A stretch of 64,000 bases of DNA, from positions 1,054,001 through 1,118,000 of the forward strand of contig NZ_AP024276.1 of assembly GCF_021654455.1 (NCBI RefSeq), given 5' to 3'. Shown here in pieces: positions 1-64,000 of this stretch. The stretch's first letter is position 1. The number at the start of each line of letters is the position of its first letter. The notes under the pieces are model-generated. The model saw only the letters and a list, made by a program, of their open reading frames with translations. It was not told the origin of the DNA and searched no databases. The translations under genes were made by a program, and so were the position numbers. The stretch comes from Streptococcus parasuis (lineage in GTDB: Bacteria; Bacillota; Bacilli; Lactobacillales; Streptococcaceae).

Positions 1-4
1 CGGC

Positions 5-1339
5 TTAAACCGTCAAAAACTCTTCCAAGTCCTTGAGGGAACGCTCTGCTATTGCTTCATAACGCTCCTTCTTATCGCGGATACGTGGCCCATCCAGCTC
101 CTTGATGATACCAAAATTGACATTCATAGGCTGGAAGTGCTTGCTTTCGGTGTGGGTGATGTAAAATGGCAGAGCTCCGATGGCTGTGGTCTGTGGGAAG
201 ATGACTGGCTCTTCGCCATGGAAACGGCGAACAGCATTGATACCGGCTACTAAGCCAGAGGCGGCAGACTCGACATAGCCTTCTACTCCTGTCATTTGAC
301 CTGCAAAGAAAAGATTGGGATTTTTCTTGGTCGCAAAGGTCTGTTCCAATAAGTTTGGCGAATCCATGTAGGAATTGCGGTGCATAACACCATAGCGGAC
401 AAACTCAGCATTTTCAAGCCCTGGAATCATCTGGAAGACCCGCTTCTGCTCACCCCACTTAAGGTGGGTCTGGAAGCCAACAATGTTGTAAAGACTACCT
501 GCTGCATTGTCCTGACGGAGTTGGACAACAGCATAGGGGGTCTTGTATTCACCATCACGTGGTCCCTTGTAATCTTCAGGGTATTCCAGACCGACTGGCT
601 TCATTGGGCCATATAGCATGGTTTTGATTCCACGTTTGGCCATGACTTCAATAGGCATACAGCCTTCAAAGTATTTTTCTTTTTCAAAGGAATTGAGCGG
701 CGCCTCCTCGGCTGAAATCAAGGCTTCATAGAAAAAGGTGAACTGCTCCTTGTTCATCGGAGCATTGAGATAGGCAGCTTCTCCCTTGTCGTAACGGGAC
801 TTAAGATAAACTAAGTCCATGTTAATGGTCGAACTGTCGACAATCGGTGCTGCCGCATCGTAGAAGTAAAAACCGTCGCCACCATTAAGCGCGTGAATCT
901 TCTCCGCCAAGGCGTCAGATGTCAAAGGTCCCGTCGCGATAACTGTAATAGCATCTTCTGGAATCTCTGTAATCTCCTCACGAATAACCTCAATCAGTGG
1001 GTGATTGTAAATCTCATCAGTTACCGCTTGGGAAAAATTCTCACGATCCATGGCCATGGCACCGCCTGCAGGCACACGGTGGGCTTCACCAGCTCGCATG
1101 ATAATGGAATCCAAACGACGCATTTCTTCCTTGAGAAGGCCGACAGCGTTGGTCAAACTATCGCCACGGAATGAATTGGAACAAACCAACTCAGCAAACT
1201 TGTCTGTCTTGTGCTGAGGAGTCGGCTTGACACCACGCATCTCGTAGAGTTTGACAGGGATGCCGCGTTTGGCAATCTGATAAGCAGCTTCTGAGCCAGC
1301 CAAGCCAGCTCCGATAACATTAATATGGGTTTGAGACAT
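5..1339 (-). CDS. trmFO: tRNA (uracil-5-)-methyltransferase, folate/FAD-dependent (TrmFO)
   Basis: This enzyme makes 5-methyluridine at position 54 of tRNA, using methylenetetrahydrofolate and reduced FAD instead of SAM. The 444-residue product starts with an FAD-binding [10 protein letters not shown] loop at residues 10-19. It carries a Cys at 53 ([10 protein letters not shown]) and another near 226 (FEGCMPIEV), which match the two catalytic cysteines known in the Bacillus enzyme. Length is normal for the family, and the ATG at 1339 gives the expected N-terminus [10 protein letters not shown]. The gene is complete and ends 4 bases inside the window edge. It has its own promoter and is separated from the HAD gene by that gene's terminator. 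Identification is secure. Confidence 0.96.
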
Positions 1340-1423
1340 GAAACTAATACCTCTAGCCAGAATATCTGACTACTGTTTGGGAATACCCCAAAACAGAACC
1401 TTTCTAATTTATAATACTACTCC

Positions 1424-1453
1424 AGTATATCAGATAATGAATAGAAATGGCAA
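1424..1453 (-). promoter_or_regulatory. sigma-A promoter of trmFO
   Basis: On the minus strand TTGCCA (1448-1453) is followed after 18 bases by TATACT (1424-1429), about 85 bases before the trmFO ATG. Position and match are good; it was read by eye. Confidence 0.6.
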
Positions 1454-1571
1454 AAACGAACCTTTACGGTAATAATAAATTATATATTTACATAATATAA
1501 TTTACGAAAACAAACTGGTATTTTCTCACCCGAAGGTCTGTTATACCTCTCTTCGACATAGAAGCAATGAT

Positions 1572-1610
1572 AGAAAAAAGAACTACTTTCATGTATGAAT
1601 GTAGTTCTTT
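1572..1610 (-). terminator. Intrinsic terminator after the HAD phosphatase gene
   Basis: A 10-bp perfect stem (AAAGAACTAC, 1577-1586, with its complement at 1601-1610) has an inner paired TTCAT/ATGAA and is followed on the minus strand by a U-rich tail. It lies 7 bases past the HAD stop codon. Confidence 0.85.
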
Positions 1611-1616
1611 GATTAG

Positions 1617-2369
1617 TTAACGAATCAGTTCGATAATATCATCGATAATCGTAAAGTCCCAACCTTTTTCTTGGTAAGCAAAAATCTCATCAGGACTATA
1701 AGGGAAAGTATTCAGTAAGACACCATCAATTCCAACAGCTTGAGCAATAGCAATGTCTGAAGTCAAGTCATTACCGACAAAGACTGTTTCAGCTGGATCT
1801 AACTGATTTTCACCCATTAAACCTAGCAGAAATTCGGGTTCAGGTTTCTTAATGCGATAATCTGAGGAAATATAAATTTTCTCCATAAAGGTTGCGCACC
1901 CTGTTAGTTCAATCTCAGCTTGGGTAAATATTCGCTGAGCATTGGATAAGATAAACAATCGTGCACCCCTATTTTGTAGTTCCTCTAGGGTAGCTAAGGT
2001 ATGCTGATAAGCTTCTAATTTTTCGCGAGAAAGGACCCGGAATACGGTAGCTACCATTTGTCCGAAAGTCTTTAAATCAGCAGGTTTATTTTGGGTTTCC
2101 CGTCCATATTTGGTATCAGTCAGTAATTGAACAAATACTTTCTCTAAGTCAATTTCGACATCGTGGTAAGGACTGATCCGGATCAAATCAAGCTCTGCTT
2201 CATTCGCAGTTTCTTGGAATGCACTTCTCAGCTGTCTAGAACCATAAGAACATCCAAAAGAATTATAGATAGCAGCCATCTTTTCCCATAATTCCAACTT
2301 GTTTTCATCCGTTACAATATCTACTAGAGTACCATAAAAATCAAAGATGTAATTCTTATATTGTTTCAC
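1617..2369 (-). CDS. HAD superfamily hydrolase (subfamily IA phosphatase)
   Basis: This is a predicted cytosolic phosphatase of the haloacid dehalogenase superfamily; the substrate cannot be read from sequence. In the 250-residue protein motif I is DFYGTLVD at residues 10-17, where the first Asp is the nucleophile, with Tyr in the place often held by Asp or Leu. Motif II is LSNA near 141, the motif III Lys is in IKKPEPEF near 174, and motif IV is GNDLTSD near 199-205. A helical cap sits between motifs I and II. It is monocistronic, with its own terminator, and its promoter overlaps a strong cre-like site, so a link to carbon catabolite control is inferred. A sugar-phosphate or nucleotide substrate is possible but unproven. 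Confidence 0.85.
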   Translation of the reverse strand: MKQYKNYIFDFYGTLVDIVTDENKLELWEKMAAIYNSFGCSYGSRQLRSAFQETANEAELDLIRISPYHDVEIDLEKVFVQLLTDTKYGRETQNKPADLKTFGQMVATVFRVLSREKLEAYQHTLATLEELQNRGARLFILSNAQRIFTQAEIELTGCATFMEKIYISSDYRIKKPEPEFLLGLMGENQLDPAETVFVGNDLTSDIAIAQAVGIDGVLLNTFPYSPDEIFAYQEKGWDFTIIDDIIELIR

Positions 2370-2400
2370 TAAGTTCTCCTATCTATGAGATATATAAGAT

Positions 2401-2429
2401 ATTATAACGCAATACGCAAGCGTTTGCAA
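2401..2429 (-). promoter_or_regulatory. HAD-gene promoter with overlapping cre (CcpA) site
   Basis: Minus strand TTGCAA (2424-2429), 17-base spacer and TATAAT (2401-2406) form a near-consensus sigma-A promoter. TGCAAACGCTTGCG (2415-2428) matches the cre pattern TGNAANCGNTNNCA except for the last base, and covers the -35 box and spacer, a layout typical of CcpA repression. Confidence 0.65.
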
Positions 2430-2503
2430 CAAAAGTTTGAAAATTAGTCTGGAAGTTTTCGAAAAAATTCCGAAGAAGTAAAACTATGTAGGAATGGAAA
2501 ACA

Positions 2504-2995
2504 TTAACTGATTTTTTCCCGCAGTTTTTCAACAAAGAGATAAGCTGCTGGGCAAATCAAGGTGTTTTTTATGGTTAAATTGTTGATTTGATAGATTTTT
2601 TTACGATCGGTATGTGGAAATTCTCGGCAAGCTTTTGGTCTCGCATCATAGATGCTGCAAAGATTATCTCCACCTAGGAATGGGCAGGGCATTGCCTGAA
2701 ATACCTTATCTCCATCTTCGTCTATTCTCAAATACATCTCTTCGAAAACAGGTAGTTTCATTCGAAGATACTTGGCTATGCGAGTTATATCAGCTTCGGT
2801 AAAAAGTGGCCCCAATGTTTTGCAACAGTTTGCACATTCTGTACAATCAATTTCAGAAAAGACTTCTGCGTGTATGTCCTGTACGATTCTGTCTAAATTC
2901 TTAGGCGCTCTTTTCTTGAGATTTGCTAGAAATTTTCTGTGTTCTCCTTGCTTCTGCAGGGCCAATTGCTTGTATTTTTCAATGTCGACACTCAT
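2504..2995 (-). CDS. YkgJ-family cysteine-cluster protein
   Basis: The product is a small putative metal-binding protein of the CxxCxxCC family (UPF0153/YkgJ). Visible cysteines are CTECANCC near residues 50-57, then CPFLGG.NLCSIY, KACREFPH and a C-terminal ICPAAY, the usual order for this zinc or iron-binding fold. The biological role of the family is not established. The start is set at 2995 (MSVDIEKYK): AAGGAG lies 7 bases upstream, while the longer frame to 3028 has no ribosome site. The 163-residue length is normal. It lies 51 bases beyond maf and is probably cotranscribed with it. Confidence 0.85.
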   Translation of the reverse strand: MSVDIEKYKQLALQKQGEHRKFLANLKKRAPKNLDRIVQDIHAEVFSEIDCTECANCCKTLGPLFTEADITRIAKYLRMKLPVFEEMYLRIDEDGDKVFQAMPCPFLGGDNLCSIYDARPKACREFPHTDRKKIYQINNLTIKNTLICPAAYLFVEKLREKIS

Positions 2996-3046
2996 AAACT
3001 CTCCTTTTCGTCCTCCATTATACCACAAACCAGACTGCCAGCTCTG

Positions 3047-3694
3047 CTATTTTTCAAAATCGCTGTCGTCAAATATCCTGCGAGATACTTCCGCTACTGG
3101 AAGACCGATAATGGTATGAACATCCCCGTAAATACTCGCCACAAATCGTGGATCCAGCTCCTGAATACCATAGGCACCTGCCTTATCAAGTGGTTGCTTT
3201 TCAAAAATATAGGACTGAATTAGCTCCTCTAGTGCGGGATAATAGTCAACAAAATCAATCTGTGCCAGCGTATAGAAAACATCCAGTGATTCCGACGTTC
3301 GTAGACAAACTGAGGTCACCACATAATGACTCTTGCCAAAATAGGATCGAAACATCTCTTCAGCCTCGGTCAAATCTTTTGGTTTATTAAAAATCTGTTC
3401 GTCTGCGATTACAATTGTATCTGCCGAAATATAGAGATGACCTGGGGTCAACTTGATCTCAGACTTGGCCTTGGAAATCTCACAACACGATTTAGCTGCC
3501 CGAGTGAGAAAATCATCGGAAGCAAATTGGTTCATAAAATATTCTTCAATTCCTCGTTCATCCACTTCAACAGAGGTAATGTGTGGTTTCAAGAACTTTA
3601 ATAACTCCTTACGACGTGGTGAATTACTGAGCAAGACATAGGATGAAATCGGTTCACGTTTGCCTTCTCTTTGATATTGAAATACAGTTTTCAT
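3047..3694 (-). CDS. maf: Maf-like nucleoside triphosphate pyrophosphatase
   Basis: Maf proteins hydrolyse non-canonical or pyrimidine NTPs to monophosphates (house-cleaning) and can affect septation. The 215-residue protein carries the family signature LLSNSPRRKELL near residues 20-31 and an ISADTIVI...FNKPKD segment with the catalytic Asp. Its GAYGIQ and IYGDVHTIIGLPV motifs are the usual Maf C-terminal blocks. The start is placed at 3694 (MKTVFQYQ), with GGAGGA just upstream. The longer frame to 3736 reads through the terminator of the preceding gene and has no ribosome site. The neighbour upstream is a 5'-nucleotidase, so two nucleotide-cleaving enzymes sit side by side. Confidence 0.92.
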   Translation of the reverse strand: MKTVFQYQREGKREPISSYVLLSNSPRRKELLKFLKPHITSVEVDERGIEEYFMNQFASDDFLTRAAKSCCEISKAKSEIKLTPGHLYISADTIVIADEQIFNKPKDLTEAEEMFRSYFGKSHYVVTSVCLRTSESLDVFYTLAQIDFVDYYPALEELIQSYIFEKQPLDKAGAYGIQELDPRFVASIYGDVHTIIGLPVAEVSRRIFDDSDFEK

Positions 3695-3706
3695 AGTTCC
3701 TCCATT

Positions 3707-3733
3707 AAAAAACAGAGTCCGAAGACCCTGTTT
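3707..3733 (-). terminator. Intrinsic terminator between 5'-nucleotidase and maf
   Basis: Minus strand AAACAGGGTC, loop TTCG, GACTCTGTTT (one mismatch), then a run of U. The UUCG loop is very stable. The hairpin ends only about 6 bases before the maf ribosome site GGAGGA, so maf is reached by read-through or an internal promoter. Confidence 0.75.
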
Positions 3734-3745
3734 CAAAAAAATTGC

Positions 3746-5938
3746 TTACATTTCTTCTTTACGACGTAGAGCCATTGCCAGTCCCGCGAGACCTAAACCA
3801 AACAGGCTGAGCGTCAGATTCATCTGGTCACCAGTATTTGGCAAGACTCCTGCTTTTGTAGTTTTTACTGGACTTGCTACTTCTGGTTTTTTATCTCCTA
3901 CTTTCGGAGAATCAACTGGGGCCTTCTTGTCCGTTGCTGAAGTATTTTGTACTTGATTAGATGGTGAATCCGTATTTTCGGCTGGAACAGTTTCTGGATT
4001 TGAGGCTGGATTTTCTGGATCAGTATCCAATAAAATTTTGATAAAGTCTGGGTAGCCATCTTCATCCGTATCAATACTTGAATTTACAGGAATGATACGT
4101 GAATATGGGTTGATATCTGCATAGGCTGATAGGTCTGCAGTTTTTAAGTAATCTGCAAATACACTATCCATTGACGGGCCTTCTTCGCGAGCACCACCAA
4201 GCATTGTGTAGCCATCACCACCAGCAGCAAGGAAGTCATTTGTTGCTAAATAGTACGTTTTTTCAAGATCCAAGGCGTCATATTCGCCAGTCTCTGGATT
4301 AAGAATACCGATAAGAAGAACACGTTCTTCTACAGGAAGAGTTGGATCGTAGAATACATTTGCTCCTGAAATGTGTAGGAATCCACCACTAGCTTCAAAG
4401 AGTGGCATGCCATTTTCATCTAAAAGCATCTCGCCAGTTTCTGGATTCACTTGCAATGTAGATGATAAAGACTTGGTAAACATATCATAAATTTGCTGAC
4501 CAGTCACTGTAATTTGTGAAATGATATTACCGAATGGTAAAACTGCAATAATATCACCTTTTGTAACCGGTTGATCTTTAGCAATAGTTGCGCGAAGACC
4601 ACCACCGTTAGTCACAGCAAGGCTAGTTTTATTTGAGAAACCTGTTTGACCATAAGCATAGATCGCATCTGTTACTGCATTACCTAAGTTTGTTTCACGT
4701 ACACGAACATTTGAACGCTCACCATTCAATTCAACTGGGTTGTTTTCAATCACTACTTGTGCATTTTCAGCTTCATATTTTGCTTTGATTTCATTCACAA
4801 GCTCAGTAATTGCAGAATCTGGTGTCACAGAGGCCGTATCTGCAGCAGAAATAAGACTTGCTTCGCCCAATAATTGTTCAGATTTTAAGGTAACTTTACC
4901 AATATTATTCAAATAGGAACCTGTCTGGTTATAGGTTACATTGTCACCATATGTAGCAGATTGAACAGTATGGGAATGGCCATCAATAACAATCACACGT
5001 TTGCCAGCAAGTTTGCTATTTTGTGATAAGGCTTCTGCAAGCGTTGAACCTCTCCACTCTACTGGAGTAGTCGCATCAACACCTAAGTGCGCAAGAATGA
5101 TGTAGTTGTTATAGACACGATTATCAGCAAGTGCACGTGCTTCTACTTCATCAATGACCTTATTTACTTCGGTAATAGGATCTGCAAATGTAACACCTTC
5201 AATATTTTTTGGGTGTGTCTTTGTAGCAGTTTCTGGTGTAGTGACACCGATAACTACAAATTCATCACCGACAACAGTTGGCGTTTTATCAACGATAGTT
5301 GAAGCTTCAAAAACTCGAGCGCCATTAACGTATTTGTTTGCACTCAATAGTGGAAAGTTCAAGGTCTCTTTGTATTTGATTGCTTGATCCATCCCAAAGT
5401 CAAATTCATGGTTACCAACAGCCATGGCATCATAGCCGACTTGGTTCATGATATTAGCTCTGTCTTCACCTTTTGTAGAGTTGGAAATTGGCAGTCCTTG
5501 GAAGGCATCACCAGCATCCACCACAATTGTATTTTCAACTTTGCTACGTTCTTCTTCAATGACTGCAGCAGCCTTGGCATCACCGATTACGCCTTTTTCT
5601 TCAAGAATTCGACCATGAACATCGTTTGTGTGAATGATAACTGCATCAATCGAATCAGTGGCTGTATTAGAGGCAGTAATTTCAGTCGGGGTACTAGCTT
5701 CGATAGCCACTACATCAGCAGTTGCCCCATCTGTAGTTGAACCAGATGATCCTGTCTCTGTAGTATTTAAAGCTGAATTAGAAACACTTGCACTTGTCCC
5801 TGTAGTTTCAGTCTGTTGGACAATAGTTGATGAGGTATCTACAGTCTGTACTTCATCAGCTTGAACTTGTTGAGCCAAAATCACCGGCGACAACAACAGG
5901 GTAGACAACACAGGCAACAATAAATCTTTCTTTTTCAT
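3746..5938 (-). CDS. Cell-wall-anchored 5'-nucleotidase
   Basis: This secreted, sortase-anchored enzyme releases adenosine from extracellular AMP, ADP or ATP; in S. suis such a protein generates immunosuppressive adenosine. The 730-residue product has a signal peptide (KKKDLLLPVLSTLLLSPVI) and a Ser/Thr-rich spacer to about residue 95. A metallophosphatase domain follows (HTNDVHGR near 101, GNHEFDFG near 179, GHSH near 320), then a 5'-nucleotidase C-terminal domain (TNGGGLR near 444, AAGGDGYTM near 570). Next is a Ca-binding EF-hand-like DTDEDGYPDF near 624, a Pro-rich wall spacer, and LPNTG near 699 with hydrophobic stretch and RRKEEM tail. All sorting elements are intact. It is flanked by its own terminator and is probably monocistronic. 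Confidence 0.93.
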   Translation of the reverse strand: MKKKDLLLPVLSTLLLSPVILAQQVQADEVQTVDTSSTIVQQTETTGTSASVSNSALNTTETGSSGSTTDGATADVVAIEASTPTEITASNTATDSIDAVIIHTNDVHGRILEEKGVIGDAKAAAVIEEERSKVENTIVVDAGDAFQGLPISNSTKGEDRANIMNQVGYDAMAVGNHEFDFGMDQAIKYKETLNFPLLSANKYVNGARVFEASTIVDKTPTVVGDEFVVIGVTTPETATKTHPKNIEGVTFADPITEVNKVIDEVEARALADNRVYNNYIILAHLGVDATTPVEWRGSTLAEALSQNSKLAGKRVIVIDGHSHTVQSATYGDNVTYNQTGSYLNNIGKVTLKSEQLLGEASLISAADTASVTPDSAITELVNEIKAKYEAENAQVVIENNPVELNGERSNVRVRETNLGNAVTDAIYAYGQTGFSNKTSLAVTNGGGLRATIAKDQPVTKGDIIAVLPFGNIISQITVTGQQIYDMFTKSLSSTLQVNPETGEMLLDENGMPLFEASGGFLHISGANVFYDPTLPVEERVLLIGILNPETGEYDALDLEKTYYLATNDFLAAGGDGYTMLGGAREEGPSMDSVFADYLKTADLSAYADINPYSRIIPVNSSIDTDEDGYPDFIKILLDTDPENPASNPETVPAENTDSPSNQVQNTSATDKKAPVDSPKVGDKKPEVASPVKTTKAGVLPNTGDQMNLTLSLFGLGLAGLAMALRRKEEM

Positions 5939-6233
5939 AAATCGACCTTTCTTAAGTGAGTTATATAGTTATTATACACTTTTTCATCTAAAAACAAAAA
6001 CATTGAATTCGTTATCATAGTTAAAATGTTCGTAAAATATTTGTATTAGAATGGCATTGGGGATTCAAAAATGAATTTTGGAACGAATTCCTTATTGTTA
6101 TACAGATATTTGAAATGACACCGTTGAAAATTTCATTGGAATACCTGATAATATTTTGAACACTTCCACAATCATTTCCATCTCAACAAGACTTGACTTC
6201 CTATATGATGCATCTAAATGTGGCTTTAACGAT
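5939..6233. other. Non-coding interval, 5'-nucleotidase leader side
   Basis: It holds a minus-strand -10 box TATAAT (5971-5976), 32 bases before the 5'-nucleotidase ATG, with only a poor T-rich -35. The remaining AT-rich stretch up to the pyrC terminator contains no gene, no clear operator and no repeat that I can see. Confidence 0.5.
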
Positions 6234-6263
6234 TAAAAAACTGCAACCAAGTTGGCTACAGTT
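6234..6263 (-). terminator. Intrinsic terminator of the GT2-ung-pyrC unit
   Basis: Minus strand AACTGTAGCC, short loop, GGTTGCAGTT (G-U pairs in two places), then UUUUUU. It starts 11 bases after the pyrC stop codon. Confidence 0.85.
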
Positions 6264-6273
6264 CCATATGCTT

Positions 6274-7545
6274 TTATTTTTTATGATAAACGATGCTTCC
6301 ATCTGAAATTGTAAAGTAGACATCGCCTTTCAAACTATCACCGATAAATGGAGAATTTGCGGATTTTGATGCAAAATTCGCTGTGACTGTTCGATTTGCA
6401 TCTGGATTGAAAATAACAAGGTCTGCAGGACCGTTTTCCGCAAGATAGCCAGCATCAAGGCCATAGAGCTTGGCAGGATTAATAGTCATTTTTTCCAGCA
6501 ATTGCAAGAGTGTCAAGTGTCCTTCATCTACCAAGTGAGTCAGGCCAAGCGAAAGCGATGTTTCCAAGCCTGTCATTCCTGATGGGGCTTTTGTGAGATC
6601 TTCAACATTTTTTTCATCCGCGTGATGAGGAGCATGATCCGTTGCAATCACAGAGATAACACCAGATTTCAATCCTTCAATCACTGCCAACCGATCGCTC
6701 TCCAAGCGTAACGGCGGATTCATCTTGGCATTGGCACCTTTTGTTAGAAGTAAGTCTTCTGTCCGTGAAAAATGTTGTGGTGCTACTTCTGCTGTAACAT
6801 TTGCTCCGAGACCTTGAACAAATTCAACCACCTTGACCGACTCGGCTTTGGATAGATGCTGAATATGAACACGCGCACCCGTTTCATAGGCAATCATGAC
6901 ATCGCGAGCGACCATACTGTATTCTGCTACGCCAGTTGCACCACAAACATGAAAATGTTTTTCAGCCACTTGCTCGTTGAGTCCCAAGACACCATTCAGG
7001 TCAGGATCTTCTTCATGCAAACTGATGAGACAGCCCTGCTCTTTGGCTAATTTCATAGCCTTTCTCACCACGCCAGCATTTGTCAAAGGAATACCGTCGT
7101 CCGAAAAGGCGACCGCTCCCGCCTCTTGCAAAGCAGGAAAATCGGTCAGATTTTGGCCATCAAATTGATTGGTAATGGTTGCCACACTATAAATATGGAT
7201 GGCTTCTTTTTTAGCAGATTCCAGAACTTCAGTTAGAGTTTCTACTGTAGAAATCGTCGGATTTGTGTTAGCCATCATGACAACAGAAGTAAAGCCACCA
7301 GCTGCGGCTGCTAAGGCTCCTGTGTGAATATCTTCTTTATGGGTCTGACCAGGTTCACGAAAATGGACATGAACATCAACCAAACCAGGAGCAACGACTA
7401 ATCCTGTTGCATCAAGAACCTGTTCAACGTCAGCAGAAATCGACTCCGCAATTTTTACAATTCTCTTTCCATCTATTAAGATGTCGCAAGTTTTGTCTAG
7501 TCCAGTTTGAGGATCTAAAACACGACCATTTTTTACTAATAACAT
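6274..7545 (-). CDS. pyrC: Dihydroorotase
   Basis: PyrC closes carbamoyl aspartate to dihydroorotate, step three of UMP synthesis. The 423-residue protein has the metal-binding [10 protein letters not shown] near residues 57-66 and the late [11 protein letters not shown] near 300-310, both diagnostic of the class I bacterial enzyme. The start is at 7545 ([11 protein letters not shown]), with AAGGAG six bases upstream. The extra ten codons to 7575 overlap that ribosome site and are not family-like. It follows ung by 30 bases and is the last gene of a three-gene unit (glycosyltransferase, ung, pyrC). It is therefore not in the PyrR-controlled pyrKD/pyrF operons of this window, and I see no PyrR site in front of it. 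Confidence 0.96.
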
Positions 7546-7575
7546 TCTTATTCTCCTTATATGACCAAGTAACAA

Positions 7576-8229
7576 TTATTGGAGCCAATTAATTCCCGTA
7601 CTTCCATGAGATGTTAAAAAAGCATTTGCTTGTGAGAAGGGCTTGCTTCCAAAGAAACCTCGATAGGCTGAAAGAGGGCTTGGATGGGCAGATTCGATAA
7701 CCATATGTTTTTGATTGGTTATCAACACCTTTTTCTTGCGAGCATAAGCACCCCAAAGAATGTAGACGACAGGCTGGTCTAAGCTATTGACCACCTTAAT
7801 AACAGCATCCGTAAAAGGCTCCCAGATTTGCCCTGCATGCCCATTTGCCTGACCTGCTGGAACAGTTAAACAAGCATTGAGCAAAAGCACACCTTGTTCC
7901 GCCCATGCTGTCAAATCATGATCTTGTTTGACGCCAATATCATCCGTCAATTCTTTTAAGATGTTTTGAAGAGATGGCGGAGCTGGTACCGAGTTCGGAA
8001 CAGAAAATGACAAGCCCTGTGCCTGACCAGGTCCGTGATAGGGATCCTGTCCCAAAATAACTACTTTAACCTCTTCCAAATCCGTTGTTTGAATAGCAGC
8101 AAATACCTTATCTCGAGGCGGATAAATGGTACCACTGGCATAAACTTGATCTAAGAATTGATTAATTTTGTTAAAATAATGATCCGGCAACTGTGCCTTT
8201 ATCGATTCGTGCCAAGCCGAATGTTCCAT
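7576..8229 (-). CDS. ung: Uracil-DNA glycosylase
   Basis: Ung removes uracil from DNA to start base-excision repair. The 217-residue protein shows [20 protein letters not shown] near residues 58-77, where the Asp activates water, and the family's HPSPLS minor-groove loop near 187-192. LLLNACLTV is the third typical block. Length and N-terminus are normal. It sits between a glycosyltransferase (9 bases upstream) and pyrC (30 bases downstream), so the three are likely cotranscribed. The pairing of ung with pyrC recurs in streptococci. Confidence 0.96.
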
Positions 8230-8238
8230 ACATCACTC

Positions 8239-9165
8239 CTAGTTTGAACTTCTCTCTTTAACAATGTAAATCGGACGTTTCTTCGTTTCCAAGAAAACTT
8301 TTGCCAAATATTTACCGAGTATACCAATAGTCATCAACTGCAGGCCACCTAAAAATAAGATAATACAGATAGTCGATGGCCAGCCAATTGTCGGATCTCC
8401 GAATACCAAGGTTTTGATGACTACGAAAACCATTAAAACCAGAGACAACAAGAATGTAAAGAATCCTGTGTAGGATGCAATATTTAAAGGTGTATCCGAA
8501 AAGTTGATAATTCCTTCAATGGAGTAAGACAGTAACTTCCAAAAAGACCAACTAGTTTCACCAGCAACACGCTCAACATTTTTATAGGGCAGGTATTCTG
8601 TTTTAAAACCTACCCAAGCAAATAAGCCTTTGGAAAAACGGTTATATTCAGAAACTGAAAGAATGGCATCAACCATATGACGCCGCATGAGACGGAAATC
8701 ACGGGCACCGTCAACGACCTCGACCTGGCTGATTTTATTCATCAATTTGTAGAATAATGTTGCAAAAAAACTACGAATCGGTGGCTCACCGTCTCGACTA
8801 ACACGACGAGTTCCCACACAATCCAAGTCTGAATTATCGTCAAGCATTTGTTTCATTTCCATCAACATTTCAGGTGGGTCTTGTAAGTCAGCATCCATGA
8901 CTGTTACTAAATGACCATTGGCCGCCTCGAGACCCGCAAAAAGGGCAGCTTCTTTGCCGAAATTACGAGAAAATGAAAGATAACGCACAGATCGATTTTG
9001 CACAGACAATGAACGTAAAATGGATAAAGTACTATCTTTAGAACCATCATTGACAAAAATATATTCAAACTCCTCATTCATTTTTATTCGAACCTTTTCC
9101 ATCGCCTGATAAAAATAATGAATCGTTTCTTCCTCATTAAAACACGGTACAATAACTGAAATCAT
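8239..9165 (-). CDS. Family 2 glycosyltransferase, membrane-anchored (GtrB/DPM1-like)
   Basis: This enzyme probably transfers a sugar from a nucleotide sugar to undecaprenyl phosphate at the inner face of the membrane. The 308-residue protein starts with ISVIVPCFNEEETI (GT-A fold) and has MDADLQDPPE near residues 91-100, carrying the metal-binding DxD-type motif. RRVSRDGE and FSKGLFAWVG blocks are typical of polyprenyl-phosphate glycosyltransferases. Two transmembrane helices follow near residues 228-250 and 262-285, then the basic tail KKRPIYIVKE. The acceptor and sugar cannot be read. It is first in a unit with ung and pyrC and has its own promoter. Confidence 0.88.
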   Translation of the reverse strand: MISVIVPCFNEEETIHYFYQAMEKVRIKMNEEFEYIFVNDGSKDSTLSILRSLSVQNRSVRYLSFSRNFGKEAALFAGLEAANGHLVTVMDADLQDPPEMLMEMKQMLDDNSDLDCVGTRRVSRDGEPPIRSFFATLFYKLMNKISQVEVVDGARDFRLMRRHMVDAILSVSEYNRFSKGLFAWVGFKTEYLPYKNVERVAGETSWSFWKLLSYSIEGIINFSDTPLNIASYTGFFTFLLSLVLMVFVVIKTLVFGDPTIGWPSTICIILFLGGLQLMTIGILGKYLAKVFLETKKRPIYIVKERSSN

Positions 9166-9217
9166 TTTAACTCCCTCAAAGAATCTTTCTGTGTATCTTC
9201 ACTTCTCTTAGAAGTCC

Positions 9218-9247
9218 ATTATACCACTTTGAAAGTTGAGTTCCCAA
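9218..9247 (-). promoter_or_regulatory. Promoter of the glycosyltransferase-ung-pyrC unit
   Basis: Minus strand TTGGGA (9242-9247), 18-base spacer, TATAAT (9218-9223), about 50 bases before the glycosyltransferase ATG. The -10 is perfect and the -35 is moderate. Confidence 0.5.
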
Positions 9248-9270
9248 AAAACAGTCAATTCCTTAACATC

Positions 9271-9903
9271 CTACTTTTCTTGCCAAGTTTCTTGATTTTG
9301 ACGAAACTTTTTAAGTAAGTCTAAACCATCCGCACTAATGTAACCTTGCACTTTTGCAACCTTGATTAACTCTGAATAATTGCTGAGTGTCACCAATTTC
9401 ACGCCAGCATTGTCAAAATTTCGTTCTGCCTTTGGCAACTCATATGTGAAAATAGCTACCACACCAATCACTTCAGCACCTTCACGCTCAGCTGCTGCTA
9501 CGGCATCTAGTACAGAACCACCGGTTGAAATCAAGTCTTCAACAACCACCATTTTTTGTCCCTTGATGATGCGACCTTCTAATTGATTCCCTGCACCATG
9601 ATCTTTTGGTTTGCTACGGATATAAGCAAATGGCAAATTCATCCGATCAGCAATGATAGCACCATGGGGGATACCGGCTGTGGCAGTTCCGGCAATCACC
9701 TCAACCTCAGGAAATTCCTCTTCAATTCGTTGAACAAAGCCATCTTCAATCAGATTTCGAGTTTCAGGATAAGATAGTGTAATACGATTATCTGTATAGA
9801 TAGGGGATTTGATACCTGATGCCCATGTAAATGGCTTTTCAGGACGCAGATGAACTGCCTTAATATCCAATAAGTGTGATGCGATTTCTGTTGCTAATGT
9901 CAT
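9271..9903 (-). CDS. pyrE: Orotate phosphoribosyltransferase
   Basis: PyrE joins orotate to PRPP to give OMP. The 210-residue protein has the PRPP-binding signature [12 protein letters not shown] near residues 118-129 and the SPIYTDNR and [10 protein letters not shown] blocks of the bacterial family. AAAGGAGG lies just upstream of the ATG at 9903. It follows the pyrophosphatase-like gene after a 138-base gap holding one hairpin (9978-9994) but no obvious terminator. It is read as the last gene of the pyrF operon. The pyrophosphate released by this reaction makes a neighbouring pyrophosphatase meaningful. Confidence 0.95.
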
Positions 9904-9977
9904 AATAGACCTCCTTTTAAATGCGTGCCTTCTCTACATGACCATCCCGCCGAATAGCCTGTCACTCCTAAAGTATT

Positions 9978-9994
9978 GGTTCAATCTATGAACC
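9978..9994 (-). other. Small hairpin in the gap before pyrE
   Basis: GGTTCA and TGAACC pair across a 5-base loop. No U tail follows, so it is not read as a terminator; an mRNA processing or stability role is possible. Confidence 0.3.
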
Positions 9995-10041
9995 CTACAA
10001 AAAACTATATTTATCCCCTGTTGAATTCTTACAGATTTCTC

Positions 10042-10368
10042 CTAGTCCACCATTTCAATCCATGAATCAAAATACTGTTCAATGAAATTAGTTTTCTCTT
10101 TTATTTCTGTCACGGTAAGTTTTTCATCAAGGCCTGTCAGAACCCACTTATCCTCAACATCATCTCTACGATGGATAATTGCAACCAATTTCCCCTCGAA
10201 AGCTGTCAAGGGCTGCCGAACAGCTTTGGAAATGATGTAGACATCTTGCTCTTCACCATCTCCAGCCAATAGATTTGGAACATAGCCGTAATTAATAGGG
10301 TACTGGTTGCCAAATTTATCAATATACCCGATAGGTCTATCGATGATAACCTGATAAACCTTATCCAC
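10042..10368 (-). CDS. Short inorganic-pyrophosphatase-like protein (family I)
   Basis: The 108-residue product resembles the core of family I soluble pyrophosphatases: VIIDRPIG, then [10 protein letters not shown] and GDGEEQDV, which align with the YxANYGY and metal-binding DxDxxD region of the classic enzyme. It is about 65 residues shorter than family I enzymes, and streptococci normally use the unrelated family II PpaC, so activity is uncertain. The start is the GTG at 10368, with GAGGAG seven bases upstream. It overlaps the end of pyrF by 8 bases, which suggests translational coupling. An in-frame ATG at 10470 lies inside pyrF and gives a non-homologous extension. Sitting between pyrF and pyrE, it may remove or sense the pyrophosphate made by PyrE. 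Confidence 0.72.
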
Positions 10369-11056
10369 GATTCCACTCCTCTTTAATAGCCAGATAGGCC
10401 TGATAAGGATCTTTTGCTTTGGTAATGGGACGACCAACCACAATATAATCACTACCGATTCGAGCGGCATCTGCTGGTGTCATGACTCGTTTTTGATCAC
10501 CGATTTCTCCACCACTTGGCCGAATTCCAGGTGTCAGACAAACAAATTCGGGATTTGTAGCTTCTTTTATGAGTTTCACTTCATGAGCGGAACAGACAAC
10601 TCCGTCTAAACCTGCTTCTTGAGCCTTTTGGGCATAATGTACTACCGCATCCTGTAAGCTGGTTTGAATATTCTGGTCCTTTCTCATCTGCTCTTCAGAA
10701 GTTGAGGTCAACTGAGTAACAGCGATTAAAATCGCATCCTCCCCCAATCCTCTACGAGCCGCCTGCATCATCTCCACACCACCAGCAGCGTGAACGTTAG
10801 TCATATCCACACCGAGTTTTGCCAAGACTCGCATCGCAGACTCAACGGTATTGGGAATATCATGGAGTTTCAAGTCTAAGAAAATACTGTGACCGCAGCC
10901 TTTCAAATAATTGATAATACCTGGTCCCTCCGCATAATACAACTCCATTCCAACCTTTACATAGAGTTTCTCATCTGGTGGGAACTGTTCCAGAAAAGAC
11001 TGAACTTCTTCTTTACCTGCAAAGTCAAGGGCAATAATAGGTCTTGTTTCTTTCAT
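10361..11056 (-). CDS. pyrF: Orotidine 5'-phosphate decarboxylase
   Basis: PyrF decarboxylates OMP to UMP, the last step of the pathway. The 231-residue TIM-barrel protein carries the catalytic [11 protein letters not shown] near residues 60-70 (Lys-Asp pair), the early PIIALDFAG and the C-terminal VVGRPIT phosphate-binding loop. AAGGA lies about eight bases before the ATG at 11056. It is the first gene after an internal PyrR-type attenuator and promoter that separate it from pyrD. The 3' end overlaps the pyrophosphatase-like gene by 8 bases. Confidence 0.96.
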
Positions 11057-11080
11057 AAAATCCTTTCAAATATGCATAAA

Positions 11081-11188
11081 AACCCTGCCAATTGAGACAG
11101 GGTTGTACACGAAGTCAGCCTGAAAAATACATTTTCAAGCAATTTACATGACACCTTCCCAGCCTCTCTGGACATAGTTAAAGGAGTT
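11081..11188 (-). promoter_or_regulatory. PyrR-dependent attenuator in front of pyrF
   Basis: Transcribed on the minus strand, the 167-base leader holds TTTAAC, then TCCAGAGAGGCTGGGAAGG (about 11153-11185), which closely matches the PyrR-binding anti-antiterminator of pyr operons. An antiterminator-like TGAAAAAT/ATTTTCA pairing follows near 11120-11140. The intrinsic terminator is AACCCTG...CAGGGTT plus UUUUU (11081-11104, with the tail below 11081). High UMP should favour termination before pyrF. Confidence 0.85.
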
Positions 11189-11198
11189 AGTTTCTTTA

Positions 11199-12174
<976 letters not shown>

Positions 12175-12948
12175 CTATAAAACCAGACTTCCAGTCTCAA
12201 ACACTGGACCTTCTTTGCAGACGCGCTTGTTCTCGTGCTCTTGTCCTCCCTTGGGTTTGACAACACAGGCATAGCAGGCGCCCATCCCACAAGCCATGCG
12301 GGCTTCAAGCGAGAGGTAAGCATGTGGATGATCTTGGAACCGTTGGTCAACATACTTCATCATGCCAGGCGCTCCACAGGAATAGATGGCAGAAAAGTCA
12401 TTTGTCAGCTGCTCCACTACTGTTGCCACAGACCCTTTAATTCCATAGGAACCATCATCTGTTGTGACATGAACAGAGCCATACTGCGCCAACTCCTCCT
12501 CCAAAATCACAGCTTCTTTAGTGGCAAAGCCAATGACTGACGTGACCTTAGCACCACGCTTCGCAGCTTGTTTTGCTACCTCCACCAGAGGAGGAACACC
12601 GATGCCACCACCAATAATAAGTATCGGGTCGCCATCTTTTAGAAAATCAATCTCAAAACCATTTCCGAGTGGCCCCATGACATCCAAATAATCTCCTGCA
12701 ACCATGTTTGAGAAAACATCTGTCCCAAGACCCTCCACACGGTAAATAATCCGACATTGGGACCTACCATAATCAATTTCAGAAATGGAAATCGGTCTGC
12801 GCAAGAGCATTGCATCATTTGGAACCCGAATATGGATAAATTGTCCAATCCTCATCTCGGAAACCATCTTTCCTTGCAAAATCATTGAAAAAATTCGCGG
12901 TGCAAGTTGTACTTGTTCAACAAGTAACATTTGTTCTTTTAAAATCAT
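12175..12948 (-). CDS. pyrK: Dihydroorotate dehydrogenase electron-transfer subunit
   Basis: PyrK carries FAD and a [2Fe-2S] cluster that link PyrD to NAD. The 257-residue protein has LLRRPISISEID (FAD-binding RxxS) near residues 50-60 and a nucleotide-binding IIGGGIGVPPLVEVA near 109-123. The C-terminal cluster ligands are spread over ACGMGACYACVV and KRVCKEGP, spaced as in the family. It is the first gene of the operon, following a 208-base leader with promoter and PyrR attenuator. The order pyrK-pyrD is standard in streptococci and lactococci. Confidence 0.95.
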   Translation of the reverse strand: MILKEQMLLVEQVQLAPRIFSMILQGKMVSEMRIGQFIHIRVPNDAMLLRRPISISEIDYGRSQCRIIYRVEGLGTDVFSNMVAGDYLDVMGPLGNGFEIDFLKDGDPILIIGGGIGVPPLVEVAKQAAKRGAKVTSVIGFATKEAVILEEELAQYGSVHVTTDDGSYGIKGSVATVVEQLTNDFSAIYSCGAPGMMKYVDQRFQDHPHAYLSLEARMACGMGACYACVVKPKGGQEHENKRVCKEGPVFETGSLVL

Positions 12949-12996
12949 TTTTCCCCTATTCTATGATTCTCAGAATACAAGAAAGTCGGTGCAGAG

Positions 12997-13095
12997 AAAA
13001 AACCTTGCTGGCTAGCAAGGTTACACGAAAAGAAGACAGAATCTGTCCTTTTTATCACGTTCCCTTCTTCGCCTCTCTGGACTCAGTTAAAGGTT
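12997..13095 (-). promoter_or_regulatory. PyrR-dependent attenuator in front of pyrK
   Basis: The minus-strand leader has TTTAACTGAG and TCCAGAGAGGCGAAGAAGG (about 13060-13093), which match the PyrR-binding hairpin. A palindromic GACAGAATCTGTC (antiterminator region, about 13035-13047) follows. The 9-bp terminator AACCTTGCT/AGCAAGGTT (13001-13022) has a U tail. It has the same build as the copy before pyrF. Confidence 0.88.
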
Positions 13096-13106
13096 ATATT
13101 CTCAGC

Positions 13107-13135
13107 ATTATACATTTTTTCATATCATTTGTCAA
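13107..13135 (-). promoter_or_regulatory. Consensus promoter of the pyrKD operon
   Basis: Minus strand TTGACA (13130-13135), exactly 17 bases, TATAAT (13107-13112): a perfect sigma-A promoter. Transcription would start near 13100, giving a leader of about 150 bases that contains the PyrR attenuator. Confidence 0.9.
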
Positions 13136-13141
13136 TTTTCA

Positions 13142-13150
13142 TGTTAAAAT
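13142..13150 (+). promoter_or_regulatory. Extended -10 promoter of the LysR gene (leaderless type)
   Basis: TGT followed by TAAAAT (13145-13150), then exactly 6 bases, then the ATG at 13157. No Shine-Dalgarno sequence fits in the gap, so the transcript probably begins at or beside the start codon. Confidence 0.5.
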
Positions 13151-13156
13151 AGATTT

Positions 13157-14068
13157 ATGAGAATTCAACAATTATTTTACATTATCAAAATCGCTGAAAC
13201 AGGCAGTATGAATGAAGCTGCCAAACAATTATTTATCACACAACCAAGTCTTTCAAATGCTGTGCGAGATCTTGAAAAAGAAATGAATATCAAAATATTC
13301 TACCGAAACCCCAAAGGAATTACCTTAACAAAGGACGGGATGGAATTTCTTTCTTACGCACGGCAGATTGTTGAACAGACTGAATTATTGGAAGACCGCT
13401 ATAAAAATCCGAATGCCAAACGACAATTATTCAGTGTCTCTTCTCAGCACTATGCATTTGTCGTAAATGCTTTCGTTTCCTTGTTAAAGGAAACAGAGAT
13501 GGAAGACTATGAACTATTCTTAAGGGAAACGCGGACTTGGGAAATTATCGATGACGTGAAGAATTTCCGTTCTGAGATAGGAGTACTTTTTTTGAATAAC
13601 TATAACCGTGAGGTTCTTCTCAAATTACTAGATGATTATCGCTTGTCTCATACGTATCTTTTTACAGCAAGTCCTCATATTTTTGTTAGTAAAACCAATC
13701 CCCTTGCCTCTAAGAAATCAATTAAACTGTCTGACTTAGTTGATTTCCCTTATCTCAGCTACGAACAAGGGATTCATAACTCCTTCTACTTCTCAGAAGA
13801 AATTTTATCTCAAGAACACCATAAAAAGTCAATCGTTGTCTCTGACCGTGCAACTCTTTTTAATTTATTAATTGGACTTGATGGCTACACTATTGCAACA
13901 GGTATTCTTAACTCCAATTTGAACGGAGATAATATCGTTTCAATCCCTCTAGAATATGATGACGAAATTGAATTGGTCTATATCAAGCATGAGAAAGCCG
14001 TTCTTTCTGATATGGGTGAAAAATTTATAGAGTTTCTTCTTGAGGAAGTAAAATTCGATAAAATTTAA
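13157..14068 (+). CDS. LysR-family regulator (CpsY/MtaR-like)
   Basis: This is a DNA-binding regulator with an N-terminal winged helix-turn-helix (residues 3-62: IAETGSMNEAAKQLFITQPS then LEKEM) and a C-terminal effector domain. The 303-residue length and the first 30 residues resemble streptococcal CpsY/MtaR, regulators linked to methionine uptake, cell-wall changes and capsule; that assignment is from memory of the family and moderate in strength. It is divergent from pyrK, and the intergenic space is shared with the pyrK promoter. No ribosome-binding site precedes ATG. The extended -10 box six bases upstream suggests a leaderless mRNA. Regulated genes cannot be named from this window. Confidence 0.82.
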   Translation: MRIQQLFYIIKIAETGSMNEAAKQLFITQPSLSNAVRDLEKEMNIKIFYRNPKGITLTKDGMEFLSYARQIVEQTELLEDRYKNPNAKRQLFSVSSQHYAFVVNAFVSLLKETEMEDYELFLRETRTWEIIDDVKNFRSEIGVLFLNNYNREVLLKLLDDYRLSHTYLFTASPHIFVSKTNPLASKKSIKLSDLVDFPYLSYEQGIHNSFYFSEEILSQEHHKKSIVVSDRATLFNLLIGLDGYTIATGILNSNLNGDNIVSIPLEYDDEIELVYIKHEKAVLSDMGEKFIEFLLEEVKFDKI

Positions 14069-14149
14069 ATTTTTTATGCTTATGAATTTAATATAATATA
14101 TTTGTGAAAGTGTTTCGTAAAATTATTGAAAATTTTTCAATTTTGACCT

Positions 14150-14187
14150 AGGAAACGCTTTCATTTTTTTCCATTCTGTGCTATAAT
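14150..14187 (+). promoter_or_regulatory. glg operon promoter with overlapping cre site
   Basis: TTTCAT (14159-14164), 17-base spacer, TATAAT (14182-14187) preceded by an extended TG. The near-perfect cre AGGAAACGCTTTCA (14150-14163) covers the -35 box, so CcpA binding should repress glycogen synthesis genes in rich sugar. A weaker look-alike, TGAAAGTGTTTCG, lies at about 14105-14117. Confidence 0.75.
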
Positions 14188-14216
14188 ACATGTATCAAAT
14201 ATAAAGGAGTGGTTAG

Positions 14217-15344
14217 ATGGCTCAAAATAAAATGTTAGCTATGATCCTTGCTGGTGGACGGGGAACCCGTCTAGAAGGGTTGACTAAAAAAGTCGCTAAA
14301 CCAGCAGTCGCATTTGGGGGAAAATATCGTATCATCGATTTTCCACTTAGTAACTGTGCCAACTCAGGTATTGATATTGTTGGTGTTTTAACCCAGTATG
14401 AGCCTGTTCTCTTGAATTCATATGTTGCTCAATCACAACGTTGGGGACTTGATGTACAAGGATCTGGTGTCTTTGTATTGCCACCGAGTGAAAAAATCGA
14501 AGGTTTTGGATTATATAAAGGAACAGCTGATGCGATTACGCAAAACATTGACTTTATTGATCTCCATGATCCTGAGTATGTACTTATTCTATCTGGTGAC
14601 CATATCTACAAGATGAACTATGATAAACTCCTTGATACGCACATTCATAAGAAAGCGGATGCTACTATCGCCGTTATTGAAGTCCCTATCAAAGAGGCTT
14701 CACGTTTTGGTATCATGAATACCGACGAAGAATACCGCATCCAAGAATTTGAAGAGAAACCATCGAATCCAAAGAGCAATCTGGCTTCGATGGGGATTTA
14801 CATTTTCACCTGGAAAACCCTTAAAAAATATCTACAAGAAGATGATAAATCAGAAACTTCTACACACGACTTTGGTCACGATATTATTCCAAAATATCTT
14901 TCAGATGGCCGTACCCTTATTGCCCATCCATTCCAAGGTTATTGGAAAGATGTTGGTACAGTGAATAGCCTATGGGAGTCAAATATGGACTTAATTGACC
15001 ATTCTGGTGATTTAGATTTGTCCGATAGAACTTGGAGAATTTACTCTGAAGACAAAGGTTCACCTGCCCAAGTTATTAGTGCTTCTGCAACTGTTAAATC
15101 TGCCTATATTGATAAAGGGGCAGTTATTGATGGTTATGTTGAACATTCTGTTATTTCAAACGATGTTCAGGTAAATAAGGATGCGGTTGTTAAAAACTCT
15201 GTTCTGTTACCGGGATCAGTGATTGGTGAAGGCGCAGAGCTTGACTATGTCATTGTTGCTGAGGATGTGAAAATTGCTGATAATGTCAAACTTTCAGGAA
15301 CACTTGATAAAATTCTTTTGGTTGACAAAAATGTAAGTAAGTAA
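14217..15344 (+). CDS. glgC: Glucose-1-phosphate adenylyltransferase, catalytic subunit
   Basis: GlgC makes ADP-glucose from ATP and glucose 1-phosphate. The 375-residue protein has the nucleotide-binding [15 protein letters not shown] near residues 10-24, [15 protein letters not shown] near 27-41, and [12 protein letters not shown] near 121-132. A C-terminal left-handed beta-helix of hexapeptide repeats ([18 protein letters not shown]) begins near 300. AAAGGAG lies about 8 bases before the ATG. It is the first gene of glgC-glgD-glgA-glgB and is followed by glgD after 12 bases. Confidence 0.96.
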
Positions 15345-15356
15345 GAAAGGAATGCT

Positions 15357-16472
15357 ATGCTAAGAAATACACTCGGAATTGTAAATATTGAAGGAAACAA
15401 TGTGCATTTTGGTGACGTTATGAGTCACCGTGGTGTTCAAGCTTTTAGCTTCCTAGGTCGCTACCGTCTAATCGACTTTGTGCTATCAAATATGTCTAAC
15501 TCAGGCATTACAGAATTTCAAGTTTATATGCCTGCAAGAATGCGTTCTACCATTCAGCACGTTGGTACCGGTAAACACTACAACATCAACAGTAAACGTG
15601 GCTCATTACGCTTGCTGAACAGTGTGACAGATCCAAACTCAGTTTATCAGCATGATGTTAACGCATTTTCTGAAAATATCCATTATATCGAAAGCTCAAC
15701 AAAGGAATATGTCTTAATCGCTCCTTCCTACTTTATCTATAGTCAAGATTTTTCAAAAGTAATGGAGGAACATATCGCAAACGAAGCTGACATCACTGTA
15801 CTCTATAAAAATGTTTCAGATGCGAAGGAAAATTTCATCGGCTGCCAAACCTTGAAATTCGGTGATGACCGTCGAGTGATTGCATTTGAAGAAAATCATG
15901 GCAAATACAAGAATCGTCCCGTTTCATTAGAGGCTTACTTCATGAAACGTACGACCTTTATCGAATTGATTCAACGTGCGAATAAGGTTTCTTCTTTATA
16001 CTGGCTTAAAGATATTCTAAGAGATGTTGTGGATCAATACAAAATCATGGGATATGCTCATCGAGATTTTGTTGCTTGTATCAACAGCGTGGAAGCCTAT
16101 TTTACAACTCAGCTGGAGTTGCTTCAACGGGATACCCGTAAATTGCTCTTCAAACATGACTGGCCTATCCATACACAGACGAGTGACTCTTCTCCTACCT
16201 TGTATGGTCCGTTAGCTGAAGTAAAAGGTTGTATTATTGCAAATGGAGCGAATATCAATGGTCAAGTTGAAAATTCTGTCATTGACCGTGATGTTGTCAT
16301 CGAAGAGGGTGTTGTGATAAAGAACTCAATCATTCTCAATGGTGTGACCATTAAGACCGGCGCAAATATTGAAAATGCCATTGTTGATAAAGCCACCAAA
16401 ATTATCCACCCAATTGACATCAAAGGAAGTCAAACTTCCCCTTCATACCTGAAACCTCATCAAATCATTTAG
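15357..16472 (+). CDS. glgD: Glucose-1-phosphate adenylyltransferase, GlgD subunit
   Basis: GlgD is the paralogous subunit that pairs with GlgC in Firmicutes and raises its activity. The 371-residue protein keeps the fold (SFLGRYRLIDFVLSNMSNSGI near residues 32-52 and C-terminal hexapeptide repeats). It lacks the catalytic GGRGTRL loop at its N-terminus, as expected of GlgD. An AAAGGA site precedes the ATG, 12 bases after glgC. It is 8 bases from glgA. The C-terminal beta-helix near residues 285-345 probably mediates heterotetramer contacts. Confidence 0.94.
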   Translation: MLRNTLGIVNIEGNNVHFGDVMSHRGVQAFSFLGRYRLIDFVLSNMSNSGITEFQVYMPARMRSTIQHVGTGKHYNINSKRGSLRLLNSVTDPNSVYQHDVNAFSENIHYIESSTKEYVLIAPSYFIYSQDFSKVMEEHIANEADITVLYKNVSDAKENFIGCQTLKFGDDRRVIAFEENHGKYKNRPVSLEAYFMKRTTFIELIQRANKVSSLYWLKDILRDVVDQYKIMGYAHRDFVACINSVEAYFTTQLELLQRDTRKLLFKHDWPIHTQTSDSSPTLYGPLAEVKGCIIANGANINGQVENSVIDRDVVIEEGVVIKNSIILNGVTIKTGANIENAIVDKATKIIHPIDIKGSQTSPSYLKPHQII

Positions 16473-16480
16473 GAGTTGAT

Positions 16481-17926
16481 ATGACTAAAAAATCTGTTCT
16501 TTTTGTTGCATCAGAAGGTCTCCCATTTATCAAAACTGGTGGCTTAGCTGATGTTATCGGTTCACTTCCTAAAGAACTTGTTAAGCAAGGTCTGGATGTA
16601 CGGGTAGTACTTCCTCTCTATAAAAAGATTGCAATACACAATCATTCTGATTTTGACTATGTATCAAGTTTTGATGTGCGAGCAGGGGATATTCAATCCA
16701 TGGCCAATGTATACAGTCAAGTTATTGACGGGGTAACCTTTTATTTCATAGAGCATCGTGATTTCTTTGAACGGGATGAATTATATGGATATGATGATGA
16801 CGCTATGCGATTTGGTTATTTCCAACATGCCACTTGTCGCCTCTTAGAAGCCTTGAACTACTTCCCAGATGTCATGCACACACACGATTGGCATACTGCT
16901 GCACTTCCTTTCCTATGCCGTACATTCTATAGCTACCGTGAAGAATTCCGTAACATCAAACATGTCTTTACCATTCATAATTTAGCCTTCCAAGGTATTT
17001 TTCATAAGCAGGCACTTTGGTCCGCACTTGGCATGGACTATAGCTACTACTTGGATGGTATTGCACGTTTTCATGATGAATGCATCAGTTTCATGAAATT
17101 AGGAATTTTGTATGCTGATAAGGTAACAACTGTTTCAGAAACCTACGCGCAAGAAATTCTGACAGAAGAATTTGGTGAAAATATGCAACACGTTTTAGAG
17201 TTGCGTAAACATGATCTTGTCGGTATTGTCAATGGTATAGACTATGATAGTTGGGATAGCCAAACAGATCACTATTTAGTAAAGAATTACAGCTTGGAAA
17301 ATATAGCTGAGAAAAAAGCAAACAAATTGGCATTACAAGCCCAATTTGCACTGCCACAAGATGAGAATGTCATTCTGGTAGGAATTGTATCACGTTTAAC
17401 CTGGCAGAAAGGCTTCTATCTTTTGACAGAGGTACTCGGACATCTTCTACAAGCTCATGTTCAATTTGTAATATTAGGCAATGGTGAAACTGATATTGAA
17501 AATGCCTTTAATCATTTCAAACAGGTATATCCTGATAAATTCGCCTTCTATCGTGGGTACAATGAGCCACTCGCCCACCAAATTTACGCAGCAAGTGACC
17601 TCTTCCTAATGCCGTCTATGTTTGAACCATGCGGTATTAGCCAGCTGATTTCTATGCACTATGGAACACTCCCTTTGGTTCGTGAAACAGGTGGGCTTGT
17701 TGATACCGTCACACCTTATAACATGGAAACAAAAGAAGGTACTGGTTTTAGTTTTGGAGGACGTGATGCCTACAGTATGCGTCAAGTCTACGATTTAGCC
17801 CTTCAAACTTACTATGACCGGCCAGAAGATTGGTTTAGGATGGTTGACCAAGCGATGAAGCGAGACTTTAGCTGGACTGTTTCGGCTGAAAAATACATCT
17901 GGCTCTATCGTGAAATAAGTGGTTAG
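16481..17926 (+). CDS. glgA: Glycogen synthase (ADP-glucose, GT5)
   Basis: GlgA extends alpha-1,4-glucan chains from ADP-glucose in the cytosol. The 481-residue protein begins KKSVLFVASEGLPFIKTGGLADV, carrying the ADP-glucose-binding KTGGL near residues 20-24. In the second Rossmann domain are SRLTWQKG near 308 and the GT5 signature PSMFEPCGISQL near 379-391 with the retaining glycosyltransferase Glu. Length matches the bacterial family. AGGAG precedes the start, 8 bases after glgD. It is the third gene of the operon. Confidence 0.96.
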   Translation: MTKKSVLFVASEGLPFIKTGGLADVIGSLPKELVKQGLDVRVVLPLYKKIAIHNHSDFDYVSSFDVRAGDIQSMANVYSQVIDGVTFYFIEHRDFFERDELYGYDDDAMRFGYFQHATCRLLEALNYFPDVMHTHDWHTAALPFLCRTFYSYREEFRNIKHVFTIHNLAFQGIFHKQALWSALGMDYSYYLDGIARFHDECISFMKLGILYADKVTTVSETYAQEILTEEFGENMQHVLELRKHDLVGIVNGIDYDSWDSQTDHYLVKNYSLENIAEKKANKLALQAQFALPQDENVILVGIVSRLTWQKGFYLLTEVLGHLLQAHVQFVILGNGETDIENAFNHFKQVYPDKFAFYRGYNEPLAHQIYAASDLFLMPSMFEPCGISQLISMHYGTLPLVRETGGLVDTVTPYNMETKEGTGFSFGGRDAYSMRQVYDLALQTYYDRPEDWFRMVDQAMKRDFSWTVSAEKYIWLYREISG

Positions 17927-17947
17927 AATACAAATAAAGATTGATTT

Positions 17948-17975
17948 GGAGTGAGACCCCCCGTCCACTCCTTTT
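17948..17975 (+). other. Hairpin with U tail between glgA and glgB
   Basis: GGAGTG (17948-17953) and CACTCC (17966-17971) pair across a 12-base C-rich loop and are followed by TTTT. It could act as a weak terminator or processing site that lowers glgB relative to glgA. The stem is only 6 bp. Confidence 0.35.
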
Positions 17976-17992
17976 GCACAATGGAGATTGCT

Positions 17993-19831
17993 ATGAAAGA
18001 ATTTACTGATTTAGACCTATATTATATGAATTCCGGTGAACATACCACCCTTTACGAAAAGATGGGGGCACACATGGTAAAAGAGAGAAACAAGATACTC
18101 GGTACCCATTTTCGTGTCTATGCTCCTAATGCTAAGGAGGTATTTGTGATTGGTGATTTTAATGCGTGGCAAAGAAGTCATCAAATGCAGTGGGAAATTG
18201 ATGGTGTTTTTCAACTCTATGTTGAAGGATTAAAGTCACTTGAGAATTATAAATATTTGATTATTACCCATGACGGTCGGGAATTGTATAAGGCTGATCC
18301 ATACGCGTTTTTCAGTCAAGTTCGCCCAGAGACTGCTTCTACCACCTACAACTCGCGCTATAAATTCAAAGATCAAGCTTGGATGAATGAGAGAGTGGAA
18401 TATGACTTCAAAGAACAACCTGTCTCCATCTATGAAGTGCATTTGGGATCTTGGAAGCAAAAATTCGTCAATAGAAATGAAGGTGGGGCTCCGGTAGAGG
18501 CCTTCAATAGTTATAAGGATATCACCCCGCTTTTGATCGAGCATCTCAAAGAAAACAACTATACGCATGTCGAGTTGCTTCCGATTACTGAGCACCCATT
18601 AGACGCTTCATGGGGCTATCAAGTCACAGGTTATTATAGTCCCACCAGTCGGTTTGGTAAGCCAGACGAATTAAAATATTTAGTTGATCAGCTTCATCAA
18701 GCTGGGATTGGCGTTATCTTAGACTGGGTTCCATTACATTTTTGTAAAGATGCACATGGTCTATACCAGTTTGATGGTAGTTGGTTGTATGAATACCCTT
18801 ATGAGCATGATCGAGAAAATCATCAGTGGGGAACTGCCAATTTTGACCTTGGTAAGGGGATGACACGGTCTTTCTTACTTTCAAATTTGAAATATTGGCT
18901 AGAATATTTCCATTTCGATGGCATCCGCGTTGACGCTCTATCCTATCTCCTTTATTGGCGAGGGGAAACGACTGAAGACAAAATAAACCATGCTGCCATC
19001 GATTTTATCAAGCGTGTCAATGCAATGGTTCATACGGACTATAAAGGTGTTCTAATGATTGCAGAAGATTCTTCTAGCTTTCCAAAAGTAACCCATTCCT
19101 TAGAAGATGGCGGTATCGGATTCGATATGAAATGGGATTTGGGCTGGATGAACGATACGCTTAAATACATGGGGCGCCCATCTGTCTATCGCAAATACCA
19201 TTCAAACGAAATAACGTTCGGAATGTATTACAACCAAAACGAGCATTTCCTCCTTCCGCTTTCACATGATGAAGTTGTGCATGGAAAACACTCTATCATA
19301 GAGAAAATGGATGGAAATTACGAAGATCAATTTAATTTGGCGCGTGCCTACTATAGCTTCTATTTTGCGCATCCTGGTAAAAAATTACTCTTTATGGGCA
19401 ATGAATGGGGACATGTTCGTGAATGGCATGAATATACTGAAATGGATTGGAATTTACTACAATTTCCAATTCACCAATCCTTCTATCAAATGATGAAAAC
19501 CTTATCTACTTTCTATAAAGAAAATGATGCCTTTTGGAAGTATGATTATCAAGCCTACGAAAAAGGGTTTAATTGGGTAAAAATTGATGGTGATAGTAAT
19601 CTCTTTGCATTTTCACGTATGAGTGATGACCAAGAAATTCTAACGATCCATAATTTTAATGACCAAGAACTCTTCGACGTACATTTAGATCTGCCTGCAG
19701 AATCCGAATACAAGCTAGTCTTCTCATCTAGTACCATCCCAATGGAATCATTTAGTATTTATCCAAATGAGAATGGTGTTACGATAACAATGCCACGCTT
19801 AACTAGTTTCTATTTAGAGAGAATGAAGTAA
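17993..19831 (+). CDS. glgB: 1,4-alpha-glucan branching enzyme (GH13)
   Basis: GlgB cuts alpha-1,4 chains and rejoins them as alpha-1,6 branches. The 612-residue protein starts with a CBM48 module (HFRVYAPNAKEVFVIGDFNAW, residues about 37-57). The GH13 barrel carries the nucleophile Asp in GIRVDALSYLLYW near 310, the acid Glu in IAEDSSS near 360 and the transition-state HDE in PLSHDEVVHG near 423. The start is placed at 17993, with GGAG six bases upstream. The longer frame from a GTG at 17951 runs through the hairpin and has no ribosome site. It is last in the operon. Unlike many streptococcal glg operons it is not followed by glgP. Confidence 0.95.
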   Translation: MKEFTDLDLYYMNSGEHTTLYEKMGAHMVKERNKILGTHFRVYAPNAKEVFVIGDFNAWQRSHQMQWEIDGVFQLYVEGLKSLENYKYLIITHDGRELYKADPYAFFSQVRPETASTTYNSRYKFKDQAWMNERVEYDFKEQPVSIYEVHLGSWKQKFVNRNEGGAPVEAFNSYKDITPLLIEHLKENNYTHVELLPITEHPLDASWGYQVTGYYSPTSRFGKPDELKYLVDQLHQAGIGVILDWVPLHFCKDAHGLYQFDGSWLYEYPYEHDRENHQWGTANFDLGKGMTRSFLLSNLKYWLEYFHFDGIRVDALSYLLYWRGETTEDKINHAAIDFIKRVNAMVHTDYKGVLMIAEDSSSFPKVTHSLEDGGIGFDMKWDLGWMNDTLKYMGRPSVYRKYHSNEITFGMYYNQNEHFLLPLSHDEVVHGKHSIIEKMDGNYEDQFNLARAYYSFYFAHPGKKLLFMGNEWGHVREWHEYTEMDWNLLQFPIHQSFYQMMKTLSTFYKENDAFWKYDYQAYEKGFNWVKIDGDSNLFAFSRMSDDQEILTIHNFNDQELFDVHLDLPAESEYKLVFSSSTIPMESFSIYPNENGVTITMPRLTSFYLERMK

Positions 19832-19832
19832 A

Positions 19833-19875
19833 AAAAAACTTGTAAGTCTAAAAGTAGAGACTTACAAGTTTTTTT
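19833..19875. terminator. Bidirectional terminator between glgB and the binding-protein gene
   Basis: A 13-bp perfect stem AACTTGTAAGTCT (19837-19849) with its complement (19858-19870) is flanked by A and T runs on both sides. It serves the converging glgB and the lipoprotein gene ending at 19879. Confidence 0.92.
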
Positions 19876-19878
19876 ATT

Positions 19879-20697
19879 CTATTCAACAGCCGTATAAGTG
19901 GCTGCTTTTTCTAAGAAGGTATCAAATTCACCACTTGACTTAACTTCGTTAATAACCTTATCAATGCTTGTTTTTAAGTCATCACTTCCTTTTGGAAGAG
20001 CAATAACTTTTGAATTTTCATCAATAGTTGGGAATTCAATTGAAGCAATGGCTAAATCTGAATTTTGTGAAACATATCCAGCTGCGACAGGTGAATCCAT
20101 CAAAACAGCATCAACTTTACCAGCTTTAAGTTCATTTACTGCTTCTCCCATTAATGTCAATGAAACAATTTTAGCCTGACTTATTTCTGATTTAGCATAT
20201 GTTTCCTGAGTAGAACCTTTTTGGACAGCCAGGTTTTTACCTGACATTGCATCAATTGAAGTTAAGGTACTTGCATCATCTTTTTTGACAAGCAAAACAT
20301 CAGCAATTTGGTAATAGCTTTCTGAGAAGTCAAAAACTTTCGCACGTTCATCTGAGTAAGATAGACCAGCAATAGCAATGTCGGCTTTCCCGTTTTGTAC
20401 ACTAGATAAGACATTATCGAAACTCATTGCTGAAACTTCAAGTTTTACTCCCAATTCATCAGCAATCTTTTGTGCAAGCATAATATCTGCACCAACGACT
20501 TCATTTTTGCCATCAACAAGGGCTTGAAACTCAAATGGTGCATAGTCTGGACTAGTAGCAACAACCAACGTACCTTTTTCTTTAATCTTTTCTAATGTGG
20601 ATTGGCTGGAATCTGAACTAGAGCTTGCTGAACAAGCAGCTAGAGATAGGGTAGCGACAAATGTCGTAGCTAGGGTAAGCATTTTTTTCAATTTCAT
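19879..20697 (-). CDS. Amino-acid ABC transporter substrate-binding lipoprotein (paralogue 1)
   Basis: This extracellular solute-binding protein of family 3 is tethered by lipid and hands a polar amino acid to an ABC permease. The 272-residue precursor has a signal peptide with lipobox LSLAAC near residue 21, then a Ser-rich linker. Two periplasmic-type lobes follow (GTLVVATSPDYAPFEFQ, GADIMLAQKIADELGV, IAGLSYSDERAK and FDFSESYY are the family blocks). The start at 20697 is preceded by AAAGGA; the ATG seven codons earlier overlaps that site. A close paralogue lies directly upstream, and no permease or ATPase gene is adjacent. Ligand is not assigned; Arg, Gln or Cys transporters share this layout. 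Confidence 0.88.
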   Translation of the reverse strand: MKLKKMLTLATTFVATLSLAACSASSSSDSSQSTLEKIKEKGTLVVATSPDYAPFEFQALVDGKNEVVGADIMLAQKIADELGVKLEVSAMSFDNVLSSVQNGKADIAIAGLSYSDERAKVFDFSESYYQIADVLLVKKDDASTLTSIDAMSGKNLAVQKGSTQETYAKSEISQAKIVSLTLMGEAVNELKAGKVDAVLMDSPVAAGYVSQNSDLAIASIEFPTIDENSKVIALPKGSDDLKTSIDKVINEVKSSGEFDTFLEKAATYTAVE

Positions 20698-20745
20698 TAA
20701 TAAACAGTTCCTTTTCATTCATTTCCAAATCAATCTTTTTTGATT

Positions 20746-20785
20746 CGATAGTGAATATTCTATCGTATTTTTATTCAGTTGTCAA
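20746..20785 (-). promoter_or_regulatory. Promoter of binding-protein paralogue 1 with a palindromic operator
   Basis: Minus strand TTGACA (20780-20785), 17 bases, TAGAAT (20757-20762). The inverted repeat CGATAG...CTATCG (20746-20765, 8-base centre) covers the -10 and start region, as a repressor site would. No regulator is identified. Confidence 0.65.
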
Positions 20786-20818
20786 CCAATCGAATTGAAT
20801 ATTTATTCTCAAAAACAA

Positions 20819-21628
20819 TTAATTATTACTGATGGATTGCTGGTAGGCTTCCTCAACAAATTGATCCATTTTACCAGAGTCAACTAACTCAGTAATGACT
20901 TTGTCAATTTTTTCCTTTAATTCGGTACTACCCTTTGGCATTGCAACCGCGTAAGAATCCGAAATAGAAGATTCAATATCCATATCAACTATTTGCAAGT
21001 CACTATTGACCCCCACGTAGGCTTTGGCAATTGGCTCTTCAAAGATGACACCATCAAGCTGACCAGCCTTTAATTGTTGAATCAAATCGCCATTTTTATC
21101 TAAACTAATCATTGTGGCCCCAGTGAATTCTTCTTTTCCGACACTTTCTTGAATGGTACCCTTCTGCGTTCCAATTGATGTACCAACGAAATCCTCGATG
21201 CTTGTTAAGCGAGTTGCGTCAGATTTCTTAATGATCATTTTGTTTACCGATTGATAATAGGCCTCAGAAAAATCATAGATTTTTGCACGCTCTTCGGTTG
21301 CAGAAATACCCGAAATGGCAATATCAGACTTACCGCTCTGTACACTCGCTAATACATTTGAAAAGCTCATGCTAGAGAATTCAACTTCAACTCCTAACTC
21401 CTCCCCGATAGCTTTCGCTAGCTCAATATCCGCACCGACAATTGTATCTTTCCCATCTACAATTGTTTTGTATTCAAATGGAGGAAATTCTGGATTTAAA
21501 GCAACAACAATTTTTCCTTTGTCTTCAATTTTTTGCAAAGTATTTGAAGTTGAGCTTGAGTTACAAGCTACAAGGATAGTAGAGGCAAAACAAACAGTCG
21601 CAAACCTATAAATTGACTTAAATTTCAT
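20819..21628 (-). CDS. Amino-acid ABC transporter substrate-binding lipoprotein (paralogue 2)
   Basis: This is a family 3 solute-binding protein, paralogous to the gene just downstream. The 269-residue precursor has a signal peptide with lipobox ILVAC near residue 22, then the blocks GKIVVALNPEFPPFEYK, GADIELAKAIGEELGV, ISGISATEERAK and FSEAYYQS. It shares the two-lobe organisation and many identical positions with paralogue 1, which points to an old tandem duplication. Each copy has its own promoter (both TTGACA-17-TAGAAT), so regulation may differ. No permease is adjacent. The ligand is unknown. Confidence 0.88.
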   Translation of the reverse strand: MKFKSIYRFATVCFASTILVACNSSSTSNTLQKIEDKGKIVVALNPEFPPFEYKTIVDGKDTIVGADIELAKAIGEELGVEVEFSSMSFSNVLASVQSGKSDIAISGISATEERAKIYDFSEAYYQSVNKMIIKKSDATRLTSIEDFVGTSIGTQKGTIQESVGKEEFTGATMISLDKNGDLIQQLKAGQLDGVIFEEPIAKAYVGVNSDLQIVDMDIESSISDSYAVAMPKGSTELKEKIDKVITELVDSGKMDQFVEEAYQQSISNN

Positions 21629-21660
21629 AATAATCTCCTGTATAAAAAATCATAATATCA

Positions 21661-21723
21661 AACATACCAGCGGTTGTTTTTGTATGTTTATGCTATTCTA
21701 AATCATATTTATACATTTGTCAA
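21661..21723 (-). promoter_or_regulatory. Promoter of binding-protein paralogue 2 with inverted repeat
   Basis: Minus strand TTGACA (21718-21723), 17 bases, TAGAAT (21695-21700). Just downstream, AACATAC (21661-21667) and GTATGTT (21682-21688) form an inverted repeat in the leader that differs from the operator of paralogue 1. Confidence 0.6.
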
Positions 21724-21782
21724 CTGTTTTTTGTATTTTTATTCGTTTTAATTATAAATTTATAGTCTATATGAATGTAATG

Positions 21783-22811
21783 TTATAACAATCTTTCTAA
21801 TTCAGTGATATCTTCTTCAGTTGTTGACCAGCTTGTTGCTAAGCGAATTACCGTACTACGTTCATCATATTTTTCCCAAAAACTATAACCAATTCCTAAT
21901 TCGTCAAAATGTTTTAGGTCTGTATTCGAAACAATGATAAACTGTTGATTAGTAGGTGATTGCAGATAAAATTGATATCCTTTTTCAGTCAAGATTCTTT
22001 TTAAACGCTCTGCCATTTCAATCGCATGACGTCCAATCTCCAAATATAGATTTTCTGTAAAAAATCGATCGAATTGAACACCGACTACACGTCCTTTTGC
22101 AAGTAATGCTCCATGTTGTTTTACAATTGTTGAAAAGTGCTTTGGCTGATTATTTTTAGTGAAGACAACTGCTTCACCAAGTAAGGCTCCCATTTTAGTT
22201 CCACCGATGTAGAAGACATCTGTTAAGGCAGCGATTGCTTTCAAATCGAGATCTGTGTCCCTTGCACCTAGTCCATATCCCAAACGAGCTCCATCTAAAT
22301 ACAAAGGAATTTGAAAGTGTCTACAAACACTAGCAAGGTCACTCAATTCTTGTTCTGTATACAAGGTTCCATATTCTGTAGGATGTGAGATATAGACCAT
22401 ACCAGGAAATACCATATGTTCGTGATTGGCATCAGCATAAAAGTCAGTAATATATTGTTCAACGATTGATGCTACTAGCTTACCTTGTGAATGCGGTAAG
22501 GCCAACACTTTATGGCCTGAAAATTCAATAGCACCTGCCTCATGAGTTGTCACATGCCCTGTTTCTGCAGCAATTACTCCCTCATATGATGCAAGCATTG
22601 AATTTATGACCAATTGGTTTGTTTGTGTCCCACCAGCTAAGAAAGTAACTTGAGCATGCGTACAATCTGTTGCTTCACGGATTTTCTCTACAGCACGGAC
22701 AGTATAAAGATCAGTCCCATATCCAGACAACCCTTCATTGTTTGTTTCAATGATAGCTTCTAGAAGCGCAGGATGAACCCCTTTATTATAATCATTTTCA
22801 AAATGTAACAT
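21783..22811 (-). CDS. Low-specificity threonine aldolase family protein
   Basis: This is a fold-type I PLP enzyme that likely splits threonine or allo-threonine to glycine and acetaldehyde. In the 342-residue protein the cofactor Lys is in YIGGTKMGALLGEA near residues 201-215, with LDGARLGYGL (PLP Asp and Arg) near 173-182 and the N-terminal FENDYNKGVHPALL. Length and blocks match the bacterial family. GGAGG precedes the ATG at 22811. An ISL3-family element is inserted only 12 bases upstream of the target duplication's edge of the leader, so the native promoter has been displaced and expression may be altered or lost. The coding sequence itself is intact. Confidence 0.88.
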   Translation of the reverse strand: MLHFENDYNKGVHPALLEAIIETNNEGLSGYGTDLYTVRAVEKIREATDCTHAQVTFLAGGTQTNQLVINSMLASYEGVIAAETGHVTTHEAGAIEFSGHKVLALPHSQGKLVASIVEQYITDFYADANHEHMVFPGMVYISHPTEYGTLYTEQELSDLASVCRHFQIPLYLDGARLGYGLGARDTDLDLKAIAALTDVFYIGGTKMGALLGEAVVFTKNNQPKHFSTIVKQHGALLAKGRVVGVQFDRFFTENLYLEIGRHAIEMAERLKRILTEKGYQFYLQSPTNQQFIIVSNTDLKHFDELGIGYSFWEKYDERSTVIRLATSWSTTEEDITELERLL

Positions 22812-22831
22812 AGATACCTCCAGTAAAAAAT

Positions 22832-24247
22832 GGCTCTATAATTTCTGTAGTGGGTAAAACCACCGTGGAGATTATGGAGCCTTTTTAAGTATATACAAAA
22901 AGTCCCATATGACCTATAATGAAAAGTGCTCAAACTATCATTTTAGAAAGACTCATATGGAACAACTAAATCTTATCACAAATTTTCTCAGAATTAAAGA
23001 CAAAAATATCACTATCACTGATGAATATGATATGGAAACTCACTTAGAACTCCACGGTTACTTGGATTACATGGCTCCTAAATGTCAAGAATGCAAGGGA
23101 CAAATGGCTAAGTACGACTACCAGAAAGCATCAAAAATCCCTTACCTAGAAACTGCTGGTTATCCACTCCTTATCCGCCTTAAAAAGCGTCGTTTCAAGT
23201 GTAAAGAATGTGGGAAAATGGCTGTTGCTGAAACTCCTCTTGTCAAGAAGAACCACCAAATCTCCGTCGCTGTTAGTCAGAAGATTGCTCAATTACTCAT
23301 CGAAAATCAAGCAATGACACATATTGCACACAGGCTATCTATCTCAACATCATCAGTTATGAGAAAGCTCAATGAGTTCAAGTTTGAAACGGATTGGAAT
23401 ACCCTACCTGAGGTGATGAGTTGGGACGAGTATGCCTTCAAGAAGGGGAAAATGAGCTTCATCGCTCAAGATTTCGACTCCCTAAACGTCATCGCCATTC
23501 TCGACGGAAGAACTCAAGCAACCATCCGAAACCACTTTCTACGCTATCCTAGAAAGGTTAGAAATCAGGTCAAAGTGATTACCATGGATATGTTTAGTCC
23601 CTATTATCAACTTGCTAAACAGCTTTTTCCGAATGCAAAAATCGTACTAGACCGCTTTCATATTGTTCAACTCCTTAGCCGTGCTATGAACCGTGTCCGT
23701 ATTCAAATCATGAATCAATTTGATAGAAAATCGCAGGAATACCGAGCCTTGAAACGCTACTGGAAATTGATACAACAAGATAGCCGTAAAATCAATGATA
23801 AACGATTTTATCGCCCTATGTTTCGAATGCATTTGACTAACAAGGAAATCCTGGAAAAACTCTTGTCTTTCTCTGAGGAACTACGACAGCACTATGAACT
23901 CTATCAGCTTCTCTTATTCCATTTCCAAGAGAAGAACTCAGACCATTTCTTTGACCTCGTCGAACAGGAAATAGCCACTGTTAATCCTATTTTCCAGACG
24001 GTATTTAAGACATTGCTAAAGGATAAAGACAAGGTTTTGAATGCCCTAGAATTGCATTATTCCAACGCCAAACTGGAAGCTACTAATAATCTCATCAAAG
24101 TCATTAAGAGAAATGCCTTTGGTTTCAGGAACTTTGAAAACTTTAAAAAACGCATTTTGATTGCTTTGAACATAAAGAAAGAGAGAACGAAGTTCGTCCT
24201 CTCTAGGTGTTAGCTTTTCATCTACCCACTACAGTTGACAAAGAGCC
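22832..24247 (+). mobile_element. Complete ISL3-family insertion sequence, 1416 bp
   Basis: The terminal inverted repeats begin GGCTCTATAATTTCTGTAG at 22832 and, read from the other end at 24247, GGCTCTTTGTCAACTGTAG; both continue into TGGGTA. The element is flanked by perfect 8-bp direct repeats TAAAAAAT (22824-22831 and 24248-24255), the target duplication size known for ISL3. A single intact transposase lies inside. The perfect duplication and full-length gene indicate a recent insertion. Confidence 0.95.
22957..24213 (+). CDS. ISL3-family transposase
   Basis: This DDE transposase moves the surrounding element. The product (418 residues from 22957) has an N-terminal zinc-ribbon with CQECKG and CKECGK, a helix-turn-helix around MTHIAHRLSISTSSVMRKL, and the ISL3 catalytic core. 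The core blocks are SWDEYAFKKG, ITMDMFSPYYQL and VLDRFHIVQLL, with SNAKLEATNNLIKVIKR near the end carrying the Glu. A TATAAT box at 22915-22920 with TATACA 17 bases upstream puts the transcript start after the earlier ATG at 22909, so 22957 (MEQLNLITNF) is preferred. No frameshift is seen; it looks functional. Confidence 0.93.
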   Translation: MEQLNLITNFLRIKDKNITITDEYDMETHLELHGYLDYMAPKCQECKGQMAKYDYQKASKIPYLETAGYPLLIRLKKRRFKCKECGKMAVAETPLVKKNHQISVAVSQKIAQLLIENQAMTHIAHRLSISTSSVMRKLNEFKFETDWNTLPEVMSWDEYAFKKGKMSFIAQDFDSLNVIAILDGRTQATIRNHFLRYPRKVRNQVKVITMDMFSPYYQLAKQLFPNAKIVLDRFHIVQLLSRAMNRVRIQIMNQFDRKSQEYRALKRYWKLIQQDSRKINDKRFYRPMFRMHLTNKEILEKLLSFSEELRQHYELYQLLLFHFQEKNSDHFFDLVEQEIATVNPIFQTVFKTLLKDKDKVLNALELHYSNAKLEATNNLIKVIKRNAFGFRNFENFKKRILIALNIKKERTKFVLSRC

Positions 24248-24290
24248 TAAAAAATAAACTCCACCTATAATTTTGGACAGTTGATACGAC

Positions 24291-24317
24291 AAAAACCCTT
24301 GTAAATCAAGGGTTTTT
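24291..24317. terminator. Bidirectional terminator after tRNA-Arg
   Basis: AAAAACCCTT (24291-24300), 7-base loop, AAGGGTTTTT (24308-24317). It ends the minus-strand tRNA transcript and can stop plus-strand transcription leaving the insertion element. Confidence 0.88.
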
Positions 24318-24329
24318 AAGTATATTTAG

Positions 24330-24401
24330 TCCACCCTGAGGGAATCGAACCCCCATCTCAAGAACCGGAATCTTACGTGATATCCATTACACTAAGGGTG
24401 G
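24330..24401 (-). tRNA. tRNA-Arg (anticodon CCG)
   Basis: The minus strand folds as a cloverleaf: acceptor CCACCCT/AGGGTGG with A discriminator, D arm around GTGTAATGGATATCAC, anticodon stem TAAGA/TCTTG with loop TTCCGGT (CCG, reading CGG), and T arm GGGGGTTCGATTCCCTC. CCA is not encoded. It lies just after the rpsA terminator. Confidence 0.93.
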
Positions 24402-24406
24402 AAAGG

Positions 24407-24430
24407 AAAAACTTGCCGAGGCAAGTTTTT
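24407..24430 (-). terminator. Intrinsic terminator of rpsA
   Basis: AAAAACTTGC (24407-24416) and GCAAGTTTTT (24421-24430) pair across a 4-base loop, 8 bases after the rpsA stop codon. Transcription of tRNA-Arg beyond it would need read-through or a separate promoter. Confidence 0.85.
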
Positions 24431-24437
24431 AAGTGAA

Positions 24438-25643
24438 TTACAATTCAATGTCACCGAAAAGGTCAGCCATTGAGAAACCTGATTGAGTTTCTGGTAATTC
24501 GTAATCACGTTTTTCTTCACGTTTTTGGCGACGTGGACGTGGAGCACGTTTTTCAGCTTTTTCTTCGCCTTCAGCTGCTGCTGGACGTTCTTCCAAAGCC
24601 TTGATAGAAAGTGACACACGTTCATCTGCTGCGTTCACTTCAAGAACTTTAACAGTTACGTCTTGACCTACTGTTAAAGCATCTTTAGGATTTTCAACAC
24701 GTTTGTGTGAAATTTGTGAGATGTGAACCAAACCGTCGATACCAGGTAATACTTCAACGAATGCACCAAAATCAGTCAAACGTTTTACTTTACCTTCGAT
24801 TACATCGCCAGCTGCCAATTTTTGCTCAACGCCATCCCATGGGCCAGGCTGTGTAGCTTTCAATGACAATGATACACGGCCTTCAACTTCGTCGATAGCA
24901 AGAACTTTAACTTCTACTTCTTCACCAACAGTTACAGCTGATTTAGGAGATACGTTACGCTCATGTGACAACTCAGTCAAGTGAACCAAACCATCAACAC
25001 CACCTAAGTCGATGAAAGCACCAAAGCTTGTAATGCGAGCAACTTTACCAGTTACAACATCACCAACAGCCAATTTACCGAATACTTCAGCACGTGCTGA
25101 AGCAGCTGCTTCTTCAACTACATCACGACGTGACAAGATGAAACGATTTTCTGCTGGATCAACTTCTTTGATTTTAGCGTCAAATTCTTGACCTACAAAA
25201 CGCTCAGTGTTACGAGTGAAACGGCTATCAATCATTGAAGCAGGAATGAAACCACGCAAGCCTTCAAATTCAACTGCCAATCCACCTTTAACTGCACGAG
25301 TAACTTTGACAGTTACAACTTCACCTTCGCGACCAACAAGCTTGTCCCATGCTTTACGAGCTTCCAAACGTTTTTTAGATACAAGATATGTAACAGTGTC
25401 TGTATCTTTACCAACAACTTGGCGAAGAACAAGTAATTCAAGTGTTTCACCAACTTTTACAAGGTCGTTGATGTCAGCATTACGATCGTTTGTCAACTCA
25501 CGAAGCGTTAACACACCTTCAACACCAGTACCTGAGATAGCAACATTAGCTTGTCCAGCATCAACTGTCAATACCTCAGCTGTTACTACATCACCTGGTG
25601 TAACTTCACTTACACTGTTCAACAAATCTTCAAATTCGTTCAT
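24438..25643 (-). CDS. rpsA: 30S ribosomal protein S1 (four S1 domains)
   Basis: S1 helps the small ribosomal subunit bind mRNA. The 401-residue protein has four S1 RNA-binding repeats: about residues 15-90 ([20 protein letters not shown]), 105-175 ([12 protein letters not shown]), 190-262 ([20 protein letters not shown]) and 276-350 ([20 protein letters not shown]). A basic, Glu/Lys-rich tail ([16 protein letters not shown]) follows. Firmicute S1-like proteins commonly have four repeats against six in Escherichia coli, so the length is normal. GGAGG precedes the ATG. The strong codon bias suits a highly expressed gene. Confidence 0.94.
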
Positions 25644-25762
25644 TATTAATAAACCTCCGACAATCGGGTTTCTACACCCAACATAAAATATATTTTATTA
25701 AGGCACACGCAAGGACAACTTATGGACATCTTTGACGAATTAGGACTTGCCTAATACCTTTA

Positions 25763-25834
25763 CTGGGGTAGCTGGATTCGAACCAACGCATGAGGGAGTC
25801 AAAGTCCCTTGCCTTACCGCTTGGCGATACCCCA
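25763..25834 (-). tRNA. tRNA-Gln (anticodon TTG)
   Basis: Cloverleaf on the minus strand: acceptor TGGGGTA/TACCCCA with G discriminator, D arm with CCAAGCGGTAAGGC, anticodon loop CTTTGAC (TTG), T arm TTGGTTCGAATCCAG. CCA is not encoded. It is second in a Tyr-Gln tRNA pair. Confidence 0.95.
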
Positions 25835-25843
25835 ATATACACC

Positions 25844-25969
25844 ACTAAGATAACGTTCTGAAATGAACTCGGGCTAAACGCTGTGTAAAAAAGATAAGTT
25901 GCCTAGCAAATCAGGATTTGCTGTCAACTTCCTATTTTTACTGTGCGTTTGACGCCCTTAGTATCTTAG
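25844..25969 (-). repeat. Structured intergenic repeat, copy D (between two tRNA genes)
   Basis: Read on the minus strand it starts TAAGATACTAAGGGCG and shows GCACAGTAAAAATAGGAA, then a 7-bp hairpin (AGCAAAT/ATTTGCT, 25905-25922), then TTATCTTTTTTACACAGC. These blocks match copies A and B near prfA in order and spacing, while the central hairpin sequence is different but still paired. It lies in the transcript that should hold tRNA-Tyr and tRNA-Gln. Confidence 0.75.
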
Positions 25970-25972
25970 ATA

Positions 25973-26053
25973 TGGAGAGAGAGGGATTCGAACCCCCGAA
26001 CCCGAAGGAGCGGATTTACAGTCCGCCGCGTTTAGCCTCTTCGCTATCTCTCC
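25973..26053 (-). tRNA. tRNA-Tyr (anticodon GTA)
   Basis: Minus strand acceptor GGAGAGA/TCTCTCC with A discriminator, anticodon stem GCGGA/TCCGC with loop CTGTAAA (GTA), long variable arm CTCCTTCGGGTTC typical of tyrosine tRNA, T arm GGGGGTTCGAATCCCTC. 81 nt, CCA not encoded. Confidence 0.95.
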
Positions 26054-26070
26054 GTGCACTAACAGACACT

Positions 26071-26099
26071 ATTCTACCATAAAATAGTACCAATTACAA
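26071..26099 (-). promoter_or_regulatory. Promoter of the tRNA-Tyr/tRNA-Gln unit
   Basis: Minus strand TTGTAA (26094-26099), 17 bases, TAGAAT (26071-26076), ending 17 bases before the tRNA-Tyr 5' end. Confidence 0.65.
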
Positions 26100-26104
26100 T
26101 ACTT

Positions 26105-26338
26105 TTAGTTGCTTAAATTATAATTTTCAATAATATTTCCGACTGCTTTTTCCAATGTTTTATAAAAGCCTTCGGCATTTCCGTTTTTTACAATTGTAAA
26201 ATTATTTTCAGCTAATTCTGCGATCTCACCAATAACTTTTTTTCCAATGACGAGACGGTAACCATCATATTTTTCATTGTTCACAACAACAGTTGCATCT
26301 TCAATCTGGATTTCAATTTTTTTATCTTTTTTACTCAT
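26105..26338 (-). CDS. DUF2969 family protein
   Basis: This is a 77-residue cytosolic protein of unknown role, of a small family found in streptococci and lactobacilli. The beta-rich sequence has a very acidic and lysine-rich N-terminus (SKKDKKIEIQIEDATVVV) and the conserved core YDGYRLVIGKKVIGEIAEL. GAGG lies before the ATG. It stands alone between tRNA-Tyr and ilvE. No catalytic motif is visible. The family call rests on length and pattern recognition. Confidence 0.72.
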   Translation of the reverse strand: MSKKDKKIEIQIEDATVVVNNEKYDGYRLVIGKKVIGEIAELAENNFTIVKNGNAEGFYKTLEKAVGNIIENYNLSN

Positions 26339-26376
26339 TTTTAAAACCTCACTGTTTCTATTCTACAAAAAATGAG

Positions 26377-26396
26377 AAAAGCTTGCAAGTGCAAGC
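26377..26396 (-). terminator. Intrinsic terminator of ilvE
   Basis: Minus strand GCTTGC, loop ACTT, GCAAGC, then UUUUCU (stem 26381-26386 and 26391-26396), 9 bases past the ilvE stop. Confidence 0.8.
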
Positions 26397-26405
26397 CTTC
26401 CGAAA

Positions 26406-27428
26406 TTATTCAACCTCTACAATCCAACCTTCTGGCGCTTCAATATCACCAAACTGAATTCCTGTCAATTCTTCATAAAGTTTGCGGGTCACAGGACCAA
26501 CCTCTGTTTCACTATGGAACACATGGAATGTATCACCAATTTGAATACCACCAATCGGGGAAATAACAGCGGCGGTTCCACAGGCTCCTGCTTCAACAAA
26601 ATCATCTAGTTCATCCACAAAGACTTCCCTTTCAATTGCTTTTAATCCCAATCGTTTTTCTGCTAAGTAAAGAAGAGAATACTTGGTAATTGAAGGTAGG
26701 ATAGATGGTGAAACTGGCGTAACAAATTCATTTTCAGCTGTGATACCAAAGAAGTTAGCTGACCCAACTTCTTCAATTTTCGTGTGAGTAGCTGGGTCCA
26801 GGTAGATAACATCTGAAAATCCTTGATTTTTTGCATACTTCCCTGGCAGTAATGAAGCCGCATAGTTCCCACCAACTTTTGCCGCTCCTGTACCATTCGG
26901 CGCAGCTCGGTCATATTCATCTTGAATAAGGAAATTAGTTGGTGCTAAACCACCTTTGAAGTAGTTTCCTACCGGCATAGCAAAGACAGTAAAGATATAA
27001 TCGTCAGCTGGCTTAACCCCAATAATGTCACCAACACCAATCAAAAGCGGTCTTAGATAAAGTGTACCACCTGTTCCATATGGAGGTACATAATCAGCGT
27101 TAGCTTTTACTACTTGCTTACAAGCTTCGATAAATAATTCTGTTGGAACTTGAGGCATAAGAAGTCGGTCAGCGGTTCGTTGCAAACGCTCAGCATTTTG
27201 ATCTGGACGGAAAAGCTGCAACTTCCCTTCCTTAGTTCGATAGGCTTTAAGACCTTCAAATGCTTGTTGACCATAGTGTAGAGCAGGTGAACTTTCGGAA
27301 ATATGTAATTCTGCATCCTCAGTCAATTCACCATTATTCCAATGACCGTCCTTGTAATAAGCAATAAAACGATAAGGTAATTTCATATAGGAAAATCCTA
27401 AATTCTCCCAGTCAATAGTTACTGTCAT
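26406..27428 (-). CDS. ilvE: Branched-chain amino acid aminotransferase
   Basis: IlvE transfers the amino group between glutamate and the keto acids of Leu, Ile and Val. The 340-residue fold-type IV PLP protein carries the cofactor Lys in NGTGAAKVGGNYAASL near residues 192-207. It also has LHYGQQAFEGLKAYR near 50-64, YLRPLLIGVG, and the C-terminal GTAAVISPIGGI block. The length and motifs are those of the Firmicute enzyme. A good promoter with an adjoining CodY-like box precedes it, so amino-acid-sensing control is likely. In many streptococci ilvE follows parC directly; here one unknown gene lies between. Confidence 0.94.
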   Translation of the reverse strand: MTVTIDWENLGFSYMKLPYRFIAYYKDGHWNNGELTEDAELHISESSPALHYGQQAFEGLKAYRTKEGKLQLFRPDQNAERLQRTADRLLMPQVPTELFIEACKQVVKANADYVPPYGTGGTLYLRPLLIGVGDIIGVKPADDYIFTVFAMPVGNYFKGGLAPTNFLIQDEYDRAAPNGTGAAKVGGNYAASLLPGKYAKNQGFSDVIYLDPATHTKIEEVGSANFFGITAENEFVTPVSPSILPSITKYSLLYLAEKRLGLKAIEREVFVDELDDFVEAGACGTAAVISPIGGIQIGDTFHVFHSETEVGPVTRKLYEELTGIQFGDIEAPEGWIVEVE

Positions 27429-27455
27429 AAGTTTTCTCCAAATTTTTTTTTTATT

Positions 27456-27502
27456 ATTTTACTACTTTTGAAAATGATTTTCAATTAAAAATTCAGAAAA
27501 TT
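27456..27502 (-). promoter_or_regulatory. ilvE promoter with CodY-like box
   Basis: Minus strand TTGAAA (27479-27484), 17 bases, TAAAAT (27456-27461). Just upstream, AATTTTCTGAATTTT (27488-27502) matches 13 of 15 positions of the CodY consensus AATTTTCWGAAAATT. CodY control of ilvE is known in related species. Confidence 0.65.
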
Positions 27503-27535
27503 TTGTATGTTCGTTTTTTTCTTATAACTTTTTCT

Positions 27536-28600
27536 CTATTTTAGCTTTTCAAGAGAAAGGGCGACAACTCGGTCCATAGATGTAACAGTAGGATTGATTC
27601 GATATTTTAAGGATGAAGATTCAAAAAGTAAGTAAAGGAATTGATCCTCCACAAGGATTTGTTGCAAATATGGAGGAGCGACTAATTCCTTCTTTGGTAT
27701 AGACATATCTGTCAAGGTATCATACCCAGTAAAATCAAACCAAAGAATTTTTGAATCCTTATTACCATATGATTGAGAGAATAGAATTTGGTCTTCGTAT
27801 ACCACAATACCTTGTACCTGATCAGGAGTTTTAACGACAGTTAAAGGTTGATATAGCTCCGTCTCCTCGTCCTTATCGGCAGGAAAACCTGCTGGATCGA
27901 GTTGGTAAATTCCCAGATGACCGTGTTCGTCCTTATCAAAATAACCCACCAATAGCTTTTCCTGGTCGTAGGCCATATAAGAAGAACGCTCAACCTGATC
28001 CAGATTGAACTGATAGTCGAATGTAACCGGATCGTTAGTAGAAACAAAGTCATCCTCTTCAATGGTCTGCAAATCCAGTGCTGATACCTGTGCTGAACTC
28101 TCCTCATCAGTTGTCGTTACCCAAAGCCGTTCATTTTTTGAATCATAGGCCATACCACCAACATGACTAGTCGAAGGTAAGACAATGGTTTTGATATAGT
28201 CGCCGCTTTCCTTATCCAATACCCAGATGACTGAATTAACTTCTCCACCCTTACTGTAAGCTGATATTAGGACATACTTTTCCAGAAAGCTCAAACCTTG
28301 TGGCGTCATGTCCTCTGTCTGCTCTGTGTCTCCCCTGTCCTCACCTTTAGCTTGAATAGATTCCGATTGCACCAGACCAGGAATAACAAAGGTTGACTGA
28401 CTTTCTCTTGGAATCTTCTTGTAAAAATCTGGATAATAGGCCTCTAGCTCTGCATAAAAATCTTCCAAATCCTTACTAGCTGAATTTATATTTGTACCAT
28501 TTTCCTCCTCATATTTGGTTCCATTATATAATGAGTAACCATACAGCATTAGCCCACAAACGCCAATACATGCTAATAAAATAAAAAAATATTTTTTCAC
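27536..28600 (-). CDS. Membrane-anchored or secreted protein, beta-propeller-like, unknown function
   Basis: The 354-residue protein has a single N-terminal hydrophobic segment (FFILLACIGVCGLMLYGYSLY, residues about 5-25), then an acidic linker and an extracellular domain. Repeating units such as VIWVLDKESGDYIKTIVL, GGMAYDSKNERLWVTT and MAYDQEKLLVGYF look like blades of a YVTN/YncE-type beta-propeller. No catalytic or sorting motif is seen, and the Cys at residues 10 and 15 are not in a clear lipobox. It lies between parC and ilvE, after the parC terminator. Function is unknown; binding or scaffold roles are possible. Confidence 0.6.
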   Translation of the reverse strand: MKKYFFILLACIGVCGLMLYGYSLYNGTKYEEENGTNINSASKDLEDFYAELEAYYPDFYKKIPRESQSTFVIPGLVQSESIQAKGEDRGDTEQTEDMTPQGLSFLEKYVLISAYSKGGEVNSVIWVLDKESGDYIKTIVLPSTSHVGGMAYDSKNERLWVTTTDEESSAQVSALDLQTIEEDDFVSTNDPVTFDYQFNLDQVERSSYMAYDQEKLLVGYFDKDEHGHLGIYQLDPAGFPADKDEETELYQPLTVVKTPDQVQGIVVYEDQILFSQSYGNKDSKILWFDFTGYDTLTDMSIPKKELVAPPYLQQILVEDQFLYLLFESSSLKYRINPTVTSMDRVVALSLEKLK

Positions 28601-28638
28601 TTAAACTCTCCTCAAAGAACAATAGATATTAGTATATC

Positions 28639-28665
28639 AAAAAAGATTGTCAAATGACAATCTTT
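28639..28665 (-). terminator. Intrinsic terminator downstream of parC
   Basis: AAAGATTGTC and GACAATCTTT (28642-28665) make a 10-bp perfect stem with a 4-base loop and a minus-strand U tail. It lies about 115 bases after the parC stop; no gene is seen between. Confidence 0.85.
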
Positions 28666-28780
28666 CCAACTGTGATTACTAAATAATAATTTGACAAAAT
28701 ATGATGGAATGATATTTAAGTAAAATGATCTCCAATACATGCTTTAAAACCATAAAATAAGGATGTCAGATATTCAATAC

Positions 28781-31243
28781 CTAGCCCTTTTTATCAATCC
28801 AAGCATTAAATACTTCTTCATCAGAAATAGTATCCGAAATAAAGCTACCATTGCTAGTCCGCTCGGAGAAGCTAAGCTGAGTCACATCAACCTCATAATT
28901 CTTGCCTGTTTTAGACAAGACATGGAGCAGTTGACCAGTAGTTTGCTCCTCGACCTGACTAGTAAACAAATCAAAATCACCTTGGTCTGTCAAGACTGGA
29001 CCCGCCGCAAAGACACGGTGAGGCTTAGCCTTGAGTTCGCGAAGTACCTGCAAACCACGCTTGGCACGACTTGTCACAGGGATTTCCTCCACCGCCATCC
29101 GCTTCAAACTACCACGCTGAGTAAGGAGATAGACGGAGCTGGTATTACAGATGAAAGCCGCGGCCACCACATCCTCATCCTTGAGGTTGACCGCCTTGAC
29201 ACCAGCTGCCTTGGCACCGATGATTGGCACTTCTTCGATGTTAAATCGCAGAGCGTAGCCCTTTTCTGTCATGAGCATGATGTCATCCAAGACTACAGGC
29301 GATACAGTAATAACTATATCTTCTTCATCTTTGAGTTTGGCATACTTGGTTGACTTAGACTTGTAAGTCCGCCAAGGAGCAAACTCCTTCCGCTCCACAC
29401 GTTTAATTTGGCCAAATTTAGTCACCGCGAAATAAGTTCCCTCATCAAAATTCTCGACCAGTTCAGCGAAGATAATCTCTTCATTGGTATCAAAGTTCAT
29501 CAAGGTCTGGCTCAGGTGTTCACCAATGTCCTTCCAGCGAATATCTATCAGTTCATGGACAGGTCGGTAGATGACATTTCCAAGATTGGTAAAGAGCAAG
29601 AGGTGCTGGGTTGTCTTGGCATTCTGCAAGAAAATCAGCTGATCATCATCTCGCTTGCCCATTTCTTCTAGCGTTGAGGCATTGAAAGAACGAGGACTTG
29701 TACGTTTGATATAGCCTGCCTTAGTCACGCTGACAAAGGTTTCTTCTTCGACAATCAAGCTGGCGGTGTCAATTTCAATCGTTTCTGCCTGATCTTGCAA
29801 TTCGCTCAAACGAGGATTACCAAACTGCTTCTTGACCTCACGCAATTCCTTCTTCATAAGATTAAACATGGTCCGCTCATCGCCGATAATAGCTGCCAAG
29901 GTCTGAATCTGCTCGCGAAGGGCAGCTTCTTCATTTTCCAATATCACAATGTCGGTATTGGTCAAGCGGTAAAGTTGCAAGGTTACAATTGCCTCTGCCT
30001 GTTCCTCGCTGAAATCATAGCTGATTTTCAGATTTTCCTTGGCATCAGCCTTGTTTTCAGATGCACGGATAAGAGCAATGACTTCATCTAAGATGGAAAT
30101 GACACGGATTAAACCCTCAACGATGTGAAGACGTTTCTCTGCCTTTTCCTTGTCGAACTTAGAACGAGCAATGATAATCTCACGACGGTGGGCAATATAG
30201 CTAGACAGAATCTTCTGTAAGCCGACCTGACGCGGTGTGAAATTATCAATCGCCACCATATTGAAGTTGTAATTGATTTGTAAATCGGTGTACTTGTAAA
30301 GGTAGTTGAGAATGGTTTGCTCGTCGCTGTCTTTTTTCAGCTCAATGGCAATCCGCAGACCTGTACGGTCTGATTCATCACGCACCTCAGCAATACCAGG
30401 CACCTTGTTGTTGACACGGACATCATCAATCTTTTTAACCAGAACAGCCTTATTTACTTCGTACGGAATCTCCGTCACAATGATCTGTTTCTTTCCACCC
30501 TTCAGTTGTTCAATGTCACAACGGCTACGGACTGCGACACGGCCCTTTCCAGTTTCATAGGCTTTCTTGATTTCGTCAGCCCCTTGGATAATGGCACCTG
30601 TTGGGAAGTCAGGTCCAGGCAAGAACTCCATTAGCTTTTCTAACTTAGCAGTCGGATGATCAATCATGTAAACAACGGCATCGATGACCTCCGCCAGATT
30701 ATGCGGCGGGATGTCAGTCGCGTATCCTGCTGAAATTCCTGTCGCTCCATTAACCAAGAGATTAGGGAAGGCAGCTGGTAGCACAGTGGGTTCTTTTTCC
30801 GTATCGTCAAAGTTCCAGGCAAATGGTACTGTCTTTTTCTCGATGTCAGCCAGCAAATAACCTGCCATTTCCGACAGACGAGCCTCGGTGTAACGCATGG
30901 CCGCAGGCGGATCGCCGTCCATAGAACCGTTGTTACCGTGCATCTCCACCAAAATCTCGCGGTTTTTCCAGTCCTGACTCATGCGGACCATGGCATCATA
31001 AATAGAGGAATCACCGTGCGGGTGGAAATTCCCCATGATATTCCCGACAGACTTGGCAGACTTGCGGTAGCCCTTGTCAAACGTGTTGCCGTCCTTATTC
31101 ATGGAATAAAGAATCCGACGTTGCACGGGCTTTAGACCGTCACGAATGTCCGGCAGAGCCCGCTCCTGAATAATGTATTTGGAGTAGCGACCAAAGCGCT
31201 CTCCCATGATGTCCTCAAGGGACATATTTTGAATGTTAGACAT
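28781..31243 (-). CDS. parC: DNA topoisomerase IV subunit A
   Basis: ParC breaks and rejoins DNA to separate linked daughter chromosomes. The 820-residue protein has the catalytic Tyr in [11 protein letters not shown] near residue 118 and five or six C-terminal blades that wrap DNA. In the quinolone-resistance region [12 protein letters not shown], Ser79 and Asp83 are the wild-type residues, so no classic ParC resistance change is seen. The start at 31243 ([17 protein letters not shown]) fits the family, yet no Shine-Dalgarno is visible: TATCTTAATTT from a repeat element precedes ATG directly. ParE lies 1.8 kb upstream, with a broken Fic gene and two small genes between. Confidence 0.96.
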
Positions 31244-31246
31244 AAA

Positions 31247-31302
31247 TTAAGATACAAAGGGACGATTCAGTCCCGTGTTCAGTTAGACAGACTAGCTGAA
31301 CA
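31247..31302 (-). repeat. Short variant of the structured intergenic repeat before parC
   Basis: On the plus strand it reads TTAAGATACAAAG, then a small hairpin GGGAC/GTCCC, then CGTGTTCAGTT. The two end boxes are those of copies A-C near prfA; the middle is reduced. GTTCAG and CTGAAC also pair further out. It abuts the parC start codon. Confidence 0.5.
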
Positions 31303-31444
31303 TTCCTTTCTTTGTTTCTTGGTGAGTAGTTAAATTTTCTTTCTTTTTTATTTTTTTTGATAATCGCCTTAAGTAGTGAGAACGGAAGAGACCTTATATA
31401 GCAATTTCTATTGCTATATCCTTAGCTAAACATTAGTTCTTTAC

Positions 31445-31897
31445 CTAAGTTCTCTGATAAAAGAAAGCAATCATATCCCCTACTCTATCATAAAGATTAT
31501 CATCAACATATGCTAATTTCTCAATTTCTAGTTCCTCATCATCAATCAAATTTTCTTGATAAGCTTGAGCATATTCACCACACGATTTTAGATAATCCAT
31601 TATTAAAACTAACTCTTGCTTCTGTTGAGAAGAAAGGACTTTTCCTTTATAGAGAGTCTCCTTTATGAATCGACAGTAGTTTGAGTGCTCTTCACACCAA
31701 TTGACATTGCCATTTGCTTGAGCTTCCCAGCGAAGTTTTTCTAATTGTCGAAGTAATTCACCTTGTAAAGTAGAAGAAATCCCGTATTTAGGCACATCTG
31801 CTCGCCAAATTGAACGTAGAACCTCTGTATGCTGAGAAGCATACGGAACTTTCTTAAGTTGCTCGATAGTTGGCTTTTTTCTTAAAAACTTTAGCAT
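31445..31897 (-). CDS. Hypothetical protein between parE and parC
   Basis: The 150-residue, mostly helical soluble protein has many charged residues. I do not recognise a domain. Visible features are a basic start (LKFLRKKPTIEQLKK), conserved-looking Trp and Cys in NVNWCEEHSNYC, and an acidic C-terminal half. No signal peptide or membrane segment is present. Its ATG follows the stop of the DUF1232 gene after two bases, so the two are translationally coupled and probably work in the same process. Confidence 0.6.
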   Translation of the reverse strand: MLKFLRKKPTIEQLKKVPYASQHTEVLRSIWRADVPKYGISSTLQGELLRQLEKLRWEAQANGNVNWCEEHSNYCRFIKETLYKGKVLSSQQKQELVLIMDYLKSCGEYAQAYQENLIDDEELEIEKLAYVDDNLYDRVGDMIAFFYQRT

Positions 31898-31899
31898 AG

Positions 31900-32403
31900 C
31901 TACTCTTCTGCCTTCCGTTGACTTGCTTGCCAGTTTCTAAAATCATCAACATCTGACTTAACTAGTTTCAAACAAGCATTTAAGACAAAAGCATCATCTA
32001 AGAGTCCAGGTCCAAATAGAAAATCCGGAAGGACATCTAGCGGACTAAAGAAATAAATCAAGGCTCCAGTAATCGCTAGTAAGGTACTTTTTGGAATTGC
32101 AGTATATTCACGCTTTATAAAACTACGTAATAAAGAAATGAAACCTGGAATTGCTGCAAATTTGTCCCCACTAAAAGGTAAACGAGCCAATTTTCGTTCA
32201 GTGTTTTGTAAGAAATGTTCTAATTTTCCCTCATCCGAGAGTAAATTCTCTGCTCGTTGTTTTGTTTTAGATGACTTCCAACTTTCTAAAGCCTGATCAA
32301 ATTTTTCTTCCAGTTCTTTTTTATTCTTAAAAGGCTTGTGTATCATGGACCATTGCTGCAAACGGTCAGTTAATTGTTTTTTTATTGTTACTCGTAATGG
32401 CAT
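31900..32403 (-). CDS. DUF1232 (YkvA-type) protein
   Basis: The 167-residue protein has a single hydrophobic hairpin region typical of DUF1232: IPKSTLLAITGALIYFFSPLDVLPDFL near residues 98-125, ending in the family hallmark SPLDVLPD and LLDDAFVL. It probably associates with the membrane. The role of the family is unknown. The N-terminal 90 residues are charged and helical. It lies downstream of the Fic pseudogene and is coupled to the next gene. Confidence 0.78.
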   Translation of the reverse strand: MPLRVTIKKQLTDRLQQWSMIHKPFKNKKELEEKFDQALESWKSSKTKQRAENLLSDEGKLEHFLQNTERKLARLPFSGDKFAAIPGFISLLRSFIKREYTAIPKSTLLAITGALIYFFSPLDVLPDFLFGPGLLDDAFVLNACLKLVKSDVDDFRNWQASQRKAEE

Positions 32404-32433
32404 AAGTCACCTCACTTTATTTATCGTTACATT

Positions 32434-33051
32434 TTACAAATCCTCAGTACGATAAAGGTTATAACCCTCATAGTAATAAGAATGGCCGGTGCCTTCGAAA
32501 TAAGTAGCTTGACCAAGATCATCAGTCAAAGAATGTAGCAAGAGGTATTTGAGTTCACCTGTTGATACATGACTTCTAATCATCGCATTGAAACATTCAT
32601 CTTTATCAATACTATTCCAATCAACCACCTTGCCCAAACTATCCCTTAGCATACAATCCAACCAGATACGCATACTGCGTCCATTTCCTTCTCAGAATGG
32701 ATGTGCAATGTTCATATCCGCATATTTTTCAACGATTTCGTCAAAGGTTTCATGAGGTAGCTTGTCAATATAGGCCAAAGACTGATCCAGAAAGATTCGT
32801 GGAGCGAATTGAAAATTATCTTTGGCAATGTTGACATCACGAATTTTCCCTGCAAAGTCGTAAATATCATTAAATAAAGCCTGATGAATGTGTACCAAAC
32901 CTGCAAATGTCCCAACATCTATTTTGAATAACTGACCTGTTTCGAACAGTTGAGCTGCTTTTTTCTTACTGATTTGTTCTTGAAGACGGGCTAATTCAGC
33001 CGAATTTTCAATCCCCAATTTATTTTCTAAAACCATATGGCATCTCAACAT
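32434..33051 (-). pseudogene. Fic-domain protein (class III type), interrupted by an in-frame stop
   Basis: Fic proteins usually transfer AMP to target proteins. Reading the minus strand from 33051 gives a Fic N-terminus (LARLQEQISKKKAAQLFETG; IYDFAGKIRDVNIAKDNFQF) up to IAHPF. A TGA at 32692-32694 follows, then EGNGRSMRIWLD in the same frame. The motif is therefore HPF-stop-EGNGR, where relatives have HPFREGNGR; CGA to TGA is a single transition. The rest runs on intact and ends with SYYYEG, which fits the (S/T)xxxE(G/N) inhibitory motif placed at the C-terminus in class III enzymes. The whole frame is about 205 codons, normal for this class. It starts 8 bases after parE. A start at 33036 is equally possible. 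Confidence 0.88.
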
Positions 33052-33058
33052 CCATAGA

Positions 33059-35008
33059 TTATTTGGTAAATACAGTTGCTTCTTCCAAAGTAAATGTTAC
33101 ATTATCCTCTATCCACTTACGGCGTGGCTCGACCTTGTCCCCCATAAGGACAGATACACGGCGTTCCGCACGCGCCAAATCTTCAATCGTCACACGAATC
33201 AGGGTTCTAGTCTCAGGGTTCATGGTCGTTTCCCAGAGCTGATCAGCATTCATTTCACCAAGACCTTTATAGCGTTGGAGGGTTGAGCCTTTGCCAAAAT
33301 CCTTGCGGAGATCTTCTAGCTCTCCATCAGACCAAGCGTAGGCAATCTTTTCTGTCTTCCCTTTTCCTTTAGACATCTTATATAAAGGAGGCAATGCAAT
33401 ATAAACTCGCCCTGCTTCTACTAAGGGTCTCATATAGCGATAAAAGAATGTTAACAATAGCGTCTGAATATGGGCACCATCTGTATCCGCATCGGTCATG
33501 ATAATAATCTTGTCATAGTTGACATCTTCCAGCGTAAAGTCTGATCCAACACCTGCACCAATTGTATAAATCATGGTGTTGATTTCTTCGTTTTTGAGGA
33601 TGTCCGCCATTTTTGCCTTGGCTGTGTTGATAACCTTACCGCGCAAAGGTAAAATGGCTTGGAACTTGCGGTCACGGCCTTGTTTGGCAGAGCCTCCGGC
33701 TGAATCTCCCTCGACCAGATAGAGTTCGTTTTTGGCTGGATTTTTAGACTGGGCTGGAGTTAGCTTACCTGACAGAAGCCCCTTATCCTTCTTGTTTTTC
33801 TTACCGTTTCGGGATTCGTCTCGGGCTTTACGTGCCGCTTCACGCGCGTCACGCGCCTTAATGGCTTTACGAACTAGATTTGAAGCTAATTCCCCATTTT
33901 CCAAAAGGAAGAACGTTAATTTCTCTGAAACGATTCCATCTACAATCGGACGGGCAAGTGGGCTTCCAAGTTTATCTTTAGTTTGACCTTCAAATTGAAG
34001 ATGTTCTTCCGGAACGAGAACTGACAAGACAGCTGACAAGCCTTCACGGTAGTCAGAGCCTTCCAAGTTCTTGTCCTTTTCCTTGAGCAAGTTGGTCTTG
34101 CGGGCATAGTCGTTCATAGCCTTGGTAATAGCAAGTTTCAATCCTGTCTCATGAGTACCACCATCCTTGGTACGAACATTGTTTACAAATGAGAGTATGT
34201 TATCTGAATAGCCATCATTGTACTGCATGGCTACTTGTACTTGAAAACCAGATTCTTCACCTTCAAAATAGAGGACTGGTGTCAGAGTTTCCTTGTCTTC
34301 ATTTAAATAAGATACAAAATCCTGAACACCATTTTCGTAGTGATACTCTTCTTGTTCACCAGTTCGCTCATCTTTCAAGGTCATCGTCACTTGCTTGAGC
34401 AAGAAGGCAGATTCCTTCAACCGCTCTGCAATGGTATTAAATTTAAAATCAATTGTTGAGAAAATGGTATCGTCAGGCATAAAGGTAACTTTGGTACCTG
34501 TTTTTGATTTTGGTGCACTACCAATTTTTTTCAAGGTAGTAACAGGCTTACCTCCCTGCTCAAAGCGTTGTTTATAAACTGCACCATCACGGGTAATTTC
34601 CACTTCTAACCAACTAGATAGGGCATTAACCACCGAAGAACCAACCCCATGCAGACCACCTGACGTTTTATACCCACCTTGGCCAAACTTACCACCTGCA
34701 TGGAGAACGGTGAAGATGACTTCAACTGTTGGCTTGCCTGTAGCATGCATACCAACTGGCATACCGCGACCACAGTCTGTTACGGATAAACTCCCATCTT
34801 TATGAATCGTTACTTCAATTCTATTCCCGAATCCAGACAATGCTTCATCTACCGCATTATCGACAATCTCCCAAACCATATGGTGTAGACCGTTGCCGTC
34901 TGTTGATCCGATATACATGCCGGGACGTTTACGAACAGCATCTAACCCTTCCAAGACCTGAATGGCATCATCGTTATAATTATTAATATCAATCTCTTTC
35001 TTAGCCAA
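33059..35008 (-). CDS. parE: DNA topoisomerase IV subunit B
   Basis: ParE is the ATPase subunit that drives strand passage by topoisomerase IV. The 649-residue protein has the GHKL ATP site (EIVDNAVDEALSG near residues 47-59, GRGMPVGMH, GGLHGVGSSVVNALS). The TOPRIM metal site follows (EGDSAGGSAKQGRDR, and DADTDGAHIQTLLL later). EGDSAGG and PLRGKVIN, where quinolone-resistance changes occur, are intact. The start at 35008 (MAKKEIDINNYNDDAIQVLEG) is typical. It is divergent from plsY and followed at once by the Fic pseudogene. Confidence 0.96.
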   Translation of the reverse strand: MAKKEIDINNYNDDAIQVLEGLDAVRKRPGMYIGSTDGNGLHHMVWEIVDNAVDEALSGFGNRIEVTIHKDGSLSVTDCGRGMPVGMHATGKPTVEVIFTVLHAGGKFGQGGYKTSGGLHGVGSSVVNALSSWLEVEITRDGAVYKQRFEQGGKPVTTLKKIGSAPKSKTGTKVTFMPDDTIFSTIDFKFNTIAERLKESAFLLKQVTMTLKDERTGEQEEYHYENGVQDFVSYLNEDKETLTPVLYFEGEESGFQVQVAMQYNDGYSDNILSFVNNVRTKDGGTHETGLKLAITKAMNDYARKTNLLKEKDKNLEGSDYREGLSAVLSVLVPEEHLQFEGQTKDKLGSPLARPIVDGIVSEKLTFFLLENGELASNLVRKAIKARDAREAARKARDESRNGKKNKKDKGLLSGKLTPAQSKNPAKNELYLVEGDSAGGSAKQGRDRKFQAILPLRGKVINTAKAKMADILKNEEINTMIYTIGAGVGSDFTLEDVNYDKIIIMTDADTDGAHIQTLLLTFFYRYMRPLVEAGRVYIALPPLYKMSKGKGKTEKIAYAWSDGELEDLRKDFGKGSTLQRYKGLGEMNADQLWETTMNPETRTLIRVTIEDLARAERRVSVLMGDKVEPRRKWIEDNVTFTLEEATVFTK

Positions 35009-35134
35009 ATTTGACCTCCATACTTATCATCTTTTCTATATTACAAGTTTTTTTGTATTTTTGCAAAATATTTCTGTTCTTTTCCGGTGCAACAAGATAA
35101 TTAGTGTCCAATTCAAAATTCTTGATAAAAAATA

Positions 35135-35143
35135 TGCTATAAT
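35135..35143 (+). promoter_or_regulatory. Extended -10 promoter of plsY (leaderless type)
   Basis: TGC then TATAAT (35138-35143), exactly 6 bases, then ATG at 35150. There is no Shine-Dalgarno and no good -35 box, so the mRNA probably starts at the ATG. Confidence 0.55.
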
Positions 35144-35149
35144 GAAACT

Positions 35150-35791
35150 ATGTTAAAGATTGTATTACTATTCATTACTGCCTACTTATTAGGCTCAATA
35201 CCTTCTGGTCTTTGGATTGGTCAAGCGTTTTTTAATATCAATATTCGTGACCATGGATCTGGCAATACGGGAACAACTAATACATTTCGGATTCTGGGAC
35301 CAAAAGCAGGGACAGTTGTATTTATTGTTGATTTCTTAAAAGGAACCTTAGCAGCCCTTTTACCTATTCTCTTCCATGTGCAAGACATTTCACCAATCGT
35401 TTTCGGTCTTCTAGCTGTTCTAGGACATACCTTCCCAATTTTTGCTCAATTTAAGGGTGGGAAGGCTGTTGCTACGTCTGCAGGAATGCTTTTGGGAGTT
35501 GCACCTGCATTTTGCCTTTATCTAGTAATCATTTTCGCAGTATCCCTTTATTTGACGTCTATGGTCTCTTTCTCCAGTGTCTTTTCAGCCGGCTTAGCCA
35601 TTTTGGGAGTCTTAGTGTTTCCAGCGTTTGACTTCCTATTTATTGAATATGATTGGTTATTTACACTGATTATTGTCTTTCTCGGACTCTTTGTGATTAT
35701 CCGTCATAAAGAAAATATCAAACGATTTCTTCGCAAAGAAGAAAATTTGGTTCCCTTTGGATTGAACCTAACGAAACAAAAGAAAAAATAG
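35150..35791 (+). CDS. plsY: Glycerol-3-phosphate acyltransferase PlsY
   Basis: PlsY moves an acyl group from acyl-phosphate to glycerol 3-phosphate, the first committed phospholipid step, in the cytoplasmic membrane. The 213-residue protein has about five membrane helices and the three family loops: [11 protein letters not shown] near residues 16-26 with [15 protein letters not shown] near 34-48, [18 protein letters not shown] near 98-115, and [10 protein letters not shown] near 183-192. The basic tail is usual. It is divergent from parE, as in many Firmicutes. No ribosome site is visible; see the promoter entry. Confidence 0.95.
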
Positions 35792-35811
35792 TTTAATCAA
35801 ATACCTCTTAC

Positions 35812-35850
35812 ACCCTTATTTGGACCCTCGGCCTAGTAAGGGTTTTATTA
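35812..35850 (+). terminator. Intrinsic terminator of plsY
   Basis: ACCCTTA (35812-35818) and TAAGGGT (35837-35843) pair across an 18-base loop that has some inner pairing and are followed by TTTATT. It lies 20 bases past the plsY stop. Confidence 0.7.
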
Positions 35851-36119
35851 TGGAAAAACATAGTCATCTGAATTAATACTCTACGAGAGTGACTTGTTTC
35901 GCAAGTCATATTTCTAACCTAGAAAAGCCTCAAGGTTGCTCTAGCTACCTGTACCAAAGTCCAGGTCTGAAAGCATTTCATCCGACTAAACAACAATTGA
36001 AACCAGCCTCACACTTCCCAAGTAACGGAAATCTAACATCCCAAAATACTGGTAGAATCTTGAACACCACACCTAGGTTTAACGTATTAAACTTTTTGGT
36101 AGATTTGAAAATTCATTTT
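35851..36119. other. Non-coding interval with small hairpins
   Basis: Between the plsY terminator and the next promoter I see no credible gene. The in-frame extension of the next gene through this region has no ribosome site or family-like sequence. CTCT/AGAG and a 7-bp perfect hairpin TGACTTG/CAAGTCA lie near 35880-35910 and may belong to a dispersed repeat. Nothing else stands out. Confidence 0.4.
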
Positions 36120-36128
36120 TGTTATACT
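36120..36128 (+). promoter_or_regulatory. Extended -10 promoter of a leaderless-type gene
   Basis: TGT then TATACT (36123-36128), exactly 6 bases, then ATG at 36135, with no Shine-Dalgarno. The geometry is the same as at plsY and the LysR gene. Confidence 0.5.
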
Positions 36129-36134
36129 AATTGT

Positions 36135-36992
36135 ATGAAAACATTAACGCTTGGAAAACTATTAGGATTACCAAATTTTCATCATTTTTATTTGGTTCCT
36201 GTGAAGAGACTTGAGCAAACCACAGACAATTATATACTTGTTTTTAAACAGGATAAAGAACTTGTTTTTGTCGACTTAGAAAGTGAGACCGGAAAGACTC
36301 AGGAAGCTAGATTTGCTAGTCATTTTCAGAATGATCATCTGTTAATCGGTTTGGGAGCAATTCCTGTTTCTGCATGGTCTACCTGTCAAGTCATTGAAGT
36401 AAGGAAAAATACTAATCAACGAGGAGTCAGTCTCTCACATTTGATGGAAAGCCACGGACAATTACCTATTTTTAAGTCAATAGCAGAGCAATATCGAGCA
36501 CGTGAACAAGCAACAGTTTATGATCCCTACCGTTACTCCTACACTGTTGATGAGAAATCTGCTATTAAAGACAATCAATTAAAAGTCATTCCTAGAAAAG
36601 AATATGAAAAAATAAAAGATTTTCATCCCTTTTTGAAAACAAGACATGGAAATGTTTATGCTGTTCCCTGCCTCTATCAAGACATAAAACGAAAACAAGT
36701 GACTAAGATTTATATCATGGGATGGTATTTTTACGAAAAACAACTAAAAATATCCTGGAAACCCTCCCACTCTCGAAAAAGTCGCTGGCGTTCCTCACTT
36801 GTTTCTGTTGATAAACTGTCAGACCGCTACTTCTTCCAAGGTGAATTATACAAGAAAGGCTCATATCCAGTTTTTCTAGACCAGCTAACAATAAAAAATA
36901 AGGCTTACCAACAACGTCTAGACGACGAGTTTGCAGCCTTTATAAGTATCATTGAAATTCAAAAACAAAAAGCGCAGCTCCGTTTGAGATAA
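36135..36992 (+). CDS. Hypothetical protein, 285 residues
   Basis: I do not recognise this soluble, basic protein. From the ATG at 36135 it runs MKTLTLGKLLGLPNFHHF and has many aromatic and basic residues (YDPYRYSYTVDE; KPSHSRKSRWRSSL near residues 210-223). No signal peptide, membrane helix or catalytic motif is visible. A longer frame back to 35889 exists, but its first 82 codons cross non-coding sequence and hairpins. The start chosen has an extended -10 box 6 bases upstream. The next gene converges from the other strand after 18 bases. A DNA- or RNA-binding role is only suggested by charge. Confidence 0.6.
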   Translation: MKTLTLGKLLGLPNFHHFYLVPVKRLEQTTDNYILVFKQDKELVFVDLESETGKTQEARFASHFQNDHLLIGLGAIPVSAWSTCQVIEVRKNTNQRGVSLSHLMESHGQLPIFKSIAEQYRAREQATVYDPYRYSYTVDEKSAIKDNQLKVIPRKEYEKIKDFHPFLKTRHGNVYAVPCLYQDIKRKQVTKIYIMGWYFYEKQLKISWKPSHSRKSRWRSSLVSVDKLSDRYFFQGELYKKGSYPVFLDQLTIKNKAYQQRLDDEFAAFISIIEIQKQKAQLRLR

Positions 36993-37010
36993 GGTATCGA
37001 TGGACACCTC

Positions 37011-37355
37011 TTATTTCCGACGATTGTCTTTTAATTTCACAACTACGCGAAATTGGCGATCTGGATGGTTCTCTGTGTTAGACATTTGAATACGAGCCTC
37101 AAGAATTTCTCCATGTCCAAAGTAAATCAATCGGCTAATTAGAGAATTCTTATCAGAAGGGATGTAGCCTAATTTTGTTCCTTGATAAAAGATAGCTACC
37201 GCTTCTGAATCATGTGGATTAGAGGGCTCTCCTACTAGTTCTACTGGCGTTCCTGGTTTTAGTTGATCGATGACATCCAATCCGTCATAATATGCAAATG
37301 CAGCTAAATGAAAATCTTGAACATTGCGGGTTGGTCCAAATGAAGCAAATGACAT
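37011..37355 (-). CDS. Stand-alone HIRAN-domain protein
   Basis: The 114-residue protein consists almost wholly of a HIRAN domain: HLAAFAYYDGLDVIDQLKPG, VELVGEPSNPHDSEAVAIFY and GTKLGYIPSDKNSLISRLI are the family blocks. HIRAN domains bind DNA ends or stalled forks in eukaryotic HLTF. Bacterial stand-alone copies are uncharacterised, so a role in DNA repair is inference. GGGAG lies eight bases before the ATG. It follows a lipoprotein gene by about 20 bases and may be cotranscribed with it. Confidence 0.82.
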   Translation of the reverse strand: MSFASFGPTRNVQDFHLAAFAYYDGLDVIDQLKPGTPVELVGEPSNPHDSEAVAIFYQGTKLGYIPSDKNSLISRLIYFGHGEILEARIQMSNTENHPDRQFRVVVKLKDNRRK

Positions 37356-37375
37356 TGGTAATCTCCCTAAAAATC

Positions 37376-38131
37376 TTATGGTTGGTAGACAATTTGATAG
37401 TCAGCATTGACAATTACACCGTTTTGATAAATAGTATATAGACTGTCGTCATCCCCTTCTATAGTGTTATAAGGGATAGATTCTGTACGAGTATAATTTC
37501 CTTCAATGACCTGCCAATTATTCTCACCTAAAATAGCGTTTGCGTATTCAATTGTTTTAGGACCACTTTCCAGCTGAACACCTGTTTCAGTGTTTTTTAG
37601 AGGGTCAATACCACTATCAGCTGATTGAGATAGACGATAATAGACTTCCATTGAATCTGCGGAAGCCGGGCTAATCACTATCATTCTATCACGTGTGGAG
37701 TCAGATGTATCTGTACCAGTTGTTTGGTAGGTTGCACTCAATTGAGTTCCTCCCGGAACCATCAGTAATGTTACATCTCCAATTTTTGCATCTACATAGC
37801 CTGTTTCAAATACCCCATCCATAATTTTTCCGCGTCCAAGCAAAGCACGATCCTCTGTGACCAAGCCCTTGCTATTAAATATCAAGGAATCTCCTTGGGC
37901 ATTCTGCCAAGTACCAAGAATACTGTCGTAATTTCCCTGCATCAAAGCATCTATATCCATTAAAATTGGAAGAATGCCTTTCTGACTGGTAGATGAGGTA
38001 CTCGTGCTTGAGGATTGACTTGTTGATGAAGCAGTGTTTGACGATGTCGTAGACGTCTTACTGGCATAACAAGCTGGAAGTAGAAAAACTGTAATCATAC
38101 CCAGAATAATACATAAAATTCTCTTTGACAT
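37376..38131 (-). CDS. Secreted lipoprotein with a DUF6287-like segment
   Basis: The 251-residue protein has a signal peptide with lipobox FLLPAC near residue 21, a long Ser/Thr-rich linker (residues 23-50), then MDIDALMQGNYDSILGTWQN near 59-78. That block resembles DUF6287 of streptococcal lipoproteins. The rest is beta-rich with no catalytic motif. It is expected to be lipid-anchored on the outer face of the membrane. Function unknown. It follows the SDR gene by 9 bases and is followed by the HIRAN gene, so the three may form one operon. Confidence 0.72.
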   Translation of the reverse strand: MSKRILCIILGMITVFLLPACYASKTSTTSSNTASSTSQSSSTSTSSTSQKGILPILMDIDALMQGNYDSILGTWQNAQGDSLIFNSKGLVTEDRALLGRGKIMDGVFETGYVDAKIGDVTLLMVPGGTQLSATYQTTGTDTSDSTRDRMIVISPASADSMEVYYRLSQSADSGIDPLKNTETGVQLESGPKTIEYANAILGENNWQVIEGNYTRTESIPYNTIEGDDDSLYTIYQNGVIVNADYQIVYQP

Positions 38132-38140
38132 GCCGTTCTC

Positions 38141-38902
38141 CTATTCTCTATGAATAGTAAATCCAGTTGCCTGTTTGGTTGCCATAATAGTCATATCAGA
38201 AATCTGAACGTGTGCAGGTTGATTTGCAACGAAAAGAGTACATTGTGCAATATCGCTAGCTTGCAAAGCATCAATCCCTTGATAAACTGTCGCTGCTCTC
38301 TCCTTATCTCCATGAAAACGAACTTGACTAAAATCAGTCTCAACAATACCTGGTTGTAAGGTAGTTACCTTGATATTTTTTTCAATCGTATCAATACGAA
38401 TACCGTCCGAAAGCACCTTAACAGCAGATTTGGTTGCAGCGTAGACAGCAGCTCCTGCATAAGCGTAAATACCGGCCGTTGATCCAATATTGATAATATG
38501 GCCTTCATTGTAGCTAACCATCTGTGGCAATAATTGTCGAGTGACGGTTAAAAGGCCTTTAATGTTGGTATCAATCATCGTCATCATATCTGTCAAATCA
38601 TAATCTTGAAATTTGTCTAACCCCAAAGCCAGGCCAGCATTGTTTACCAAAATATGAATTTGTCCAACTTCTTCTATGATTTTTTGACAATTTATGATTG
38701 TTTGCTCCATATTCGTAATATCAAATGAATAAATGGATACGTGAACTTGGTATTGCTTTTCAATATCTTTTTTAATTTCTTCTAGTTTGTCAAATCTACG
38801 ACCCGTAATAACGAGATTATCACCATTTTCTGCAAAGGCGTAAGCAATTGCTTTACCGATTCCGCTACTTGCACCTGTAATCAATACATTTCGTTTCATC
38901 AT
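38141..38902 (-). CDS. Short-chain dehydrogenase/reductase (SDR)
   Basis: This is an NAD(P)-dependent oxidoreductase of the classical SDR family, likely of the serine 3-dehydrogenase/YdfG type; the substrate is not known. The 253-residue protein has the nucleotide-binding GASSGIGKAIA near residues 10-20, ITGRRFDK suggesting NADP, NNAGLALG near 87-94, and catalytic Ser (NIGSTAG), Tyr and Lys (YAATKSA) near 139-157. Length is standard. It is the first gene of a possible SDR-lipoprotein-HIRAN unit, read after the amylase terminator. Confidence 0.9.
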   Translation of the reverse strand: MMKRNVLITGASSGIGKAIAYAFAENGDNLVITGRRFDKLEEIKKDIEKQYQVHVSIYSFDITNMEQTIINCQKIIEEVGQIHILVNNAGLALGLDKFQDYDLTDMMTMIDTNIKGLLTVTRQLLPQMVSYNEGHIINIGSTAGIYAYAGAAVYAATKSAVKVLSDGIRIDTIEKNIKVTTLQPGIVETDFSQVRFHGDKERAATVYQGIDALQASDIAQCTLFVANQPAHVQISDMTIMATKQATGFTIHRE

Positions 38903-38962
38903 TCTTTCTCCTATTTCTATATTATACTACTTTTTTGAATAGAATGGAAAAACACAGAGCAC

Positions 38963-38999
38963 AAAATAAGATCCCCTATCGACAGGGGACCTTATTTTT
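38963..38999. terminator. Terminator of the amylase gene
   Basis: AAATAAGATCCCCT and AGGGGACCTTATTT (38964-38998) form a long stem with one mismatch, and the A and T flanks allow use on both strands. It lies about 17 bases past the amylase stop. Confidence 0.85.
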
Positions 39000-39015
39000 T
39001 AGGAAGGAAACACAC

Positions 39016-42000
39016 TTATTTTAGACCATCTTTGGTATAATGGCCATCTACTTTAAAATCAAAACCAACTGAGACTGGGAATTGAATAGTAGAATTTGGT
39101 TTATTAAATAATATTTTTACATTAGAATTTGCATATTCTTCTGGTAAATCGATATAGAAATGTCCTTTGCTATCTTTCAGCATAGCTTGACCAGGCCAAG
39201 CTCCCAAAGGCATTTGAATTGGATTACCATAATAGGCATAGACATTTGCAGCACTCCATCCACCAGGATTTTCGAAGGTAATACGAGTAAAGCCTTCGGC
39301 AACTGGTTCTGGTAAAACGGCTCTATGGCTACCGTCTATTTCATAGACTTGTCCAAGTTCCAAATCATAGCCAGGTTTATTTTGTGCTGGGAATTGAACT
39401 TTCGTATCAGGATTATTGAAAATTACTTTACCACCTGCAAATTCTTCACCAAGCTCAATATAATATCCGTACTCATCTTGACTCATTTCTTTACCTGGCC
39501 AATTTCCAACGAGTGGTACACCTTTATTATCATAAACATAGGCGTAGACCTTAGACCAACCTTGTGAGTTGTTGAAGTAAACACGGTTGGCAATTTGTTG
39601 CTCAATGTTTGGGACTTTTGTACCGACTTCAACCACTTGTGTAACCGGTTCTTTGCTAACAGTTTCACTGATCTTTGTCTTAGAGACAAGTTGACTACCA
39701 ATGTACTCTGAACGGTAAGTTATTGTCTTCACTCCGTCTTGACCTTCAAGGCGAGTTACTTTCTGTCCTTTTTCAAGTTCAGGATTGTCTACATACTGTG
39801 TTTCAAATGGGATTGGAAGCTCTTCACTTTCTTCTTTGAACTCGCTAGAAGGTTGTTCGGCAACTAAACCATCTTTAGAATATGTTCCGCCTGATTTAAA
39901 TTCAAAACCAATGGATTGTGGATACTGCGCTCCTTTGTTGTTAGAAAAGAGTACTTTTACGCCATCAGTCTCGTATGATGTTGGAAGAGTGACGGCGAAA
40001 AGACCTGTACCATCTTTTTCCATCTTAGTTCCTGGCCATGCGCCTAACAATTTTTCACCTTTGGCATTATACATATAAACAAAGACATCTGTCCATTTAT
40101 CTGGATTTTCAAAGCGAATAGTTGTTTGGGTGGCTGGTTCTTCTACTTTCTTCGTGATAGAATATACTTTCGTCACTAATTCACCAGCTGAATCTTTTGC
40201 TGATAGCGTCAATCTCAACGATTCACCATTTTTCAGATCTTGTCCTAGTGTCAATTTGTCCCCATCATTAAAGGAAACTGCATCACCATCATTCATCTGA
40301 TAGGTCGCATCCGTTACGTGACTAGCTTGTAAAATCAACTCAATAGCATCTGTAATAGTAATCTCAGTTGTTGTTTGACCTTTTAATCCAAGCACTGCAG
40401 GTACTGTAATTTGTTTCTCGACAACTTTTACAAAGCCATCACGAGAATATAGACCATTTGAATTTACTTCAAATCCCACATTCTGAGGATACTGAGCACC
40501 TTGATTGTTAGTGAACAATACCTTAGCACCTTTGCTGATAAATGAATTTGGAACAGTAATAGTGTAATAGCCCGTTGCACTATCTTTACTCATAGCAGTT
40601 CCAGGCCATTTGTTCAGGAGAACGGTATCTGTACCGCTATACATATAGGCATATACTTGATTCCAATTTTCAGGATTGTCAAAATAGATGGTTGTATTGG
40701 CATTCGGATCCTCTTTTGTAAAGCGATAAACGGATTGAACTGTCTGACCTTTAGAGTTTTTAGCCGATAATGTAACCGTTACTGTTTCACCAAATTGCAC
40801 TTGACTTCCGATTGTAATGACTTTTCCATTTTCAAATTTAATTGGAGCGCCATTATTGACAGAATAGGTAGCCTCACTCGTATTAGAAGTTTGTAATGTA
40901 AGATTTAATGTATCTGTCAAGAAAGTATGGCTGCCTTCTTGATATCCTTGAACTGACAAGGATGCTAGATTATCAAAACTTTCACCATTTGTTAATACTA
41001 ATACTGATCGTCTCGCAATGGAACCACTTAATCGTCCGTTCGAAACAGTGTAGGTTTTACCAGAAATTTGGTCTTTATAGGTTCCATTCGCCAATTTTGT
41101 CTCAGTATTTAAGCTTTTCTCACTGTCGGAAAGGTTTGCAATTACTGCGCCTTGAGTGCCTCGTTCAATCATGGCAACGGTTGTATCACCATTCGGGTTC
41201 CGAATATATTCTGATTGACCAACCATGGCATTATGGAATTTGTTTACTGCTACAATCGTAGGGTCTTTATAAAGATTGCTACCCGCATCACCCATTTTAG
41301 ATTGTTCAGGGAAACGGACACCATTACCGCCACCAACTGGACGTGAGAAGAATAGAGGTGTACCTTTGGCGCGTGCAGTAATCATTGCCCAGCCTAGTTT
41401 CAAATCTTCATCGCTCATCCAAGCTGATTCGGATTCACTATCCGTTTTTCCGTTTGCATATGTATCGTGAGATTCGACCCAAAGTACGAGTTTAGATGGA
41501 TCTACTCCTGCTTGGTAGTTGCCAAGATTTCCAGCATGGACATTTCGATTGCGGAGCATGTCTCGGATAGAGTGTCCATATTGGGATGCAGTAATGCTCA
41601 TCAAGTTCGCATAATCTGCATCGCGTGAAATATTGTCTTGTAACACTTCACCATATTGGAACTCAGTACCATTATTTAATATAACATTCCAGAAATTACT
41701 ACCAAATTCGTTTGGATATTCTCCTGGTAATTCGATATGTTTTGCAGCATCATAACGGAAACCATCAGCCCCATCAGCAACTGCATTTTTTAAGAATTTC
41801 AACAAATACTGTTGTACTTCTGGATTTTGTGTATTCCATTCCCAGAGCCCAAGCAGAGACTTTTGAGTTACTTCCCAACGACTCTTCCAGTTTTCAATTT
41901 CATTATTTCCACGATTCCATTTTGTAATGGATGTAATTTCTGAAGAGACCTTTTTATAATCAGAAGTAGTATGATTCAGTACTGCATCAACTATGATTTT

Positions 42001-42426
42001 AATGCCATACTGCTCTGCGACACGATTCATCTCGATAAATTCAGCTTCAGTACCAAGCTGATAGTTACCAATCGTATAGGCGGTTGGTTGATAATGATAA
42101 TACCATTGCTCTGTAAATTTCTTATCTCCTCCATTCCCAACAACTACAGCATTAATTGGGGATGTTTGAACACTTGTATAGCCTGCTTCTTTAATGGCTG
42201 CCATATTTTCTTTGATAGCATTAAACGACCAACACCAAGCATGCAAAATAGTCCCATCTTTCATTGAAACCTGCTGGTTGGAGCTGGCAACGATTGTTTC
42301 ACCATTTACTGAAGTGATTGCGAATGCCTGTTCAATTCCAGCAAACATGGATAAAATCAGGGAAATACTAACCCCTTTTTTTACCAATTTGGATAGTTTT
42401 CTCTTACTCTGACTTTGATAAGCCAT
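39016..42426 (-). CDS. Secreted alpha-amylase (GH13) with four CBM26 starch-binding modules
   Basis: This extracellular enzyme cuts alpha-1,4 bonds of starch or glycogen. The 1136-residue protein has a signal peptide (about residues 1-36, ending EQAFA) and a GH13 domain (about 55-480). The conserved VDAVLNHT, the nucleophile Asp in GFRYDAAKHIE, the acid Glu in YGEVLQ and HDTYAN are all present. Four CBM26-type modules follow, near 577-659, 767-849, 947-1035 and 1047-1135. Each has a pattern FENP.GW...YAY, then a GAWPGxxM turn. Linkers of beta-sandwich type lie between. No LPXTG or membrane anchor is seen, so it is released or held by carbohydrate binding. The promoter has a cre site over the start point; a second lies in the leader. 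Confidence 0.94.
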   Translation of the reverse strand: MAYQSQSKRKLSKLVKKGVSISLILSMFAGIEQAFAITSVNGETIVASSNQQVSMKDGTILHAWCWSFNAIKENMAAIKEAGYTSVQTSPINAVVVGNGGDKKFTEQWYYHYQPTAYTIGNYQLGTEAEFIEMNRVAEQYGIKIIVDAVLNHTTSDYKKVSSEITSITKWNRGNNEIENWKSRWEVTQKSLLGLWEWNTQNPEVQQYLLKFLKNAVADGADGFRYDAAKHIELPGEYPNEFGSNFWNVILNNGTEFQYGEVLQDNISRDADYANLMSITASQYGHSIRDMLRNRNVHAGNLGNYQAGVDPSKLVLWVESHDTYANGKTDSESESAWMSDEDLKLGWAMITARAKGTPLFFSRPVGGGNGVRFPEQSKMGDAGSNLYKDPTIVAVNKFHNAMVGQSEYIRNPNGDTTVAMIERGTQGAVIANLSDSEKSLNTETKLANGTYKDQISGKTYTVSNGRLSGSIARRSVLVLTNGESFDNLASLSVQGYQEGSHTFLTDTLNLTLQTSNTSEATYSVNNGAPIKFENGKVITIGSQVQFGETVTVTLSAKNSKGQTVQSVYRFTKEDPNANTTIYFDNPENWNQVYAYMYSGTDTVLLNKWPGTAMSKDSATGYYTITVPNSFISKGAKVLFTNNQGAQYPQNVGFEVNSNGLYSRDGFVKVVEKQITVPAVLGLKGQTTTEITITDAIELILQASHVTDATYQMNDGDAVSFNDGDKLTLGQDLKNGESLRLTLSAKDSAGELVTKVYSITKKVEEPATQTTIRFENPDKWTDVFVYMYNAKGEKLLGAWPGTKMEKDGTGLFAVTLPTSYETDGVKVLFSNNKGAQYPQSIGFEFKSGGTYSKDGLVAEQPSSEFKEESEELPIPFETQYVDNPELEKGQKVTRLEGQDGVKTITYRSEYIGSQLVSKTKISETVSKEPVTQVVEVGTKVPNIEQQIANRVYFNNSQGWSKVYAYVYDNKGVPLVGNWPGKEMSQDEYGYYIELGEEFAGGKVIFNNPDTKVQFPAQNKPGYDLELGQVYEIDGSHRAVLPEPVAEGFTRITFENPGGWSAANVYAYYGNPIQMPLGAWPGQAMLKDSKGHFYIDLPEEYANSNVKILFNKPNSTIQFPVSVGFDFKVDGHYTKDGLK

Positions 42427-42448
42427 ATAAACCTCCTAAAAAATAATA

Positions 42449-42463
42449 AGAAAACGTTTGCAT
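42449..42463 (-). promoter_or_regulatory. Second cre-like site in the amylase leader
   Basis: On the minus strand TGCAAACGTTTTCT, close to the CcpA consensus, sits about 25 bases before the amylase start codon, where bound CcpA could act as a roadblock. Confidence 0.55.
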
Positions 42464-42480
42464 TTCCTTGAAAAATATAT

Positions 42481-42518
42481 CTACAGTTGATGACCTCGAA
42501 ACCAGCAATCAACTGTAG
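42481..42518 (-). promoter_or_regulatory. Long hairpin in the amylase 5' leader
   Basis: An 11-bp perfect inverted repeat, CTACAGTTGAT (42481-42491) and ATCAACTGTAG (42508-42518), with a 16-base loop, lies in the 150-base leader between promoter and gene. There is no U tail, so it is not a terminator. An mRNA-stabilising or translational control element is possible. Confidence 0.5.
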
Positions 42519-42565
42519 AGGAATAAGTACTCTCCTTTCTTTCAAAATTAAATCATTTTGCTAAA

Positions 42566-42613
42566 TGCAAACGGTTGCAAAATGATAATATCATATTTGT
42601 TGGTTAATTTCAA
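42566..42613 (-). promoter_or_regulatory. Amylase promoter with cre site at the start point
   Basis: Minus strand TTGAAA (42608-42613), 17 bases, TATTAT (42585-42590). Immediately downstream, TGCAACCGTTTGCA (42566-42579), a full match to the cre pattern, covers the predicted +1. Repression by CcpA is expected. The rest of the interval from 42427 to 42751 holds the leader, hairpin, second cre and the neighbouring terminator. Confidence 0.78.
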
Positions 42614-42712
42614 ACAGCTAAAAAATCATGAAAAACCGCTCTGTATAAGGTTTTTCTGTCAATTTATGCTACTTTAGGGAAAATTTTGTTACCGATAACA
42701 TTTTTTGACAAA

Positions 42713-42744
42713 CAAAAAGCTCATTGAACGTCAACGAGTTTTTG
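42713..42744 (-). terminator. Terminator of the tdk-glyA-lysozyme-like gene cluster
   Basis: Minus strand AAAAACTCGTTGA, CGT, TCAATGAGCTTTTT forms an imperfect 12-bp stem with U tail, 8 bases past the stop of the lysozyme-like gene. Confidence 0.75.
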
Positions 42745-42751
42745 TATATCA

Positions 42752-43351
42752 TCAGAAAAAATTAAAGAATTGCATGAGTCGCATATTGAACTGAACCTGT
42801 CTAGCATAGTAGATATTTCCACCATTTACATATAACTTACCACCATTCAGCAAAGCCAAAGGATGAAAATAGGTATACGTTTCTTCTGTAGTATTCCCTA
42901 AGCTTGGTGCTACTACTGTTCTGGAGTATTCTTTCGCTAAAGAGAGCGTATGTTCTCCACCATGTTCTGCGATATAGTCAATATAGGCCGGCCCAAAATT
43001 ATAGGCTTGAACTGCTGTCCAAACTTCTACCCCTTTTTCTTCCGCCAGTCGCAAATTTTCAGTAAGATAGATTACACCTTGGCGAATACTTTCTTTACTA
43101 TCTGTAATAGTATTCGTATAACCAGTTGCGGACTCACTAGATTGCATGACATCAGCTTCTAATCCTTTAGTTTCTGTATAAATCATGGCCAAAACCAATT
43201 CTTCATTGGCAGGTGTATCATTTTCAGCTAGTACTTCTTGTACCATTGATTGATAGGCCATTACTTGCTTGACAGCGTGATAGGTCTGGTAACCTTTATA
43301 GCCAAGAAAAATCAATAAAAGCAACACTAGAATGCGTCTCAGTTTTTTCAT
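42752..43351 (-). CDS. Lysozyme-like (transglycosylase-fold) exported protein, PvaA-type
   Basis: The protein probably binds or cleaves peptidoglycan at the cell surface. The 199-residue product has an N-terminal signal-anchor ([20 protein letters not shown], residues 5-24), then a goose-lysozyme/Slt-like domain. Within it are [23 protein letters not shown] near residues 53-75, where the Glu in YTETKG fits the catalytic position, and [14 protein letters not shown] near 114-127. It resembles pneumococcal vaccine antigen A. It follows the NA37 gene with no gap and is the last gene of the cluster. Confidence 0.82.
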
Positions 43352-44326
43352 TTACTTACTCTTTATATCTTCAATATTTTTGATGAGAATCGAATAGGTT
43401 CCGTTATCATTTTGAATAAATTCAACAGATTCAGCATCCTCATAGATTGCGTTAGGTACAATCAATTCAATGCCATTTGATAAAGAAAGCTTTTGGTTTT
43501 CAAATTTCTTGAGTTGACGACTACTATCAATCTCATCAAATGAAATCTTATCAGGTATGACCTCTTTCAGTTGATCGACGAAATTTAAACGTGCGGTCAG
43601 GTTGTTATCGAATAACTGATCAGCTAATTTTTCAGGTGAAAGCTCATTATCTTCTTCCAAATTGTTGAAAATAGCTGACTTGACTTTCGATTGAAATTGA
43701 AAATCGCCTTGATGGAAATTGTCAGCAATTTTCTGTGCAGTTTGCTCTACTGCTTTGATTGATTTTTTTGCAGAAATAGCTGGTGTAACTTGCAGAAGAT
43801 TATCTGAGAAATAATTGAGGAAGGCTCCATTGTGTTTGATTCTTTTCTCAATCAAATGATACTTCCACGTTTGAAGATTGACAATCAAAGCTTCATCAGG
43901 TGCTGAACCTGCTCCAGGTAAATTATTCTGGGTGATTTTTAAAGGACTTCCACTTTCCAAACCAACGTGGGCGAGATTTTCACGCAGTGAGATTCTCAAA
44001 AAGGCAAAATGTTCAACACCATTTCGCTCAAACTCGATGAAAATGAGGTCATTGGTTTTTAAATTCTCAGAAATTGAAAATTCTTCTTTCCAGAGATTAG
44101 CAATCTTTACTGAATTCGACAACAAATCACCCTTTAGATGATCTAGAAAGGGATTCTCAGAATTGAATTGACCTGTTTTAGCCTCATCAGAAAAAACACG
44201 TTCAATTTTTTTGCGCAAATATTCTTCTATTTTGGGACTAACAGTCAAAAGCTGGTCGGCAAGGACCAGCTCTGTATCATCAGGACTAAATTGATGTATG
44301 ATGGCTTTTTTTACAAATATATCCAT
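43352..44326 (-). CDS. Nucleoid-associated protein, NA37/YejK family
   Basis: The 324-residue soluble protein of the NdpA/YejK (NA37) family binds the nucleoid in Gram-negative bacteria; its role in streptococci is not known. Family features are the N-terminal VKKAIIHQFSPDDTELVLADQLL, the central FIEFERNGVEHFAFLRISLREN, and the C-terminal NGIELIVPNAIYED...IKNIEDIKSK. Its ATG overlaps the glyA stop codon (TAATG), giving tight coupling. The gene after it starts at the next base. Confidence 0.85.
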   Translation of the reverse strand: MDIFVKKAIIHQFSPDDTELVLADQLLTVSPKIEEYLRKKIERVFSDEAKTGQFNSENPFLDHLKGDLLSNSVKIANLWKEEFSISENLKTNDLIFIEFERNGVEHFAFLRISLRENLAHVGLESGSPLKITQNNLPGAGSAPDEALIVNLQTWKYHLIEKRIKHNGAFLNYFSDNLLQVTPAISAKKSIKAVEQTAQKIADNFHQGDFQFQSKVKSAIFNNLEEDNELSPEKLADQLFDNNLTARLNFVDQLKEVIPDKISFDEIDSSRQLKKFENQKLSLSNGIELIVPNAIYEDAESVEFIQNDNGTYSILIKNIEDIKSK

Positions 44327-45585
44327 TATAAACCTTCGTAAAGTGGGAATTGATCTGTCAAAGCACGCACTTCTTGACGGACTTCCTCAAGAGCTTTTTC
44401 ATTTTCTGCATTTTCAAGTGCTTTGATAGTTAGTTGTGCAACCTTGCGAGCTTCCTCTACTCCAAAACCGCGAGCAGTAATGGCCGCAGAGCCAATACGG
44501 ATACCGCTTGTTTTGAATGGTGAGAGTTTTTCATAAGGAATTGAATTTTTATTAAGTGTTATATTTACTTCATCTAGGAGATGCTGAGCTACCTTACCGT
44601 TTTCAACGACTTTGGTCACGTCAACTAGGAAGAGATGGTTGTCTGTTCCTCCTGTGATGACTTTAAAGTTAGGGTTTGCAAGGAAGACCTCAGCCATGGC
44701 CTTGCTGTTTTCAATCACTTTTTGAGCATAGTCTTTGAAAGCTGGATCCAAAACTTCTTTGAAAGACACAGCTTTGGCAGCGATGACATGTTCTAGTGGA
44801 CCACCTTGAATTCCAGGGAAAATGGCTGAGTTGATTTTCTTGATGAGCTCTTCATCATTGGTCAAAATCAAACCACCACGTGGGCCACGAAGCGTTTTAT
44901 GCGTTGTTGTAGTAGTGATATGAGCATGCGGAACTGGGTTTGGATGGAGGCCAGCAGCTACTAGTCCAGCAATATGTGCCATATCCACCATCAATTTTGC
45001 ACCAACTGCATCAGCAATCTCACGGAATTTAGCAAAGTCAATTGTACGGGCATAGGCTGAAGCACCTGCTACAATCAATTTTGGTTGTACTTCTTTTGCT
45101 TGCTCTAAAATCGCATCGTAATCAAGCAAGCCAGTTTCTTCGTCGACATTGTAAGCGACAAAGTTGTAAGTTTGTCCTGAGAAGCTAACGGATGCACCGT
45201 GAGTCAAGTGACCACCTGCTGCTAAGTCCATCCCCATAACAGTGTCTCCTGGCTCAATCAAGGCCATGTAGGCAGCACAATTGGCCTGGCTTCCTGAGTG
45301 TGGCTGAACGTTCGCAAATTTTGCACCGAATATTTCTTTAGCACGTTCAATAGCTAAACTTTCAACTACGTCAACGCATTCCGTACCGCCATAGTAACGA
45401 CGGCCTGGATAGCCTTCAGCATACTTATTGGTCAAAATAGAACCTTGAGCTGCCATAACAGCTTTAGAAACAACGTTTTCAGACGCGATCAATTCGATAT
45501 TATTTTGTTGGCGTTTTTCTTCAGCTTGAATAGCATCCCAAACCTCTTTATCGAAGTCTTTAAAGTCAACTTTATCAAAAATCAT
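44326..45585 (-). CDS. glyA: Serine hydroxymethyltransferase
   Basis: GlyA converts serine and tetrahydrofolate to glycine and methylenetetrahydrofolate, the one-carbon donor used by the ThyA and TrmFO of this window. The 419-residue protein has [11 protein letters not shown] near residues 25-35, GGHLTHG near 121, and the PLP Lys in [14 protein letters not shown] near 222-235. The start is placed at 45585 ([16 protein letters not shown]), with AAAGGAG upstream. A longer frame to 45723 adds 46 residues unlike the family. It follows the Sua5 gene and overlaps NA37 by one base. Confidence 0.96.
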
Positions 45586-45739
45586 ATGCGTTACTCCTTT
45601 ATTAGTGCTTGATGTAATGGTTATGCGACTTGTCAGATAGGCATCCCTAGTATTAGCAAAAAACTTATATTTGAATTTCTTAGAGATAAATGATGGTTTA
45701 AATATGTGAATGGACCCATTCATCTACTCGAATCATTCT

Positions 45740-46342
45740 TCAATCCTCGAATTCAATTTCAGGTATTTCTTTTTGAATGAGCTCACGACTTATTGCACCT
45801 TGACGCAAAATCCGCGCTTTCTGTCCAGAAAGGTCTAAAATCGTTGAATCAATGCCTGTCAAGGCTTGGTCGTCCTCAACGCCAGACAAATCAACTGAAA
45901 ATTGTGCCTGGATGTCCGAAAACTTCTTGCCACTTTCATTTCCTGAAATATTGGCGGACGGTCCAATAAGCGGGCCAGTCTCAGAAATCAATTGTAAGGT
46001 TTTTACGTGATTAGGTACACGGAATCCAACAGTATCCAGTCCAGAATTAACCCAAAAAGGAACATTGTGATTCGCTTTCAGGATAATCGTTAGCGGTCCT
46101 GGCATAAACCTATTATACAGTTTTTCCAGAAAAAAGGGAGTATTTTGACTGAAAAAATGAATATCGTTCAGATTTGAGACATTTAAGTTCATTGCCTTGT
46201 CCCTAGGGCGCTGTTTCAACTGATAGACACGATTGACCGCCTCTTCATTTAAGGCTTGGGCAAAGAGTCCGTAGACCGTCTCGGTCGGCAAAACCACAGC
46301 TCCACCATTTTCAAGGATTGTTCGGAGTTTATCCATTGTCAT
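45740..46342 (-). CDS. L-threonylcarbamoyladenylate synthase (Sua5/YciO/YrdC)
   Basis: This enzyme makes threonylcarbamoyl-AMP for the t6A37 modification of tRNAs that read ANN codons. The 200-residue protein has the YrdC blocks GGAVVLPTETVYGLFAQA near residues 14-31, KQRPRDKAMNLNVS near 43-56, and TVGFRVPNH and SGNESG later. It lacks the long Sua5 C-terminal domain, so it is the short form. The ATG at 46342 overlaps the end of prmC, which marks a coupled operon. An ATG two codons later is an alternative start. Confidence 0.9.
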   Translation of the reverse strand: MTMDKLRTILENGGAVVLPTETVYGLFAQALNEEAVNRVYQLKQRPRDKAMNLNVSNLNDIHFFSQNTPFFLEKLYNRFMPGPLTIILKANHNVPFWVNSGLDTVGFRVPNHVKTLQLISETGPLIGPSANISGNESGKKFSDIQAQFSVDLSGVEDDQALTGIDSTILDLSGQKARILRQGAISRELIQKEIPEIEFED

Positions 46343-47162
46343 CCGCTACGACCTTTCTATCCAGTCCAAATTGGTCTTTGAGGACTCGAATTCGCTTTTT
46401 GGGGAAATGCAGAGCAAGTAAGTCGGTTAGGTCTTGCCCTTGTTTATAGCCAATTTCAAAGTAGAGTTTTCCATTTTTCTTCAAAAATGCACCTGCTTGC
46501 TCCGCAATTTGTCTATAGATAGCCATACCATTTTCTTCCGCAAATAAGGCCAGATGTGGCTCAGAAGTCAATACATTGAGTCCAACTTCGTCTGTGTCAT
46601 CTGGTGAGATGTAGGGCGGATTGGAAACAATGATGTCAAATTGCCCTGTCACAGCTTGCAAGACATCCGATTCTAGAAAGTGAACAGAGACTTGGTTGGT
46701 TCTTGCATTTTCCTGAGCCACTGCTAAGGCGTCCTCTGAAATATCCACTGCTACCACTTCCCAGTCAGGTCTAGCTTTTGCAAGGGAAATAGCTATGGCA
46801 CCGCTTCCTGTACCGATGTCTAAAATACGCAAATCTGCTCCGCTATTTTCCTGCAAAATCAAATCAACTAATTCTTCCGTTTCAGGTCTTGGAATCAAGA
46901 CTCGCTCATCCACCGCAAACTCCAAGCCATGAAAATCAGCCTTGCCGATAATGTACTGGGCGGGTCGGTGCTGGGAAAGTTGCTGAAAAATCGCATCAAT
47001 CTCTTCTTTGTCAGTCGGTGTGACTTCCTGACGGAGCAGGAGGAGAAATTCCGTAAAGTTCAATCCCTTTAAGCCACGAAAGGTGAAGGACAGGGATTCT
47101 GCCTCTTCACCGATTGCGACTAATTGTTCTTCATATGCTGCAAATAATTGAGCGTAATTCAT
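46329..47162 (-). CDS. prmC: Release factor glutamine methyltransferase
   Basis: PrmC methylates the Gln of the GGQ motif in release factors; its substrate RF1 is encoded just upstream. The 277-residue protein has SAM-binding ILDIGTGSGAIAISLA near residues 112-127 and the catalytic NPPY in IVSNPPYISPDD near 182-193, with an N-terminal helical domain. The ATG overlaps the prfA stop by one base (TAATG), so translation is coupled. Length and motifs are normal. Confidence 0.95.
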   Translation of the reverse strand: MNYAQLFAAYEEQLVAIGEEAESLSFTFRGLKGLNFTEFLLLLRQEVTPTDKEEIDAIFQQLSQHRPAQYIIGKADFHGLEFAVDERVLIPRPETEELVDLILQENSGADLRILDIGTGSGAIAISLAKARPDWEVVAVDISEDALAVAQENARTNQVSVHFLESDVLQAVTGQFDIIVSNPPYISPDDTDEVGLNVLTSEPHLALFAEENGMAIYRQIAEQAGAFLKKNGKLYFEIGYKQGQDLTDLLALHFPKKRIRVLKDQFGLDRKVVADDNG

Positions 47163-48241
47163 TATTTGTTAAGCTCTTCTAGTTTTTGCGTCTGATCGTA
47201 AAGTACAAGAGCATCTACGACTTCGTCCATCTTACCTGACAAGATGGTATCGAGCTTTTGCAAGGTCAAGCCGATACGATGGTCGGTCACACGGTTTTGT
47301 GGGAAGTTATAAGTACGGATACGCTCTGAACGGTCACCTGTACCGATAGTTGATTTACGCTCAGCATCCTGCTCATCTTGGGCAATCTGTGCAAAGTGAT
47401 CCGCAACACGGGCACGGATAATTTTCATGGCCTTTTCACGGTTTTTCTGCTGGGTCCGTTCTTCCTGCATTTCTACCTTGATGTTGGTTGGCAAGTGAAC
47501 GATACGCACGGCAGTTGCAACCTTGTTGACGTTCTGTCCACCAGCACCAGATGCATGGTAAATATCGACACGAAGATCTTTGGGATCGATGTCATATTCC
47601 ACTTCTTCAACTTCTGGCATGATGAGGACAGTTGCTGTTGAGGTGTGGACACGACCTTGGCTTTCTGTCACAGGGACACGTTGAACACGGTGAGCTCCTG
47701 ATTCATACTTGAGTTTTGAATAAACGGATTGACCAGAGACCATGGCAACCACTTCCTTGATACCGCCGACACCATTATAAGAAGCCTCCATGACTTCAAA
47801 ACGCCAGCCTTGACCTTCTGCATATTTTTGATACATGGTCAAAAGGTCACCAGCAAAGAGGGCAGCTTCATCACCACCTGCGGCACCACGGATTTCCAAG
47901 ATGATATTTTTGTCATCGTTAGGGTCTTTTGGTAAAAGAAGGATTTTGAGCTTTTCTTCGTAAGCCTCTTTATCAGCCTTAGCTTGTTTGAGTTCTTCCT
48001 TAGCCATTTCCTCCAGGTCTGCATCACCAGAAGATTCTTTAATCATCTCTTCTGCATCGACAATGTTTTGAAGTACAGTCTTATATTCGCGGTAGGCTGT
48101 TACTGTATCACGAGTCGCAGCTTCTTCCTTAGACAACTCCATAAAACGCTTGGTATCGCTGACTACATCAGGGTCAGACAACAATTCACCAAGTTCCTCA
48201 TAGCGGTCCTCCACCGCCTGTAATTGATCGTAGATGTTCAT
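47162..48241 (-). CDS. prfA: Peptide chain release factor 1
   Basis: RF1 ends translation at UAA and UAG. The 359-residue protein has the codon-reading tripeptide PVT in [12 protein letters not shown] near residues 184-195 and the GGQ of [13 protein letters not shown] near 235. The start is set at 48241 ([17 protein letters not shown]), as in relatives; the longer frame starts at a TTG. No Shine-Dalgarno is visible: the end of a structured repeat, TTTGTATCTTAATCTT, precedes the ATG directly. It is followed by prmC with one-base overlap. Confidence 0.95.
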
Positions 48242-48245
48242 AAGA

Positions 48246-48360
48246 TTAAGATACAAAGCCCGTTAAGCAAGCACAGTCAAAATAGGAATTTCGACCAAGT
48301 GTTACAAACACTTGGAGAAATTATCTTTTTGACACAGCTTGTAGGGCGTGTTCATTTCCT
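48246..48360 (-). repeat. Structured intergenic repeat, copy A
   Basis: On the plus strand TTAAGATACAAAGCCCG opens the unit; GCACAGTCAAAATAGGAA and TTATCTTTTTGACACAGC flank a 9-bp hairpin CCAAGTGTT/AACACTTGG (48295-48315). GTAGGGCGTGTTCATTTCC closes it. The two halves are also complementary over much of their length, so the whole unit can fold into one long imperfect hairpin. It abuts the prfA start codon. Confidence 0.85.
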
Positions 48361-48474
48361 TTCTGTAATATGTAGGTCATGAAACAGGCACCGTTCGTAG
48401 CCCGTATTCAGTTCCTTTCTAAAAATTTGGAAAGAAGACACTTCTAGTTAACTTGTAGGGCGTGTTCATTTCCA
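48361..48474. repeat. Degenerate repeat segment between copies A and B
   Basis: It contains two further copies of the closing box, GTAGCCCGTATTCAGTTCC (from 48397) and GTAGGGCGTGTTCATTTCC (from 48455), and partial hairpins such as CTAAAAATTTGG. No gene is seen. Confidence 0.6.
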
Positions 48475-48588
48475 TTAAGATACAAAGCCCGTTAAGCAAG
48501 CACAGTCAAAATAGGAATTTTGACCAAGTGTTATAAACACTTGGAGAAATTATCTTTTTGACACAGCTTGTAGGGCGTGTTCAATTCC
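48475..48588 (-). repeat. Structured intergenic repeat, copy B
   Basis: Nearly identical to copy A over about 110 bases: same opening box TTAAGATACAAAGCCCG, hairpin CCAAGTGTT/AACACTTGG (48524-48544) with a one-base loop change, closing box GTAGGGCGTGTTCAATTCC from 48570. It is a direct repeat with copy A at 229-base spacing. Confidence 0.88.
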
Positions 48589-48589
48589 G

Positions 48590-48705
48590 TTAAGATATTA
48601 ACGCTGATAACCGACTCAAAGGAAATTAGGAATTCTGATGTAGAAACGTCGGTTTCTAGGAAGAATAATCTATTTCTACAGAGTCGTAGGCGTATTCAGT
48701 TCTGT
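48590..48705 (-). repeat. Structured intergenic repeat, copy C (diverged)
   Basis: It opens TTAAGATA, keeps TTAGGAATT and AATAATCTATTT on either side of a different 7-bp hairpin TAGAAAC/GTTTCTA (48641-48658), and closes with CGTAGGCGTATTCAGTTC (from 48685). The layout matches A and B while the hairpin sequence differs. A last closing box, GTAGCCGTATTCATT, lies at 48745. Nothing else is seen up to tdk. Confidence 0.72.
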
Positions 48706-48833
48706 TCGTATTTTAACAGAATTCAGCTAGAACAGGCACAGTTCGTAGCCGTATTCATTTTTTTCTAAAAAATGTTTGGAATGAAACCACGCTAAAATTT
48801 CTTTTGGGTATATTCAGTCCATTAACTAAATGA

Positions 48834-49406
48834 TTATTTTATTTCTGGTGAAAAATAATGTTTGCGACAGACAGGAATGTAGGTTTCATTGCCACCAATT
48901 TGGATTTGTTCTCCTTCATAAGTAGGTTTTCCATCCTGCGTTCTCAAAACCATTGTCGCTTTTTTAGAACAATATTGGCAGATTGTTTTGATTTCATCTA
49001 ATTTATCAGCCAATAAAAGCAAATGTTGGGAACCTTCAAACAATTCATTTCGGAAATCATTTTTAAGACCGAAAGCCATAACAGGTACATCCAATTCATC
49101 TACAACACGCGCAAGAGCATATACATGATGACGTCGAAGAAATTGAGCTTCATCAATCAGAACACAATAAGGTCGGGGTTCCATTTTTTCGATAAAAGCA
49201 AAAATATCCATCTCATCGTCAATAGCTACTGCTTCACGTCGCATGCCAATTCGACTGGATACAACACCAAAGGCATCACGGGTATCAAGCGCAGATGTCA
49301 TGATAACAACAGGTTTTCCTTGTTCTTCATAGTTGTGGGCAACCTTGAGAATTTCAATAGTCTTACCTGAGTTCATTGTCCCATATTTATAATATAATTG
49401 AGCCAC
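48834..49406 (-). CDS. tdk: Thymidine kinase
   Basis: Tdk phosphorylates thymidine to dTMP in the salvage route. The 190-residue protein has the P-loop GTMNSGKT at residues 9-16, [14 protein letters not shown] near 84-97, and zinc-binding CQYC near 144 with CRKH near 182. The first codon is GTG at 49406; no ATG fits the family N-terminus, which is [15 protein letters not shown]. The ribosome site is weak (GGAAAG). In streptococci tdk precedes prfA, as here, but the gap of 592 bases is filled with repeats. Confidence 0.93.
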
Positions 49407-49647
49407 TTTTCTCTTTCCAATCTTAAAATTTCACTCCTTTCATTCTATCATAAATTGGAGTTTATGGGAAATAGAAAAAAAGTACTTCCTATTAATGAAA
49501 CAGTGTGAAACAAACTTTTTATTTATTAAAAAAAATCATTCAGAAGCAAAATAATATTATTAAACTCTTTTTAATTACTTTATTGAATAAATAACCTCAA
49601 TTCTATGGTATACTAGCTTTATAATGAAAGAAATTAAGGAGTTTTTT

Positions 49648-49830
49648 ATGCCATTTGTACGTATTGATTTGTTTGAAGGACGCACAGAAGAACAAAAGAT
49701 TGCTCTTGCACGTGAAGTAACTGAGGTTGTATCTCGTAATACCAACGCACCAAAAGAAGCCATTCATGTTTTCATCAATGATATGCCAGAAGGGACTTAC
49801 TACCCACAAGGTGAAATGAAACGTAAATAA
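49648..49830 (+). CDS. 4-oxalocrotonate tautomerase family protein
   Basis: This small enzyme of the tautomerase superfamily has the catalytic Pro at position 2 once Met is removed. The 60-residue product starts MPFVRIDLFEGRTEEQK and has the family IHVFINDMPEGTYYPQG. The start is placed at 49648, with AAGGAG seven bases upstream; the ATG at 49624 lies before that site. It is divergent from tdk. Natural substrate unknown; the 60-62 residue length is typical. A TATACT or TATAAT box lies near 49605-49624. Confidence 0.9.
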   Translation: MPFVRIDLFEGRTEEQKIALAREVTEVVSRNTNAPKEAIHVFINDMPEGTYYPQGEMKRK

Positions 49831-49850
49831 GAGAAAACACTCTTGCAACA

Positions 49851-50055
49851 AAATGAATTGCTCCCTGTCAAGTGGACAATGAAATAATAAAAGATTAGGC
49901 AACGGCCTTGTTCCTCATTTCAAGAGGGGCAAGGCCGTTATTGCGCTCTTGAAAGCGTTGATGATTGTAAAAGTAGATGTAGTTATCAATGTCTGATACT
50001 AGCTCCACAAAGGTCTTATACTTCTTCAAATCGTAGCACTCCGTCTTAAAGTGTC
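49851..50055 (-). mobile_element. IS3-family remnant (3' end of transposase OrfB plus terminal repeat)
   Basis: Minus-strand translation ending at the stop 49895-49897 gives DLKKYKTFVELVSDIDNYIY, FYNHQRFQERNNGLAPLEM and RNKAVA, the C-terminus of an IS150/IS861-type OrfB. The outer end carries GTCCACTTGACAGGGAGC, similar to the end of the remnant at 54.8 kb. The gene breaks off near 50050. No upstream half adjoins, so it is non-functional. Confidence 0.82.
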
Positions 50056-50113
50056 AAAAGAAACATAATTCTAAGAGCTTCATCTTCAGTTCGGGCTACC
50101 TCACTAAGGTAGC

Positions 50114-50341
50114 CTAATATTTATCTCGTGTAATACAATTTCTCACGACTTTGGGTACTAAATAAAATACAATTAATATGTTTAAGATTGTATAGAAAGT
50201 GGTAAAACTCCAAACTCGATTAGCTTTTAAATCTTCAATATATTGGTATCGTTCTGTGAAAAAGGAGTAAAATCCATAGATTTCAATAAAGATTAAGCCA
50301 CTGATGATTCCGACAAGAAACAAAGCACCTGAATCTTTCAC
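50114..50341 (-). CDS. Small membrane protein, unknown function
   Basis: The 75-residue protein has two predicted transmembrane helices (ALFLVGIISGLIFIEIYGFY, residues 6-25, and FYTILNILIVFYLVPKVV, residues 49-66) with a charged loop between. I do not recognise the family. It lies in the decayed accessory island next to an IS3 remnant and could be cargo of a former conjugative element. No ribosome site stands out, so expression is uncertain. Confidence 0.45.
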   Translation of the reverse strand: MKDSGALFLVGIISGLIFIEIYGFYSFFTERYQYIEDLKANRVWSFTTFYTILNILIVFYLVPKVVRNCITRDKY

Positions 50342-50428
50342 AATCTGTTAAAGGACAAGCAACATCAGTCCTATTACGACGATAATTAAAAGCCTTTATA
50401 AAATTTGCTCCAACATTTTCACCTCTTT

Positions 50429-50707
50429 CTAGGATAGCTGCATACGGTAATAGTTGGCTTGTTCCTGCTCAAGTTCATCTAGTTGAGCAACCAAATAAAG
50501 GTATTCTGCCTTCGTCACCTCATCTAAGCTTGGAAAATCAACCTCACGACTTGTGATGATGAGTTCCAGGTGTCCAGTGATTTCACGCTTTGAAAAACTA
50601 TAATCAAGGTTCTCATCTTCATATTGTTCCTTTAAGGTTTGGTAGTTGGCTCTATCCTCTGGACTCGTAAAGCTTTGTGCCAACCATTCTTCTTGTTGAT
50701 AACGCAT
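50429..50707 (-). pseudogene. C-terminal remnant of an unknown, probably element-encoded protein
   Basis: The readable frame (MRYQQEEWLAQSFTSPEDRA onward, 92 codons) is acidic and helical and ends EQEQANYYRMQLS. The same frame continues upstream of the ATG for about 22 more codons (ETRKGESAPAQIVEE) to a stop. No ribosome site precedes the ATG. This suggests the tail of a longer, truncated gene rather than a complete small gene. The parent family is not recognised. It lies within the island of conjugative-element debris. Confidence 0.5.
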
Positions 50708-50802
50708 TTCTTCTACTATTTGGGCCGGAGCTGATTCTCCTTTTCTGGTTTCTTGACTTCATTTTACCGCGTTCAAAATTATTTGTCAGCCTTTATCAAA
50801 TG

Positions 50803-52212
50803 TTATATATCCCAAGCTTTTTTCAATCTCTCCATACAATCAGGTATATCTTCCAACTCAATTTTACTAAATCCCAAAAATAAATGTTCATGAGGACACT
50901 CTGCTTCTTCTTGCCAAAACTGCATCGTATCATATACTTTAACACCCTCATCAAGTGCACGTTTTATCATTTCATACTGATTGATTTTCGTTGGAAAACT
51001 GACCAAAAAATATTGTCCACTTACATTATGGGAAACCCTGATAGGCACTTGAAAAGTATCAAACCCATTTTGAAACGCCTCATATCTTTTTTTAAAAATA
51101 TGGCTCATTTTTCTAACCAATCGATCATAATCGCCACTACTCAATACATTAGCTAGTGCAATCTGATTAATAAGATTCACAGTACTGTTGTGTAACCTAA
51201 ATCGTTCTAAAAAGCCTTCAGTAAATTGTTTAGGTAGAACAATATAACTCATTCTAAAAGATGGCGATAAAATTTTTGAGAAGGTCCCTAGATAAATAAC
51301 TCGATCAGGATAATCTATTGATTTTAATGCCGGAACAGGTTTCTCATAATAACGTAATTCACTATCATAATCATCTTCAATAACAAACGAATCGTTCTGT
51401 TCAGCAAATTCTAACAGCTTTTGACGTCTAGAAATTGGCATAATCATCCCCAATGGAAATTGATGCGATGGAGTCGTATAAATCATATCAATATTAACTG
51501 CATTAGAAAGTTTACTTATGTCTAATCCTTTTACGTCGACCTTTCCCGTACTAATATTACAAGAATTCTTTATAAAAATCTCTCTTGCTTTTGGATAACT
51601 TGGCTCCTCCATCAGTACATTTTTATTTTTACCTAAAAACTGACATAAATAATCTAAAGATTGTTGTAAGCCACTTGTGATAATAACCTGTCTAGGGTGA
51701 CAAACAACACCTCTTATTCGCTCTAAATAACGACAAATTTCTTTTCTGAGGACTACATCACCTTGAAAAGGTTGTAAACTTGACAATCTTTCTGCTAATT
51801 CAAGTTGTTCAAGTGCAGTTATATAGTGCTTCTTCCATACTTTTTTTGGAAAAAGATTACTTGTATGGCTACTGTTAGTCAAGTCATAAACAATATTCTC
51901 TTGTCTCAATATTTCCTCATCCATGTAGTTTTCATCAAATGGATTTTTCTCTCTGCTAGAACATAGCACCTTCGGAAGTCTTAAAACATAAAATCCCGCA
52001 TTTTTTCTACTTTCAATATATCCTTCAAGCGTTAATTGAAGATAGGCTCTATCAACAGTATTCCTACTGACATCTAGCATTTTAGCTAATGTTCTTGTTC
52101 CTAAGATTCTTTCATTTGGCGATAGGTAACCATTTATAATATCTAACTTTATCTGACTATAAATTTGCTCATATAATGGACGATGCTCCTTGCCTTTTTT
52201 AAGGTTTATCAT
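50803..52212 (-). CDS. MocR/GntR-family regulator with aminotransferase domain (PdxR-like)
   Basis: This is a PLP-sensing transcription factor. The N-terminal 70 residues form a GntR winged helix (PLYEQIYSQIKLDIINGYL; ILGTRTLAKMLDVSRNTVDR). A fold-type I aminotransferase domain follows, with DLTNSSHTSNLFP, a PLP-region FVIEDDYDSELRYYE near residue 285 and the Lys in YLGTFSKILSPSFRMSY near 313. The start at 52212 has GGAGGAG upstream. It is divergent from a truncated cysteine-synthase-like gene and an EamA exporter, which are probably its targets. Codon use is AT-richer than the flanking housekeeping genes, in line with transfer. PdxR homologues control vitamin B6 genes, but none is present here. 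Confidence 0.87.
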   Translation of the reverse strand: MINLKKGKEHRPLYEQIYSQIKLDIINGYLSPNERILGTRTLAKMLDVSRNTVDRAYLQLTLEGYIESRKNAGFYVLRLPKVLCSSREKNPFDENYMDEEILRQENIVYDLTNSSHTSNLFPKKVWKKHYITALEQLELAERLSSLQPFQGDVVLRKEICRYLERIRGVVCHPRQVIITSGLQQSLDYLCQFLGKNKNVLMEEPSYPKAREIFIKNSCNISTGKVDVKGLDISKLSNAVNIDMIYTTPSHQFPLGMIMPISRRQKLLEFAEQNDSFVIEDDYDSELRYYEKPVPALKSIDYPDRVIYLGTFSKILSPSFRMSYIVLPKQFTEGFLERFRLHNSTVNLINQIALANVLSSGDYDRLVRKMSHIFKKRYEAFQNGFDTFQVPIRVSHNVSGQYFLVSFPTKINQYEMIKRALDEGVKVYDTMQFWQEEAECPHEHLFLGFSKIELEDIPDCMERLKKAWDI

Positions 52213-52226
52213 AACTCCTCCCTCCA

Positions 52227-52276
52227 AAGTGGCACCTAAAAATTTTCTATTACTGGTACTTTTTATTATACCACTT
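52227..52276. promoter_or_regulatory. Divergent control region with MocR-type repeats
   Basis: Between the divergent regulator and cysK-like gene, AAGTGG (52227-52232) and CCACTT (52271-52276) form an inverted pair, and GGCACC and GGTACT resemble further half-sites. A minus-strand TATAAT lies within CCACTT-adjacent sequence (52264-52271). The arrangement fits autoregulation by the MocR protein. Confidence 0.45.
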
Positions 52277-52312
52277 ATCTATTAAAATTTTAAAAAAGGA
52301 GGTTAAATAACA

Positions 52313-52792
52313 ATGTCTATTCTTAAAGATATGGGAAATACACCTTTGGTAAAGTTAAAAAATCCATTTGGTGATAATTTTGCTCAGGTTTATTTGAAAA
52401 TGGAAGAATTCAATCCAGGTGGTAGTATAAAATCTCGTGTTGCATTGCAAATGATAGAAGATGCAGAAACATCCGGTGTTTTGAAATCTGGAGACACTCT
52501 GATAGAGCCAACTGGGGGCAATACAGGCATTGGACTAGCTGTGGCCAGTTCATTAAAAGGTTATCAATTAGTTTTAACAACCCCAGATCACTTTAGTGCT
52601 GAAAAAATTGAAGTTTTAAAAAAATATGGTGCCAAAGTTGTTCTTGCTGATCATAGATTAGGCAATGATTGTCATATTCAGAAAGCTAAAGAATTGTTAA
52701 AAGATAATCCCGATTGGATTTGTTTAAACCAATTTGAAAATCCTTCAAATCCTAAAACACATTATCTATACAGGATATCAAGTCATAGATAA
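52313..52792 (+). pseudogene. Truncated cysteine synthase-like PLP enzyme
   Basis: The 159 codons cover only the N-terminal half of a roughly 300-residue fold-type II enzyme. They include MGNTPLVKL, the cofactor Lys in NPGGSIKSRVA near residue 40, the substrate loop EPTGGNTGIGLA near 67-78, and NQFENPSNPKTHY near 140. Translation then leaves the family pattern and stops (RISSHR). The downstream domain with the PLP-phosphate glycine loop is missing. AAAGGAGG precedes the ATG. It is divergent from the MocR regulator. A deletion or fusion seems to have removed the 3' half. Confidence 0.8.
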
Positions 52793-52994
52793 TAATCTTA
52801 TTATCTATTTTAATGATTTGAATAAAAATATGTTAAGCGAAATTCAATATTTATCAAAAAATAACACTTTTAAGTCATCCATTCTAAATGGTAATAGCAT
52901 AACTGTTGAAAAAAATGGTTTTCTGTCACCTCTTAAACTACATTTTCTTAAAAATAATCGAATCATTAATGAAATGATTATACATGTTCAATAG
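52734..52994 (+). other. Reading frame fused after the cysK-like fragment, unknown
   Basis: The frame overlapping the end of the cysK-like gene runs on as TGYQVIDNNLIIYFNDLNKN and ends EMIIHVQ. It is a beta-rich sequence of about 70 codons that is not part of the cysteine synthase family. It has no ribosome site of its own. It is probably the tail of a different deleted gene joined at about 52765 by the deletion that truncated the cysK-like gene. The parent is not recognised. Confidence 0.4.
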
Positions 52995-53013
52995 ATACAA
53001 GGAGAAAAATATC

Positions 53014-53883
53014 ATGAAGTCTAACCGTTCAAATTCAAACATCCATATATTTCTAATCTTTGTTGCTATATGTTTTCTAGCAACAGGAGGTATATTTGTT
53101 AAATTAAGTTCCCTACCACCAATAAATACTGGTTTTTACCGTGTACTTTTTTCTATTCCTATGTTACTCCCCTTTATTAAAAAAGAAGATGTACAATTAA
53201 GTAAAAAAAATATTTTAACTATTGTATTAGCTGGAGCATTTTTAGCAGGAGACCTAGCACTATGGAATATTTCTTTCTCATATACAAGTGTCGCAAATGC
53301 AAATTTACTTGCTAACTTAACTCCTTTTACAGTAATTCCTTTCAGCTACTTTTCCTTTAAAGAAAAAATGACTAAACGTTTTTTTCTAGGAAGTATAATC
53401 ACTTTTTTTGGTGTCATAATTTTAATGGGAAATAAACTGACCCTAACTTCAGATAGATTATTAGGTGATATCCTAAGTCTCAGCACCTCTGTGTTCTATG
53501 CAATGTTCATGCTTACAGTGTATAAACTAAGAGATAATATTAAAAGCAATGTTATTATGTTCATTAGTGCTTTCGGAAGCTTGCTTGTCCTTGGAATTGT
53601 AATTATATTTACTGAAGGATTCTATTTTCCACATAACTTCTCTGATCTCTGGCCACTTTTGGCGCTTGCACTAATTTCACAAATTCTAGGTCAAGGGTTA
53701 CTGGCTTATTGTCTTGGAAAGGTAAATGCAAGTCTGTCATCACTGATTACATTATCTCAACCTGTTGTAGCCGCAGTCTACGCATGGATTATATTTCAAG
53801 AAAGATTAAATACACAATCAATTATTGCGATTTTAATTACTTTAGTTGGTGTTTATTTGGCTAAAACACAGACCAAACAATGA
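53014..53883 (+). CDS. EamA/DMT-family transporter
   Basis: This is a drug/metabolite-type membrane transporter, often an amino-acid or metabolite exporter. The 289-residue protein has ten predicted helices in two EamA repeats. The first covers about residues 8-135 (CFLATGGIFVKLSSLPP, GAFLAGDLALWNISFSYTS); the second covers 150-285 (DILSLSTSVFYAMFMLTVYK, LITLSQPVVAAVYAWIIFQE). The start at 53014 has AAGGAG nine bases upstream; an earlier ATG at 52984 lies before it. It follows the broken cysK-like gene and may be controlled by the divergent MocR regulator. The gene is intact. The substrate is unknown. Confidence 0.88.
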   Translation: MKSNRSNSNIHIFLIFVAICFLATGGIFVKLSSLPPINTGFYRVLFSIPMLLPFIKKEDVQLSKKNILTIVLAGAFLAGDLALWNISFSYTSVANANLLANLTPFTVIPFSYFSFKEKMTKRFFLGSIITFFGVIILMGNKLTLTSDRLLGDILSLSTSVFYAMFMLTVYKLRDNIKSNVIMFISAFGSLLVLGIVIIFTEGFYFPHNFSDLWPLLALALISQILGQGLLAYCLGKVNASLSSLITLSQPVVAAVYAWIIFQERLNTQSIIAILITLVGVYLAKTQTKQ

Positions 53884-53935
53884 AAAGGAGCTCAAAAACA
53901 ATCAATTACTTATGCTTGTTTTTTCTGACCACTAT

Positions 53936-54528
53936 TCACTCCGTTACTTTTAAATCAAGTAATATATCTTGGTTCTTTGGCAGATGATGGGTATTTCGAT
54001 TAAATTGTTCCAAAGCTGCATCTATCTCCTCAATCTCTACTTCTTTTTCAACCAAGAGAGCCAAAACATCATACTTAGCCTTTACAAGCTGATAGTCATC
54101 TTCCTTGGAAAAATTTTCTCTACTTCTACTTTTCCTACTTGTAGCTTATCTTTTTTAATACTTTACCAGCCCTTCTGTCTTTTCTTGGTCATCTATAATA
54201 TGGTCAATGGCATTACTGATCCGTTGATTCGTTCCCACGTCTGATTTCAAATCAAGAGCGACTGTATATTGGTTATCACCTACAATCATCAAAGAAACCG
54301 TCTCTGGTAAGGGCTCACTAGGACCTCGTGTAGTCATTTTTAAGTCAAATCCTCTAAAGCTGGCAAGTGCTCTGACTTCCTTGGTCTCTGAGCGGTTATA
54401 GGTAATGAGTTTTCGCAGGTAGTCCCCTGCTTCTGCACGATTATCCATTACTTGATTGTCAAATCGAATGACATAAACTTGCTACTTTGTTGCCAAAGAT
54501 TTAGCAATATCTTACTTAATAATTTTTC
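53936..54528 (-). pseudogene. Remnant of a large conjugative-element protein (helicase/methylase type), stop and frameshift
   Basis: Three in-register pieces on the minus strand form the tail of one protein: IAKSLATK, a TAG, QVYVIRFDNQVMDNRAEAGD onward to TEGLVKY; then, after a one-base shift at about 54160, KDKLQVGKVEVEKIFSKEDD and on to DILLDLKVTE with its stop at 53936-53938. The block around NRAEAGDYLRKLI and RALASFRGFDLKM resembles the C-terminal region of the giant SNF2-helicase/methylase proteins of streptococcal ICEs. The family link is from memory and moderate. The 5' side ends at the IS3 remnant. It fills most of the stretch from 53884 to 54550. Confidence 0.6.
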
Positions 54529-54550
54529 AATAATTGGGAGGAGCTTGTTC

Positions 54551-54824
54551 TTATAGCTCCTTACTACACTTCGTCCAGCAACTACTCTCCTCTAGCCTCT
54601 CGGCACCAGCTTCTTTGTACTTCCGAACCCAATTTAATAGTGTTTCCTTTGAGATACCATGGTTCCTAGCTAACCAACTAATTGATTCCCCTACTTTCAA
54701 GTGAATTAGAATTATTTCTAGTTTCTCAGAAACAGACTTTAGACTTCTTTTGGACATATTAAATCTCCCCTAATAGTTTCTAGTGAAAAAATTTTATTTT
54801 TCACTGTCCACTATAAGGGGAGCA
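54551..54824 (-). mobile_element. IS3-family remnant (5' end: terminal repeat and OrfA start)
   Basis: The minus strand starts with CTCCCCTTATAGTGGACAGTG (terminal repeat, ends near 54824). It then encodes MSKRSLKSVSEKLEIILIHL and SWLARNHGISKETLLNWVRK, the helix-turn-helix of an IS3-type OrfA, and stops at 54551 after 68 codons. OrfB does not follow. Together with the OrfB tail at 49.9 kb it brackets the accessory island in the same orientation. Confidence 0.8.
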
Positions 54825-54846
54825 TATCAAAATGTTTGTATCCAGC

Positions 54847-56679
54847 TTATTTCTTATCGTCTTCATCCATGCTGAGAACGCTGAGGAAGGCTTCTTGAGG
54901 TACTTCGACAGATCCGATGGCCTTCATCCGTTTTTTACCAGCTTTTTGTTTTTCTAGGAGTTTGCGTTTACGGGAAACGTCACCACCATAACACTTGGCC
55001 AAAACGTTCTTCCGAAGAGCCTTGATGTCGCTACGGGCAACGATTTTTTGACCGATAGCAGCTTGGATTGGCACTTCAAACTGTTGACGCGGAATGATTT
55101 TCTTGAGTTTGTCCACGATGATTTTCCCACGTTCGTAAGCAAATTCCTTGTGGACGATAAAGCTGAGGGCATCTACCTTGTCGCCGTTCAAGAGAATATC
55201 CATTTTCACTAACTTAGATGAACGGTACTCAGAAATTTCATAGTCAAAGCTAGCATATCCACGAGTAGATGACTTGAGTTTATCAAAGAAATCAAAGACA
55301 ATCTCCGCAAGTGGAATTTGGTAGATAACATTGACACGGTTATCATCTATATAATCCATGGTCACAAAGTCACCACGTTTGCGTTGGGCCAATTCCATCA
55401 CCGCACCGACGTATTCCTGTGGAACCATGATTTGTGCCTTAACGTAAGGCTCTTCGATAGTGGCGATCTTGGTTGGGTCTGGGAATTCGGATGGGTTGGC
55501 TACATCAATCATATCACCATCCGTCATGTTGACATGGTAAACCACCGACGGTGCAGTCATGATGAGGTCAATGTTAAATTCACGCTCTATCCGTTCTTGA
55601 ATAACATCCATGTGCAAGAGACCTAAGAAGCCACAACGGAAACCAAAGCCGAGGGCCTGCGATGTTTCAGGTTCGAACTGCAAACTGGCATCGTTGAGCT
55701 GGAGCTTTTCCAAGGCTTCACGGAGGTCATTGTACTTGTTGGAGTCAATTGGATAGATCCCAGCGAATACCATTGGATTCATCTGCTTGTAGCCTGCTAG
55801 TGGTTCGCTAGCAGGATTTTCCGCTAAGGTCACCGTATCACCGACACGGGTATCTGCCACGGTCTTGATAGAAGCTGCGATATAACCAACATCTCCAACT
55901 GCTAGAAAATCACGGCCAATAGCTTTTGGTGTAAAAATTCCAACTTCCGTAACATCGAAGGTCTTGCCATTGCTCATCATCTGGATGGTATCACCAGGCT
56001 TCACAACCCCATTGACAATACGGACTTGGAGGATGACCCCACGATAGGGATCATAGACAGAGTCAAAAATTAAAGCCTGCAATGGAGCTTCAACATCACC
56101 TGTTGGAGCGGGAACTTTCTCAACGATTTGTTCAAGAATCTCTTCAATACCAATTCCTGATTTAGCTGAAGCGGGAACCGCTTCCGAAGCGTCCAAACCA
56201 ATGACATCTTCAATTTCTTGACGAACACGCTCAGGATCTGCAGCTGGTAGATCAATCTTATTAATGACTGGCAAGATTTCAAGATCATTATCCAGAGCCA
56301 AATAAACATTTGCAAGTGTTTGTGCTTCAATACCTTGGGCTGCATCAACTACCAGAATTGCTCCTTCACAGGCAGCAAGCGAACGAGAAACTTCATAGGT
56401 AAAATCCACGTGTCCTGGAGTGTCTATCAAATGGAAGATATAGGTTTCTCCATCTTTGGCAGTATAGTTAAGCTCGATAGCATTTAGCTTAATGGTTATG
56501 CCGCGTTCACGCTCCAAATCCATGCTATCTAACAATTGAGCCTGCATTTCACGACTAGAAACTGTTTCTGTCTTTTCGAGTATGCGGTCAGCCAAGGTTG
56601 ATTTCCCATGGTCAATGTGGGCAATAATGGAGAAATTACGGATTTTCTCCTGTCGTTCTTTTAATTCTTCTAAATTCAT
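54847..56679 (-). CDS. lepA: Elongation factor 4 (LepA)
   Basis: LepA is a ribosome-bound GTPase that affects translocation and ribosome assembly. In the 610-residue protein the G motifs are [13 protein letters not shown] near residues 20-32, DTPGHVDF near 86-93 and NKIDLPA near 140. EF-G-like domains and the LepA-specific C-terminal domain follow, ending [20 protein letters not shown]. Length is standard and the start is typical. The 3' end lies 23 bases from the IS3 remnant, so the island joins directly at the end of this gene. No terminator is seen after it. Confidence 0.96.
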
Positions 56680-56744
56680 GTTTCATCCTTTACAAGGGTA
56701 TAATACTCTTCATTATATCAGATTTGGCTAGAACTTTCCATAAG

Positions 56745-56767
56745 AAAAACACCTAGAAATATAGGTG
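56745..56767 (-). terminator. Intrinsic terminator of ndk
   Basis: Minus strand CACCTA, 6-base loop, TAGGTG, then UUUUU (stem 56750-56755 and 56762-56767), 9 bases past the ndk stop. Confidence 0.78.
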
Positions 56768-56776
56768 CCTACTCTG

Positions 56777-57190
56777 CTATTGTCCTAACCATAAAGAAAT
56801 TTCTCGTTCAGCTGCTTCTGAGCAATCTGATCCATGTACGACATTCTCTACCATTCCACCAACTGGTGCCGTTGCAAAATCCCCACGAATAGTTCCTGGA
56901 AGTGCATTGACCGGATTAGTTGCACCCATCATATCTCTCCATGATTTGATAACTTCTGGACCTTCCAAAATCCCAGCAATGACAGGACCACTAGTCATAT
57001 ATTGAACCAATTGCGGAAAGAAAGGTTTGTCAGTCAAATGATCATAATGTTGCGCAATTAATGCCTCTGTTGCAGTCAGCATCTTCAAATCACGAATCTT
57101 GAATCCTCTACGTTCAATACGTGAAAGAATTTGTCCTGCCAATCCTCGCTCAAGCGCATCCGGTTTGATAATGAAGAATGTACGTTCCAT
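56777..57190 (-). CDS. ndk: Nucleoside diphosphate kinase
   Basis: Ndk passes phosphate from ATP to other NDPs through a phospho-His. The 137-residue protein has RTFFIIKPDALERGLAGQIL at its start, RDMMGATNPVNALPGTIRGDF near residues 85-105 and the active-site His in NVVHGSDCSEAAEREI near 119. Cys follows in place of the more common Ser after the His-Gly-Ser-Asp core. Length is normal. It follows ysxC by 21 bases and is the last gene of a clpX-ysxC-ndk run with its own terminator. Confidence 0.95.
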   Translation of the reverse strand: MERTFFIIKPDALERGLAGQILSRIERRGFKIRDLKMLTATEALIAQHYDHLTDKPFFPQLVQYMTSGPVIAGILEGPEVIKSWRDMMGATNPVNALPGTIRGDFATAPVGGMVENVVHGSDCSEAAEREISLWLGQ

Positions 57191-57211
57191 GGCTTTTCTC
57201 CTGTCTATAAA

Positions 57212-57799
57212 TTAGATATTTTTCAAGATTGCATCCCAAGCCTGATCATAGCCATGACGAGTTTCAGAAGAAAACACGACAAATTGATCCTTCTTATCAA
57301 AGTCCAACTTTTTCTTGATTATTGATTCGTGTTTGTTCCACTTGCCACGCGGTATTTTATCAGCCTTCGTTGCCACAATAATAACAGGGATGTCATAATA
57401 TTTCAAGAAATCATACATCTGAACGTCATCAGCTGAAGGCTCATGGCGCATATCCACTAGGCTAACAACAACCCGTAAATTCTCTCTTGTTGTCAAATAT
57501 TCTTCAATCATTTTGCCCCACTTGGCACGCTCTGTTTTTGAAACTTTTGCATAACCATAACCTGGAACATCCACAAAACGAATTTTATCATCTATGTTAT
57601 AAAAATTAAGTTGTTGAGTTTTTCCAGGCTTTCCTGATGTACGAGCAAGATTTTTTCTACCTAAGAGGGTATTAATAAAGGAAGACTTCCCAACGTTTGA
57701 TCGGCCAGCAAGGGCGATTTCCGGAAGATCGTCTTCTGGATATTGGGCTTTCGAAACCGCACTAAGCAGAATCTCAGCATTATGTGTATTGATTTCCAT
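57212..57799 (-). CDS. ysxC: Ribosome-biogenesis GTP-binding protein YsxC (EngB)
   Basis: This essential GTPase assists assembly of the large ribosomal subunit. The 195-residue protein has G1 [14 protein letters not shown] near residues 31-44, G3 DVPGYG near 75-80 and G4 ATKADKIP near 142-149. The length is standard for the TrmE-Era-EngA-EngB group. It follows clpX, a pairing seen across Firmicutes. A 9-bp hairpin lies in the gap after clpX. Confidence 0.95.
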
Positions 57800-57814
57800 T
57801 TTGTACCTTTCATA

Positions 57815-57851
57815 AATAAGGGGAGAAAGTCAAAACCTATCACCCCTTATT
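57815..57851 (-). other. Hairpin between clpX and ysxC
   Basis: AATAAGGGG and CCCCTTATT (9 bp, perfect) pair across a 19-base loop. On the minus strand the stem is followed by TATGAAAGG rather than a U run, so it is a weak terminator at best and may be a processing or stability element. Confidence 0.45.
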
Positions 57852-57859
57852 GTACTTAT

Positions 57860-59086
57860 TTAAGCAGTTTCTAGCAAAGGTTTTTCCTTACCATCTACTG
57901 CATCTTTTGTAACACGAACACGTTTTACATTCTCTTGACTAGGAACTTCAAACATCACATCCATCATGGTTTCTTCAATAATCGAACGAAGTCCCCGTGC
58001 ACCTGTTTTCCGTTCAATAGCCTTTTTGGCAATTTCCTCCAAGGCATCCTGGTCAAATTCTAACTCCACATTATCGTAGGATAAAAGAGTTTGGTACTGT
58101 TTTACCAAAGCATTCTTCGGCTCAGTCAAAATACGAATCAAATCCTCTGTCGTTAATTGATCTAAGGCTGCAAAAACAGGTAATCGTCCAATCAATTCAG
58201 GAATAATACCAAATTTTTGAATATCATCAGCAATGATATGTTGCATGTATGATTCTTTTTCATCAATAGCACGATTGTTTTGACCAAAACCAATGATTTT
58301 CTCTCCTAATCGTTGCTTAACAATTTCCTCGATACCATCAAACGCACCGCCAACGATGAAAAGAATGTTTTTCGTATCGACGTGAATCATTTCTTGATTA
58401 GGGTGTTTTCGTCCACCTTGTGGAGGTACACTAGCTACGGTTCCTTCAATAATTTTTAAGAGAGCTTGTTGGACACCTTCACCCGAGACGTCACGGGTAA
58501 TGGACACATTTTCACCTTTTTTGGCAATTTTATCAATTTCATCCACATAGATGATACCTCTTTCAGCACGGTCAATGTTAAAATCTGCAGCCTGCAATAA
58601 TTTAAGTAAAATGTTTTCAACATCTTCACCCACATAACCAGCCTCAGTCAGCGCAGTTGCATCTGCAATCGCGAAAGGTACATTCAAACTCTTAGCTAAG
58701 GTTTGTGCTAAGAATGTTTTACCGGATCCAGTTGGACCAATCATCAAGATGTTAGATTTTTGCAAATCAACATCGTTTTCATCGCGACTATCTTGGAAAT
58801 TAATACGTTTGTAGTGATTATAAACAGCCACTGCCAATGCACGTTTAGCACGATCTTGTCCAATGACATAATTGTTTAAAATATTGAGTAATTCTTGTGG
58901 CTTTGGTGTGTCTGCCAAATCTGTCAGTACTTCTTCAGCCAATTCTTCACGAATGATTTCTTGAGCTAACTCAACACACTCATTACAAATGAAAACATTA
59001 TTTCCTGCAATAATTTTTTTAACTTCTTCTTGATTTTTACCACAAAATGAGCAATAGATAAGCTCTTGTGTATGCTTAACAGCCAT
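57860..59086 (-). CDS. clpX: ATP-dependent Clp protease ATP-binding subunit ClpX
   Basis: ClpX unfolds tagged proteins and feeds them to ClpP. The 408-residue protein has a zinc-binding N-domain with Cys12, Cys15, Cys34 and Cys37, and Walker A GPTGSGKT near residue 118. Walker [11 protein letters not shown] lies near 180, the pore loop GYVGEDVE near 145, and the ClpP-binding IGFGQNN loop near 262. Arg-finger and sensor regions (GARGLRSI) follow. Length is normal. It is downstream of folA and a 57-residue membrane protein. Confidence 0.97.
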
Positions 59087-59107
59087 GTGTTTCCTCTTTC
59101 ATATCTC

Positions 59108-59281
59108 TTATCTGAATAAAAAGCCATAAATTGCATGAATACTGTTAACCAAATTGGTAAACGCATTCAGTAAAAATAAAATGGCCAGACCAAAACGTTT
59201 CTTTCTAAAGGCTTGAACAGCACAAAGAACGCATATTCCGCAGAGAAACGCTGTAAATAAACCGAATAAACTTCTCTCCAT
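59108..59281 (-). CDS. Small membrane protein between folA and clpX (57 residues)
   Basis: The minus strand reads MERSLFGLFTAFLCGICVLC, a basic middle FRKKRFGLAILFLLNAF and a tail ending HAIYGFLFR, then TAA at 59108-59110. There are two predicted membrane helices (residues 5-23 and 30-55) with a positive loop. Its ATG lies two bases after the folA stop (TAG GC ATG), so it is translated by coupling with folA. A short gene in this position is also known in pneumococcus between dhfR and clpX (from memory). Function unknown. It does not overlap clpX, whose ATG is at 59086. Confidence 0.78.
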   Translation of the reverse strand: MERSLFGLFTAFLCGICVLCAVQAFRKKRFGLAILFLLNAFTNLVNSIHAIYGFLFR

Positions 59282-59283
59282 GC

Positions 59284-59796
59284 CTAACTTTCTCTTCTTT
59301 CGTAGGTTTTTATAGTAAAATCAAATGGATTTGCCTCATCTTTTAATCGGAGTGTCTTCTTCTTCAGGCAAAATTGTTCCATCGGAAAATCTTTCGGAAA
59401 GAAAGTATCTCCATCAAATTGACCATGAATATCTGTCACAATCAATTGATCAATATATGCCGCAAATGCCATAAAAATCTGACTCCCACCAACTACAAAT
59501 AAAGTCTGCTCTTGATGTGCATACAAAGCCAACACTTCCTCCACACTATGAACAACTGTAACCCGATCATTTTCTACTACATATGATTGGTCCGTTGTCA
59601 AAACGATTGTGTGACGATTTGGAAGTGCACGCTTGCCCATACCATCAAAGGTAATACGTCCCATCACCATTGTGTGACCAGTTGTCGTTTCTTTAAAATG
59701 AGCTAAGTCAGCGGGTAAGGACCAAGGTAGTTTATCACCTTTTCCAATCAATCCATTTTCATCTTGAGCCCAAATAGCAACAATCTTTTTCGTCAT
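59284..59796 (-). CDS. folA: Dihydrofolate reductase
   Basis: FolA reduces dihydrofolate, restoring the cofactor spent by ThyA; it is the trimethoprim target. The 170-residue protein has IVAIWAQDENGLIGKGDKLPW at its start (split here: the Trp and Leu-Pro-Trp are substrate-site residues), MGRITFDGMG near 45-54 and LFVVGGSQIF near 99-108 for NADPH. Length is normal. It is followed by the coupled small membrane protein and then clpX. A 301-base gap separates it from thyA upstream. Confidence 0.95.
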   Translation of the reverse strand: MTKKIVAIWAQDENGLIGKGDKLPWSLPADLAHFKETTTGHTMVMGRITFDGMGKRALPNRHTIVLTTDQSYVVENDRVTVVHSVEEVLALYAHQEQTLFVVGGSQIFMAFAAYIDQLIVTDIHGQFDGDTFFPKDFPMEQFCLKKKTLRLKDEANPFDFTIKTYERRES

Positions 59797-60097
59797 TTTC
59801 TCTCACTTTCCGTCCTATCATTCTATCAAAAATTCACAAAAAATGCACTTACCAAGTAGGTCTAGTGCAAATTTTTATAGCTCTAAAAATATAGCAGTAC
59901 TCAAAGAATACTTGGGGAGTGAAACAGTCTGAGTATAGACTGTTTTAGCCCGAGCTTAAATTTAAAGTAGCGAGGTAAAAGAACGAAGCTCTTCACTGCT
60001 AATCCAGTTAAATTGCTAAATCGAATTTTAATTGCTCCAACACTTTGGGAAAGTGTTGGAGGTTGGAAATAAGGGCTGTTGGAAAACAGCCTACAAC
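59797..60097. other. Gap between thyA and folA with hairpins and a thyA-tail remnant
   Basis: At 60008-60034 the minus strand spells the codons for QLKFDLAI and a stop, the same last eight residues as thyA, but with different synonymous codons. Between this and thyA lies a strong hairpin CCAACACTT/AAGTGTTGG (about 60038-60060) and a GGCTGTT/AACAGCC pair. Further on, AAACAGTCT/AGACTGTTT (about 59923-59946) forms another hairpin. No gene is seen. Confidence 0.7.
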
Positions 60098-60937
60098 TTA
60101 AATAGCAAGATCAAACTTTAACTGCGGTTTAACTGGATTGTAGTCCAACAACTCAAAATCTTCTGCTTTAATATCAAAAAAGTTTGTTCCGTCTGGGACG
60201 TTGAGCACTAAACGAGGCTCAACTTCTGAAGGAGTCCGACGTAGCAATTCTTCAGCTTGTTCAAACTGATTGTCATAGATGTGAAGATTGTTGATGAAAT
60301 AGAAAAACTTCCCAACCTTCCAGCCAAAATGTTTAGCAATCATCATCTGGAGGGCTACATACTGCATCGCATTGATATGGTGGGCAACCAACATATCATT
60401 TGAGCGTTGAGTAAGAGTTGCGTCCAGATAAATATCCCCATCCACTCGTCGAACGTCAAACATGGTCTGAAAGGCACATGGCAAGAGACCTGCAGATTGG
60501 TCAAAAGCCTCATAGTCCCATAACGAAATGACATTGCGGCGATTCCAAGGATTTTCTTCCAATTGTTTGAGAATCTTGGAAATGATGTCATGCTTCTTAA
60601 CAATAGCACCATAGCGTTCGCCAATCGTGCCGGTTCCAGCCACTTCCCAGTCATTCCAATACTGGACACCGTACTTTTCTTGTAAAACAGACAAGTCATT
60701 GGTTTGGTCTTGGTAAATCCAGAGAATTTCTTTAATGGCTGACTTGATTGGGATAGGTCTTAATGTAGTAATAGGGAACTCGCCCTTGGCCAAGTCATAC
60801 TCCGCAAAGGCACCTGTAATGTACTTGGAATTAGCAACATTTCCATCCTTGTAACGGGGGCGAGCATTTTCTGAAAAAACGCCCTCTTCCATAATCTTAC
60901 GAATGTTTTCTTTAAAAATACTATCTGCTTTTGTCAT
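60098..60937 (-). CDS. thyA: Thymidylate synthase
   Basis: ThyA methylates dUMP to dTMP with methylenetetrahydrofolate. The 279-residue protein carries the catalytic Cys in [15 protein letters not shown] near residue 153, the Arg-rich [13 protein letters not shown] before it, [18 protein letters not shown] near 178-195 for dUMP, and the C-terminal FDLAI. Length is normal. It lies upstream of folA, the enzyme that recycles its cofactor. A second copy of its last eight codons lies 65-90 bases beyond the stop. Confidence 0.96.
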
Positions 60938-60961
60938 AGTTTTAGTATAGCAAATTCTAAC

Positions 60962-60987
60962 AAAAAACTCCAGTTTTGAACTGGAGT
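60962..60987 (-). terminator. Intrinsic terminator before thyA
   Basis: Minus strand ACTCCAGTT, 3-base loop, AACTGGAGT, UUUUU (60962-60987), directly after the 100-residue membrane protein gene. thyA therefore has its own start of transcription in the short gap. Confidence 0.88.
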
Positions 60988-60989
60988 CC

Positions 60990-61292
60990 TCATTTATACA
61001 GCAAGGGGTAGAGATTGAGCTGAAATAGACCAGAAAGGGCAGTTATTAAGCTGAACAATATAAAATACAAAACAACCAAGACGGTACTCAATAATATCTG
61101 GCGAATATTCTTAGTGTAAATAGCCGTTGGTAAACTGGCTAGACCGAAAAAGGGAATGATGAAAAATGTTAGTTTAAAATTCACATTTACAATATCAAAC
61201 CATTGACCTATTGGTAAAAATAGCATGACAATGAGAAATGTTGCAACGCTGTACAAGACTAAATTTAACCTTTTTAATAGTGTCACACTCAT
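60990..61292 (-). CDS. Small membrane protein, unknown (100 residues)
   Basis: The protein has three predicted membrane helices (about residues 12-30, 36-56 and 68-92). It has a basic start [15 protein letters not shown] and no catalytic motif. I do not recognise the family. It follows another small membrane protein gene after 12 bases, and AAGGAG lies upstream of its ATG, so the pair is probably cotranscribed and may form one complex or be arrayed paralogues of unknown role. Confidence 0.6.
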
Positions 61293-61304
61293 AAGAAACT
61301 CCTT

Positions 61305-61583
61305 CTAGGGGCCAAATATAAAGTAGCCAAGGCCAAATATCAAAGGAAATGAGATAATTAAAAAGATACTGATTAAACCAGTCCACAATTTTTTATAGTA
61401 GATAGATAGTATAAGAATTAGAGTACCCAGCAGAGGGAGAATCAACATGGTTGCTACGTTTCCCCAGCTAGACGGGAAAAACCAGTCTCGAATCCAGTTA
61501 TCAAGGAAAAAGGCAGATAACAAAATCAATAAACCAAGAATGGTCAGATAGTTGATTATTTTAGACATGTTTACCTGTTTCAT
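61305..61583 (-). CDS. Small membrane protein, unknown (92 residues)
   Basis: Three predicted membrane helices (about residues 9-27, 38-60 and 66-90) and a short charged N-terminus MKQVNMSKIINYL. No known domain is recognised. AAGGAG lies about nine bases before the ATG. It is the first gene of a two-gene unit with the 100-residue membrane protein and lies downstream of the glucokinase terminator. Confidence 0.6.
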   Translation of the reverse strand: MKQVNMSKIINYLTILGLLILLSAFFLDNWIRDWFFPSSWGNVATMLILPLLGTLILILSIYYKKLWTGLISIFLIISFPLIFGLGYFIFGP

Positions 61584-61675
61584 AGGTGACGCTCCTTTCT
61601 CTTTACGCTTTCATTGTACGCTAAAACACTACATTTTTCAATATATGTATATAAGGAAATTGTCACAGCGGAATT

Positions 61676-61702
61676 GAAAAAGCAGAGTTTCCCCTGCTTC
61701 TA
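61676..61702 (-). terminator. Intrinsic terminator of the glucokinase gene
   Basis: Minus strand GAAGCAG, GGGAAACT, CTGCTTTTTC: a 6-bp stem with possible inner pairing and a U tail, a few bases after the stop codon. Confidence 0.7.
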
Positions 61703-61706
61703 ACAA

Positions 61707-62666
61707 TTATTTTAATACAAGTGATGCTGCGCCTAATACACCTGCATCATTGCCACGTGTTGCCAATACGATTTGTGTACTTTCCTTAATTTGTGGGAAG
61801 CTATTTTCGGCAAATACATTACGAACACCATCTAATAGGAATTCACCTGCAGCTGAAACACCACCACCAAGAACAATGTAGGCTGGATTTAAAACTGCTG
61901 CAATATTTGCACAAGCAACACCAAGGTAATTTGAAAAATGACGGTATACAATTAGTGCCAAATCGTCACCTTCTTTAGCTAAGTCGAACACATCTTTTGC
62001 AGTAACTTCTTCTCCGTCGTCAATCAATTGTTTCAGTTTGGCATCACCTGCGTATTCTTCAGCATAACGGCGTGTCAAATTCACAATACCTGTTGCTGAA
62101 GCAACAGTTTCCAAACAACCTTTTTTACCACAAGTACATGCAAATGGTGCATCAAAGTCAACTGTGATATGCCCCAATTCACCACCAGCACCTTTGACTC
62201 CACGAATCAAGTTTCCAGCAGCGATGACACCGCCACCGACACCTGTACCAAGAGTCATGAAGACAACATTCGGATTGTTATTTCCTGCACCAACCCATTG
62301 TTCACCAAGAGCCGCTACGTTGGCATCATTATCAATGTAAAAAGGTAAGCCGAGGGCAGATTCAAACTGATCTTTAACCAATTGCAAGGTTTTCCAATTG
62401 AGGTTGTAGGCACCGATAACAGTACCAGCTTCACTATCAACGACACCTGGAGACCCCATACCAACACCAAGAAAATCTTCTTTCGTTAAACCATGTGTTT
62501 CAAAACGATGTTTGATGCTGTCAATGATATCAGGAACAATGTGGCTTCCCTCATCTAAAATATTTGTTTTGATAGACCATTTTTCTTGAATTTCACCTTC
62601 GGTAGTCAAAATCGCCAATTTAACAGAAGTTCCCCCAAGGTCAATTCCGATGATTTTTTTAGACAT
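61707..62666 (-). CDS. glcK: Glucokinase (ROK family)
   Basis: This enzyme phosphorylates free glucose inside the cell, for example glucose released from starch or glycogen, and ROK glucokinases can affect catabolite control. The 319-residue protein has the phosphate loop IGIDLGGTSVKLAIL near residues 5-19, GTGVGGGVIAAG near 137-148 and the zinc signature CTCGKKGCLE near 168-177 that defines ROK kinases. The C-terminal IVLGGGVSAAGE completes the site. Length is normal. Its promoter has a cre-like sequence. It fits with the glg operon and amylase of this window. Confidence 0.94.
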   Translation of the reverse strand: MSKKIIGIDLGGTSVKLAILTTEGEIQEKWSIKTNILDEGSHIVPDIIDSIKHRFETHGLTKEDFLGVGMGSPGVVDSEAGTVIGAYNLNWKTLQLVKDQFESALGLPFYIDNDANVAALGEQWVGAGNNNPNVVFMTLGTGVGGGVIAAGNLIRGVKGAGGELGHITVDFDAPFACTCGKKGCLETVASATGIVNLTRRYAEEYAGDAKLKQLIDDGEEVTAKDVFDLAKEGDDLALIVYRHFSNYLGVACANIAAVLNPAYIVLGGGVSAAGEFLLDGVRNVFAENSFPQIKESTQIVLATRGNDAGVLGAASLVLK

Positions 62667-62694
62667 AAGATACTCCTAAAATCTGTTTTTTACA

Positions 62695-62724
62695 ATTATA
62701 CCACAATGCAAACATTTGCGTAAA
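62695..62724 (-). promoter_or_regulatory. Glucokinase promoter with imperfect cre-like palindrome
   Basis: Minus strand TTTACG (62719-62724), 18 bases, TATAAT (62695-62700). CGCAAATGTTTGCA (62707-62720) sits in the spacer; it has the cre shape but TG rather than CG at the centre, so CcpA binding is uncertain. Confidence 0.45.
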
Positions 62725-62814
62725 GCCTTTTCATGGATAAAATAATCCTTTGTTCAGGATTATCATTCCTATTCAATAGCTTTTATTCCAAAGAACTGTG
62801 CTAAAATATTCTAA

Positions 62815-62845
62815 AAATAAGAAGCTCTATCGAAAAAGATAGAGC
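62815..62845 (-). terminator. Intrinsic terminator overlapping the end of the 111-residue gene
   Basis: GCTCTATC (62824-62831) and GATAGAGC (62838-62845) form an 8-bp stem, and the minus strand continues into a U-rich tail. The stem includes the last codons and stop of the membrane-protein gene. Confidence 0.8.
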
Positions 62846-63162
62846 AAGATAATGAATTGAATATGCAAAATAAATCGACCCACGGAAAATAGCATCACAG
62901 TCGCAAATTGACTGCCTTCTTTGGTACCATTATACAAAAATAAGGTCGAGTTAAAGGTAAATCCTAATGCAAATCCGAGCATTTGCAAATCATGATAGGA
63001 TTGAGCATAAAAATAAAGGGTTATGGCTAGTAATACCATAGACAAGACTGTCAAAACAAGTCTGAGCCCATTCATCTTTCTTGTTTTAAAATAACTAAAT
63101 AAGGCTGCAACCAAGGTAACTAGCAGATAAATGACCATATAGGAAATGACAAGAATTTTCAT
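62827..63162 (-). CDS. Small membrane protein, unknown (111 residues)
   Basis: The protein has four predicted helices (about residues 3-23, 33-53, 58-78 and 85-110) with a basic loop FKTRKMNGLR after the first. I do not recognise a family. Its ATG at 63162 is next to the stop of the ABC-F gene (63163), so the two are translationally coupled. A role beside the ABC-F protein is possible only by position. Confidence 0.6.
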   Translation of the reverse strand: MKILVISYMVIYLLVTLVAALFSYFKTRKMNGLRLVLTVLSMVLLAITLYFYAQSYHDLQMLGFALGFTFNSTLFLYNGTKEGSQFATVMLFSVGRFILHIQFIILLYLFR

Positions 63163-64000
63163 CTAGCCCTCCAATTCACTTAAGTATTCATAACGCTCAT
63201 ATTTTTCCAATAGAGAATCATTTTTCTCATCCAACTCCTTTTGTAAGTCGGACAATTTTGTAAAATCACTTCCGCAAGTGAGCATTTCCGATTCAATCAC
63301 CTGGATTCGATCTTCTAAACTAGTGATTTCATCTTCAATACTTGCCCATTCCTGCTTTTCAAAATAGGACATCCGCTTCTTGCTTGTCTTGACCTTTTCT
63401 GTTTTTTCCTTTGGCATTTCAAGCGAAATAGCAGAGCTGGAAGCCAGAAAGGCCTTCTCATCCAGATAGTCTGTGTAGTTGCCAAAGAAGGTTTCGATAC
63501 CGCTATCTTCGAATGCCAAAATTTTATTGGCTACCTTATCTAGGAAATACCGATCATGGCTAACGGTAATCACTGGACCAGAAAAACCTTGTAAGAAATG
63601 TTCGAGTACTGTCAAGGTTGCAATATCCAAATCATTTGTTGGTTCATCTAAGAGAAGTACATTTGGTCGTTGCAAAAGAATTTTGAGTAAATAAAGCCGC
63701 TTCTTCTCCCCGCCTGACAACTTTTCGATCAGAGTGCCATGCATATTCCGCGGAAAGAGAAATTGTTCTAGGAGCTCCGCAATTGAGACCATGCCAGAAC
63801 TTGTCTTAGCTTCTTCAGCCACTTCTTGCAAAAAATTGATAACACGTTTGCTTTCATCTAATCCTTTGATAGTTTGCGAGAAATAGCCGATTCGGATGGT
63901 TTCCCCAATGTCCACTTTTCCGCTATCTGCTTGTAACTCACCAGCAATCAGATTCAAAAGGGTGGATTTTCCTTTACCATTGTCTCCGACAATCCCAATG
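63163..64000 (-). CDS. ABC-F family ATPase, C-terminal part (cut by the window edge)
   Basis: ABC-F proteins are soluble twin ATPases that act on ribosomes, some giving antibiotic protection. The visible 279 codons hold the second nucleotide domain: Walker A GIVGDNGKGKST (63960-64000, just before the first in-window ATG), signature LSGGEKKRLYLLKILL near 63700 and Walker B NVLLLDEPTNDLDI. They also hold the switch His in VSHDRYFLD and a C-terminal coiled-coil (EEDEITSLEDRIQVIESE-like, ending EYLSELEG). The first ATPase domain lies beyond the window. Which subfamily (Uup, EttA or other) cannot be decided. Confidence 0.9.
   Translation of the reverse strand, partial: IGIVGDNGKGKSTLLNLIAGELQADSGKVDIGETIRIGYFSQTIKGLDESKRVINFLQEVAEEAKTSSGMVSIAELLEQFLFPRNMHGTLIEKLSGGEKKRLYLLKILLQRPNVLLLDEPTNDLDIATLTVLEHFLQGFSGPVITVSHDRYFLDKVANKILAFEDSGIETFFGNYTDYLDEKAFLASSSAISLEMPKEKTEKVKTSKKRMSYFEKQEWASIEDEITSLEDRIQVIESEMLTCGSDFTKLSDLQKELDEKNDSLLEKYERYEYLSELEG

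Follow-up and report, generated by a model that had tools for sequence, protein, structure and literature searches.

Hairpin elements in the prfA region

The window, i.e. the whole 64,000-nucleotide stretch of DNA that was analysed, corresponds to positions 1054001-1118000 of the single-contig 2.2-Mb genome of Streptococcus parasuis. It includes the release factor 1 gene prfA on the minus strand (47165..48241; NCBIfam prfA equivalog, E 3e-156), with its ATG start codon at 48239-48241. The gap between this start codon and the Shine-Dalgarno (SD) sequence is filled by element A (48246..48357, minus strand, given on the gene-sense strand), which scores 121.0 bits (E 7.6e-27) with the covariance model R1 described below. 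On the far side of element A from prfA the sequence reads AGAAAGGA (48357..48364, minus strand), the sole SD-like motif near the gene; the SD and the ATG are 115 nt apart, and no SD 6-mer was found within 20 nt of the ATG. A second AGAAAGGA motif (48413..48420, minus strand) adjoins a relic element end, in a stretch with relic ends of families D3 and D4, and is perhaps a leftover of an earlier insertion.

Two further elements lie upstream on the same strand. Element B (48475..48586; R1 121.6 bits) is a near-copy of A, sharing 97% identity with it, and in tandem with it is the diverged element C (48590..48701; R1 69.8 bits, E 3.6e-14). Short relic ends of more elements, from families D3-D5, are scattered over the A-C region. 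Element D, given on the gene-sense strand, is on the plus strand (25861..25969; R1 90.6 bits) between two tRNA genes (25763-25834 and 25973-26053); on the model strand the covariance-model limits are the same, 25861-25969 on the minus strand, and A, B and C are opposite to it. On the model strand all four fold more stably than their dinucleotide shuffles (z -7.4, -6.9, -3.1 and -6.1 for A, B, C and D, respectively), with 2 of 200 shuffles folding as well as element C, and all are members of one hairpin family.

An earlier note on this DNA, made from the sequence alone, had described the four copies as a structured repeat. Elements A and B were found where it had placed them and as alike as reported, and the central hairpins do differ between classes as claimed. 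Elements C and D are real, but they are less alike than the note had it, and D is on the opposite strand. The boxes said to be common to all four are not, as C has AAATTAGGAA and AATAATCTATTTC in their place. The fixed placement between the SD and the start codon, which is the main subject here, was missed in that note.

A search of Rfam with A-D returned no family at its gathering score, and with a relaxed threshold A-C returned snoZ194 alone (E 0.35 and 0.48), far under its gathering score. Elsewhere in the window, the known Streptococcus RNA Srn266 (RF02822) has a match at 22832-22942 on the minus strand (117 bits).

Distribution of the family

BLAST searches with A and D recovered diverged copies, and 13 copies from the S. 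parasuis genome were aligned (alignment A2) and used to build R1. In the same genome R1 matched 42 places at E<=1, including 36 at E<=2e-10, or about 40 copies. As a model made from 13 copies found these 42 places with 150 of the 1147 first-look candidates scored, the family is far above chance. The earlier note had proposed a covariance-model search of streptococcal genomes, and R1 matched 193 of 197 Streptococcus genomes; because 19 candidates were scored in each genome, the copy numbers from this survey are lower bounds. In a sample across the Lactobacillales, 64 of 246 genomes and 11 of 64 genera had matches, those outside Streptococcus being weaker relatives (best E about 1e-9).

When named genomes were scanned for the core pattern, at least 117 stretches matched, and among the 80 listed were many Streptococcus species, several Enterococcus species and Lactococcus laudensis, together with some chance matches. 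When folded, seven Enterococcus and two Lactococcus loci looked like family members; a Vagococcus locus did not, nor did any of the seven that were folded from the nine listed pattern matches outside the Lactobacillales. The core pattern is also present in 26 viral stretches, as a pattern match alone, and no match to copy A was found in plasmids.

Anatomy and covariation of the stems

The element is non-coding and about 110 bp in size. Here, the sense strand is the reverse complement of the model strand, so defined because copies run that way relative to neighbouring gene starts. The 5' half of a sense copy consists of AATTGAACnCG, stems P1 and P2, an internal loop, P3 with a run of A, AGATAA, P4 and the apical stem P5. 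The 3' half returns through P4', TTCCTATTTT, P3', a loop, P2', TTAACG and P1' to nnGTATCTTA. The conserved gene-sense boxes are AAAAAGATAA and TTCCTATTTT. The ends of the element are closed by a further stem, P0, in which GAAC pairs with GTATC with one base bulged.

In the 13 copies of A2, 92.6% of cells hold a pair, compared with 75.5% in shuffles, and shifting the partner by one column reduces pairing to 52%. Double-sided changes number 76 (25.7 in shuffles) and are found at 18 of 32 pairs (13.4 in shuffles). Since the A2 structure had been drawn from the same sequences, covariation was retested without fitting, using 151 distinct copies, ungapped and anchored solely on the boxes AAAATAGG and TATCTTTT, with positions outside the boxes compared. 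The anchored set comprises 151 hits, the remainder being without a near-exact anchor or repeating another copy. The expected pairing register stands out. Six interior stem pairs are Watson-Crick in 85-97% of the copies, with mutual information of 0.73-1.41 bits, and three pairs at helix ends or beside the internal loop are weaker (98 to 131 of 151). An uninterrupted apical stem of at least 4 bp is present in 134 of the 151 copies and has 71 different sequences. P0 pairs in 155 of the 159 copies with readable ends, where 126.5 would be expected from independent ends, and does so with AC/GT, AT/AT, GC/GC and GT/AC. Among orthologous copies upstream of dnaJ, P4 shows a double-sided change (TG/CA in 13, AG/CT in 7), with one pair broken in 3 of 23. 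Hence, around the conserved boxes, the sequence of the stems is nearly free provided that the arms pair. The earlier note had maintained that pairing is kept in the central hairpin while bases change and that the outer halves are complementary as well; the outer stems covary too, far above shuffles in the 13 copies. The two points on which it had staked its proposal, further copies in related genomes and compensatory changes in the central stem, both came out in its favour.

Recurrence between Shine-Dalgarno and start codon

The surroundings of the element were compared in 220 contexts derived from 226 model hits (41 of 46 in the S. parasuis genome, 78 best-match loci, and 107 of 108 in a further set); five weak or opposite-strand partial hits and one hit cut at a contig end were left out. 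The contexts include orthologues, and there are 22 different first-six-residue strings among the genes behind the model-found inserts. On the sense strand, 60 of the 220 end no more than 4 nt before an ATG with an open frame, and two of these may be false (one leads into a 53-aa frame at locus L167, the other is at L157). On the opposite strand none of the 220 is within 8 nt of an ATG and seven are within 60 nt. The other 160 contexts are away from a start. In a smaller group (13 of 220) the start is 12-18 nt or slightly more downstream, several with a normal SD in between.

An SD 6-mer is found upstream of the element in 57 of the 60 start-adjacent contexts compared with 14 of the 160 others, and within 20 nt of the ATG in none of the 60; the remaining three have no SD under the rule used. 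These two counts, 57 of 60 and 0 of 60, describe the arrangement known from phage T4, in which a structured insert parts SD and AUG and no other SD lies closer. The upstream 6-mers peak at the edge of the element and about 16-28 nt farther up, beyond a small extra hairpin, and opposite-strand controls gave at most 4 per bin. In 55 distinct inserts the distance from SD to AUG is 107-151 nt, and at some genes (at L317, L182 and L191) the order is element, SD, element, ATG. The family thus recurs at streptococcal genes, in one orientation, with the SD (AGAAAGGA) on one side and the start codon on the other.

In the S. parasuis genome, 13 of the 41 copies examined end 1-4 nt before an ATG on the sense strand. 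The genes are prfA, uvrA, sufB, proS, carA, carB, dnaJ, mutM, alaS and purB, and those for an ABC transporter, dihydrolipoyl dehydrogenase and dihydrolipoamide acetyltransferase. Several of these are commonly essential. In the same genome, three near-identical copies (L071, L072 and L073) precede one shared flanking sequence, presumably a spacer of rRNA operons.

The prfA and dnaJ loci

Two genes were followed across genomes. For prfA, 30 loci were fetched from a sample of 59 genomes and 28 had readable upstream regions. All 22 element-free regions have AAGGAG 5-13 nt before the ATG, whereas in the six that bear the element the SD is 76-116 nt from it. On the prfA tree the distribution of the element takes two changes to explain, in the clade of the S. 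parasuis genome and in a genome (G010) grouped with two element-free genomes, and two gains would be the simplest reading.

The dnaJ gene was found in all 118 genomes searched; upstream regions were read for 90, of which 86 had a recognised start. The core of the element is held by 71 of the 86 by rule and by roughly 77 by eye, as one of the 71 (L445) appears to be spurious and, among the remaining 15, seven have an element-like end. In 65 of the 71 an SD 7-mer is 106-132 nt from the ATG, and in 1 of 71 there is an SD 6-mer within 20 nt of it (6% of random 50-nt windows contain one). The next 50 nt upstream also contain an SD in 33 of the 71, and these extra SDs may be relics of earlier insertions. 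At one dnaJ locus (L383) the end of the element alone remains and the SD is nearer. Another dnaJ type (L390) differs by eye from most copies in having a GTG frame that spans the whole element into the dnaJ start.

Mobility, targets and candidate enzymes

The genome G392 belongs to a different family of the Lactobacillales. The left end of a unit about 157 bp in length, in which the hairpin is accompanied by an additional left segment, has 134 matches with at most two mismatches in this genome (L273-L292, L369-L378). When tandem copies are excluded there are 27 distinct left flanks, and in 24 of them a terminator-like sequence directly abuts the unit (4.4 in shuffles); terminator-like right flanks, in either direction, number 3 of 24. 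In Streptococcus, targeting of terminators was considered for copies away from starts and rejected, as 11 of 158 are beside one compared with 13.6 in shuffles, no excess; for copies at starts the count is 7 of 60 (3.7 in shuffles). The 134 left-end matches and the terminator flanks in G392, together with the SD edge in Streptococcus, indicate that the hairpin family moves and that its targets differ by lineage. The suggestion in the earlier note of a mobilised element is in keeping with these matches to one related unit and with the prfA tree, on which the state changes at least twice. On contig C1 of another genome, G205, a related element forms tandem arrays with a spacing of about 121 bp (e.g. 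52153-52755 and 56168-56646).

Of the features of miniature inverted-repeat elements (MITEs), the pairing of the outer ends is present; there was no consistent target duplication by eye in the flanks read, and no parent element was found. A Y1 transposase (PF01797) and a reverse transcriptase (PF00078) are each present in 7 of 12 genomes searched. Each is in 6 of the 7 genomes with elements and in 1 of the 5 with no R1 match, a loose association in which genome size is a confounder. There are exceptions: the element-rich genome G365 has neither, and G005 has both, its Y1 match containing internal stops. Two near-identical copies in the S. parasuis genome (L046 1365-1759, and L047) adjoin reverse transcriptase genes, and that in L046 sits between two group II intron D1D4 matches.

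What keeps the arms paired

The earlier note had taken the structure as selected and possibly acting as an RNA module. Compensatory changes support selected structure, but selection acting on the element as RNA is doubtful. In RNA stems selected on one strand, G-U on that strand should outnumber A-C. Among the 906 interior cells of the anchored copies, 837 are Watson-Crick, 18 are G-U and 15 are A-C, so the two mismatches are about equally rare; tRNA stems in the same loci, from a program that reports standard pairs only, have 90 G-U among 1064. Pairing is also no better next to genes, with Watson-Crick cells over nine pairs amounting to 320 of 369 in copies at starts and 851 of 990 elsewhere. 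As there is neither better pairing at starts nor an excess of G-U on the mRNA strand, translation is probably not what keeps the fold. We infer indirectly from the sequences that the pairing is kept by a step at the DNA level, most simply mobility via a single-stranded hairpin. Template switching between the arms (quasipalindrome correction) would yield paired stems without any selection for structure and would account for near-perfect pairing with few wobbles of either kind. However, it should also remove unpaired bulges and internal loops, and the boxes bearing these are among the most constant parts of the element. We therefore regard template switching as highly improbable.

Proposed bridged initiation and its rivals

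The explanation that we favour, and consider probable, is that mobile hairpins enter the gap between SD and AUG and are tolerated there since the fold closes the gap, initiation being bridged. A mobile hairpin of about 110 bp would insert between the SD and the start codon and its closing stem would draw both ends of the insert together; as the ends are thus united, the ribosome probably bridges the SD to the AUG, binding the one and reaching the other over the hairpin's base. Such a gene would remain translatable though its SD is more than 100 nt off, and the insertion would be tolerated because the hairpin probably folds out of the ribosome's way. Pairing of the stems would be maintained at the DNA level through the mobility step, driven by a putative enzyme.

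Folding of the inserts gave inconsistent results, and because of this the case for bridging rests on position, orientation, retention of the SD and the covarying closing stem. Folding of the isolated insert gave 11 unpaired bases between SD and AUG in copy A, 10 in uvrA and 9 in both carA and carB. However, the median is 14 in real and 14 in shuffled inserts, so this count cannot discriminate between them, and 7 of 55 folds leave 25 unpaired bases. When copy A is folded with its flanks, the centroid leaves the SD free, whereas in the best structure part of the SD is base-paired to UAUCUU close to the AUG, and it is because of this structure that we put bridging no higher than probable. The predicted best fold would hide the SD, and an SD-hiding switch is possible.

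Such a switch is central to our second choice, in which the hairpin is a conserved cis-regulatory leader, a translational switch (e.g. a thermosensor at dnaJ) that alternately hides and frees the SD and is maintained at certain genes, more than an insertion that is simply put up with. That fold of copy A speaks for it, as do the presence of the element at dnaJ in roughly 77 of 86 species read and the recurrence of starts of prfA, carB, and genes that we take, from their first residues, to be deoD-like and parC-like. It ranks second because 160 of the 220 contexts are not at a start. The tandem arrays, the copies located between tRNA genes or close to rRNA genes, and a structure kept equally well away from starts also argue against a regulatory role, as do the 134 matches to one unit in G392 with terminators at 24 of the 27 flanks read. 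A regulatory leader is, in our view, unlikely.

Considerably less likely is that the element carries a promoter from which transcription starts at the ATG, giving a leaderless mRNA to which the distant SD is irrelevant. The sense-strand end GTATCTTA does lie 5-8 nt ahead of the ATG, at about the position expected of a -10 box. However, the corresponding -35 position would land in the hypervariable stems, so no fixed -35 is possible, and an internal promoter would let the SD decay, whereas it is kept at 65 of 71 dnaJ loci. Translational coupling, in which ribosomes would load at the SD, translate through the element in a leader frame and reinitiate at the AUG, is the least credible of all. Of 105 inserts, 6 have a leader frame extending to the AUG; in 70 the stretch 3-13 nt past the SD lacks ATG, GTG and TTG, in 29 the frame stops early, and 84 have no stop-free frame across the insert.

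If bridging is correct, the usual requirement for an SD some 5-13 nt from the start would not hold for a set of housekeeping genes in a genus that includes both pathogens and commensals, and gene-finding programs that weigh SD spacing would misjudge the start-adjacent genes. It would also show how folding can neutralise an insertion at a site as sensitive as the initiation region of an essential gene, and the family offers many natural replicates, along with insert-free orthologues, for studying how ribosomes start on structured leaders. In its broadest form, the proposal is of a translational counterpart of an intron: a mobile family in the SD-AUG gap of essential genes, with ribosomes skipping a self-closing hairpin whose pairing is enforced by single-stranded-DNA mobility, and spacing of more than 100 nt at many genes of the genus. 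We would give this combined picture an even chance of being right.

Relationship to known systems

The closest parallel to a structured insert between SD and AUG is in phage T4 genes 25 and 38, where structure restores the spacing from 27 to 11 nt and from 22 to 5 nt, and destabilising it lowers initiation (PMC3014915). The T4 inserts are short, confined to a single locus each and not from a repeat family, whereas the streptococcal inserts are 107-151 nt long, found at many genes and apparently mobile.

The pneumococcal repeats BOX, RUP and SPRITE are likewise short, structured, intergenic, often clustered and near genes. Croucher 2011 (PMC3049150) reports them as almost exclusive to S. pneumoniae, S. 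mitis and S. suis and nearly absent from other streptococci save for related S. suis elements, and the BOX-type families of S. suis have modules of about 50 nt and 115-133 nt. The sequence modules that define BOX-type repeats are boxA, boxB and boxC, or A-F in S. suis. The hairpin family differs in its hypervariable paired stems and in its range. The earlier note had likened the copies to BOX-type elements, a label that is not supported because the reported range of BOX is narrow, whereas matches to this family extend to 193 of 197 Streptococcus genomes; it is by described range that the two are set apart.

Structure is conserved above sequence in REP palindromes with Y1 transposases and in integron attC sites, the latter having conserved bulges on variable stems. 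The streptococcal element resembles both in keeping structure more than sequence, and attC in its bulges on variable stems, but it is larger. The EFAR repeats of Enterococci, also small palindromic repeats of Lactobacillales, reportedly fold into stem-loops and insert at stem-loop sites, which resembles the placement of the G392 unit at terminators, though terminators are not in excess beside Streptococcus copies away from starts. To our knowledge, a position between SD and AUG is not a feature of EFAR. On description rather than sequence, EFAR may be the same family. In the literature covered on EFAR, split ribosome binding sites and streptococcal palindromic repeats, there was no description of placement between SD and start; this is weak evidence of novelty because the coverage extended to few subscription journals.

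At three loci (L030, L012 and L008) the neighbouring intergenic DNA is rich in other hairpin modules with differing stems. Some of these may be the S. suis BOX modules described in Croucher 2011.
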